DNA from: Clostridiaceae bacterium
GTDB lineage: Bacteria; Bacillota; Clostridia; DSM-8532
NCBI GenBank assembly: GCA_012839205.1
Contig: DUNT01000105.1
Coordinates: forward strand, 1-40,970
DNA length: 40,970 nt
Reading direction: 5' to 3'
Below, one piece after another: positions 1 to 40,970 of the stretch. Both the position numbers and the translations under genes were made by a program. The notes under the pieces are model-generated. The model made no database searches. It saw only the letters and a list, made by a program, of their open reading frames with translations, and was not told the DNA's origin. Numbering within the stretch: the first letter of the stretch is position 1; each line of letters begins with the position of its first letter.

Positions 1-2
1 AT

Positions 3-1016
3 TATTACGGTGGAATAAAAAAGTATCAGTGGCTTGCTATACCTCTTGCTTTGCATGGAATTATTGTTAAAGCTGATGGAACCAGTGTTGAGGTTAATAT
101 AGGAGAAGACGAAAAAGATCCTGTATTCACTATAACTGATCTCTTACCTCACCTGGCCAAGGACCAGATGGATAAAAAGCTAACCGAAGCCTTTAAGGGT
201 GAGAATATGAATGTTCTGTTGGGTTCTGAACCCATAGAGGATAAGGACGCTAAAGAGCGATTTAAAATGAATATCCTTAATATATTACATGAAAAATATG
301 GGATTGTTGAGGAAGACTTTATATCATCCGAACTTCAGCTTGTTCCTGCTTTTAAAGCAAGAGATGTTGGTTTAGACAGAAGCATGATAGGTGCATATGC
401 ACATGATGACAGAATTTGTGCCTACCCTGCGCTGATATCAATTTTGGAGACTAAAAATCCGGAGTATACTGCCATTTGTTTTCTTAGTGATAAGGAAGAA
501 ATTGGCAGTGTAGGGAATACAGGTGCCGAATCGAGAGCATTGGAAAACTTTATTGCTGATCTTTGCGCCCTTACCACAGATTCTGTATATTTTGACCGGC
601 TTGTCAGGGCTTCACTGGATAAGTCAAAAATGCTTTCAGCAGACGTAAATGCAGCATTGGATCCAAATTATGAAGGAACACATGATAAGCTGAATGCTGG
701 GTATCTGGGCAAAGGAATTGCAATAATGAAATATAGCGGTTCCAGAGGAAAATCAGGTGCCAGTGATGCCAGTGCCGAGTATTTGGGTGAAATCAGAAGG
801 CTCTTTAATGAGAATAATATACCATGGCATATAACCGAGCTGGGGGCTGTCGATAAGGGAGGCGGAGGAACCATCGCAATGATGATTGCCAACCTTGGTG
901 TTGATGTTATTGACGTGGGCGTGCCAATCCTATCCATGCATGCACCGTTTGAGGTAGCCAGCAAAGCCGACATATATTCAGCTTACAGAGGTTATTATGT
1001 GTTCTTGAGCAAATAA
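3..1016 (+). CDS. M18 family aminopeptidase, 5'-truncated by window edge
   Basis: Zinc aminopeptidase of the M18 (aspartyl aminopeptidase) family, a cytoplasmic enzyme that removes N-terminal residues from peptides. The open frame runs in from the window edge and gives 337 visible residues, so about 120-130 N-terminal residues, including the first zinc histidine, are missing against the usual ~460. Visible M18 marks are AHDDRICAYPAL (metal aspartate), DKEEIGSVGNTGAES (catalytic Glu pair), SADVNAALDPNY, and the late SMHAPFEVASKAD with the last zinc histidine. An internal TTG at 51 could be mistaken for the start, but the reading frame and family similarity continue upstream of it. It converges on the recombinase gene. 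Confidence in the family is high; the true substrate is unknown. Confidence 0.9.
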   Translation, partial: YYGGIKKYQWLAIPLALHGIIVKADGTSVEVNIGEDEKDPVFTITDLLPHLAKDQMDKKLTEAFKGENMNVLLGSEPIEDKDAKERFKMNILNILHEKYGIVEEDFISSELQLVPAFKARDVGLDRSMIGAYAHDDRICAYPALISILETKNPEYTAICFLSDKEEIGSVGNTGAESRALENFIADLCALTTDSVYFDRLVRASLDKSKMLSADVNAALDPNYEGTHDKLNAGYLGKGIAIMKYSGSRGKSGASDASAEYLGEIRRLFNENNIPWHITELGAVDKGGGGTIAMMIANLGVDVIDVGVPILSMHAPFEVASKADIYSAYRGYYVFLSK

Positions 1017-1074
1017 TAACTGCCATTACGAGTGCTGGTTTTGAATCTTATCCTACTAGTGAGATAAGCCGTAT

Positions 1075-2076
1075 CTATGTTGAGGTGTTATCCTTATCAT
1101 TCATATTTTTTGGGGAGATAGAGGAGAGGGGATTGCTGTTAACAGCATCCCTTAACTTTTTGTCATCTATATGCGTATAAATCTCTGTAGTAGCTATGCT
1201 TTCATGGCCTAAAATAGCCTGTAGAGCGCGTATATCAACATTTCCGTGCTTATACATCAGAGTTGCTGCAGTATGACGAAGCTTATGCGGTGAGTATTTA
1301 TCAGGGTCCAATCCAGAAGCCTGAATGTATTTTTTTACTAAATACTGAACAGTTTTTGGGCTTATTCGTACCTTACGCTCACTTAAAAACAGGGCTTTTG
1401 GGTCCTTAATTACTTTAAGTTTAGCACGCTCAGCCATATAAGCGGCTATAGCGTCCTGGCAGGCTTTATTTAAATAAACAGTACGTTCTTTGTTGCCTTT
1501 ACCAATTACTGTAAGCGTATCTCCGCGAATGTCATTAATATTTATTCCCACAAGTTCAGACAAACGCAGACCGCAGTTCATAAACAATACCAGTATGGCA
1601 TAGTCCCGGGCAGCATTTTTCTTTCCTTTGACGCTTTGAAGCAGGTTAACGCTTTCTTCTAAACTTAAATATTTAGGAAGTCGTTTGACAATCTTGGGTG
1701 AATCCAGCTCAGCAGCAGGATTATAGTCTATTAGTTTAACTTTGGTATGCAAATACTTATAAAAGGATCTGAGACAGGCAACTTTACGGGCTCTTGTAAT
1801 AGCTGAATTATTAAGTTCACGGCTAGTATAGGCCATGAAACTATATAAATCAGTTAAATCAATATTTTTTATATCATCAAGGGTAATATCATTTACGGTC
1901 AATTCTTTAAATTTATTTTCATCTGCATTATGTTTTGTAACTTTAATAAAGCGCATAAAGGTTCGTAAATCATAATAATATTCAGAAACAGTTTTCTTTG
2001 ATATATTTTTTATAGTAAGCATATAGTTCAAAAACTCAATTGCAATATCGGGCATATCATTAAAATCCAGAGACAT
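1075..2076 (-). CDS. Tyrosine recombinase, XerC/XerD-like
   Basis: Site-specific tyrosine recombinase of 333 residues. The N-terminal SAM-like DNA-binding domain (about 10-115) is followed by the catalytic domain. The active-site set is complete: R171 (in GLRLSEL), K193, H264 and R267 (HKLRH), H291 (LGHES) and the Tyr300 nucleophile (EIYTHI). The ATG at 2076 is chosen because GAGG lies 8 bases upstream; a GTG at 2085 falls inside that ribosome site. Size and motifs fit housekeeping XerC/XerD dimer resolution, but no integrase-type att site or phage genes lie nearby, so a chromosomal role is more likely than a mobile one. A promoter with TTGTTT and TATAAT sits just upstream. Whether it is XerC, XerD or a paralogue cannot be decided here. 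Confidence 0.88.
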   Translation of the reverse strand: MSLDFNDMPDIAIEFLNYMLTIKNISKKTVSEYYYDLRTFMRFIKVTKHNADENKFKELTVNDITLDDIKNIDLTDLYSFMAYTSRELNNSAITRARKVACLRSFYKYLHTKVKLIDYNPAAELDSPKIVKRLPKYLSLEESVNLLQSVKGKKNAARDYAILVLFMNCGLRLSELVGININDIRGDTLTVIGKGNKERTVYLNKACQDAIAAYMAERAKLKVIKDPKALFLSERKVRISPKTVQYLVKKYIQASGLDPDKYSPHKLRHTAATLMYKHGNVDIRALQAILGHESIATTEIYTHIDDKKLRDAVNSNPLSSISPKNMNDKDNTST

Positions 2077-2107
2077 TTTAAGCACCTCACAAGCATTTAT
2101 ACTAAAT

Positions 2108-2137
2108 ATTATACCACATCTCTCTCGAATTAAACAA
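2108..2137 (-). promoter_or_regulatory. Probable sigma-A promoter of the Xer-like gene
   Basis: On the minus strand, TTGTTT (2137-2132) and TATAAT (2113-2108) are 18 bases apart, about 30 bases before the ATG. The -35 box lies at the edge of a short palindrome, ACAAAAT-AAAA-ATTTTGT, which could be an operator or a weak terminator of the upstream SRAP gene. Confidence 0.5.
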
Positions 2138-2188
2138 AATTTTTATTTTGTCTAATGTGAGATATTTTTTAAGCAAAATATTTAATAA

Positions 2189-2373
2189 TTAATTCTGCTT
2201 TGAAGCTTCTTCTCCCTTTAGAATATTTAAATTTTTTAGCATGACCATAATCTCAACAGCACATTGCTTAGGACGCTTAGGACTACATTCTCTTGTTATT
2301 ATTAGTGTTATCAAAGAATCTTTTTCGATGTTTAATCCATGACCTGTATTTTTAGCAAACCATTATCCAAAGG
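2189..2373 (-). other. Open frame overlapping and following the SRAP 3' end, no clear start
   Basis: In a different frame from the SRAP gene, about 55 codons stay open across its stop codon and end with TAA at 2191-2189. The peptide contains IEKDSLITLIITRE and PKRPKQCAVEIMVMLKNLN, which looks protein-like, but there is no ATG, GTG or TTG with a ribosome site near its beginning. It may be the remnant of a decayed gene or a frameshifted former C-terminus. I do not recognise it. Confidence 0.25.
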
Positions 2374-2967
2374 TTCTAATAATGTGTCAATTGTACTGTC
2401 ATCAGTATTCTCGCTTAACCATATTTCTTTATTAATACTATTAATTATAACCGGCATTCTATCGTGTATAGATTTTATATCATCATTTGCCTGAGTTGTA
2501 AGTATCGTAAAATAAGGATTTACAATACCATTTTTATCCTTGAAAAACCAGTAGATACCCGCTATATACATCATACTTAAATCAACCAATGAAATATAAT
2601 GCTTTATTTGTTTTTTACTGTTCTCGGCATCCTTCCACTCAAAGAATCCTCTTGCGGGAATTAAACAGCGACGCTTAGAAAATGGCAGCTTAAACATTGG
2701 TTTTTCTCTTACTGTTTCACTTCTGGCATTGATTACAGGCCTGCCCTTCTTAAGAGGAAAACCCCATTTTACCACATGAATTGTATCCCCTGAATTATTT
2801 GATTCGTTATCCATGTTTGTATCAATTTTAGGTTTAGGAGTAATTATCGGTGCATAATCTCCCGGGTAAATCTCTCCTGCTTTTTTTAACAATTCTTTTT
2901 CTATTTTATTAACTAACCCGGCAAAATCGTCAATATCCTCCTCAGGAATGTAAAATCTGCCACACAT
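2332..2967 (-). CDS. SRAP domain protein (YedK/HMCES family), abasic-site DNA-protein crosslinker
   Basis: SOS-response-associated peptidase (SRAP) family protein of 211 residues. Family members use Cys2, exposed after Met removal, to form a thiazolidine crosslink to abasic sites in single-stranded DNA. The start is fixed by this: the second ATG (2967) gives Met-Cys-Gly-Arg-Phe, whereas a TTG two codons earlier would bury the Cys. AGAGG lies 8 bases before the chosen ATG. The other conserved residues are present: N80 and R82 (VINARSE), E84, E110 (GFFEWK) and H168 (SIHDRMP). An extra segment at about 45-62 (Asp/Asn/Ser-rich) looks like a loop insertion. It lies upstream of the Xer-like gene on the same strand. 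No LexA box was seen. Confidence 0.93.
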   Translation of the reverse strand: MCGRFYIPEEDIDDFAGLVNKIEKELLKKAGEIYPGDYAPIITPKPKIDTNMDNESNNSGDTIHVVKWGFPLKKGRPVINARSETVREKPMFKLPFSKRRCLIPARGFFEWKDAENSKKQIKHYISLVDLSMMYIAGIYWFFKDKNGIVNPYFTILTTQANDDIKSIHDRMPVIINSINKEIWLSENTDDSTIDTLLEPLDNGLLKIQVMD

Positions 2968-3050
2968 ATACAATTCCTCTCATTCTAATCATTTAACGCT
3001 AATATGTCATAACATTATGACGAGATTATATCAGATTTTGGAGTTTCTAT

Positions 3051-3131
3051 GCCATTCTGAGCGTCAGCGAAGAATCTTTGTGCTAACGTAATAAATCCTC
3101 CAACCCCGCTTTGCTACCATCAGAATGACAG
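3051..3131. repeat. MITE/REP-like element, copy A
   Basis: An 80-bp intergenic element bounded by imperfect inverted ends, GCCATTCTGAGCG at the left and CAGAATGACAG at the right, with AAGAATCTTTGTGCTAACGT in its left half. The same layout recurs at 37561-37656. No coding capacity is visible. Confidence 0.6.
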
Positions 3132-3176
3132 TAAAAGTCACTCTACAGGCACCAAATCGGGTGCTAAGATTAATAA

Positions 3177-3210
3177 GGACTAAACCCAATTGTGTTTAGT
3201 CCCTTTTTTA
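3177..3210 (-). terminator. Terminator hairpin after frr
   Basis: Perfect 9-bp stem GGACTAAAC/GTTTAGTCC with an 8-base loop, just past the frr stop. The T-run is strong on the plus strand (CTTTTTTATT) and weaker on the minus strand (TTATTAAT). With no plus-strand gene to end here, frr is the likely client. Confidence 0.65.
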
Positions 3211-3218
3211 TTCTAATA

Positions 3219-3773
3219 TTATACTTCCATTATTTCTTCAATTTTTGCTTCTACTATTTTATCAATCTTTTCTATATATTCATCAGTAAACTTTTGAATA
3301 TCTTTCTCAGCAACCTTAAGTTCGTCTTCGGTAATTTCCTTTGCCTTCTCCATTTTTTTATAACTATCTACTGCTTCACGTCGAATTTGTCTTATGGCAA
3401 TCTTATTATTTTCGCCAAGTTTCTTAACTTCCTTAGTTAGATCAATTCTTCTTTCTTCGGTTAGCGGAGGAAACATAAGGCGAATTACCTTGCCGTCATT
3501 ATTAGGATTTATACCGAGATCTGACATTTGGATAGCTTTGACAATATCATTAAGTATATTGGAATCCCAGGGTTGTATAATAATCTGTCTTGCTTCAGGA
3601 ACTTGAATATTGGCAATCTGGGAAATTGGCGTAGCTGTTCCGTAATAATTAACAGAAATCCTGTCCAAAAGACGAGGATTAGCCCTGCCTGCACGGATAG
3701 ATGCCAATTCATCCTTTAAGTAATTAATAGATTTGTCCATCCTTCTGGTAAATTCATCATAATTCTTAAACAT
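3219..3773 (-). CDS. frr: Ribosome recycling factor
   Basis: Ribosome recycling factor, 184 residues (the normal length), which with EF-G splits post-termination ribosomes in the cytoplasm. Recognisable family stretches are [17 protein letters not shown] near the N-terminus, [13 protein letters not shown], and the long C-terminal helix with [14 protein letters not shown] and [10 protein letters not shown]. The ATG at 3773 follows GGAGG by 9 bases, and only 4 bases separate it from the pyrH stop, so the two are translationally coupled. A terminator follows. Downstream of it there is no uppS-cdsA-dxr, the usual continuation of this cluster in Firmicutes. Confidence 0.98.
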
Positions 3774-3777
3774 TTAA

Positions 3778-4491
3778 TTAGACCTCCTTAGCAACAAATG
3801 TACCAACTTTATTACCCTTTAAAACTTTTATAATGTTTTCAGGTTCATTTATACTAAATACATGCAAAGGGATATTATTGTCCATACAAAGTGATGTTGC
3901 AGTTGAATCCATTACCCCCAGTTGACGCTGTAATACCTCAAAGAATGTTATAGTATCATATTTTTTTGCTTCAGGATTAAGTTTAGGATCGCTGTCATAT
4001 ATACCATCAACGTTTTTAGCCAAAAGAATAACTTCGGCATCTATTTCGGCAGCTCTTAAAACTGCTGCAGTATCAGTTGAAAAATAAGGATTTCCGGTTC
4101 CACAAGCAAATATTACTACCCTCTTTTTTTCAAGATGTCTGACGGCTCTCCTTCTGATATATGGTTCGGCAATCCTTGGCATATCAAGAGCAGTTTGCAC
4201 TCTTGTTGGAACTCCTCTGGATTCAAGAGAGTCCTGTAAGGCTAGTGAATTCATAACTGTTGCAAGCATCCCCATATGGTCTGCCGTAGTTCTGTCCATA
4301 CCCTTACTGCTTCGGCCCCGCCAGAAGTTCCCCCCTCCTACAACAATTCCTATTTCAACGCCCATTTCCCATGCAGTTTTTATTTTATCACTGATGTTAT
4401 TTAGGATTGTTGAGTCAATGCCAAAACTATTGGTGCTGGATAATGCTTCGCCGCTAACCTTTAGCATGATTCGCTTAAACTTTAATGCCAT
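3778..4491 (-). CDS. pyrH: UMP kinase
   Basis: Bacterial UMP kinase, 237 residues, of the amino acid kinase fold. It phosphorylates UMP to UDP with ATP for pyrimidine nucleotide synthesis and normally works as an allosteric hexamer. Landmarks are the N-terminal [11 protein letters not shown] (phosphate-binding lysine), [35 protein letters not shown], and the C-terminal half with [20 protein letters not shown] and [12 protein letters not shown]. The ATG has GGAGGG 5 bases upstream. It forms a tight pair with frr. A terminator-like hairpin separates it from tsf, so it may be transcribed partly by read-through from rpsB-tsf. Confidence 0.98.
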
Positions 4492-4547
4492 AAACCCTCC
4501 AAAAACATTAAATATTGAAAATGTTGAATTTCAAACAGCCCTGATTT

Positions 4548-4590
4548 AAAAAAAAGAAGGTATATGATGATTAAAATCAATATACCCTCC
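4548..4590 (-). terminator. Rho-independent terminator between tsf and pyrH
   Basis: Minus-strand stem GAGGGTATAT with ATATACCTTC (one G-U pair), a 14-base loop, and then a run of at least seven T. It ends or attenuates the rpsB-tsf transcript before pyrH. Confidence 0.75.
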
Positions 4591-4601
4591 TTTTAATTAC
4601 T

Positions 4602-5252
4602 TTATTTGTTTATTTGCTTCATTACTTCTTCAGCAAAATCTTCTTCTTTTTTCTCTAAGCCCTCGCCCATCTCAAAGCGGGCAAACCTTCTAATGCTGAT
4701 ATTTTCACCAATTTTAGATATTTTTTCCTGAAGAACCTGCTGAACAGTTTTATCATTTTCTTTAATGAATGGTTGTTCCAGCAGACAAATCTCGTTGTAA
4801 TATTTTTCTATTCTGCCGTTAACCATTTTTTCAGCAATATGAGCAGGCTTACCTTCGTTAATAGCCTGGGCTTTCAGGATTTCCTTTTCTTTTTCTATTA
4901 CATCTTCAGGAACATCTTCCCTCTTAATATAAGCGGGATTCATTGCTGCTATCTGCATTGCTATATCCTTTACAAATGAACGAAACTCTTCATTCTTTGC
5001 TGCAAAATCAGTCTCAATATTAACTTCTACTAATACACCTATGCGTCCTCCGCCATGAATGTATGACTCTACAATTCCCTCAGAAGCAATTCTGCCTGAT
5101 TTTTTAGATGCTTTGGCTATACCTTTTTCACGGAGATACTCGATTGCTTTTTCAATATCGCCATTTGTCTCGACAAGAGCCTTTTTGCAGTCCATCATTC
5201 CGGCTCCGGTACGATCCCGTAGATCTTTTACCATACTAGCGTTAATTACCAT
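4602..5252 (-). CDS. tsf: Elongation factor Ts
   Basis: EF-Ts, 216 residues, the guanine nucleotide exchange factor for EF-Tu. The N-terminal UBA-like domain shows [19 protein letters not shown] (the EF-Ts signature), followed by the core [19 protein letters not shown]. The protein is the shorter form, with one compact core rather than two long subdomains as in the ~280-300 residue versions. The first ATG (5252) is used because AGGAGG stands 8 bases before it; an ATG six codons later is possible but lacks a ribosome site. It lies 32 bases after rpsB and ends in a terminator. Confidence 0.97.
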
Positions 5253-5284
5253 TATAATATCCTCCTAATACGTTTTAAGTACTA

Positions 5285-6085
5285 TTATTCGTTTTCTGTT
5301 ACTTCTTCAGAATCAGGATTCTCATCTGCATTTTCTACAGGTACTTCTTCAAGTTCAATTTCTGAGTTTTCATCATCTGTTTCTATGGCAGCTGAGCCCA
5401 TTTCACCCTGTTTTCCTTCTATGACAGCGTCAGCTATTTTACCGCTGATAAGTTTAACAGCTCTTATAGCGTCATCATTACCCGGAATAACATAATCAAC
5501 TTCATCAGGGTCACAATTTGTATCGACAATTGCAACTATGGGAATGCCCAGAATCCTTGCTTCTAAGATAGCATTTCTTTCTTTCTTGGGATCAACAATA
5601 AATATTGCAACCGGCAGTTTTTTCATTCCAACAATACCGCCGAGATTCTTCTCCAACTTTTCCATTTCAAGATTTAACTTACTAACTTCTTTCTTGGGAA
5701 GAACATCAAAAATACCTTCCTCTTCCATCTTCTTAAGTTCAAGAAGACGATCAATACTTTTACGGATGGTCTTGAAGTTCGTCAGCATACCGCCTAACCA
5801 TCTGTTGTTTACATAGAATTGTCCACAGCGTTCTGCTTCTTCTTTAATTGCGTCCTGAGCTTGCTTTTTGGTTCCGACAAAAAGAATATTTCCGCCTTCC
5901 ATAGCAAGATCTCTGATGAAGAAATATGCTTCGTCGATTTTCTTTACTGTTTTTTGAAGATCAATGATATAGATACCATTTCTCTCTGTGAAGATGTATT
6001 CCGCCATTTTAGGATTCCATCTTCTTGTTTGGTGACCGAAGTGCACGCCTGCTTCCAGCAGCTGTTTCATTGAAATTACTGACAT
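5285..6085 (-). CDS. rpsB: 30S ribosomal protein S2
   Basis: Small-subunit ribosomal protein S2, 266 residues. It begins [23 protein letters not shown], the canonical S2 N-terminus, and continues with [30 protein letters not shown] and [29 protein letters not shown]. The ATG at 6085 follows AAGGAGG by 9 bases; the frame is open for 49 more codons upstream, but that stretch is the structured leader. The last 35 residues form a strongly acidic, Glu-rich tail beyond the normal S2 core. It is first in the rpsB-tsf unit, driven by the promoter at 6203-6232. Confidence 0.98.
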
Positions 6086-6129
6086 AATTTTGTCCTCCTT
6101 GTTTTTTCCTCCGCCATCTTCTTCTTTGA

Positions 6130-6164
6130 CAAAGGACACAAATAAATATTTGTGCACACCTTTG
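6130..6164 (-). promoter_or_regulatory. rpsB leader hairpin, candidate autoregulatory structure
   Basis: The rpsB leader RNA can form a long imperfect hairpin: outer stem CAAAGG/CCUUUG, asymmetric internal loop, and inner stem CACAAAU/AUUUGUG with loop AUUU. It lies 45 bases before the start codon and has no T-run after it, so it is not a terminator. Feedback by S2 on its own leader is known in other bacteria; applying it here is inference. Confidence 0.45.
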
Positions 6165-6192
6165 TAAATCTGACAGCGTGTGTATTCAAAAA

Positions 6193-6232
6193 TACCCGTA
6201 ATATTATAGCATACGGGTAGTTTAATTGACAA
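6193..6232 (-). promoter_or_regulatory. rpsB promoter with the -10 box inside an inverted repeat
   Basis: TTGTCA (6232-6227) and TATAAT (6208-6203) are 18 bases apart on the minus strand, giving a leader of about 110 bases. A perfect 8-bp inverted repeat, TACCCGTA (6193-6200) and TACGGGTA (6212-6219), brackets the -10 box and probably the transcription start, the position expected of a repressor operator. Confidence 0.65.
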
Positions 6233-6267
6233 GTAGTTGATTTCTATTTCCTGTGGTAAAGGGCTAA

Positions 6268-6552
6268 TTAATCTAAAAGATCTTTGGAATCATGATTTGG
6301 GTTTCGTTTGACAAGAATTGCAGCTTTCGTAATTGCAGAGATAACATCTACTTCAAATTGTGCTTTCAGGTTATTAATTTTTGAATAAATCTCACCTTTC
6401 TGAGTGACAATATACTGAGCAGGCAAATCATTCAGAGCTTTTGCTGCAATATCATATCTACAACGTTCACAATTACACACATTGATATCCTTTAGAATTT
6501 CTTCCATGGCACTTAAAACGATTTGCTCCATGTAATTTTTCATTTGGTGCAT
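6268..6552 (-). CDS. ComFB-like protein
   Basis: A 94-residue protein matching the late-competence ComFB family. The hallmark region is [49 protein letters not shown]; family members share LP..Y.VT..GE.Y.K......Q...DV..A...A and a final [13 protein letters not shown] cluster lies just before it, as in relatives. ComFB was named from the B. subtilis comF operon, but here no comF genes are adjacent; some cyanobacterial members bind cyclic di-nucleotides. The ATG at 6552 has AGGAGG 8 bases upstream. Its role here is unknown. Confidence 0.8.
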
Positions 6553-6621
6553 ATAATTGTCCTCCTGTATCGTTATATCTAAATTTTAACATAACCATAA
6601 GAAAAAATATACCATGCTTTT

Positions 6622-7125
6622 CTAAAAATTATCTCTAAATTCGACATTTTTTAAGAAAGGTTTTTCGAGAATACGCTTTAATTTAATAAAAAATGGTTCC
6701 TCTAAGTCAATCGGTTTTACAAGTATAGAATGAATACCTATAAGATTTCCTCCCAGGACATCTGTAAACAGCTGATCTCCGAGAATAGCAACTTTATCAT
6801 TGGATAGCCCCATCATTTCAATGGCTTTATTGAGGGCACCTCTCAAAGGCTTATGGGCTTTATATAAAAATTTAATATCTAAAGGCTGGCAAAAATACTC
6901 TACACGTTTCTTTTTTCCATTGGAAACAATTACGGCTTTTATTCCGTTTTCCTTAAGTGACCTGATAAAACTTATTGCCTTTTCATCGGCTTTTTTTATG
7001 TGTGTAGCAACCAAAGTGTTATCAATATCAAGTATAAGTCCGTATATTCCTTTATTTTTAAGCATTTGCGGCGTTATGTCAAAAATTGAGTTTATATAAG
7101 CGACAGGGGTTAAAAGTTTTTTCAT
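6622..7125 (-). CDS. YqeG family HAD phosphatase
   Basis: HAD-superfamily phosphatase of subfamily IIIA, 167 residues, of the YqeG type found in Firmicutes. The catalytic motifs appear in order: DIDNTLV (motif I, nucleophile and acid Asp), VSNGKK (motif II), the lysine in YKAHKPLRGALNKA (motif III) and GDQLFTDVLGGN (motif IV). The N-terminal LLTPVAYINSIFDITPQMLKNKGI is typical of YqeG. I use the ATG at 7125, with GGAGG 5 bases away; an ATG ten codons earlier has no ribosome site. In B. subtilis, yqeG precedes yqeH and aroE, but here it stands alone. The substrate is not known. Confidence 0.9.
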   Translation of the reverse strand: MKKLLTPVAYINSIFDITPQMLKNKGIYGLILDIDNTLVATHIKKADEKAISFIRSLKENGIKAVIVSNGKKKRVEYFCQPLDIKFLYKAHKPLRGALNKAIEMMGLSNDKVAILGDQLFTDVLGGNLIGIHSILVKPIDLEEPFFIKLKRILEKPFLKNVEFRDNF

Positions 7126-7327
7126 CTGATCCTCCGGAGCCAAACCATTTTGCATTATAATTTAATAGCTTTAGCTTACACCAGATAAAATAATCATGCA
7201 ACAGCACAAACAAAGACTTATGGGAAAATAAAGATAAATTTAACGTAAATAGCCATAGTAATTATTGTTTATGCAGTAAAAATATGAATATTGTTAGCAA
7301 ATATATTTATTGAGGAGGTCGCTCTCA

Positions 7328-8287
7328 ATGAAACCATCTGCAATTATTGCTAAAACATTTCCTTTTATGCTGATTCGTTTACTCGCTTATTTAGTTTTTT
7401 TCATTGGTATCTGTATTTATACTGCCATAGTGGTCTGGATCCTCGGTGCTATTCAACCTAAGGGGTTCTTTGCGGTTGTGAGCTTTGCTTTATTTGGCGG
7501 AGGTGGCTGGGCAATTTATAGGTTTGTCAGAGATTATATAAACTACATGATTAAAGCAGCCCATGTTGCAGTTATTGCTGATATGGCCATTAAAGGCGGC
7601 GTACCTGAAGGCTTTAATATGTATAACTATGGTGTCAGCAAAGTGAAGAAGTTCTTTGTAGCTTCCAATGTGCTTTTTGCTGTTGACAGACTTGTAAGCG
7701 GTAGTGTTAAACAAATTCAGCGTGTTTTTGGCGGTATTGGAGAATTCTTGAAATTTATACCCGGAGTAAAGGCTCTTACCCAAATTCTTAACATGTTTGT
7801 AGACATTATCTTAAATTATCTTGATGAATGTATAATGGGGTACATATTCCTGAATGAAGGACAAAATGTATGGAAAAGTGCAGCAGATGGTGTTGTGTTA
7901 TATGCGCAGAACTGGAAAACAATCCTGAAAACAGGAGCAAAAATTCTGGTATTCCTTATAATATTCTTCCTGATTTCCTTCTTGATTTTTAACGGAGTAT
8001 TTGTAGGTATATTTAATGGAATTGATAGCCTTGAGAGCGGTATTGCACCACCAATAGCCTGGGCTCTCACTATTGCATTTGTTTTAGTTTTAAAATGGGC
8101 TATTCTTGACTCGATTATTATGATATATATGATGACCAGCTACCTCAAGGTGGCTTATGGCGCAGAACCCAGCTATGACCTATATGGTAAGCTGCAAGGT
8201 ATGAGTAAGAAGTTTAAAGAGCTTTTCGGAAAGTCCCAGGAAGCTCAAAACACAGGCGCTACACCGGTTTCTGGTACACCCGTATAA
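7328..8287 (+). CDS. Multispanning membrane protein of unknown function
   Basis: A 319-residue membrane protein I do not recognise. Hydrophobic segments lie at about 13-40 (MLIRLLAYLVFFIGICIYTAIVVWIL), 45-65, 205-232 (ILVFLIIFFLISFLIFNGVFVGIF) and 240-275, with a long, partly amphipathic middle part (FGGIGEFLKFIPGVKALTQ) and a polar tail ending in Thr/Pro/Gly. The ATG at 7328 follows AGGAGG by 9 bases; a TTG at 7310 overlaps that site. The segment RDYINYMIKAAHVAVIADMAI recurs in decayed form at 27.8-28.06 kb, so this family had a second copy in the window. It is monocistronic, followed by a bidirectional terminator. Confidence 0.8.
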   Translation: MKPSAIIAKTFPFMLIRLLAYLVFFIGICIYTAIVVWILGAIQPKGFFAVVSFALFGGGGWAIYRFVRDYINYMIKAAHVAVIADMAIKGGVPEGFNMYNYGVSKVKKFFVASNVLFAVDRLVSGSVKQIQRVFGGIGEFLKFIPGVKALTQILNMFVDIILNYLDECIMGYIFLNEGQNVWKSAADGVVLYAQNWKTILKTGAKILVFLIIFFLISFLIFNGVFVGIFNGIDSLESGIAPPIAWALTIAFVLVLKWAILDSIIMIYMMTSYLKVAYGAEPSYDLYGKLQGMSKKFKELFGKSQEAQNTGATPVSGTPV

Positions 8288-8329
8288 GTGAAGTACATGT
8301 GTTTAGCCTGTTAATAATGCGGAAAAACA

Positions 8330-8361
8330 ATTCAGAGGCCATATTAGGCCTCTGAATCAGT
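8330..8361. terminator. Bidirectional terminator
   Basis: Perfect 11-bp stem ATTCAGAGGCC/GGCCTCTGAAT with a 6-base loop, followed by CAGTTTTA on the plus strand and TTGTTTTTCC on the minus strand. It serves the converging membrane-protein and YyaL-type genes. Confidence 0.85.
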
Positions 8362-8403
8362 TTTATAACCTCAGCTAAGGTTAACAATTCTTAAACGGTA
8401 CTT

Positions 8404-10434
8404 TTATAACAACACTTCTTTAAAAGATTCGAAATCTGTGATAGGAGCTTTGCATGAATGTTTTTCACAAACATATACTTCGGTTTTTCCAGGTGTAGTA
8501 TTGTATGATTCCAGAAAGGGAGATATTTCGGCCAGGGTTTCATCACCGGCAGTGTAAACCATGGAAACCGAAAAGGGACTGAATCTTTCATTAATAATAT
8601 CTGTATAAGGCTTTGCGTTTTCTGTTGCATGGGTTGATATTATTATTTCCTGCCCCTTTGAATAACTGAAAAGAAGCGCAATTAAACTATACGAATGGCT
8701 GATGGGATGTGCTTTTATGCTGTCTGAAAAAGTTCTGAATATCTGGTCAGCCCTTTCTTCATAATAAAATTTTCCTGTAAGACGGCTTAATCTCATGAAG
8801 TTTAAGGCAGAGACAGAATTGCCTGAGGGAATTGCACCGTCATAAACCTCCTTAGGCCTTATAAGCAATTGCTCGCTGTCATTTCCATATATGAATAACC
8901 CGCCGTCATCTTTATCCCAAAACAATTCCAATAAATCTTCAGAGAATGAAATAGCTCTTTTTAAATATTCCGGTCTATATGTTGTTTCGTAAAGTTCCAA
9001 TAACCCCCATATGAAAAATGCGTAATCCTCCAGGTATGCAAGGTATTTTGCTTCTCCTTCACGATATCTGGAAAGCAATCTTCCGTCATCCCTTATCAGA
9101 TTATTTAATATGAAATTACAGGCATCAATAGCTGCCTGAGTATATTTATTTTCATTTAGAACACGCCCGGCAATAGCAAACGCTGATATCATAAGTCCGT
9201 TCCAGGAGGTAAGTATCTTGTCATCTTTAAGGGGATGAATCCGCTTTTCTCTATGTTTAAAAAGCTTATCCCTTGATTCTTTTACGGTGATTATATTCTC
9301 GTAGGGTAAATTATTATTAATTAAATTAGGAATGTTCTTTCCTTCGAAATTTCCTTTAGAGGTTATGCTGTAAAAACTTGCGAATGCTCTCCCCTCTTCT
9401 TCTCCCAGGACAGAATAGATTTCTTCAAGATCCCAAAGATAAAATTTGCCTTCCACACCTTCAGAATCAGCATCCTCGGCACAATAGAAACCACCTTCTT
9501 TTGAGGTCATGTCTCTAAGAACATAACTGAGAATATCTTGTGCAATTAATCCGTACTTTTCTTTTTTTGTTGCCTGATAGGTTTCTAAATAAGTAATAGC
9601 TAATAGAGCATTGTCATACAGCATTTTTTCAAAATGCGGAACCAGCCATCTATGATCAGTTGAATATCTGCAAAAGCCAAAACCTATGTGATCATATATA
9701 CCGCCTTTATACATTGAATCCAGAGTTTTTTCCACCATCTGCAGTGCCGCCGGATTATTTGTCCGTTTCCAATACCTTAACAGAAGCATAAGATTATGGG
9801 GTGTTGGAAATTTTGGTGCATGACCAAAACCACCGTATGTGGGGTCAAAATACTGTTGAAAACTTAAAAAAGTCTCGTCAAATATATCTTCGGAAATACT
9901 GGCCATACTGGGCTTACGTTTCTTTGCTATAAATTCAGTTATTTTATCTCCGGACTCTAAAAGGAGTTTTCTATTATTTTCCCATCCAACAGAAACAGCT
10001 TTTAGAATGGTCATAAGCCCTTGCAACCCCATTCTGTCGTTCTTTGGAAAATAGGTACCGGCAAAAAAAGGCTTTTTATCATGTGTCATAATTACTGTGA
10101 GAGGCCAGCCGCCACTTCCGGTTAGAGCCTGACATACATTCATGTAAATAGTGTCAACATCAGGTCTTTCTTCCCTGTCGACCTTTATTGAAACAAAATG
10201 TACATTAAGAAAATCAGCAACTTCCTCATCTTCAAAACTTTCTCGCTCCATTACATGACACCAGTGACAGGTAGAATAGCCTATGGAAAGGAAGATTGGC
10301 TTATCTTCAATCTTGGCTTTTAAGAAGGCTTCTTCTCCCCAAGGATACCAGTCAACAGGATTATATGCATGTTGTAATAAATATGGCGATTTTTCATCTA
10401 TTAATCTATTGGGTACTCTTTCAGTGTTTTCTAT
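8404..10434 (-). CDS. Thioredoxin-fold DUF255 protein (YyaL/SPATA20 family) with apparent AUA start
   Basis: A protein of 676 residues if read from 10434. The N-terminal thioredoxin-like domain contains [21 protein letters not shown] and [17 protein letters not shown], with the CxxC of the family. An (alpha/alpha) glycan-epimerase/mannosidase-like barrel follows, with [42 protein letters not shown] and [11 protein letters not shown]. The first in-frame ATG (10251) would discard 61 residues, including CHWC. No ATG, GTG or TTG exists between the upstream stop and 10251. The codon where homologues start is ATA (10434), 9 bases after AAGGCGGTGA; an ATT lies only 3 bases after it. So this is either a non-AUG start or a start-codon mutation. 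The biochemical function of the family is unsettled. Confidence 0.88.
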
Positions 10435-10440
10435 GGGAAT

Positions 10441-10450
10441 TCACCGCCTT
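10441..10450 (-). promoter_or_regulatory. Ribosome binding site deciding the YyaL start
   Basis: On the minus strand, AAGGCGGTGA matches the 16S tail at nine of ten positions. It places initiation at the ATA at 10434 (9 bases) and not at the ATG at 10251, which has no such site. Confidence 0.6.
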
Positions 10451-10519
10451 TAAAATCATCTGTCTTTAATAATAGAGATATGAGTTTATTGTATCCAATA
10501 GTTTTGCTAATCATTTAAT

Positions 10520-11365
10520 TTAAGGGATTTTATAAAATACTTTCATTGCTTTTTCTGAATTTTGCTTCATAGACTCTACTGCCGTAAGGGCAACATCATG
10601 AAACAGAACATCTCGCTGCTCATTCAGCAGTTTTTTTACTGCCGATACAGCTGCACCGGACATATAAGTATAATAGTTTATTTTACGAATTCCTTTTTCA
10701 ATTGCCGTTATATAATCCTCCCTGGTCAGACCGGAACCGCCGTGCATAACCAATGGAGTTTTAGTTAATTCTTTAATACTTTCAATCCTTTGGAAATCCA
10801 GTCTTGGTTTTTCAGCATAAATGCCATGTGCTGTTCCAAAAGAAGCGGCAAGCGCATCCACATTAGTCATTTCTACGAATTTTTTTGCAATATCAGGTTC
10901 GGTATAAATCCCTTTCTCTCCTTCAATCCCTTCACTGCTTCCTGCACCACTTGCCATTACCCCGATTTCTGCTTCGATTCCTGCTCCATACTTCCTTGCC
11001 ATTTTAACTACTCTCAGAGTATTCTCCACATTTTTCTCAAAGGCAAGTTTTGAGCCGTCGTACATAACCGAAGTAAATCCTGATTCCAGCGCTTTTTCTA
11101 TATAATCCAGGGATTCACCGTGATCCAGATGAACACATACCGGAACTGTTGATCTTTCTGCACAAAGAACCATAATTGGGCCTATTGTTTCCAAAGACAT
11201 GATGCTTTCATGGACTTGCGCATGGGAAATTATCACAGGAATCTGATAAGTTTCAGCATTCTGCAATACAGCCATAATGCATTCAAAGTTAGGGGTATTA
11301 AAGGCTCCGATAGCGCATTGATTTTTTTCTGCATAAGATAGTATTTCTTTTAAGTTAACCAGCAT
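10520..11365 (-). CDS. Class II fructose-bisphosphate aldolase family protein
   Basis: Zinc-dependent class II aldolase of 281 residues. The (beta/alpha)8 barrel shows PVCVHLDHGES (catalytic Asp and zinc His), TSVMYDGS, GAGIEAEIGVM (metal Glu), ALAASFGTAHGIY (zinc His) and PLVMHGGSGL (zinc His and phosphate site). Family members split fructose-1,6-bisphosphate, tagatose-1,6-bisphosphate or related ketose phosphates into triose phosphates. The sequence is closer in length and motifs to the GatY/KbaY/Fba group than to long yeast-type enzymes. The ATG has GAGGAGAG just upstream. Neighbouring polyol and sugar genes suggest a catabolic ketose-phosphate role; substrate identity is unproven. Confidence 0.87.
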   Translation of the reverse strand: MLVNLKEILSYAEKNQCAIGAFNTPNFECIMAVLQNAETYQIPVIISHAQVHESIMSLETIGPIMVLCAERSTVPVCVHLDHGESLDYIEKALESGFTSVMYDGSKLAFEKNVENTLRVVKMARKYGAGIEAEIGVMASGAGSSEGIEGEKGIYTEPDIAKKFVEMTNVDALAASFGTAHGIYAEKPRLDFQRIESIKELTKTPLVMHGGSGLTREDYITAIEKGIRKINYYTYMSGAAVSAVKKLLNEQRDVLFHDVALTAVESMKQNSEKAMKVFYKIP

Positions 11366-11432
11366 ATAATTCTCTCCTCGTTTAATATTTCGTTATTATA
11401 TAGTTTTAGATTGTTATATCAATATTTTAAGA

Positions 11433-11690
11433 TTAATAGGTTGCTTTATATTTTTCATATAGTTTTCTTATCTCTTCAATGGATCCTACGCTTCCCTTTA
11501 TGTAACCCAGCGGAAACTCAAGTGACGGAATGCTGATAAATCTCATGTCAGAAGAAATAGCCCATCCCCTTGAGGGGCATGAATAACAACCAGTTTACTT
11601 TAGCTAGTGTCCTTGCCATAACCGTCCCTTATTCCTGATAGATTTTATCAAAAGGATCCATCAGTAAAGCGTATCCTATATGAAAGATAT
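11433..11690 (-). pseudogene. Decayed gene remnant, unidentified
   Basis: The gap between the aldolase and the amidohydrolase contains coding-like peptide pieces on the minus strand, broken between frames: ALLMDPFDKIYQE, then IRDGYGKDTS, then KLVVIHAPQGDG, and finally a 30+ residue run containing FISIPSLEFPLGYIKGSVGS and IEEIRKLYEKYKATY before a stop at 11435-11433. At least two frameshifts and stops separate them. I do not recognise the family. It is most simply the 3' end of a gene that sat before the aldolase and has decayed. Confidence 0.4.
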
Positions 11691-11694
11691 CAGT

Positions 11695-11720
11695 AAAAAT
11701 CCACCAGAAAACTGGTGGAT
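11695..11720 (-). terminator. Terminator of the amidohydrolase transcript
   Basis: Minus-strand stem ATCCACCAG/CTGGTGGAT (9 bp) with a TTTT loop, followed by TTTTA, 17 bases past the stop codon. Confidence 0.85.
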
Positions 11721-11736
11721 GATATTTATATTATTA

Positions 11737-12990
11737 TTAGTTAACACCTAAATCAAGTTTAACATCATATTCTATTGGTTTTTGCTTAAACAGATATTCT
11801 CCTTTTCTAATTGAAGCAAGAACTTTAGCACGGTTTCTTATTACATCAAATGGACTGTCTCCGTCAAGGACGATGAAGTTTGCATCGTTACCTTCTTTTA
11901 ATCCATACCTGTCCTGAATATATAAGCAACGAGCTCCATTATAAGTGATTAAATCTAAATCTTTTTCTATTTCTTCCGGTGACATAATTTGAGCTAAGTG
12001 AATTCCATTGTCAAGGATATTCATCATATTTCCATTCCCCATTGGATACCATGGATCATTTATTGAATCTTGTGCAAATGCAACATTGATCCCGTATTCC
12101 ATGAATTCTTTAACTCTGGTAAGTCCCCGGCGTTTAGGATATGTGTCCTGACGGCCTTGAAGATAGGCGTTTTCAGTAGGACAAGACACGAAGTTAATCT
12201 TACTCTTCTTAAATAAGTCGAACATTCGATACGCATATGAATTATCTGCTGAACCAAATGAACATGTATGGCTGGCGGTAGTTTTTGCACCATAATCATC
12301 CATAAGAACAAGTGCATTTAATAACTCAACAAAACGTGAATGAGGATCATCTGTCTCATCACAGTGAACATCTATTAGCTTGTCATATTTGATAGCCAGT
12401 TCTACTGTGTCATGGACGGATTTTTCACCAGATTCTCTGGCCGGTTCATAATGTGGAATTCCCCCAACGACATCAGCTCCCATCTTAAGGGCTTCTTCCA
12501 CTAAATCACGTCCGCCTTTATATGTGTACATTCCTTCTTGTGGGAATGCTACAATTTGAATTTCAACTATTTTTTTTAATTCTTCTTTCAATTCCAACAT
12601 AGCTTTTAAAGCTGTAAAGTTTTTATCTGTAACGTCGATATGGGTACGTATATATTGTACTCCTTGGGAAACCTCATCTTTGATTCCCTTAAGGGCAAGT
12701 TTTTTAACGCTTTCTATAGTTAGATTTTCTTTGAATTTTGGCCACAATTCAATTGCTTCAAATAGTGTCCCTGAGCCTGCACCTGTTAATCCAAGTTCAG
12801 ATAGTGTGTAAACATAATCCAGATGCAGATGAGGATCTACATAAGGAGCAGTAACTAATTTACCGCCCAAATCAATAATTTCATCTGCTGATTCAAGGTT
12901 TTTTCCTATGGATTTAATGATTCCATTCTCTACTAAAATCTCATTTGCATCATCATGACCATAAATAACTGCATTTATAAACTTTTTCAT
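11737..12990 (-). CDS. Cytosine-deaminase-like amidohydrolase
   Basis: Amidohydrolase of 417 residues, close in motif pattern to cytosine deaminase CodA. Metal ligands are visible as PHLHLD (HxH near residue 57), THIDV, VHCDETDD (His plus the Glu that activates water), ASHTCSF, and the C-terminal AQDSINDPWYPMGNGNMM, which corresponds to the CodA HDDxxDPWYPxGxGNM signature with Asp as metal ligand. It lacks a signal peptide, so acts in the cytoplasm. Likely reactions are cytosine to uracil or deamination of a related cyclic amidine (isoguanine or creatinine type); specificity residues cannot be judged by eye. Its ATG follows GGGAGG. It sits 49 bases after the EamA transporter gene, suggesting a two-gene import-and-deaminate operon. 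Confidence 0.85.
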   Translation of the reverse strand: MKKFINAVIYGHDDANEILVENGIIKSIGKNLESADEIIDLGGKLVTAPYVDPHLHLDYVYTLSELGLTGAGSGTLFEAIELWPKFKENLTIESVKKLALKGIKDEVSQGVQYIRTHIDVTDKNFTALKAMLELKEELKKIVEIQIVAFPQEGMYTYKGGRDLVEEALKMGADVVGGIPHYEPARESGEKSVHDTVELAIKYDKLIDVHCDETDDPHSRFVELLNALVLMDDYGAKTTASHTCSFGSADNSYAYRMFDLFKKSKINFVSCPTENAYLQGRQDTYPKRRGLTRVKEFMEYGINVAFAQDSINDPWYPMGNGNMMNILDNGIHLAQIMSPEEIEKDLDLITYNGARCLYIQDRYGLKEGNDANFIVLDGDSPFDVIRNRAKVLASIRKGEYLFKQKPIEYDVKLDLGVN

Positions 12991-13039
12991 AGTTTTCCTC
13001 CCTTAATACTAATTTTTAAGCTTTTTTAATGTACCGCTG

Positions 13040-13960
13040 TTAAATAGCTTTACCAGTAGTTTCTCTTTTGTTTGGAATATTGATGTTCATTAGAACAATT
13101 GATGTCAACATTATAATTATACCAACATATCCCACCATATTAATCTTCTCATTTAATAATAATACTCCGGCAACTGTAGCAACAATAACTTCAATTGAAG
13201 TAACTATAGTTGTTTTAGATGCATCAATGCCCATTGACAGCCCTGTTAAGAAAAAAATGTTCGCTACAGTACCACTAAGTAATGCACCTATGGTAGCCCA
13301 GAGTAAAAATGCGTCATTTCTGAACAAATCTAATTGTTCCCATGGCTTAGCAAAAACTGCAGTGGTAATTGAGCTGAATACCATCATATAAAAAGCCATT
13401 GTTACCGAATGGTCACCACTTGTTCCAATCTTTCCCAGGATTGTACTAAGACCATATAAGAAACCTGCTACAAGCCCTAAAGTTAAACCAATCCCTGAAA
13501 TATTTAATTCTGTAAAGTTTCCGCCAGTTACCATCAATGTACAACCAATAAGATTCAGAACAAGAGCAAAACTTTGATATCCGCGAAGTTTTTCCTTGAA
13601 AAATATAACAGCCATTATGGCTGTCCAAACCGGGGCTAAATACATAAGGATTGTAGACGTTGCTACCCCTACTAAAATCATGCTTGTGTCCAAAGACAAT
13701 TTGAAAATTCCTTTTGTTAATACTCCTAGCAAAATACTAACCAATAGACCTTTTTTTGAAATTTTTAGTCCATCAAAACCTTTTACCACCAATAAATAGA
13801 GCAATAGAGGCGGAAGTGCTAAAAAGTGACCGGCGAATGCTGTCATAAGTGAGGATGCACCCGTTTGACTCATTTTAGTAACAAAAAATCCACCAATTCC
13901 CCATAGGGATCCTGCTATAGCAACAAAAAAGTACCCTTTCAGGTATCTCTTTTCTTCCAT
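13040..13960 (-). CDS. EamA/DMT family transporter
   Basis: Drug/metabolite superfamily permease of 306 residues with about ten transmembrane segments in two EamA halves (roughly 8-140 and 155-295). Clear marks are GSLWGIGGFFVTKMSQTG near the start, YLAPVWTAIMAVIFFKEKL closing the first half, and TSIEVIVATVAGVLLLNEKIN closing the second, both with the Pro/Glu pattern of the family. The ATG at 13960 is preferred; an upstream GTG overlaps the GGAGG site, which stands 11 bases away. Its pairing with the downstream deaminase suggests uptake of that enzyme's substrate or export of its product. Confidence 0.85.
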   Translation of the reverse strand: MEEKRYLKGYFFVAIAGSLWGIGGFFVTKMSQTGASSLMTAFAGHFLALPPLLLYLLVVKGFDGLKISKKGLLVSILLGVLTKGIFKLSLDTSMILVGVATSTILMYLAPVWTAIMAVIFFKEKLRGYQSFALVLNLIGCTLMVTGGNFTELNISGIGLTLGLVAGFLYGLSTILGKIGTSGDHSVTMAFYMMVFSSITTAVFAKPWEQLDLFRNDAFLLWATIGALLSGTVANIFFLTGLSMGIDASKTTIVTSIEVIVATVAGVLLLNEKINMVGYVGIIIMLTSIVLMNINIPNKRETTGKAI

Positions 13961-14355
13961 TAAAAATCTGTCCTCCACAAAATATAATTAAAATATTTTT
14001 TAAGTGTATCAAAATGATGGAAAAAAATCCAACATTTTTTGTCTTTCTAAATATTTTTGTTAAATAGCGAAAACTACAGCTATAAACAGGCACTTGTTAC
14101 AGACAAATAATACATAATTTTTATAAAAGGGTAGCATAAATAATGATTGACATAAGCACCAATCTATTATTTGAAAAGTGGCAATAAGATATTCATATTG
14201 ATAGTTGAAGACAAACATCAATTTAGTAATTATATTCCTGCCTGTTTACAATTACTTTGAAAGCATGATCAAAAACAGACCGGAATCTGAGTCTATGCAA
14301 GATAATGATTCGGAAGATGAAGTTTATGGTTTGGTAGAAAGGATTAAACAAATTA
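13961..14355. other. Gene-free stretch upstream of the EamA operon
   Basis: About 395 AT-rich bases. On the minus strand, the leader of the EamA gene includes TTTAACAAAAATATTTAG at about 14049-14066, loosely resembling the half-site seen upstream of the sugar-binding-protein and dehydrogenase genes. No riboswitch motif or convincing ORF was found. Confidence 0.4.
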
Positions 14356-14382
14356 GCGGTATTGGCATAAAGCCAATACCGC
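14356..14382 (-). terminator. Terminator of the sugar ABC/hydrolase operon
   Basis: Perfect 11-bp stem GCGGTATTGGC/GCCAATACCGC with a 5-base loop, 7 bases past the hydrolase stop. On the minus strand it is followed by TAATTTGTTTAATC. Confidence 0.75.
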
Positions 14383-14388
14383 CTGCAA

Positions 14389-15402
14389 TTAATAATCGTT
14401 GAAGATTCCATGCCCTTCTCTGAGGGTTCCGTCTTTCTTAATGAAGCACATATTTCCAGGATATGGGGCCATACGCATATGCGGATTGGAATAATCCATA
14501 GGTTCTTTCCAGCCCACAGGACCATCTTCAGGATCGTGTAAGTCTGGTACTTTGCTGTAATGTAACGCATGAGCAATAATCCCGATATTGCGCTTTGAAA
14601 GCTCTGTCATGGTATATTTGATATTATTTATTCTCCAGTTAATATCCATGGATCCCCATATGGTCTCTGTAGCAAGCAAAGGCTTCTTGCTCTTTTGGCT
14701 GACATCACAGTACATGTCAAGGAAATCCTCAAATTCAGCCCGATCCTGCTCGTTATCTACAGCAGGCCAGTAATATGGGTGAATCATCAATACATCAGAG
14801 ATAGGAACAACACGTTCTATACCTGGGCGTCCATCATCTGGCCGCAAGCTGATTCCAGCGGGAGCTGCTGCACCTATTTCATGAATCTGATGGTATACAC
14901 TAGCTAACCACTGGTATTCTGCCTCTTCGATATCAGGTATTGTTGATGAAGGAACAGTATATGAAAAAGGCTCATTGCAGATATCCCAAGCCAGAATACG
15001 TTCGTCATTTTTGTGTGTACCAACAATCTCATCAACATATTGCTCCAGCAAGTAAGGTTGGTTGCAATGGCTTGCACCGGGGTAAAAATTATCAATATAT
15101 TCCCCTCCGTTGTCCATTGGGTCTGCATGCCAGCGGTTCAACAAAACTGGTACAACCTTCAAATCCAGAGCATCAGCTATTTTAAGCTCGAACTCAAAAT
15201 TATCACGGAATCTCTTCTTATCGCGGGTCCATGCTTTCATGTCAAGCCATACGCGAATAGTATTCATTTTAGGAAAGTAGAAGCGCCCTCGTCTTAATTC
15301 CAGTTCTACGATTTCTGGGCGAAAATACATCCAATTTTCAAAGCTGGATGTACCATAGCTTGGTTGATAGTTAAAACCACGTACTTTTGAAAAATCAATC
15401 AT
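14389..15402 (-). CDS. GH5-like (clan GH-A) glycoside hydrolase, intracellular
   Basis: A 337-residue (beta/alpha)8 glycoside hydrolase. It opens with VRGFNYQPSYGTSSFENW and has NTIRVWLDMKAW, the acid/base motif ILAWDICNEPFSY (Asn-Glu-Pro, end of strand 4), DVLMIHPYYWP, and the nucleophile motif KPLLATETIWG (end of strand 7). These are the clan GH-A landmarks, and the layout resembles GH5-type proteins often labelled cellulase or beta-xylanase. There is no signal peptide and no carbohydrate-binding module, so it probably hydrolyses oligosaccharides after import by the ABC system encoded just upstream. The ATG at 15402 has GGGAG 8 bases before it; an ATG five codons earlier overlaps this site. 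Substrate is unknown. Confidence 0.82.
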   Translation of the reverse strand: MIDFSKVRGFNYQPSYGTSSFENWMYFRPEIVELELRRGRFYFPKMNTIRVWLDMKAWTRDKKRFRDNFEFELKIADALDLKVVPVLLNRWHADPMDNGGEYIDNFYPGASHCNQPYLLEQYVDEIVGTHKNDERILAWDICNEPFSYTVPSSTIPDIEEAEYQWLASVYHQIHEIGAAAPAGISLRPDDGRPGIERVVPISDVLMIHPYYWPAVDNEQDRAEFEDFLDMYCDVSQKSKKPLLATETIWGSMDINWRINNIKYTMTELSKRNIGIIAHALHYSKVPDLHDPEDGPVGWKEPMDYSNPHMRMAPYPGNMCFIKKDGTLREGHGIFNDY

Positions 15403-15444
15403 GTCCTCATCTCCCATTCTTCTATAATTTATAATTTATAAAAA

Positions 15445-16266
15445 TTATCCTTTTACAGCTCCAGCTGTTATGCCTTCCACAATATACTTCTGGGCAAATA
15501 CCAGAAACAGTGCAGCCGGGATTGTTGCAATAGAGGACGCAGCCATCATTGCACCCCATTCAACCGAGAATTGCTGCGAAAACTGACTGAGCCCTACGCT
15601 TAGGGTAGTTAAAGTGTTTGTCCGGATGAATACGCTTGCAAGCATGTATTCATTCCACGCATATATGAATGCAATAATACCTACACTCGTCAATCCTGAA
15701 GCAGACATGGGCAGAATCAACCTTACATATGCCATGAACGGACCGCAGCCGTCGACTAAGGCCGATTCATCGATTTCATAGGGAATTGTCTCGTAAAAGC
15801 TCTTCATCATCCAAATACAAATTGGAAGATTAATAGCCGTATAGCTTATCATTAGTGAAACTAAGTTGTCATAAAGACCTAGTGATCGTATTACCATAAA
15901 CAGCGGCATCAACATAAGTACTGCCGGGATCATCTGAATAAGATAAAGAAAACCCTTGTATATGCCAAAAATCCTGCCACGGAATCTGGTTAGTGCATAA
16001 CCAGCAAACGATGCCGCAAAGACACTGATTAGTGTTACTGTAAGACTAACGAGTATACTGTTTATAACCTGCTGTGGGAAATCCGTGTTTTTAAAAACGT
16101 ATCTGTAATTATCCAAGGTTGGATTTTGGGGCAGCAATGAATTGCTTCCGTAAAGCTCGGCATCAGTTTTGAGTGATGTGGAAACCATCGAAATAAGAGG
16201 TAATAATACTATTGCAAGGAGTACTATAATTAGTACATATGTTAACCAGCTTTGTTGTCTAACCAT
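15445..16266 (-). CDS. Carbohydrate ABC transporter permease (MalG type)
   Basis: Inner component of a CUT1-type sugar ABC importer, 273 residues and six transmembrane segments. It has the MalG-like start (YVLIIVLLAIVLLPLISMVSTSLKT), SLTVTLISVFAASFAGYALTRF, and the cytoplasmic EAA loop, ESALVDGCGPFMAYVRLILP, that docks to the ATPase. The start overlaps the end of the preceding permease gene by 8 bases, so translation is coupled. No ATPase gene is present; CUT1 systems in Firmicutes commonly borrow a shared MsmX-like ATPase encoded elsewhere. Confidence 0.93.
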   Translation of the reverse strand: MVRQQSWLTYVLIIVLLAIVLLPLISMVSTSLKTDAELYGSNSLLPQNPTLDNYRYVFKNTDFPQQVINSILVSLTVTLISVFAASFAGYALTRFRGRIFGIYKGFLYLIQMIPAVLMLMPLFMVIRSLGLYDNLVSLMISYTAINLPICIWMMKSFYETIPYEIDESALVDGCGPFMAYVRLILPMSASGLTSVGIIAFIYAWNEYMLASVFIRTNTLTTLSVGLSQFSQQFSVEWGAMMAASSIATIPAALFLVFAQKYIVEGITAGAVKG

Positions 16267-17185
16267 TTACATCACCTGCATTTCTCTGCTCTTTTATAGC
16301 AGCAGTATATTTGGCTATTGCATAGATAAGAACAGCAAGAGCAATGATTACCATCATCATAACCGATATTGCTGAAGCATACCCGATTTTACCACGGTAG
16401 ATTGCAGTATAATATGATTGGATTGACATAACATAGGTTGATCCTGAAGGACCTCCCTGTGTCAAAAGATAAATATTATCAAACGATAATGTATTGAATG
16501 TCCATAGCCCCATCAAAGTTGTACATACTATTGACATAGGTTTCAGAGTGGGCATTGTTATATACCAGAAAATCTTGGTTCGGTTAGCACCATCTATGTA
16601 AGCTGGCTCATACATCTCATCACCTATTGACTGTAAACCGGCAAGAAGTACTACCATCATGAAAGGATAGGATTTCCAAATTGCGACTATTATGACACTT
16701 AATCTGGCCAGGTCTGCATTTGCAAGGAAGAGTATGGGCTCTTTGATAATGCTCAATTCCATCAATGTTCTGTTTATAAAGCCTAGCTGGTCATTAAACA
16801 ACCAGCGCCAGTTTTGTGCTGCCACAACGGTTGGTATAACCCAGGGGAATAACGCTAATGCTCGGAACACTCCCCTGAATTTTATGTTTTTGTTCAGCAG
16901 CACTGCAAGAGCTAATCCTAAAAGATAACTAAAAGCCACAACAAAAACCGTATATACAATTGTATAACCCATGATGCTCCAAAATTCGGAGTCGTGTAAT
17001 ATCGATTTGAAGTTCTCCAAACCAACGAATTTCCCGCTCTTTGGCTTTGTATAGTTCTTATCGGTTAAACTTAATATTAAGCCGTAGACCAGTGGAAATG
17101 CATTGATAAGCAGAAAAAGAATGGTGGCCGGAATCAGCATATAATAACCGACGATATTTCTCCGCACCAACAACTTATTATTCAT
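16259..17185 (-). CDS. Carbohydrate ABC transporter permease (MalF type)
   Basis: Partner permease of 308 residues with six transmembrane segments. It begins NIVGYYMLIPATILFLLINAFPLVYGLILSL, has VVAFSYLLGLALAVLLN, and an EAA loop, EPAYIDGANRTKIFWYITMP, for ATPase contact. I start it at ATG 17185, where GGAAGGGG lies upstream; an upstream TTG at 17230 falls inside the intercistronic hairpin. It follows the binding-protein gene and precedes the MalG-type permease, the usual CUT1 gene order. Confidence 0.92.
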   Translation of the reverse strand: MNNKLLVRRNIVGYYMLIPATILFLLINAFPLVYGLILSLTDKNYTKPKSGKFVGLENFKSILHDSEFWSIMGYTIVYTVFVVAFSYLLGLALAVLLNKNIKFRGVFRALALFPWVIPTVVAAQNWRWLFNDQLGFINRTLMELSIIKEPILFLANADLARLSVIIVAIWKSYPFMMVVLLAGLQSIGDEMYEPAYIDGANRTKIFWYITMPTLKPMSIVCTTLMGLWTFNTLSFDNIYLLTQGGPSGSTYVMSIQSYYTAIYRGKIGYASAISVMMMVIIALAVLIYAIAKYTAAIKEQRNAGDVNG

Positions 17186-17204
17186 AGTCTTCCCCTTCCA
17201 GTTT

Positions 17205-17231
17205 ATTGAAGAGGCGAAATGCCTCTTCAAT
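17205..17231 (-). terminator. Intercistronic hairpin between binding-protein and permease genes
   Basis: Perfect 11-bp stem ATTGAAGAGGC/GCCTCTTCAAT with a 5-base loop and no T-run. Such hairpins often stabilise the binding-protein mRNA or partly stop transcription, so that the lipoprotein outnumbers the permeases. Confidence 0.7.
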
Positions 17232-17245
17232 AACCATACTACAAC

Positions 17246-18588
17246 CTATTCAGCGTCTTTAAATGCCTGTTCAATGAGTCCCTGGTACTTCTTCTGGATA
17301 GCTGTATGATCCTTGTTGCCAGTTACGATTTCTTGTAATGCCATTCCAAGATAGTTCTCACCTTCGATAACAGACCATGCAGTATAAAGATTTGCTGATG
17401 GCCAGACGGGGCTTGTGCCATAGGGTACCGCATTATTGATTGCTTCAGCAATATAAGGCATTTCGTTAAAGAATTTATCTTCCAATAATCCCTTGTTCGC
17501 GGGGTAACCGTTAACGCCACCATCTGTGAAGAGAGGAAGCATATTTTCAATCCACCACTTAATAAATACTTTTGCTTCTTCGGGATGCTCTGTTTGGCTG
17601 TATGCTACGATTGGGTTAACCCACATCAGAGTTCTTGGAGAATTATTTGTGTTGGATGAAATACTTGGCATAACGCCCAATGTCTCTGCTATCGGGTCAC
17701 CAGATTTATAGACTGTTGTACGCAGTGCGCCATAGCACATTGCGGCATTGCCTGATAAAAGCATAGAGTCCATATCGGGATCGGTATAACTGGCAGTACT
17801 GCTGGAGATGTACCCTTTTTCATACAATGTCTGAACGTATGACAGTACTTCGCCTACACCAGAACTGTCGAAAGCGGGATTTACGCTGCTATCGGTTACT
17901 CCGACACCATTTTCAAACATCATGCTTAGGAATACTTGAGCACCATCACGGTCACCAGGTATAACCAGAGGAGTCATGCCGGTTTTAGTTTTTATAGTTT
18001 CACAAACATCCAAAAATTCATCCCATGTAGTAGGAAGTTTGGTAATACCAGCTTGCTCAAACACATCTTTTCTGTAAGTAATGACACGAGGATCGATTAT
18101 CCATGGAATACCGGCCTGCATACCGTTATATTGATGCAACTCAATACTTCCCTCGGGGAAATTCTTAATAAAGCCTTCTGCTTCCCATTCCGCTACGATG
18201 GAAGAAAGGTCCACCAACTCATCCATTGCGGCATATTGTGTGGATTGGGAAAATCCTCCGGTACTGATATCCGGTGCCGCACCACTGGTTACCGCTGTTA
18301 AAACTGCTGATAAAAGTTATCCCATGGAAGAATTTGAGCAGTAACGTGGATGTTTTCATGTTCAGAATTGAACTTGTCAACAAGAGCCTGAACGGTTTCA
18401 GGATAAGAATCTGATCTTCCCCACATCATATCCCAGAAAACAAGTTCAGCAACTTCACCGTTAGAATTGTTGCCAGTCTGTGTTGTTGGTTGAGAGTTGC
18501 CATCAGGATTACTGGCTGTGTTTCCACATGCGGCCATTGTTACCATCATAGACAAAGCCAGCAAAAACGTAATTAGTTTTTTGATCAT
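17246..18588 (-). pseudogene. Sugar-binding lipoprotein of ABC transporter, frameshifted
   Basis: Extracellular solute-binding protein (family 1) split by a one-base frameshift. The first part (18588-18298) has a lipoprotein signal, MIKKLITFLLALSMMVTMAAC, with lipobox MAAC, and reads through PWDNFYQQF to a TAA. Shifting frame by one base at the T-run (18300-18303) restores L-TAVTSGAAPDISTGG and joins directly to the 326-residue remainder (MDELVDLSSIVAEWEAEGF...), giving about 447 residues, the normal length. Everything after is intact, including GIPWIIDPRVITYRKDVFEQAGI. A single missing base explains it. It may be a true mutation, phase variation or a sequencing error; the local sequence is not a good programmed slippery site. 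Confidence 0.85.
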
Positions 18589-18624
18589 TGTTTACCCTCC
18601 TAAATTATCTGTTTATCGTGGAAT

Positions 18625-18648
18625 TTAACAAAAAATTTGTTTTGTTAA
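18625..18648. promoter_or_regulatory. Inverted repeat upstream of the binding-protein gene
   Basis: TTAACAAAA (18625-18633) and TTTTGTTAA (18640-18648) form a perfect 9-bp inverted repeat around a 6-base centre, 37 bases before the lipoprotein start and in the divergent interval with the kinase gene. Its left 14 bases recur before the dehydrogenase gene at 23380-23393. Confidence 0.55.
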
Positions 18649-18867
18649 CCACATGTTTTATTATAAATATTAATAAAATGATTAACATCTTGTGTTTTTT
18701 AATATGTAATCTGACTTTTTCAAGGTCGTGCCAGCAGGGCATAATTTATATGTTATAATTTTTTATGAATATTGCAATTTCTTTTCATTATAAGTTTCGA
18801 ACATGATATGGTTTTTTTATCATATTTACATGAGACATTTAATGTGCAATTTAAGGAGAGCAACTTT

Positions 18868-20649
18868 ATGAGATTCATTCGATCTACACTTTTGAGAACA
18901 AGACTTCTATTGATAGTTTTTATATCCGTATTTGTCATAGCATGTACGATAGTGGCTTTCTATATTACTTCCACGCAACTGGTTTTGAAAAAAACAAAGG
19001 AATATGTTTATAGCACTGCTCATAATGTAAAATATAATTTTGATACCTATCTTGCCGCCTGTGTGGAACAACTGAATATAATGGCTACCGAAGTCTCATT
19101 TATAAAAAGTGTTAACGGTTTTAACAATGCGGTTGAAACGGGTGACTGGTCTTCTTATTCGGACATACAAAATCAATTGTTTTCAACTTCACGAAAGATT
19201 CCAGGACTGGTAGGCCTGGAAGTTTCGGGACTTTCGTCTAGTATCGTATATAACATGAGGCCATTGACTACTGGGGATGCAAAAACAAGTGCCATTTTGG
19301 ACACAATAATCCACTCTGAGGAACGAATTCATACTTTCGGCCTTATGGAGCTTGAAAGTCGTCCTTTCATAAGTAATAAGGGACGCGATGCCGTTATAAT
19401 CGGCATGCAAGTTAAGTCTCATATAGACGGCCATGTCATAGGAGCAATTATTATTGGCTTATCAGACGATTATCTGGCAAATGCCTTATATCCCCCTAAT
19501 GATATTACTGATAGTGACTTAATAGTTTTTGATCCGGATGGAAAAGTGATTACAACAACAAATGGTGAATTGGCGTCAAATCCCGGCTTAAAAAGTATAA
19601 ATTCTGAGGAGCCCTTCTTCGAGTTGCAGGATTTTAATAACTCTGAGTACCTCATATCACAGTTATATACAGATCCATTGAAATGGAAGGTCCTTCTGCT
19701 TAACGATTACAGAAGTTTTACTTTCCCGCTTATCAAAGAGTATTACGGGGCTGTTGCTATAACTGCCATTTTATTGTTTGTACTTATTATTTTTGTAGTG
19801 CTTGTCACAAGCTCAATAAACACTCCAATAAACCAACTTATCAAAGCAATGAAGGATACAAGCCGTGAGAACCGCTTTCCGCTGGTCAAAATTACCGGTT
19901 CAGATGAGTTGGCTTACCTTGGCACAACATTCAATGATATGTCGAAACGAATTAAACAGCTGATCTGGGAGATTAATGATGTTAATGATAAAAAACGTGC
20001 TGCAGAACTTTTGGCGCTGCAGTCACAAATCAATCCGCATCTTTTATATAACTCTCTTGATTCGATAAACTGGATTGCTTATACCACAGGCAATCAGGAT
20101 ATATGTTCCATAATAACAGCATTATCTGATTTTTACAGGCTAACATTGGACAAGGGGGTTGCTTTTCATACTATTAGCAGTGAACTCAAGCAGATAGAAA
20201 GCTATTTAAACCTCCAGTCGTTGAATTATCAAAATAGAATCACTTACTTAATTAATGCGCAAGACGATTGCATGGATTGCATGGTACCCAAAATTATACT
20301 GCAGCCTATCGTGGAAAACTCACTCTCTCATGGCTTTTCAGAAACAAAACTTTTTGTAGGGATACAGGTTTATAAACATAATAATAATCTAATAATTGAT
20401 GTTTCTGATAATGGGCCCGGTCTCGAGAGCTACGACACCAGTACCTCATTTCCCAAGCCCAGTTACGGAGAAAACTGCCATGGTTATGGGTTATATAATA
20501 TCAATGAAAGGATTAAACTCTTCTTTGGTGAAGAATATGGAATAAGTTTACACCCAAACCATCCCAAGGGATTGCTCGTTCGATTTACTCTTTCGTTTCA
20601 ACCGAATTCAAATAAAGGAGGAAAATATTATGTTAACAATGATAGTTGA
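18868..20649 (+). CDS. YesM-type sensor histidine kinase
   Basis: Membrane sensor kinase of 593 residues. A first transmembrane helix (about 11-35, LLLIVFISVFVIACTIVAFYI), a large extracellular Cache-like domain (about 40-290), a second helix (about 297-320) and a HAMP segment precede the kinase core. The core has the His_kinase-family phosphoacceptor in LQSQINPHLLYNSLDSINW, the N box QPIVENSLSHGF, G1 DNGPGL and G2 GYGLYNINERI. The ATG at 18868 follows AAGGAG by about 10 bases; the frame is open 32 codons further up without a ribosome site. It is divergent from the sugar ABC operon and overlaps the response-regulator gene by 20 bases. It probably senses an extracellular sugar or a ligand-loaded binding protein. 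Confidence 0.92.
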   Translation: MRFIRSTLLRTRLLLIVFISVFVIACTIVAFYITSTQLVLKKTKEYVYSTAHNVKYNFDTYLAACVEQLNIMATEVSFIKSVNGFNNAVETGDWSSYSDIQNQLFSTSRKIPGLVGLEVSGLSSSIVYNMRPLTTGDAKTSAILDTIIHSEERIHTFGLMELESRPFISNKGRDAVIIGMQVKSHIDGHVIGAIIIGLSDDYLANALYPPNDITDSDLIVFDPDGKVITTTNGELASNPGLKSINSEEPFFELQDFNNSEYLISQLYTDPLKWKVLLLNDYRSFTFPLIKEYYGAVAITAILLFVLIIFVVLVTSSINTPINQLIKAMKDTSRENRFPLVKITGSDELAYLGTTFNDMSKRIKQLIWEINDVNDKKRAAELLALQSQINPHLLYNSLDSINWIAYTTGNQDICSIITALSDFYRLTLDKGVAFHTISSELKQIESYLNLQSLNYQNRITYLINAQDDCMDCMVPKIILQPIVENSLSHGFSETKLFVGIQVYKHNNNLIIDVSDNGPGLESYDTSTSFPKPSYGENCHGYGLYNINERIKLFFGEEYGISLHPNHPKGLLVRFTLSFQPNSNKGGKYYVNNDS

Positions 20650-22195
20650 CAATGATCATTGGGTTTTGTCTGGTATTTCTCGCTTGTTGGAAACCTCGGA
20701 TCTGGATTTGGAGATTCATTGTTTTGACAATGCCCAGGACGCTATAGCATTCGCTCTCAAACACAGGCCTCCTCTTGTAATAGCCGATGTGGAAATGCCC
20801 GGATGCAATGGATTAGAAATGTGCAATAAGCTCAGGAATGAGTACAATCCAAGATTGGTAATAATAAGTGCCTATGATCGCTTCCAATATGCACAGCAAG
20901 CCATTTCACTCGGAGTTATTCACTATGTGCTAAAGCCCATTCGTCAAAATGAGTTTTTGGATGTGATAAGAAAGGCTATTGAGATTATAGAAATTGAAGA
21001 TGAATCCAAAGCCAAACAGACTAAAATCATGGAGACGAAGTTTTTTCTGGATATTGCTTCAGGACGCATGAATTCGGTGGCCGTAGATGAATATATTCAG
21101 TTAATCGAGCCACAAATTAAATCCCAATCTGTTTCTCTATGCCTTATGCATATTGAAAATCATGCGATGCTGGTCAGTATGATGCAGAAGAACCCCATGA
21201 AAACAACCAGTCAAAACAATTACATTATAGAGGAAGCAATAAAAGAATGTCCCACCTCTGTATCATTTTACGAAATTCGCCATGGTTACTATTTGTTTAT
21301 GATTTTTGGTAATCACTCAAAATTTATTGAATGGATAAATGGTATTTTCCAACTGGCAAAAGACAATGATTGCATCGCTTCTGCTGGAATTAGCCAGAAA
21401 ACGAATGATAAAGCAAAATTCAGAGATCTTTATAACCAAGCAGTCCGGGCTCTGCAGAGAGAATTTACTGACGGCAGCGGCAAAGTTTATTACTATTCCG
21501 GTAATCAATCCGATTATTTGGTTTCAAAAAAATATGATCTTGTTCATTTGCATAGTTATTCTACCTTGATAACAAACTCCATGGTATTTTCTGCTTCATT
21601 CAGCTGTCCTAACAATGAAATCGATGACCTTTTCGATTATATACGGAAATCCAATATTAAGCAGAATGACGCTTGTCTGTTTTGTAAGGAACTTCTCCTG
21701 CTTATTTCAATGGAGCTTATGTATATTATGGAAAGCAAGCCTTCAGAGTTTCATTCTCTGTATGAAGAAAATTTACAATCCAGCAGGACTCTTTCAGAGC
21801 TTAAAACACGTTTTGAAGCATGCATTGAGGATATTTATAAAAATATACACAAAAAGATGATGACAAAATCTGATTCGGTTAAATTAGTAGTAGATAAAAT
21901 GCTGCGTGATGACTGTGGGCTTGTAAGTCTTGATACTGTTGCAGACAAACTTAATATTCACCCAACTTATCTCAGTATTCTGTTCAAAGAAACTGTTGGT
22001 GTCAATTTTAAAACATATGTTTTAGAGTACAAGATTAATAAAGCAATGCAAATGCTGGTTACTACAGATATTCCAGTCTATTCTATTTCCGATAAGCTGG
22101 GATATATGGATGTAACGCATTTTTCAAGAGTGTTTAAAAAACAAGCAGGTATGACTCCAGGAGAGTATAGACAGCACGCTTCCCAAAAAACATAA
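20630..22195 (+). CDS. YesN-type response regulator with AraC DNA-binding domain
   Basis: Response regulator of 521 residues. The receiver domain (1-120) has the acidic start MLTMIVDNDHW, the phosphorylatable D53 in VIADVEMPGCNG, and K in VLKPIR. A long central region of YesN type follows, and a C-terminal AraC/XylS double helix-turn-helix (about 415-515) with LDTVADKLNIHPTYLSILFKE and SDKLGYMDVTHFSRVFKKQ. The ATG has AAAGGAGG 8 bases before it and overlaps the kinase gene. One member of the usual N-terminal acid pair is Asn (D7-N8-D9). It is expected to activate the divergent ABC-hydrolase operon and perhaps the dehydrogenase gene. Confidence 0.93.
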   Translation: MLTMIVDNDHWVLSGISRLLETSDLDLEIHCFDNAQDAIAFALKHRPPLVIADVEMPGCNGLEMCNKLRNEYNPRLVIISAYDRFQYAQQAISLGVIHYVLKPIRQNEFLDVIRKAIEIIEIEDESKAKQTKIMETKFFLDIASGRMNSVAVDEYIQLIEPQIKSQSVSLCLMHIENHAMLVSMMQKNPMKTTSQNNYIIEEAIKECPTSVSFYEIRHGYYLFMIFGNHSKFIEWINGIFQLAKDNDCIASAGISQKTNDKAKFRDLYNQAVRALQREFTDGSGKVYYYSGNQSDYLVSKKYDLVHLHSYSTLITNSMVFSASFSCPNNEIDDLFDYIRKSNIKQNDACLFCKELLLLISMELMYIMESKPSEFHSLYEENLQSSRTLSELKTRFEACIEDIYKNIHKKMMTKSDSVKLVVDKMLRDDCGLVSLDTVADKLNIHPTYLSILFKETVGVNFKTYVLEYKINKAMQMLVTTDIPVYSISDKLGYMDVTHFSRVFKKQAGMTPGEYRQHASQKT

Positions 22196-22233
22196 TAAAC
22201 CAATTGTCACACCATATAAATATTACTTAAAAC

Positions 22234-22262
22234 AGCCGGCTGACATTAATAAGCAGCCGGCT
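22234..22262. terminator. Terminator between the response regulator and dehydrogenase genes
   Basis: Perfect 9-bp GC-rich stem AGCCGGCTG/CAGCCGGCT with an 11-base loop. It serves the convergent genes; T-rich bases are TTTATC on plus and TGTTTTAAG on minus. Confidence 0.75.
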
Positions 22263-22331
22263 TTATCATATGTATTAAAGGGTAATAACATTTACAATAC
22301 CACATTAATTTATATTAAATCCACAGCGCTA

Positions 22332-23336
22332 TTATAAATTTACCATTACCTTACAGGCTGAAGGATCTTTCAATGCCACTTCAAAAGCTTCCTCAACTTC
22401 ATCAATTGTAAAGTGATGGGTAATTAGCTGCGAAAACAGTTCCTGATTCTTGGCAATAATGTTCAAGGCAACAGGATATGTATTTCTGTATCTAAATGAA
22501 CCATGGATTTTAATCTCCCGGCATATAGCGTCTAACAGAGGAATTTGATCCATTTCATCTGGACCCATGCCAATCAAAACAATGTTCCCGCCAGAACGTG
22601 TTGCCTTTATTGCACTTATGGCACAAGTCTCAGCACCGGTACATTCGAAAACTACATCATAGTATTGAGAGTTCGGCTTGCTGTTTTTACTGTTTATAAC
22701 TTCAGAGGCACCTAGTTTTTTTGCACGGTCAAGGCGAGCTTCCTGAATGTCCGCGACTACTACTTCAGATGCACCTGATTCAAAAGCGGCAAGCATAACA
22801 CATATTCCAATAATTCCAGCACCGTACACCAATACTTTCTGGCCGGATTGAAAATTTGCCAAACGTAAAGCATGAACAGCTACTGATAATGGTTCTGCCA
22901 GAGAAGCGACTTCAGCAGATATTCCAGAAGGAGCAAGATACACTAATTCTGCAGGGTGAGTAACATATTCTTTCATTACTCCATCCACCGGAGGAGTTGC
23001 AAAGAATTCAACATCCGAACATAAATTGTATAAACCATTTCGGCAGTTGTTACACTTCATACAAGTTATACCTGGTTCCAGCGCCACTATATCACCAACT
23101 TTTACATTGTCGACACCGCTGCCAATTTCCACTACCGTTCCTGCAGCCTCATGCCCGAGAATCATAGGCTCTTTGACTATAAAATCACCAATTCTCCCAT
23201 GCTGCCAATAATGCACATCTGAACCGCAGATGCCGCATGCATCTACCTTTATTAAAACCTCCCCCGCCTTGGGAACAGGTTTTTGAATATCTTTGATCTT
23301 GATTCTTTTAGTCTCTTCTAGATATACTGCTTTCAT
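22332..23336 (-). CDS. Zinc-dependent sorbitol/L-iditol-type dehydrogenase
   Basis: Medium-chain dehydrogenase of 334 residues, polyol dehydrogenase branch. The catalytic zinc site is in CGICGSDVHYWQHGRIGDF and GHEAAGTVVEIG; a structural zinc lobe is present as CMKCNNCRNGLYNLC. The Rossmann fold shows VLVYGAGIIGICVMLAA and VVADIQEARLDRAKKLGA, the acidic D pointing to NAD rather than NADP. SDVHYW is characteristic of sorbitol/xylitol dehydrogenases, which oxidise a polyol to a ketose. It probably belongs with the sugar-uptake locus and shares an inverted-repeat motif with it. There is no signal peptide. Confidence 0.9.
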   Translation of the reverse strand: MKAVYLEETKRIKIKDIQKPVPKAGEVLIKVDACGICGSDVHYWQHGRIGDFIVKEPMILGHEAAGTVVEIGSGVDNVKVGDIVALEPGITCMKCNNCRNGLYNLCSDVEFFATPPVDGVMKEYVTHPAELVYLAPSGISAEVASLAEPLSVAVHALRLANFQSGQKVLVYGAGIIGICVMLAAFESGASEVVVADIQEARLDRAKKLGASEVINSKNSKPNSQYYDVVFECTGAETCAISAIKATRSGGNIVLIGMGPDEMDQIPLLDAICREIKIHGSFRYRNTYPVALNIIAKNQELFSQLITHHFTIDEVEEAFEVALKDPSACKVMVNL

Positions 23337-23371
23337 TGTTTAGCCCCCCCTAATATAGTATAACTTGACTA

Positions 23372-23393
23372 TAACAACTAAATTTTTTGTTAA
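23372..23393. promoter_or_regulatory. Inverted repeat upstream of the dehydrogenase gene
   Basis: On the minus strand TTAACAA ... TTGTTA with a 9-base centre, 36-57 bases before the start. The 14 bases at 23380-23393 are identical, in opposite orientation, to 18625-18638 before the binding-protein gene. Confidence 0.5.
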
Positions 23394-23565
23394 CAATATA
23401 GATTTCTTAAGGTAAGACATTGAATTTTTTTCTCTTTTGTCTTATTAATACCGATATTTATAATAATGTTATTGGAAAAACTCTGAGCAAATGATAATCT
23501 TATTATTAGATACTAATATATAAAACTAGAATTTTCTTAAATAAGAACAGGTAGGAAATATAATT

Positions 23566-24366
23566 ATGAAATCATCTTATGAACTGAGTCTTGAACAGAC
23601 ACTTTTTGGAATGCTGAGCGGCGAAGCTCTTGAAACAGCACGCTTAATAACATCAGATGAAGAAATTCACCAATGGCAGGAGCTGGCTAATGCGGTTTCT
23701 ATCCGGCGTCTCGGTTTTAATGATCACGGTCCTGTGCATATGCGTAAAGTTGCAATAAATGCAATGAATATGTTTAATATCCTTAAAGAAGAAGGTATAC
23801 ATCCAAGCATTGTAAAAGAAGAAACGGGGTCCTATGAAGATAGCCGTATAGCAGTCTTGCTGGCATCTTTCCTTCATGATATCGGCATGTCTGTAGGACG
23901 ACAGAATCATGAAATCAGCTCTTTTGTTCTGGCAGAAAGGATTATTGACCGCATCCTGAATACTGTTTTTCCAAATCAGCTTTTACGCCAGATTACAATT
24001 AAAAGTGTTACTCTGGAAGGCATTATGGGGCATATGACCCATCACGCTATATCATCACTGGAGGCCGGAATAATACTTGTTGCAGACGGATGTGATATGG
24101 AAAAAGGCCGCTCACGGATTCCCCTGCTTATCAGTAACGAGTCCCGCGTAGGTGATATACACAAATATTCCTCTTCTTCAGTAGAAAAGGTTACAATTGA
24201 GAAAGGTACAGAAAAACCAATAAAGATATCAGTAGAAATGACTGCATCAGTTGGCTTTTTCCAAGTAGAAGAAGTTTTAATCGGTAAGATAATGGCAAGT
24301 ACTATTAAGCAATATATTGAACTGTATGCCAATGTTATTGGACGGGACACCAAACGTTATTTATAA
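23566..24366 (+). CDS. HD-domain phosphohydrolase
   Basis: Soluble protein of 266 residues with an HD-superfamily metal site. The first histidine lies in LGFNDHGPVHMRKVAINAM, the HD doublet in VLLASFLHDIGMSVGRQNHE, and later ligands in MGHMTHHAISSLEAGIILVADGCDM. The C-terminal ~70 residues (TIEKGTEKPIKISVEMTAS...) form an extra domain. This pattern resembles stand-alone HD hydrolases of nucleotides, and no GYP motif for c-di-GMP is present. The ribosome site is weak (TAGGAAAT). It is monocistronic, between the dehydrogenase and the secreted phosphoesterase. The substrate is unknown. Confidence 0.82.
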   Translation: MKSSYELSLEQTLFGMLSGEALETARLITSDEEIHQWQELANAVSIRRLGFNDHGPVHMRKVAINAMNMFNILKEEGIHPSIVKEETGSYEDSRIAVLLASFLHDIGMSVGRQNHEISSFVLAERIIDRILNTVFPNQLLRQITIKSVTLEGIMGHMTHHAISSLEAGIILVADGCDMEKGRSRIPLLISNESRVGDIHKYSSSSVEKVTIEKGTEKPIKISVEMTASVGFFQVEEVLIGKIMASTIKQYIELYANVIGRDTKRYL

Positions 24367-24827
24367 AGAATTAATTCTAAATGATTTTTTATATTGTTTT
24401 AAGCGTATTTCAATATAGCACAGACAAAAAACCATCCCCCTGTCTCATTTCTGATCAATGATACTCTCAAATTAACAACCCTTTAATCCTAATAGCAGTA
24501 CATGAGCGGTTGCACTATTTTTTTTCATTTTATTACAATATCTATGCTTGCACCTGTTAATTTATTAATAATATTCCTAATTTAAACAGGTGTTGTGAGC
24601 AAAATCATTTCCATTCAATCCCCTATAAATGTGGATATACCACCTTAAAAAAGTATATAGAAACAGCCTGATAAATCATTGAATTTTGTTGCTTAATATG
24701 TTACATTATAGCTTAAATGTAATATTATAGGAGGTTGTGTCATGTAAGTATTAAGTTTTTGGTAATTTCAGCAGATAAATATCTGCTGTTTCATTACAAC
24801 AATATTTTTTAAAAAAGGGTGATTAAA
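24367..24827. other. 461-bp intergenic leader before the secreted phosphoesterase
   Basis: No gene found. It holds an 8-bp inverted repeat CACCTGTT/AACAGGTG (24551-24592), a 7-bp one TTACATT/AATGTAA (24701-24722), a ribosome site GGAGG (24730-24734) followed 7 bases on by ATG-TAA (24742-24747), and the hairpin GCAGATAAATATCTGC (24771-24786). The last hairpin recurs before the second cohesin-dockerin gene. No c-di-GMP riboswitch core was recognised. Confidence 0.5.
24771..24786 (+). repeat. Leader hairpin, copy 1
   Basis: GCAGAT-AAAT-ATCTGC, a perfect 6-bp stem 42 bases before the phosphoesterase gene. The copy at 28101-28116 changes one base (A to G) and keeps pairing as G-U. Confidence 0.55.
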
Positions 24828-27653
24828 ATGAAGAAAGTAACAAGATTTTGGGCTATCCTCTGTTGCATTGCGATGATCATCCAGATGTTTACAATTGTTC
24901 CCGCAGTCGCCGCATCCGAGTCGGCAGAGGTTACCTATGAACTGTCCACCACAGTTGAAGCGGGCGAGAAGTACATAATCGTTTCCAATGGTTATGCATT
25001 AACAAATAAAGTTGCCGATGTCCCCTCTGCCAACGGCGGTGTTTCGCTGGCATCTACCGCCATTACCGTGACCGACGGCAAAATAACCTCTGAAGTCGCC
25101 GATGATATGATCTGGGACTTCGCTGAAGGGGCATCGGAGTTGGCCGGTCCCTACACTACAGGTTTCTTTATTACCAACGGTGACAGTAAGTACCTTTCCC
25201 GCGCCTCCAGCGGTGGAACGGGTGTTGCTCCTTTGAATACCTCCACCTATGATGCCACGAATGTTGCGTCAAAGCCCCATTATTGCTACTGGGCTTTCGA
25301 GGACATAAACGATGACGGCACCATCAAGAGCATGTTCCTGTTTAGTTCCAACTCCAGTGACTATGTATTTTTCCTGCGTGGTGCCGAAGCTGGCTTCGAC
25401 GCCCCTGGTGTTTCGCAGTCGAATATGGAATCCTCTCTGGCCAACTATCCAGTACAGCTCTACAAGGTGACGGAAGTAGGCGACCCAGACCCCATTGATC
25501 CTCCCCCTGTCACCACTTATGAACTGTCCACCACAGTTGAAGCGGGCGAGAAGTACATAATTGTCTCCAATGGTTATTCATTGACTAATAAAGTTGCCGA
25601 TGTCCCCACTGCCAACGGCGGTGTTTCACTGGCTTCAACCCTTGTAACCGTGTCCGACGGCAAGATAACTTCCGAAGTAACCGATGATATGATATGGGAC
25701 TTCGCTGAAGGGACCTCGGAGTTGGCCGGTCCCTATACTACAGGCTTCTTTATTACCAACGGTGACAGCAAGTACCTTTCCCGGGCCTCCAGCGGTGGAA
25801 CGGGTGTTGCTCCTTTGAATACTTCCACCTATGACGCCACCAACGTTGCATCAAAGCCCCATTATTGCTATTGGGCTTTTGAGGATATAAACGATGATGG
25901 CACCATCAAGAGCATGTTCCTGTTCAGTTCTGACCCCAGTGACTATGTGTTTTTCCTGCGCGGTGCCGAAGCCGGCTTTGACTGCCCAGGTGTTTCACAG
26001 TCGAATATGGAATCCTCTCTGGCAAACTATCCGGTACAGCTGTATAAGGCAACAGAAGCAAGTGATCCAGGCGATCCTGGAGATCCAGGTGATCCCGTGG
26101 TACGTCACGAGCTGCTCTTTATGTCCGATACACACTCAGACCTTACCGGCAGTGTGCCTAATTTTACTAACCTTCGCGCTATTCTGCCGCTACTGAAGGC
26201 AGAAAACATCAATCCGGAGGTGATTTCCTTCGGTGGCGACTATCTCTATGACGACATGGCTTACCTTGTCAACTGGGAGGAGGTCTACTCTATACTGACT
26301 GGTGTCCTCTCAACAACTTATCCCGACGCTGAATATGCCTTTACGACAGGTAACCATGATAAGGAAACTAACGGCGGTATAAGCGATGAGGAATTCAAGC
26401 GTATATTTGGATTTGACCGCGTCGGCGTCAGCTATGTTGGTGACGAGTATGAGATTTTCCATATCGGCGCGCAGGGTAACACCAGCGGCGTTGACAAGGA
26501 ATTGTTCTATGAGGACGACATACAAGCCCTTGACACCTATCTGGCCGGAAAGGTCGGCTCAGGAAAGGTAATCTTCATCCAGACCCATTGGCCTTTACAC
26601 CGTGCCTACAACTGGCAGTGGCGCAACATAGAAAATGCCGACTTGATGATTGATACTATTAACAAATACGGCGACAATCTCGACATTGTGTTCTTGTGGG
26701 GACACAACCACTATACAGATACCAATCGTCACACCATCAAGCAGCGTGGCGACTCAATCCTCTATGCCGAAGAACAATACAAGACCATCAACTTCACCTA
26801 TGCCAATGTTGGCTGTATGAACGATTTTTACCCCACCCAAAAACCTTATAAAGAAACCACCGTTGGCCCGGCTGTCTGCCTGTCGGTTAACATCCTCAAC
26901 GACAAGCTGGTGTTCACCTATAACCGTCTGACAGATGGAAATACGGACAACCCGGTTCTTACCCACGACGCTAATATCACAATATCCGGGACTCTCTATA
27001 CCAACCCAGCCGTTGTCGAGATCCCATTGCTGAATCCTTTTGGCGACGACGAGCCTTCTGATGAATCAACCGTCTTCATAGAGGGTAGCCAACAAGTAAA
27101 ATCCGGAGAGAAATTCACATTGAATGTTATACTCAATAATTTTACCGAAGGTATATATGCCGGAGATATTATCCTAAAATACGATGACAGCCTTTTTGAG
27201 CTTAAGACTTACCATGAGACAGGTGATCTGGTTAATATTATAAATACTAAACAAGAACAGCCAGGAAGTATCAGGGTAATTCTTGCAACTGAAGGGACAG
27301 CGATAAACGAGGGCAGAGTTCCGCTTTTCACTATTGATTTTATAGCCAAGGATACCGCTGCCGGTGAGTCGGGTTCCTTTACAATTACAAAAGCAGACTT
27401 CGGTATAATGCCGGGTGGACTGGTATATTCAGCCTCGGGTACAGGTATAGATATACTTGTTGAAGCATCATGGGAAGCTGGAGATGTAAATAAAGACGGT
27501 GTTATAAACATTGGAGACCTTGCAATTTGTGCATACTACTATATGGTCAGTGAAGGAGATCCCAACTGGAGTCTTGCAAAATCATCAGATGTCAATAATG
27601 ATGGGATTATTAATATTATTGACCTTTCATTTATTGCACAACTAGTGTTATAA
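24828..27653 (+). CDS. Secreted calcineurin-like phosphoesterase with twin N-terminal repeats, cohesin and dockerin
   Basis: A 941-residue secreted protein. In order: signal peptide (1-30, FWAILCCIAMIIQMFTIVPAVAA); two nearly identical ~180-residue modules of unknown fold (about 35-216 and 229-410); a Gly-Asp-Pro linker; a metallophosphoesterase (about 425-720) with FMSDTHSD, SFGGDYLYDD, TTGNHDKE, IQTHWPLH and LWGHNHYTD supplying the two-metal ligands; a cohesin-like domain (about 746-878, VFIEGSQQVKSGEKFTLNV... YAGDIILKYDDSLFEL); and a dockerin (883-941) with two EF-hand-like loops, DVNKDGVINIGDLA and DVNNDGIINIIDLS. ATG 24828 is used; a GTG at 24819 overlaps the AAAGGGTG ribosome site. Codons up to about 27050 are visibly GC-richer than the rest. 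Probably cell-surface or cellulosome-linked; substrate unknown. Confidence 0.9.
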   Translation: MKKVTRFWAILCCIAMIIQMFTIVPAVAASESAEVTYELSTTVEAGEKYIIVSNGYALTNKVADVPSANGGVSLASTAITVTDGKITSEVADDMIWDFAEGASELAGPYTTGFFITNGDSKYLSRASSGGTGVAPLNTSTYDATNVASKPHYCYWAFEDINDDGTIKSMFLFSSNSSDYVFFLRGAEAGFDAPGVSQSNMESSLANYPVQLYKVTEVGDPDPIDPPPVTTYELSTTVEAGEKYIIVSNGYSLTNKVADVPTANGGVSLASTLVTVSDGKITSEVTDDMIWDFAEGTSELAGPYTTGFFITNGDSKYLSRASSGGTGVAPLNTSTYDATNVASKPHYCYWAFEDINDDGTIKSMFLFSSDPSDYVFFLRGAEAGFDCPGVSQSNMESSLANYPVQLYKATEASDPGDPGDPGDPVVRHELLFMSDTHSDLTGSVPNFTNLRAILPLLKAENINPEVISFGGDYLYDDMAYLVNWEEVYSILTGVLSTTYPDAEYAFTTGNHDKETNGGISDEEFKRIFGFDRVGVSYVGDEYEIFHIGAQGNTSGVDKELFYEDDIQALDTYLAGKVGSGKVIFIQTHWPLHRAYNWQWRNIENADLMIDTINKYGDNLDIVFLWGHNHYTDTNRHTIKQRGDSILYAEEQYKTINFTYANVGCMNDFYPTQKPYKETTVGPAVCLSVNILNDKLVFTYNRLTDGNTDNPVLTHDANITISGTLYTNPAVVEIPLLNPFGDDEPSDESTVFIEGSQQVKSGEKFTLNVILNNFTEGIYAGDIILKYDDSLFELKTYHETGDLVNIINTKQEQPGSIRVILATEGTAINEGRVPLFTIDFIAKDTAAGESGSFTITKADFGIMPGGLVYSASGTGIDILVEASWEAGDVNKDGVINIGDLAICAYYYMVSEGDPNWSLAKSSDVNNDGIINIIDLSFIAQLVL
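24934..25476 (+). repeat. Intragenic direct repeat, module 1
   Basis: Encodes TYELSTTVEAGEKYIIVSNG ... QLYKVTE. It is repeated at 25514-26056 (offset about 580 bases) with only scattered, mostly synonymous differences. Confidence 0.9.
25514..26056 (+). repeat. Intragenic direct repeat, module 2
   Basis: Second copy of the module, starting TYELSTTVEAGEKYIIVSNG and ending QLYKATE. The high identity implies a recent tandem duplication or continuing gene conversion. Confidence 0.9.
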
Positions 27654-27691
27654 CAGAGCTATTACTCTTTCTGATGAAATAGCTGTATATT

Positions 27692-27733
27692 TCTGGCAGA
27701 TGATCGTTCAGATTATCTGCCAGATTCATTTTA
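27692..27733 (+). terminator. Terminator after the phosphoesterase gene
   Basis: Stem TCTGGCAGAT/ATCTGCCAGA with a 13-base loop, then TTCATTTTA. The same hairpin, with two loop changes, follows the second cohesin-dockerin gene, so it was part of the duplicated unit. Confidence 0.75.
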
Positions 27734-27769
27734 GTATAGAGCAGTCCCATGTCGCACCCTGTCACAGTT

Positions 27770-27799
27770 TGTTGGGAAATAAAAGAATATTTCCCAACA
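27770..27799 (+). other. Strong hairpin upstream of the decayed membrane gene
   Basis: Perfect 11-bp stem TGTTGGGAAAT/ATTTCCCAACA with an 8-base loop and no T-run. Its function is unclear. Confidence 0.4.
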
Positions 27800-27814
27800 G
27801 AATTATATTTAGCT

Positions 27815-28058
27815 CAAAAATTTATAAACTTGCTAATATAGCCAGGACCACCCCATTCATACTTATTTGCTTATTTACCTATTTTATTTTTTATATATAC
27901 TGTTATTGTTATTTTGTTTTTGGGTACTATTTAGCTCGAAGGACTCTTTGCATTAGTAATAGTAAACCTTTAATGGAGGTGGTTGATTGTTTTAATATAG
28001 TTCAAGACTACATAAACATGTGATTAAAGCCGCTCATGCTGCTTGTTGTTTAAAAGAA
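27815..28058 (+). pseudogene. Decayed copy of the 7.3 kb membrane protein gene (N-terminal part)
   Basis: A translated stretch, LANIARTTPFILICLFTYFI, aligns with SAIIAKTFPFMLIRLLAYLV at the start of the membrane protein at 7328. Farther on, GTTCAAGACTACATAAAC and ATTAAAGCCGCTCATGC correspond to its VRDYINYMIKAAHVA segment, now out of frame with a TGA. Nucleotide similarity is visible over about 230 bases. The start codon, frame and all later segments are gone. It lies between the two related cohesin-dockerin genes. Confidence 0.7.
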
Positions 28059-28100
28059 TTGTATTGAAGTTATACAAGTCATTAAGATTTGATAATTATA

Positions 28101-28116
28101 GCGGATAAATATCTGC
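28101..28116 (+). repeat. Leader hairpin, copy 2
   Basis: GCGGAT-AAAT-ATCTGC, 41 bases before the second cohesin-dockerin gene. It is the counterpart of 24771-24786 with a pairing-preserving change. Confidence 0.55.
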
Positions 28117-28157
28117 TGTTTATTATAACCATATTACATCTAGAAAGGACGAACAAA

Positions 28158-28976
28158 ATGAAGAAAGTATCAAGAATCTGGGCTATCCTATGTTGTATCA
28201 CGATGATACTCCAAATGTTCACAGTCGTTTCGACAGTCTACGCTTCCGAATCGACCGAAGTTACCTATGACCTGACCACTAAAGTTGCCGACGTATCCAC
28301 TGCCTACGGAGATGTTTCGTTGGCCTCTACTGCCGTCACCGAGATTACATTGCAGAATTCTTATAGCAACGACGAGCCCTCAGATGACTCAACTGTCTTT
28401 ATTGAGGGTACTCAAAAAGTAGAACCCGGAGAAGAATTCACATTGAATGTTATACTCAATAACTTTACCGAAGGTATATATGCCGGAGATATTATCCTAA
28501 ACTATGATGATAGCCTTTTTGAATTTAAATCTTATGAACCAATAGGCGATCCGGATAAGTTTTTCTATATAAAACATGATCAGCCTGGAATTGTCAGGAT
28601 AATTTTTGCGACTGAAGGGATAGCGATTAACTCAGGCAGGGCTCCACTTTTTAATCTTAATTTTATATCGAAGGACACCGTTGCCGGTGAGTTGGGTTCC
28701 TTTACCATTGCAAAATCAGACTTCGGTATTATGCCGGGTAGCCTGGTATATTCAGCTTCAGGTACAGGTATTGATATACTTGTTGAAGAATCATGGAATG
28801 CCGGAGATGTTAACAATGACGGTGTGATAAACACTGGAGACCTTGCTATTTGTACATATTACTATCAAGTAAGTGAAGGAGATTTGAATTGGAGTCTTGC
28901 AAAGTCATCGGATGTCAATAATGATGGGATTATTAATATTGTTGACCTTTCATTTATTGCACAACTAGTGGTCTAA
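28158..28976 (+). CDS. Secreted cohesin-dockerin protein, internally deleted paralogue
   Basis: A 272-residue secreted protein. Signal peptide (1-30, KKVSRIWAILCCITMILQMF), then a 45-residue remnant of the N-terminal module of the phosphoesterase (TYDLTTKVADVSTAYGDVSL), then a cohesin-like domain (about 77-209, TVFIEGTQKVEPGEEFTLNV) and a dockerin (213-272) with DVNNDGVINTGDLA and DVNNDGIINIVDLS. Alignment with the 941-residue neighbour shows it lost one block inside module 1 and a second block running through module 2 and the phosphoesterase, keeping the junction NDEPSDDSTVF. The reading frame survived both deletions. ATG 28158 has AAAGGA 8 bases upstream; the frame extends upstream without a ribosome site. 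It may act as a small self-linking adaptor or be a relic. Confidence 0.88.
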   Translation: MKKVSRIWAILCCITMILQMFTVVSTVYASESTEVTYDLTTKVADVSTAYGDVSLASTAVTEITLQNSYSNDEPSDDSTVFIEGTQKVEPGEEFTLNVILNNFTEGIYAGDIILNYDDSLFEFKSYEPIGDPDKFFYIKHDQPGIVRIIFATEGIAINSGRAPLFNLNFISKDTVAGELGSFTIAKSDFGIMPGSLVYSASGTGIDILVEESWNAGDVNNDGVINTGDLAICTYYYQVSEGDLNWSLAKSSDVNNDGIINIVDLSFIAQLVV

Positions 28977-29055
28977 TTGAGCTATTGTGCTTTCTCGTGC
29001 TGAGGGTTCTGCGTTAATAGTTGGAGTAGTACAAAGTAAATAGAATATCATTAAT

Positions 29056-29097
29056 AAACTGGCAGATGGTCGTTTAGATTATCTGCCAGTTTTATTT
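29056..29097 (+). terminator. Terminator after the second cohesin-dockerin gene
   Basis: Stem AAACTGGCAGAT/ATCTGCCAGTTT with a 13-base loop followed by TATTT. It is homologous to the hairpin at 27692. Confidence 0.8.
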
Positions 29098-29189
29098 AAG
29101 ATCGAATATCATTTTTGTCCTCAAACCGTAATTTCTATCTGAAAAGCCTCTGGTATAATCCGGATTTTAACAGGTTCATATACTGTTAA

Positions 29190-29966
29190 TCATACTTCAT
29201 AATGCCAGCCGTAATCTTCGGTATAAATCATAAGTTTGCTCATTCCACCGTCAACTACAATATTATGACCGTTTATAAAGCTGTTGTCTTCATTGCACAA
29301 AAAGAATACAGTTCTTACAATATCCATAGGATGACCGACCCGTCCTGACAGATGTTGCTTCTTATCAGCATCCGAATAATCGGGGATATAGTTTTTATCA
29401 TAAGTGCTTCCAGTATCAATCCAACCTGGTGAAATTGAATTTACACGAATTTTACCTGCAAGGCTCACTGCCAGTGCATGAGTTAAGGCTGTTATGCCGC
29501 CTTTAGCAGCCGTGTAGCTTTCTGTATCCTTTTGAGACTGAAAAGCACGGGTTGATGAAATATTAACTACTGCCCCACCCTTATTGAAATAAGGCAAAAA
29601 TAGCTTTGTAAGCATATAGGGGGCTGTAATTCCAACCCGAAGAACTTCATTGAAATCCTCATACCCGCAATCGGACATTATACCTTTTTTACTGATCATT
29701 GCATTATTGATAAGATAATCAATATTTCCATAGTGTTCGATAACCTTCTTGGTAAAGTCTATAAGCGTTTTCTCCTTAGCAAGATCACCAAAGAAAAACA
29801 GAGCCTCGCCTCCATCTTCCAATATTTCGGCTTTTGTTTCCTCTCCAGCCGCCAGGTTCATATCTATGAAGGCTACTCTGGCGCCTTCTTTAGCAAACTG
29901 TTGTGTTATACACTTCCCTATTCCCAAGGCTCCGCCTGTAATTACTGCTACTTTATTTCTGAACAT
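29190..29966 (-). CDS. Short-chain dehydrogenase/reductase
   Basis: Classical SDR of 258 residues. The Rossmann nucleotide motif is TGGALGIG, FIDMN suggests NAD(H) preference, NNAMI follows strand 4, and the catalytic Ser (VVNISSTRA) and YxxxK (YTAAK) are in place, ending with the family's INGHNIVVDGGMS. The ATG at 29966 has GGAAGG 7 bases away; an upstream TTG overlaps that site. Substrate cannot be told; SDRs of this form often act on sugars, polyols or 3-oxoacyl groups. It is a single gene with its own leader. Confidence 0.9.
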   Translation of the reverse strand: MFRNKVAVITGGALGIGKCITQQFAKEGARVAFIDMNLAAGEETKAEILEDGGEALFFFGDLAKEKTLIDFTKKVIEHYGNIDYLINNAMISKKGIMSDCGYEDFNEVLRVGITAPYMLTKLFLPYFNKGGAVVNISSTRAFQSQKDTESYTAAKGGITALTHALAVSLAGKIRVNSISPGWIDTGSTYDKNYIPDYSDADKKQHLSGRVGHPMDIVRTVFFLCNEDNSFINGHNIVVDGGMSKLMIYTEDYGWHYEV

Positions 29967-30205
29967 TTTATTACCTTCCTTATACAATTAATTTAAACAT
30001 ATCTATCGGGAATATATCACAGTTAATCCATTGTCTTTAGGTTTTATGTTTTGTCATCATCACTTTATGTCAATTGCGCTATGCAATGTCTAAATAAACA
30101 TTACCTCAGCTTTGAATAAATAAACATCAATCTGCAATATCAAAATAAGCAATAGGTATAAATGATTCAAAATCTTTATAAATCGGGTTTATTAAGAAAA
30201 ACTTT

Positions 30206-30259
30206 ATGTTAACTCAGGATAATATTTGGTTGACAATAGTATTGCTTTTCGTTTATACT
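30206..30259 (+). promoter_or_regulatory. bioY promoter overlapped by a probable BirA operator
   Basis: TTGACA (30230-30235) and TATACT (30254-30259) are 18 bases apart. ATGTTAAC (30206-30213), then 15 bases, then GTTGACAAT (30229-30237) form an inverted repeat of BirA-box type, whose right half contains the -35 box. Binding of biotinyl-BirA would block RNA polymerase when biotin is plentiful. Confidence 0.65.
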
Positions 30260-30311
30260 TCCATATGAGCTATTTAATTAACTTTAATTATAACGAATTA
30301 AGGAGAATACT

Positions 30312-30860
30312 ATGGTAAAAAAACCTACTGTTTATCAAATAACGATAATTGGGTTGATGGCAGCAGTACTTTGTATACTGGGCCCTTTAGCAATACCTGT
30401 CGGTTTAGTGCCTGTTTCTTTCACTAATCTGGCAATCTTTTTTACAATTTACATACTTGGTACAAAAAAAGCTGTAATGAGTCTTTTAATATATCTTTTA
30501 ATTGGTTTGGCGGGAGCTCCGGTTTTTTCGGGTTTTTCAGGTGGAGCTTCAAAAATATTAGGACCAACGGGAGGATACATTATTGGTTTTATATTTATGA
30601 CATTAATCTCTGGGGTTTTTATTGACAGATTTATTAATAGGTGGTACATATGCGTTCTGGGTATGATACTGGGGACAATTGTATGTTATGCATTTGGTAC
30701 TATATGGTTATCATACCAAGCCGACATGGTAGTATTTGCTGCTATTGGTGTCGGCGTTGTTCCATTTATTCCGGGTGATATTATAAAAATTTTATTTATT
30801 GCCATAACGGGCCCCAAGATCCGGAAAAGACTTATTAGGAGCAATTTATTTATCAACTAA
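30312..30860 (+). CDS. bioY: Biotin transporter substrate-binding subunit BioY
   Basis: S component of an ECF-type biotin importer, 182 residues with about six membrane segments. Family marks are the N-terminal ITIIGLMAAVLCILGPLAIPVGLVPVSF, GAPVFSGFSGGASKILGPTGGYIIGF and a final GVVPFIPGDIIKILFI. The start follows AAGGAG. No BioM/N (EcfA/T) genes are present, so it probably uses a shared energising module. The BirA-type operator upstream supports the assignment. Confidence 0.96.
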   Translation: MVKKPTVYQITIIGLMAAVLCILGPLAIPVGLVPVSFTNLAIFFTIYILGTKKAVMSLLIYLLIGLAGAPVFSGFSGGASKILGPTGGYIIGFIFMTLISGVFIDRFINRWYICVLGMILGTIVCYAFGTIWLSYQADMVVFAAIGVGVVPFIPGDIIKILFIAITGPKIRKRLIRSNLFIN

Positions 30861-30965
30861 TGCAAATGAACCCAGCAGTATAAGCGGAATCATATATGTA
30901 AGTCCACGTCTTATTGATACCAGTACTTTTCTGTTCCCGACATTTTCGTTTAATCCAGAAAGAAG
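30846..30965 (-). pseudogene. Fragment resembling the N-terminus of a PTS EIIC-type membrane protein
   Basis: Antisense to the 3' end of bioY and beyond, a short frame encodes RKVLVSIRRGLTYMIPLILLGSFALV before a stop. This resembles the first transmembrane segment of cellobiose-type PTS EIIC domains, including those fused to EAL domains. Nothing downstream continues it, and upstream residues look random. It is most likely a leftover of a deleted gene whose 5' end abuts bioY. Confidence 0.45.
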
Positions 30966-31063
30966 GCCCGGCAAATTATTCATACCAATCAGTCCCCCCC
31001 ATGACGGTACTAATAAATCTATACCAATCGGGTGACTGTTTAAACATCCCAAAATAAAATACT

Positions 31064-31106
31064 GCCCTGCGGATAATACACAGGGCGTTAAATGTTTTTC
31101 TTTTTA
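31064..31106 (+). terminator. Terminator downstream of bioY
   Basis: Stem GCCCTG/CAGGGC with an 11-base loop followed by GTTAAATGTTTTTCTTTTT. It lies 200 bases past bioY, after the PTS-like fragment. Confidence 0.55.
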
Positions 31107-31131
31107 GTAAACAGGTTTTGTATGAGATAAT

Positions 31132-32412
31132 TTAAAGCACTTTAACAACATCATATACCGAATTCAACACCAGCCAATTTTGCGGGAAGTAACGGTTTAT
31201 TGTCCAATAGCTGATTCCCCCTAATCTGAACTCGTTTGCCAGTGTGAGTTTGGCAAGGATACTCCGGGCATCTTCAAACCAAACCTCATGCTGTCTTCCA
31301 TTTGAGTCATAATACCTGAAAAACGGTGCTTGAGCAATAGGATCGAAACTAATCCATGCCCCCACTTCATAAGCTAAATTAACTGCACCTACATTAGAAA
31401 TTGTTTGAGCAGCGGTTCCTTCTTCAAAAGGCAGAGTCCAATTGTACCCATAATTTGGTATGCCCATAAATATTTTCTGACGGGGAATTGCAGTCACTGC
31501 ATAATTAAGAACTCTGCGAACCTCATTAATCGGGGCCACAGCCATGGGAGGGCTATAGGTGTATCCCCATTCATAAGTCATGAGTATAACATGGTCAGCA
31601 AGCTCTCCATGAACGGGATAGTCGTGAGCCTCATACAACAACCCTTCCTGATCGGCAGATATCTTTGGCGCAAGTGCGGTTGTTATACTGTATCCTAAAG
31701 GTCGTAATCTTGCTACAACTCTTCTGAGAAAATTATTGTAATTTTCCCTGTCATTTGGATAAATGTATTCAAAATCTATATCAAGGCCGCTGTAGTTTTT
31801 TTCCTCCAATATACGTACAATATTATCCAGAAGAGTATCCTGAATTGTAGTGCTTCTTAGTATTGTGCTTGCTAAATCACTGTCAAAGCCGCCTTCATCA
31901 CCAATGTTTGTAATTACCATTAAAGGAGCTACTCTGAAGGAACGGGCTGCCTGTATAAGAGGCAAATCATCTATAGTGTCCAGACTCCCGTCTGCATTTA
32001 CCTGGTAACTGAATATGCTTAAGTATGTCAGATTCGGCAGTGTTTTTCTAAGTACTTCCATATCTATATTTGGAAAAGCATAGCCATTAACTTGTATAGG
32101 TCCGAACTTTATATCTCTGGGGGGTATTGTTATAACCTGCCCTATTTGCAGAACTGCAGGATTTGTAATTTGTGGGTTGGCGTTAATGATGTCATTTATA
32201 CGTACCTGATACTGCATAGCAATAAGATACAGAGACTCTCCTCTTCTTACAACATGTTGCCTGTTTCCCTGAAGAATAACCAGTGTCTGTCCTACTACAA
32301 GTTGATTAGGGTTCTCAAGTTCATTATCGGAAACTATTTTTTGCCATGGTACACCATACTGAGTTGCAATCGAATAAACACTTTCGCCAGGTTTAACTAC
32401 ATGAATTTCCAT
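31132..32412 (-). CDS. LysM-GH18 glycosidase, SleL/YaaH-like
   Basis: A 426-residue protein with two LysM modules (about 2-47 and 52-98; HVVKPGESVYSIATQYGV and HVVRRGESLYLIAMQYQV) and a GH18 catalytic barrel (about 105-426). The catalytic motif YSGLDIDFEY carries the acid Glu215. This architecture matches spore-cortex N-acetylglucosaminidases SleL/YaaH, which are made in the mother cell and bound to the spore by LysM, without a signal peptide, as here. ATG 32412 has GGAG 9 bases upstream; an upstream TTG overlaps it. A role in cortex breakdown at germination is likely but not proven. Confidence 0.9.
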   Translation of the reverse strand: MEIHVVKPGESVYSIATQYGVPWQKIVSDNELENPNQLVVGQTLVILQGNRQHVVRRGESLYLIAMQYQVRINDIINANPQITNPAVLQIGQVITIPPRDIKFGPIQVNGYAFPNIDMEVLRKTLPNLTYLSIFSYQVNADGSLDTIDDLPLIQAARSFRVAPLMVITNIGDEGGFDSDLASTILRSTTIQDTLLDNIVRILEEKNYSGLDIDFEYIYPNDRENYNNFLRRVVARLRPLGYSITTALAPKISADQEGLLYEAHDYPVHGELADHVILMTYEWGYTYSPPMAVAPINEVRRVLNYAVTAIPRQKIFMGIPNYGYNWTLPFEEGTAAQTISNVGAVNLAYEVGAWISFDPIAQAPFFRYYDSNGRQHEVWFEDARSILAKLTLANEFRLGGISYWTINRYFPQNWLVLNSVYDVVKVL

Positions 32413-32594
32413 GGTCTCACACTCCAAACTGATATATTTTTAGCATATGCGGTTTGCAGAACTTTTGTTTCAGTATGTGTAACATCAGATTATTATTAAT
32501 AATTAAAACATATCGATTGTATTGATGATTATAAAATTTATAGATTTTTACATTTAAATAGTGTAAACTAAATTATCAAAGGAGTGTGTTTTTT

Positions 32595-33653
32595 ATGGAG
32601 ATAAGAGTAGAACTGACGAAAAACCCTAAATCTAAACCAGCAACTGAAAACCTTGCCTTTGGTAATTTCTTCTCAGATCATATGTTTATTATGGATTATG
32701 AAGAGGGTAAAGGCTGGCATGATGCAAGAATTGTTCCCTATAGTTCAATTAATTACGAACCTGCTGTAATGGTATTTCATTATGGACAGGCAATTTTTGA
32801 AGGACTCAAAGCATATAAAACAGACGGCGAAGTGTTTCTCTTTAGACCTGACGAGAATTTCAAACGTTTAAACAAATCATGTGATGCTTTATGCATTCCG
32901 AGAATAGATGAGAACTTTGCTGTTGATGCATTAAGAAAATTAATTGATATTGACAGGGACTGGGTTCCTGATGCACCCGGTACTTCCCTTTATATACGTC
33001 CTTTTATTATTGCAACAGAGCCTCATATCGGAGTACATCCATCAAGCAGTTATCAGTTTATAATTATTACAGGGCCTGTCGGAGCTTACTATAAAGAAGG
33101 CCTTAATCCTGTTAAAATATTTGTTGAATCTCATTATGTACGTGCCGTTAAGGGCGGACTTGGTGAGGCAAAGGCCAGTGCCAACTATGCAGCTTCCCTG
33201 AAAGCTCAGCAGGAGGCAGCTAAAAATGGTTATACTCAAGTATTATGGCTTGATGGTGTTGAAAGAAAATATATTGAAGAAGTAGGTACAATGAATGTCT
33301 TCTTTGTTATAGATGACGAAGTAGTTACACCAGCTCTTAACGGCAGCATTTTGCCCGGTATCACAAGAAAATCTTGCCTGGAGCTTCTGCGTTCGTGGGG
33401 ATTAAAAGTTTCTGAAAGAAGAATTTCAATTCAGGAGGTTTATGACGCCGCTGATAAAGGTCTGCTAAAAGAAGCATTCGGCACAGGTACTGCAGCTGTT
33501 ATCTCACCTATTGGAGAGCTTTGCTGGAACGATAAAAAACTTTTTTTAAGCGGGGGAAAAATAGGCGAACTTTCACAAAAGCTCTATGATAATATAACAG
33601 GAATCCAGTATGGAAAACTAACGGATCCGTTTAACTGGATAGTTAAGGTTTAA
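32595..33653 (+). CDS. ilvE: Branched-chain amino acid aminotransferase
   Basis: PLP-dependent fold-IV aminotransferase of 352 residues, the larger group II BCAT. It carries out the last step of Leu, Ile and Val synthesis (keto acid plus glutamate). Visible marks: FHYGQAIFEGLKAYK, RPFIIATEPHIGVHPSS, the PLP lysine in GGLGEAKASANYAASLKAQ, LWLDGVERKYIEEVGTMNVFFV and GSILPGITRKSCLELLR. ATG 32595 has GGAG 10 bases before it; a GTG three codons earlier overlaps the spacer. It is monocistronic, with a terminator. Confidence 0.96.
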   Translation: MEIRVELTKNPKSKPATENLAFGNFFSDHMFIMDYEEGKGWHDARIVPYSSINYEPAVMVFHYGQAIFEGLKAYKTDGEVFLFRPDENFKRLNKSCDALCIPRIDENFAVDALRKLIDIDRDWVPDAPGTSLYIRPFIIATEPHIGVHPSSSYQFIIITGPVGAYYKEGLNPVKIFVESHYVRAVKGGLGEAKASANYAASLKAQQEAAKNGYTQVLWLDGVERKYIEEVGTMNVFFVIDDEVVTPALNGSILPGITRKSCLELLRSWGLKVSERRISIQEVYDAADKGLLKEAFGTGTAAVISPIGELCWNDKKLFLSGGKIGELSQKLYDNITGIQYGKLTDPFNWIVKV

Positions 33654-33672
33654 ATTATCATTATTGATCATA

Positions 33673-33704
33673 AGAGCTGCCTGTTATGGCAGCTCTCTTT
33701 GCTT
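33673..33704 (+). terminator. Terminator of ilvE
   Basis: Stem AGAGCTGCC/GGCAGCTCT with a 6-base loop, then CTTTGCTT. Confidence 0.8.
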
Positions 33705-33743
33705 ATTATTGTCTTCTCAAACTATAAAAATAAAAATTAGGAC

Positions 33744-33772
33744 TTGAAATCATTTGATAATAATATTATAAT
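33744..33772 (+). promoter_or_regulatory. Promoter of tRNA-Gln
   Basis: TTGAAA (33744-33749) and TATAAT (33767-33772), spacer 17, about 57 bases before the mature tRNA. A short inverted repeat AAACAGT/ACTGTTT lies in the precursor leader. Confidence 0.65.
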
Positions 33773-33828
33773 GATAATCGCCCTATAAAACAGTTTATAA
33801 TACTGTTTCCATAAAGGACAATAATTAT

Positions 33829-33902
33829 TGCGGATTGGTGTAACGGTAGCACGACTGACTCTGGCTCAGTTTGTTAGGGTTCAAATCCTTAATCCGCAGC
33901 CA
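33829..33902 (+). tRNA. tRNA-Gln (anticodon CUG)
   Basis: Complete cloverleaf: acceptor TGCGGAT/ATCCGCA with the U1-A72 pair typical of tRNA-Gln, a D arm with GG in the loop, anticodon stem ACTGA/TCAGT with loop CTCTGGC (anticodon CTG after U33), a 4-base variable loop, and T arm TAGGG-TTCAAAT-CCTTA. Discriminator G and CCA are encoded. It reads CAG codons and is followed by a strong terminator. Confidence 0.92.
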
Positions 33903-33910
33903 AATACTAA

Positions 33911-33943
33911 AGCCGGTTCTTGCCAGAGAACCGGCTCTTTTAT
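33911..33943 (+). terminator. Terminator of tRNA-Gln
   Basis: Perfect 10-bp stem AGCCGGTTCT/AGAACCGGCT with a 6-base loop, then CTTTTAT. Confidence 0.9.
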
Positions 33944-34016
33944 ACTATTTAGCATTTATAACTAGACTGTTAGATGATTATTCATTAACTCTGTATTAAA
34001 TAAAATAAGCCTGTCA

Positions 34017-34511
34017 TCAACGAAAATCAATTGCTCTATACGAGCCGCTGCAATGGGCATGGCAAATAGCAACGGCAAGAGCATCGGCTGCATCGTCGGG
34101 TTTCGGGATTCTCTCCAGATTAAGCAGCACTTTTACCATTTGTTGGACCTGTTCCTTCTTAGCTCTGCCATAACCGACTACAGCCTGTTTAACTTGAAGA
34201 GGTGTATATTCGTATACTTTTATATTAGCTCTTGCTGCGGCTAATAGTGCAACTCCTCTGCCGTGGCCCACTTTAATTGCTGTTTTGACATTTGTATTGA
34301 AAAAAAGTTCCTCTACGGCCATTGCATCGGGTTTATACTGAGCTATAAGCTCATCAAGACAATTGCTTAAGGTTAATAATCTTTCCGATAATTCAAGACC
34401 GGCCTCTGTACTGATAGCTCCTACATCAATAATCGAAAACTTATTACCTGTGTATTCAACTACCCCATAACCAGTAATTGCAAAGCCTGGATCAATTCCT
34501 ATTATTCTCAT
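34017..34511 (-). CDS. ruvC: Holliday junction resolvase RuvC
   Basis: Crossover junction endonuclease of 164 residues. The RNase H-like fold shows the acidic active site: [13 protein letters not shown] (first Asp), [22 protein letters not shown] (Glu) and [16 protein letters not shown] (Asp pair). It cuts four-way junctions together with RuvAB in recombinational repair. ruvA and ruvB are not adjacent in this window. It lies divergent from argG, with about 190 bases between, so its upstream region is shared with the ArgR boxes. Confidence 0.96.
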
Positions 34512-34569
34512 TCGTTTACCTCTGTACTATAATGTAAGTGTTATTATCCATAAATATATACCATAAGGT

Positions 34570-34607
34570 ATTGAATAATTATACATAACATTGTATAATT
34601 ATAAAAA
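34570..34607 (+). promoter_or_regulatory. Tandem ArgR boxes over the argG promoter
   Basis: Two 18-bp boxes, 34570-34587 (TTGAATAATTATACAT core) and 34590-34607 (TTGTATAATTATAAAA core), lie one above the other with 20-bp periodicity, as in ArgR operators (consensus TGAAT-WWWW-ATTCA). A -35 TTGAAT (34571-34576) and -10 TATAAT (34594-34599), 17 bases apart, sit inside the two boxes, so arginine-bound ArgR would occlude polymerase. Confidence 0.75.
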
Positions 34608-34626
34608 CTAAACTATTAAATTTTTA

Positions 34627-34654
34627 ATTTCTGGAACATAATAGTCCCAGAAAT
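34627..34654 (+). other. argG leader hairpin
   Basis: Inverted repeat ATTTCTGG/CCAGAAAT with a 12-base loop in the argG leader, no T-run. Possibly a transcript-stabilising hairpin. Confidence 0.35.
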
Positions 34655-34698
34655 AATTGATATCAAACTAATTTTAGCACAGATTGGAGAGATTTTTA

Positions 34699-35916
34699 AT
34701 GAGTAAGGAAAAAATAGTTCTTGCCTATTCAGGAGGTCTTGATACTTCAATAATTATTCCATGGCTAAAAGAAAACTATGATGCAGAGGTTATAGCCGTT
34801 GCTGCAGATGTCGGTCAAGCCGAAGAACTGGATAATTTAAAAGAAAAGGCCATAAAAACCGGTGCCAGTAAGATTTTTATAGAAGATCTCACCGAAGAAT
34901 TTATTACTGACTTTATATACCCGACACTAAAAGCTGGCGCAGTATATGAGAGCAAATATCTGTTGGGTACTTCTTTTGCCAGACCTATTATTGCAAAGCG
35001 CATGGTTGAAATAGCCGAAAGAGAAGGCGCTACTGCCATATGTCATGGTGCAACCGGTAAAGGAAACGACCAGGTACGTTTTGAGCTAACTATCAAAGCT
35101 CTTGCTCCCCATCTTAAAATTATAGCTCCATGGAGAATATGGGATATAAAATCCAGAGAAGAAGAAATTGATTATGCTATAGCAAGGGGTATTCCCATAC
35201 CAGTAAGCAAAGACAGCAATTACAGTCGTGACAGAAACATCTGGCATTTAAGCCATGAAGGTTCTGAACTTGAGAATCCTGCTAACGAGCCTATATATGA
35301 CAGGTTGCTCCAGCTGTCGGTAACTCCAGAAAAAGCTCCCGATAAGCCTGCTTACGTGGAAATAGAGTTTGAAAAAGGTATTCCGGTTAAGGTTAACGGA
35401 GAAGAATTATCACCTATAGATATTTTGAAAACATTAAATAAAATTGGCGGAGAAAATGGTATTGGAATAATCGATATTGTTGAGAATCGCCTTGTAGGAA
35501 TGAAATCCCGTGGCGTTTATGAGACTCCCGGAGGAAGCATATTGTATGCAGCACACCAGGAGCTTGAGAATATTACTCTCGACAGAGATACAGCTCACTA
35601 CAAGGCACTTGTGGCGCAAAGATTTGCCGAGCTTGTATATTACGGTCAATGGTATACTCCTCTTCGTGAAGCTCTTTCCGCTTTTGTTGACTCCACACAG
35701 AAATATGTTACCGGAACAGTTAAGCTGAAACTGTATAAAGGCAATATTATTCCTGCGGGAACGACTTCACCCTATTCCCTGTTCAGCGAAGAGCTGTGCA
35801 CCTTTGAAGAAGATGAAGTCTATAATCAAAAAGATGCAGAAGGTTTCATTAATCTCTTTGGTTTGCCTTGTACCGTTCAGGCGAATATGAAGAAACGAAA
35901 CAATATTAAAGATTAA
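34699..35916 (+). CDS. argG: Argininosuccinate synthase
   Basis: Enzyme of 405 residues joining citrulline and aspartate with ATP to argininosuccinate. The ATP pyrophosphatase loop AYSGGLDTS opens the protein, followed by [34 protein letters not shown] and [15 protein letters not shown] 34699 is used, with GGAGAG 8-9 bases upstream; an upstream TTG overlaps the ribosome site. It heads the argG-argH unit under the ArgR boxes. Confidence 0.98.
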
Positions 35917-35934
35917 TAAAGAGTTGTATAATTT

Positions 35935-35965
35935 ACACTGTCAGCTCTGTTGCGGCTGACAGTGT
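35935..35965 (+). terminator. Intercistronic hairpin between argG and argH
   Basis: Perfect 11-bp stem ACACTGTCAGC/GCTGACAGTGT, 9-base loop, then ATTAATTAATTTT. With argH only 29 bases further, it is a partial terminator or an RNA-stabilising element that sets the argG:argH ratio. Confidence 0.65.
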
Positions 35966-35994
35966 ATTAATTAATTTTAGAATTGAGGGTAATT

Positions 35995-37371
35995 ATGAAA
36001 CTTTGGGGCGGTAGATTCTCTAAAAATACAGATAAATTAATGGATGATTTCAACTCGTCAATACATTTTGACAACAGGCTGTATAGACACGATATACTTG
36101 GCAGTGCGGCTCATGTTAAAATGCTTGGTGCATGCGGAATCATTCCCAAAGCCGATGCTGATCTGATATATAAGACACTGTTTGAAATACTTAAAGATAT
36201 TGAGGATGGAAAAGTTGAATTTGAGGTGTCTGCTGAAGATATCCACATGAATATTGAGACCCTCCTGATTTCAAGAATCGGAGATGTGGGGAAAAAACTG
36301 CATACCGGAAGGAGCAGGAATGATCAGGTAGCTTTAGACCTTCGTATGTATCTGAAAGATGAAATCATTGAGCTTAAATTAATGTTAAAAGATCTTCTTA
36401 ATGTCATTCTAAAAATTGCTGAAGAAAACCTTGAAACTATTATGCCCGGATACACACATTTGCAAAGAGCTCAACCTATTACCCTTGCACACCATCACAT
36501 GGCATATTTCCAAATGTTTAAAAGAGACCTTGAAAGGCTGGATGACTGCACTAAAAGAATGAATATAATGCCCCTGGGTTCTGGGGCTCTTGCAGGAACA
36601 ACATATCCTCTCGACAGACAAATGGTGGCTTCTGAGCTTGGTTTTGATGCTATTACAGCTAATAGCATAGATGGAGTTAGCGACAGGGATTTTGTAATTG
36701 AGCTGGCTTCCTGCCTGTCAATAATCATGATGCATTTATCCAGATTCAGTGAAGAGATTATTCTTTGGTGCACCGGAGAATTCTCATTTATTGAGCTTGA
36801 TGATGCTTATAGTACAGGGTCTTCCATTATGCCGCAAAAGAAGAATCCTGATGTTGCCGAGCTTGTCCGGGGTAAAACCGGACGGGTTTATGGAAGTCTT
36901 ATTTCTCTCCTTACTATGATGAAAGGGATTCCTCTGGCGTATAACAAAGATATGCAGGAGGATAAAGAAGCCATATTCAATGCAGTTGACACTGTTAAGC
37001 TCTGCCTCCCTATTTTTACAAAAGTGCTGGACACAATGAAGATTAATAAAGAGACTATGTATAATTCTGCCAAAGGCGGTTTTACCAATGCCACTGATAT
37101 TGCCGATTATCTGGTTAAAAAGGGAATCCCATTCAGAGACTCCCATGAAATAATAGGCCGTATGGTGGCTTACTGTCTTGGGAAAAACATAAACATCGAT
37201 GATATGAGCTTAGAAGAACTAAAATCCTTTTCAGATAAAATTGAAAATGATGTTTATGATGCAATAAGTCTTCAAACCTGTGTAAATGAAAGAAAGATTA
37301 CAGGCGGGCCTGCTAAGGAAAGTGTATTAGAGCAGATTAAAACGGGCAAGGAATTTATTGAAAACTGCTAA
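35995..37371 (+). CDS. argH: Argininosuccinate lyase
   Basis: Lyase of 458 residues in the fumarase/aspartase superfamily; cleaves argininosuccinate to arginine and fumarate, the last step of arginine synthesis. It starts [20 protein letters not shown] and carries [47 protein letters not shown] and the superfamily signature [12 protein letters not shown] with the catalytic Ser. ATG 35995 is chosen by alignment with family N-termini; AGGG lies 5 bases upstream. Confidence 0.98.
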
Positions 37372-37440
37372 GGTCATTTTAAATGTAGTATCATTCTCCA
37401 ATGTCATCCAAAAAGTTGCACAGTCTCCCCGGGCCAACCT

Positions 37441-37600
37441 TAGCGTTGCGTATTACCCCCCCATATGTCATCCTGAGTGCTGCGTAATACCCCATATGTC
37501 ATCCTGAGCGCTGCGTAATACCCCCATATGTCATCCTGAGCGTAGCGTAATACCCCCATATGTCATCCTGAGCGTAGCGTAGCGGAGTCGAAGGATCCTT
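37441..37600. repeat. Tandem array of a 31-32 bp unit
   Basis: About four consecutive copies of a unit beginning ATATGTCATCCTGAG and ending GCGTAATACCCCC, with single-base drift (CGTAGCG / CGCTGCG / TGCTGCG). There are no spacers, so it is not CRISPR. The last unit runs into the repeat element at 37561, whose left end it copies. Confidence 0.85.
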
Positions 37601-37656
37601 GTGTTAACATTATTCTATAAGATTCTTCATTTAGCTTCGCTCCATTCAGAATGACA
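37561..37656. repeat. MITE/REP-like element, copy B
   Basis: A 96-bp element with inverted ends TGTCATCCTGAGCG and TTCAGAATGACAG, and internal AAGGATCCTTGTGTTAAC. It matches the element at 3051-3131 (AAGAATCTTTGTGCTAAC). No ORF. Confidence 0.65.
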
Positions 37657-37722
37657 GTGTAGTGCAAGATTAACGCTTAAAGTGAAAATAAGCTCTGAAC
37701 AACAGATAGTTTGCAATAATAA

Positions 37723-37777
37723 AAGCTCTTCAGTATTTTAGCTTGTATGCCTAATACCACTGAAGAGCTTGGTTTTT
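37723..37777 (+). terminator. Terminator-like hairpin after the argGH region
   Basis: Stem AAGCTCTTCAGT/ACTGAAGAGCTT (12 bp) with a long loop that can pair further (GTATT/AATAC), then GGTTTTT. Confidence 0.65.
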
Positions 37778-37791
37778 CTAGTGCATAACAG

Positions 37792-37822
37792 AAAAACCTC
37801 GATTTTGCTTATCGAGGTTTTT
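37792..37822. terminator. Bidirectional terminator
   Basis: Stem AAAAACCTCGA/TCGAGGTTTTT with a 9-base loop. A-T flanks give T-runs on both strands. It serves the minus-strand small gene at 37821 and blocks read-through from the plus side. Confidence 0.9.
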
Positions 37823-38135
37823 AATAAGGTTTTGCTTTTTTATCTAACGCTTTTCCGAAGCTATGCCAGGAGTTTCTTATCTTACCTCGCATTTCTTCGT
37901 CTAAAGTACTCTCGACAACACTATTCAATTGTCTCCTCATTGCATAATACTCTTTGATATCAAATTCTTCTTTCATAAGGAGTTCATCCATTTCATCCAG
38001 CCAGCTAATAAGATATTGCATACCCAAATACTCTTTTGTAATCTTTTTTCTTAAGTGTGCAACTACAAGCTTTACGGCTTTTCTTTTCACTTCATAGTCA
38101 TCAATTGGTTTTTTAACATCCTTTGCAACTGACAT
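37821..38135 (-). CDS. Small conserved-looking protein, unknown function
   Basis: A 104-residue, highly charged, mostly helical soluble protein with no membrane segment or signal. Visible features are KRKAVKLVVAHLRKKITKEYLG, an acidic middle (SWLDEMDELLMKEEFDIKEYYAMRRQL), and a basic end (NSWHSFGKALDKKAKPY). The ATG follows AAAGGAGG by 8 bases and a terminator overlaps its stop, so it is a real monocistronic gene. I do not recognise the family. Confidence 0.7.
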   Translation of the reverse strand: MSVAKDVKKPIDDYEVKRKAVKLVVAHLRKKITKEYLGMQYLISWLDEMDELLMKEEFDIKEYYAMRRQLNSVVESTLDEEMRGKIRNSWHSFGKALDKKAKPY

Positions 38136-38222
38136 TCTGCCTGCCTCCTTTCATGTTTTAATAGTAGTCTATACATAGTCATTATACGATGAATAAAAAA
38201 ATATTTTAAACGCGTCAACAAC

Positions 38223-38266
38223 AAAAAAAATCACAACCCGATAATAAAATATATTACCGGATCGGG
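38223..38266 (-). terminator. Terminator downstream of the deacetylase gene
   Basis: Minus-strand CCCGAT/ATCGGG with an AT-rich loop, followed by TTGTGATTTTTTTTG, 117 bases beyond the stop. Confidence 0.6.
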
Positions 38267-38382
38267 ATAATAGTACAATGCCTATGCTTAATAATGTAAA
38301 CTGGAAACTGTTATATCTATCTTACATCATTTTGCAACATAAATCAAATGTTTCCATGAATAATGTTTTTTATGTTAATATA

Positions 38383-39576
38383 TCAATATGTAATCAAAGA
38401 TTTTCCCTTAAGTTTTTCGATATCAATTGTATCTTTCTTTTCTTCTGGTACTACAATAGTGGTTGGATCTCCATCACTTATAAACATACGATTAGATGTC
38501 ATTCTTGGAAGCCACCATGTAAGATCCCCGTTAACTGCAACTCTTCCCTGCGCCCGGATTCTTCTGACATACTGATTGTTATATTTCTTGCTGATTGACG
38601 GAACAGCAGGTTCTGCTCCGACTGCCATTATGGTCTCATTCCTGTACTCAATTCCATCGTATGAGCCGCTTTCCAGGTATTTATATAAGCTTTTGTCAGG
38701 CAGGCTGCCATAGGGTAAAGCTAATGAATAAAACCTCAGGCCAGGTAGAACTTCATCAGCTTTCTCCTGGTTCCTGCCAAGACTCTCCTGTATCCTTTGG
38801 GCAGAATTATTTTCCGGCTTGGTAAAATTAACGTGGCCCCAGGTATGATTGCCCAGCTCAAAGCCTAAACTTTGCAGCATCTCAAAGCGTTCGCTTAATG
38901 TTCCTGCACCTTCGAAGGTATTTTCGCCTATGTTCATATTTACATAGAAAATCCCTTTTAAGCCGAAGTCAGGATGCTTCTCATTAAATGCCATCATTAT
39001 TCCTGCCGCTGATTTTGGGTTGACTTTTAAACTTCCACCCTCTTCAATCAGATTAAACTGACCGGGTGTCCCGTCATCAAAGGAGAAAACCATTGGCATA
39101 GTACCTGCAGGAACTTTAATATTACAATCAATAAAGTCCTCCATGCTAATTAGCCTATAGCCGGCATCATAAAGGGTTTGTAATAGTGCTTCGAATTCTG
39201 CAAAAGTTGTTGTATATTCCTTTTCAGTGTTTTCCTCATATGCTTCTATAAAGCGGTGAAACATTATTATAGGTATTTCCCCCGCCTCATTTGGTAAGAA
39301 GTTTTCATAATCGGTTCTGATTACAAGATTATCATCTGGCTTCGCTGTTTCTTCCGGTATTGGCGAAGGCGTAACCGAAGGTGATTCGGTTGAACTTGGC
39401 ACCGGAGTTGCTGTCACAGACGGTGCTGCTGTTGCAGTTATTGTTGGCGACGGACTGTTTTTTGCTATATTTGATTTATTGTTATTCATAAATACGATGA
39501 TTAACAGAATAACAACAATAATAAAAACTGATATAACAGTAATAAACCTTTTGATATTTAGCTTTCTCTTATGCAT
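38383..39576 (-). CDS. Membrane-anchored polysaccharide deacetylase
   Basis: A 397-residue carbohydrate esterase family 4 protein. An N-terminal transmembrane anchor (about 11-30, FITVISVFIIVVILLIIVFM) is followed by a Ser/Thr/Pro-rich spacer (about 35-80), then the NodB domain with MVFSFDDGTPGQF (catalytic Asp and metal Asp), LGNHTWGHVNF (metal HxxxH) and LALPYGSLPD. It would remove acetyl groups from peptidoglycan or an external glycan outside the cell. The start has GAGAGG 9 bases upstream. Spacer and anchor point to a wall-facing location; the exact substrate is unknown. Confidence 0.9.
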   Translation of the reverse strand: MHKRKLNIKRFITVISVFIIVVILLIIVFMNNNKSNIAKNSPSPTITATAAPSVTATPVPSSTESPSVTPSPIPEETAKPDDNLVIRTDYENFLPNEAGEIPIIMFHRFIEAYEENTEKEYTTTFAEFEALLQTLYDAGYRLISMEDFIDCNIKVPAGTMPMVFSFDDGTPGQFNLIEEGGSLKVNPKSAAGIMMAFNEKHPDFGLKGIFYVNMNIGENTFEGAGTLSERFEMLQSLGFELGNHTWGHVNFTKPENNSAQRIQESLGRNQEKADEVLPGLRFYSLALPYGSLPDKSLYKYLESGSYDGIEYRNETIMAVGAEPAVPSISKKYNNQYVRRIRAQGRVAVNGDLTWWLPRMTSNRMFISDGDPTTIVVPEEKKDTIDIEKLKGKSLITY

Positions 39577-39601
39577 ATAAATTTGCCTCTCATAATTAAT
39601 C

Positions 39602-40117
39602 TTAGTACTCTATACCCTTTCTGGCATTTATTCCTTTATCAAAAGGGTGTTTTTCTTTTTTCATTACAGTAATATAATCCGCTCGATCTTTCATAGCTTT
39701 TGTAGCTTTTCTGCCTGTTATTACGAATTCGGTTGCGGGAAATTTATCAAAAAGATCAATAATATTTTCATCCGTCAAAAAACCTAATTCGATAACATCC
39801 AGAATCTCATCCAAAACTATCAGCGAAAACTTGTTATTGAAAATGATATCTTTAATCTCCCGGAATCCTTTTTCAATGTCTTCTTTAATTTCATTGAGCT
39901 GTTTATTATTTAAATTAAAGATAAATCCCTTATGTCGCAAATAGGGTCTGAAAAAAGTAATTCCATCCAATTTGGAGAATACATTAATCTCGCCGGTATC
40001 ACTGCTTTTTAGAAATTGGGCAAAAAAAATCATACCATTGCAGCCCATATTTCTTATTGCAAGACCGATTGCCGCTGTAGTTTTCCCTTTTCCATCACCT
40101 GTGTAAATATGAATCAT
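39602..40117 (-). CDS. Corrinoid adenosyltransferase (CobO/BtuR type)
   Basis: A 171-residue P-loop enzyme of the CobA/CobO/BtuR family. It begins MIHIYTGDGKGKTTAAIGLAIR (nucleotide loop), has FFAQFLKSSDTGE, the Walker B-like LIVLDEILDVIELGF, and ends EFVITGRKATKAMKDRADYITVM, all signatures of ATP:cob(I)alamin adenosyltransferases. It makes adenosylcobalamin from reduced corrinoid. It is a little shorter than E. coli BtuR. Other cobalamin genes are absent here, suggesting salvage or a stand-alone gene. It lies 25 bases before the deacetylase gene, perhaps cotranscribed. Confidence 0.92.
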   Translation of the reverse strand: MIHIYTGDGKGKTTAAIGLAIRNMGCNGMIFFAQFLKSSDTGEINVFSKLDGITFFRPYLRHKGFIFNLNNKQLNEIKEDIEKGFREIKDIIFNNKFSLIVLDEILDVIELGFLTDENIIDLFDKFPATEFVITGRKATKAMKDRADYITVMKKEKHPFDKGINARKGIEY

Positions 40118-40220
40118 AATGGTATGGCCTTCTTTGTACTATATAAAAATGACAAGATACGAAAATATACTTGTCATCATTATTATAGTACATTACACTC
40201 AAAAAAACAATATACTGAAA

Positions 40221-40709
40221 CTAGAGTTTCCGGCTTTTAAAACGGTATCCCCCGCTGGTTTTTTTTCTGTTTATCCTTTCAAGTATTCCCGATGAACTTT
40301 TGTTATAGTTTTTTGCTCCTTTTACGCGATTTGACAAAATACTGGCAATAGCTCCCGTCAATAGAGCAATAACAACAAAGAGAGCAGTATTTAATGTAAA
40401 ACTGACTCTTCGTTCTAATATACTGCCTATAACAAATGATATAAAAGCATATATAAATGCTGTCAGCATAGCAGATAAAAGGCTATTGGATCTATTCTTC
40501 TTTGCAGCTACAGAGCTTCCTGAAAATACTCCCAATACTGTTGCAGCTATTGCAGATGGAAAAGTGTACATTTCTGGAAAATCAGTGAAGCAAAGAAGTA
40601 ATGCCGTTACTAACAAAATAATCAATGTTACTGTCAGAGATACCGCTACTGCTTTTAATATTCCTTTAAAATAGCCTGAGGAAACTATATTCTTGTAATT
40701 CTCTTCCAC
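40221..40709 (-). CDS. TIGR04086-like four-helix membrane protein
   Basis: A 162-residue membrane protein with four helices: about 20-42 (AVAVSLTVTLIILLVTALLLCF), 50-68, 80-97 (LSAMLTAFIYAFISFVIGSIL) and 106-124, then a basic tail (NRVKGAKNYNKSSSGI...). The G-S-S-x-x-A-x-K turn after helix 2 (GVFSGSSVAAKKNRSN) and overall size resemble the TIGR04086/YrzE clostridial-bacillar family of unknown role. It begins at GTG 40709 with GGGGG 7 bases before. The family call is from memory of its layout and needs a profile search. Confidence 0.65.
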   Translation of the reverse strand: MEENYKNIVSSGYFKGILKAVAVSLTVTLIILLVTALLLCFTDFPEMYTFPSAIAATVLGVFSGSSVAAKKNRSNSLLSAMLTAFIYAFISFVIGSILERRVSFTLNTALFVVIALLTGAIASILSNRVKGAKNYNKSSSGILERINRKKTSGGYRFKSRKL

Positions 40710-40848
40710 ATTTCTTCCCCCTGATAACGGTCTTGTCAGCTATTTAAATACTATTCAAATGTGTGAAAACATAGAACCTGTATTGTAACCCATTGATGCT
40801 ATTTAGAATAGAATATATTGAGTTCAAAAGGCATGGGAGGTTTTTAAT

Positions 40849-40968
40849 ATGTTCGGATTAAGAGGATGTAACTTTTTCGGCGGCAATTGCGAAGTGTTAA
40901 TGTTCATTATCCTATTCCTTCTCCTATTCTGCAACGGATGTGGTGATGACAACAAGTGCTGCGATTAA
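40849..40968 (+). CDS. 39-residue Cys-rich single-span membrane peptide
   Basis: A very short gene: ATG at 40849, GGGAGG 8 bases upstream, TAA at 40966-40968. The peptide has an N-terminal Gly/Cys part (MFGLRGCNFFGGNCE), one hydrophobic helix (VLMFIILFLLLF) and a Cys-rich acidic end (CNGCGDDNKCCD), with six cysteines in 39 residues. This form resembles tiny spore-associated YjcZ-like proteins of Firmicutes, but the family is uncertain. It is divergent from the TIGR04086-like gene and close to the window edge. Confidence 0.6.
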   Translation: MFGLRGCNFFGGNCEVLMFIILFLLLFCNGCGDDNKCCD

Positions 40969-40970
40969 CA

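Follow-up and report, generated by a model that had tools for sequence, protein, structure and literature searches.

Two adjoining forward-strand genes with a cohesin and a dockerin each lie in the window, the 40,970-nucleotide stretch of a Clostridiaceae bacterium contig (DUNT01000105.1) analysed here (Table 1). The protein of the long gene gave Pfam matches to Metallophos, Cohesin and Dockerin_1, all above the gathering cut-offs, and the phosphoesterase motifs SDTH, GGDY, GNHD and GHNH were read by eye in its translation. Searches with the module repeated in this protein found no family in Pfam or NCBIfam at cut-off and no relative among PDB sequences. In the short protein only Cohesin and Dockerin_1 exceeded the gathering cut-offs, an EF-hand match being sub-threshold, and the catalytic domain was absent according to Pfam. 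AlphaFold single-chain models of both proteins, built from 5-6 sequences, had mean pLDDT values of 48 and 44, too low to support conclusions on docking or on the modules.

Table 1. Features of the two genes and their flanks (positions in the window).
Feature	Position	Strand	Remarks
Leader palindrome, long gene	24769-24788	+	CAGCAGATAAATATCTGCTG; folds as hairpin
Long gene	24828-27653	+	941 aa; start codon ATG 24828; signal peptide, two ~185-aa modules, calcineurin-like phosphoesterase, cohesin, dockerin
Module 1, long gene	24933-25488	+	89.2% DNA identity with 25515-26070
Deletion 1, block gone from short gene	24950-25006	+	57 bp, in frame; AGTTG edges at 24953-24957 and 25010-25014
Deletion 2, block gone from short gene	25067-27016	+	about 1950 bp; what remains of module 1, then module 2 and the phosphoesterase; edges uncertain by a few bases
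Module 2, long gene	25515-26070	+	missing in relatives, which are single-module
Phosphoesterase domain, long protein	26112-26711	+	PF00149; residues 429-628
Cohesin, long protein	27072-27395	+	PF00963; residues 749-856
Mosaic cohesin segment, strands 4-5	27201-27287	+	roughly 90 bp; types: short copy + G001 homologue vs long copy + G011/AS22
Dockerin, long protein	27477-27644	+	PF00404; residues 884-939
Terminator-like hairpin, long gene	27692-27724	+	folds as hairpin
Leader hairpin, short gene	28099-28118	+	2 mismatches vs long-gene palindrome; folds as hairpin
Short gene	28158-28976	+	272 aa; start codon ATG 28158; signal peptide, cohesin, dockerin; scraps of module start and phosphoesterase end
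Cohesin, short protein	28392-28700	+	single PF00963 match above cut-off
Dockerin, short protein	28800-28964	+	PF00404 above cut-off; both calcium-loop sequences intact by reading
Terminator-like hairpin, short gene	29056-29092	+	folds as hairpin

A first-pass annotation of this DNA had described the genes as a duplicated unit sharing leader hairpin, signal peptide, cohesin, dockerin and terminator hairpin, and had proposed a pairwise alignment of the two units as a check. This alignment bore the description out, together with the Pfam domains, as the similarity extends beyond the cohesin and dockerin to the leader, the signal peptide and the trailer at 78-88% DNA identity. The aligned blocks were 24746-24957 with 28076-28287 (78%), 25007-25071 with 28280-28344 (80%), 27009-27672 with 28332-28995 (83%) and, at the terminator, 27693-27734 with 29059-29100 (88%). 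None of 500 dinucleotide shuffles reached the similarity seen between the leaders and trailers of the pair, which rules out chance resemblance between the two genes. The leader palindrome occurs at the two listed positions and nowhere else in the genome at up to three mismatches; with two copies only, it gave no sign of being a wider operator of a regulon.

Two internal blocks of the long gene are missing from the short one. The first is 57 bp long and has AGTTG at both edges, as had been annotated for the edges. The second, of about 1.95 kb, was likewise found to be lost in frame together with the phosphoesterase, and an imperfect GCCRTYRYCGNGA repeat lies at its joint. However, the annotated run of this deletion across module 2 is not required: the relatives are single-module, and the module remnant in the short gene is about equally close to the beginning of either module (module 1, 80%; module 2, 79%). 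The frame is retained through both deletions, and the short gene thus encodes signal peptide, cohesin and dockerin only, in agreement with the annotation. As the homologues found in three relatives are of the long form only, with one module each, the short gene is the derived one. Insertion into a short ancestor was ruled out on this ground and because the short gene retains scraps from either end of what was lost. These alignments show the short gene to be a paralogue of the adjoining phosphoesterase gene from which two deletions, both in frame and both at short repeats, removed the enzyme and the modules.

The architecture of the short protein, with exactly one cohesin, a dockerin in the same protein and no catalytic domain, agrees in the strict, ScaC-like sense with the monovalent adaptor scaffoldins of the literature, a class defined by one cohesin plus one dockerin (PMC11557425), and the earlier label of minimal adaptor therefore fits. 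ScaC of Ruminococcus flavefaciens is a small cohesin-dockerin protein whose dockerin binds a scaffoldin and whose cohesin binds other proteins (PMC3197198). Like ScaC and ScaH, the short protein is small, secreted and enzyme-less. However, the cellulosome in which ScaC and ScaH work has multi-cohesin scaffoldins and an anchor linked by sortase, and the short protein differs from them in its visible origin by trimming of an adjoining enzyme gene.

Genome-wide, 11 cohesin and 11 dockerin matches were found, nearly all in C-terminal cohesin-FIVAR-dockerin cassettes carried mostly by GH3 and GH43 enzymes; FIVAR was absent from the window pair by Pfam. Neither element of a cellulosome that we looked for was found in this genome: no two of the 11 cohesin matches lie in one open frame (133 contigs, 99.7% complete), and no SLH-cohesin anchor was detected, the genome having SLH proteins with no cohesin among those read. 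The proposal that the pair forms a surface system consequently found no support, since Pfam detected no wall-binding domain, SLH or other, in either protein and no such anchor was found in the genome, although relatives have one (SLH-type cohesin matches in G017, G018, G023, G029 and G052). The same pattern of dockerins almost only in single-cohesin proteins, often hemicellulases, is known from Paenibacillus guangzhouensis, where 28 'monovalent adaptors', many with GH domains, were described (PMC11557425); that species, however, has five SLH-anchored cohesin proteins. A plasmid search returned distant Paenibacillus matches only, the best being a P. guangzhouensis plasmid protein. Another enzyme-less cohesin-dockerin protein was found in one relative (G052, locus L062).

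The solved cohesins closest in sequence are those of Clostridium perfringens enzymes, the NagJ cohesin matching the profile of this genome's cohesins with an E value of 4.8e-12, and C. perfringens cohesins were also among the closest by fold (2vo8, TM 0.70 normalised by target). PMC12997984, citing Adams 2008, reports that single cohesins bind enzyme dockerins in that species. These cohesin (X82)/FIVAR-dockerin complexes resemble the present case in having single modules on enzymes, no multi-cohesin scaffold and an X82-related cohesin. Yet the window pair has no FIVAR before the dockerin, unlike the C. perfringens enzymes, and cohesin and dockerin are mostly on separate enzymes there (PMC12997984), whereas both occur in nearly every protein here.

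Duplication of the neighbour followed by the two deletions has left a secreted, non-catalytic cohesin-dockerin protein. Our preferred reading, which we hold tentatively, is that this product of the deletions most likely works as a monovalent linker within a complex that has no scaffold, one whose dockerin could plug into the cohesin of another secreted cohesin-dockerin protein of the same bacterium and whose cohesin could take a further dockerin, so that enzyme chains would be lengthened or joined. Candidate partners exist in the other cohesin-dockerin proteins of the genome, most of them GH3/GH43 enzymes with FIVAR between the two domains. Cross-binding of the short cohesin to these enzymes is nevertheless uncertain because, its counterpart in the pair excepted, it shares only 25-31% identity with the genome's cohesins. 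The cohesin-dockerin spacer is highly variable among relatives, ranging from a few residues to FIVAR, Ig-like or Fn3 domains, and this variability speaks against a fixed clasp within the molecule.

A rather unlikely but real rival is decay: the short gene would be a leftover of the duplicated enzyme gene, still open by chance and with no selected role. The short copy is present in one sampled genome only and still carries its leftover module and phosphoesterase scraps. Its unique changes (N:S of 16:6) are near the neutral expectation and clearly looser than those of the long copy (5:11; Fisher p = 0.02), which shows an apparently relaxed constraint on the short copy, although at conserved sites such a count comes out too high, and scores of 1.4-2.4 were obtained for the relatives as well. 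Against decay, the dN/dS of the pair over cohesin and dockerin is 0.33, and the short gene keeps its signal peptide, start, hairpins and calcium loops. Its frame is intact over 272 codons in spite of the two deletions, for which the chance would be 1 in 9 if they were independent, and the chance of no stops is about 0.09-0.25 for 40-70 substitutions.

The two cohesins share 73% identity and differ most in strands 4-5. Unexpectedly, the segment covering these strands and the remainder of the gene group with different relatives: 14 of the 16 informative sites inside 27201-27330 support the mosaic, compared with 2 of 22 outside, and the short copy and the G001 homologue group together with 100% bootstrap. 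Because of this grouping the two cohesins may differ in specificity, and the short protein would then possibly have a different partner from its parent. It is conceivable, though unlikely, that an adaptor scaffoldin was born here from an enzyme by duplication, two in-frame deletions and an exchange of strands 4-5 that changed its partner, in a bacterium whose enzyme chains are built with no scaffold protein.

The first-pass annotation had suggested self-linking, the dockerin binding a cohesin on its own kind of protein or on the long neighbour so that the pair builds its own chains. The resemblance of the two cohesins, with dockerins closer still to each other, is in its favour, and a natural precedent exists in R. 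flavefaciens ScaH, whose dockerin recognised its own cohesin (PMC5301203). However, the difference in strands 4-5 speaks against it, and self-linking is only one option within a partner set wider than first assumed, given nine further dockerin-bearing loci in the genome, eight of them with a detected cohesin; we consider it improbable. Least probable is that the cohesin-like domain binds no dockerin here and that the pair does something else, for example in stability or substrate binding. Although cohesin-like proteins without a dockerin exist (e.g., one of ~1100 residues encoded on contig C80, similar frames being found throughout the genus), cohesin and dockerin occur together in nearly every such protein of this genome and in equal numbers, and all aligned cohesins retain the YAxD motif of strand 3.

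This genome adds a case of cohesin-dockerin enzymes without a scaffold or visible anchor, their assembly being predicted from sequence. Adaptor scaffoldins are known already, yet their origin is not usually visible. With the parent and its derivative side by side, it becomes testable whether loss of the enzyme with both connectors kept yields a working linker.

Alignment of the two neighbouring cohesin-dockerin genes, a long one encoding a phosphoesterase and its short paralogue, gave four blocks of 78-88% DNA identity, spanning the units with their leader and terminator hairpins. The similarity reaches beyond the cohesin and dockerin into the leader and trailer, whose scores (77 and 64, respectively) surpassed the maxima of 500 dinucleotide shuffles (36 and 33), bearing out the duplicated unit described in the first-pass annotation. 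The frames as listed begin further upstream at GTG or TTG, and the alignment places both starts at ATG codons, each preceded by a purine-rich ribosome-binding stretch. A palindrome lies immediately 5' of both genes and has no further copy in the genome; it may serve as an operator or form a hairpin in the leader RNA. In the long protein, whose signal peptide was recognised by reading of the sequence, Pfam placed a calcineurin-like phosphoesterase at residues 429-628, the cohesin at 749-856 and the dockerin at 884-939. The short protein showed a cohesin (residues 79-181), a dockerin (215-269) and, besides the signal peptide, no further recognisable Pfam domain. Searches of Pfam, NCBIfam and PDB sequences gave no match for the repeated module of the long gene, whose doubling was seen in this genome only.

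Features of the long and short cohesin-dockerin genes
Feature	Position	Strand	Description
Long gene	24828-27653	+	941 aa; signal peptide, two ~185-aa modules, phosphoesterase, cohesin, type I dockerin
Short gene	28158-28976	+	272 aa; signal peptide, cohesin, dockerin
Module 1	24933-25488		~185-aa repeat in long gene
Module 2	25515-26070		~185-aa repeat in long gene
Leader palindrome	24769-24788; 28099-28118		5' of long and short gene
First block missing from short gene	24950-25006		57 bp; AGTTG at 24953-24957 and 25010-25014
Second block missing from short gene	25067-27016		~1950 bp; imperfect repeat at joint
Mosaic segment	27201-27287		Part of long-gene cohesin

As had been proposed, the short gene has lost two internal blocks, the first with AGTTG at its edges; both are multiples of three and the frame is kept. 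Judging from the sequence, it is derived by the cutting down of a long ancestor, because it retains the module start and the final residues of the phosphoesterase stretch (long PAVVEIPLLNPFGDDEPSD, short STAVTEITLQNSYSNDEPSD) and because relatives carry the long form. The second deletion did remove module and phosphoesterase sequence, but it need not have run across module 2 as initially described, since the module remnant matches modules 1 and 2 equally well. The two modules are 89% identical, and their dS of 0.455 is near the value of 0.41 that separates the genes, so the doubling in the long copy is of about the same age as the gene duplication.

The long form occurs in three further genomes: G001 (loci L063/L097), G011 (L064/L098) and AS22 (L099; genome G185, matched through a 482-aa frame and coordinates). 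G001 and AS22 have one module, and G011 shows one in a homologue that ends at a contig edge, the start of the gene being absent. None has a short copy adjoining the long form in the flanking DNA examined, and neighbour genes differ among the four loci. Although AS22 is placed in a different family of the class, its copy shows the same degree of similarity as copies within the genus; barring misbinning, this points to horizontal spread. This homologue (L099 5262-7503) has an apparent frameshift in the phosphoesterase.

Within the mosaic segment, G001 is the relative that clusters with the short copy, and G011 and AS22 cluster with the long one (bootstrap 100%). The mosaic grouping was found at 14 of 16 informative sites inside 27201-27330 versus 2 of 22 outside, a contrast reached by none of 5000 label permutations. 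By this grouping, the short cohesin is not simply a copy of the parental one. Reading of the sequence downstream of the short gene likewise showed a 3' flank similar to that of G001. Explanations that would fit the mosaic are recombination or transfer, or else an ancient duplication plus gene conversion elsewhere. On a weak predicted model the segment corresponds to cohesin strands 4-5; strand 5 is part of the dockerin-binding 8-3-6-5 sheet (PMC5429695).

Pairwise dN/dS over cohesin and dockerin, a value that mixes both branches, was 0.33. With the mosaic segment left out, changes unique to one sequence were 16 nonsynonymous to 6 synonymous in the short gene and 5 to 11 in the long (Fisher p = 0.02), against a neutral expectation near 2.9 and in a count biased upward on all branches (relatives score 1.4-2.4). 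Even so, the short copy is under looser constraint than its parent. It contains no stop, which has a probability of roughly 0.09-0.25 if unconstrained. On balance, retention for function is likely, short of proof.

The genome (2.31 Mb, 133 contigs, 99.7% complete) gave 11 cohesin and 11 dockerin matches. With the exception of the two genes described here and a cohesin-only protein on contig C80, they occur together at the C-terminal ends of large frames, some of which are truncated by contig edges (C84, C113). FIVAR lies between cohesin and dockerin in all six Pfam-scanned proteins (contigs C82, C50, C22, C65, C3 and the C113 fragment), four being GH3 or GH43 enzymes; those on C17 and C34 are GH3-like by reading. 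The C80 protein (L030 4450-7749) is secreted and ~1100 aa long; it has a cohesin-like domain but lacks a dockerin, and by eye it is possibly a phosphodiester glycosidase. Cohesin-bearing frames of similar size occur in several genomes of the genus. The genome has no multi-cohesin open frame, and none of its SLH proteins that were read has a cohesin. An SLH-linked cohesin query clearly matched G017, G018, G023, G029 and G052 and gave no clear match in G001, G011 or this genome (G000), where the single weak match is the C82 enzyme.

Three adjoining genes encode a cohesin-dockerin enzyme, a protein of Fn3-cohesin-Fn3-dockerin layout and a cohesin-SLH protein in the same-family genomes G029 and G023 and, by coordinates, G018. 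This compact anchored three-gene system (L065 2092-9605 in G029; L066 and L067 in G018 and G023) is absent from the present genome. Among 32 family genomes, no frame smaller than the short gene holds a near-complete cohesin match; those that are shorter give only partial matches. Elsewhere in the class, G052 encodes an enzyme-less signal-cohesin-helical spacer-dockerin protein (L062 658-1698, contig C84), its dockerin match slightly under the Pfam cut-off, as well as cohesin-dockerin enzymes and an SLH-cohesin anchor.

The short protein has many possible partners in its genome. Most likely, its dockerin would dock into a cohesin carried by a different secreted protein while its own cohesin took up a further dockerin, which would lengthen or join enzyme chains. 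Self-linking, as first suggested, is possible and has one published precedent, ScaH (PMC5301203), but nothing in this analysis singles it out. A fixed intramolecular clasp is disfavoured by the wide variation of the cohesin-dockerin spacer among relatives. The idea of a surface system is unsupported because neither protein has a wall-binding domain.

One dockerin and one cohesin define monovalent adaptor scaffoldins (PMC11557425), and ScaC is a small scaffoldin holding both (PMC3197198). P. guangzhouensis has 28 proteins with a single dockerin-cohesin pair, many with a glycoside hydrolase, and five SLH anchors (PMC11557425). C. perfringens enzymes form pairwise complexes through single cohesins and dockerins (PMC12997984), and the cohesins of this species are the closest solved ones in sequence and rank among the closest in fold. 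Since such adaptors and scaffold-less enzyme systems are published, the architecture of the short protein is already known and lies within a known but little-tested scaffold-less type. Of interest are its mosaic cohesin and the fact that its origin from the neighbouring enzyme gene can be seen.
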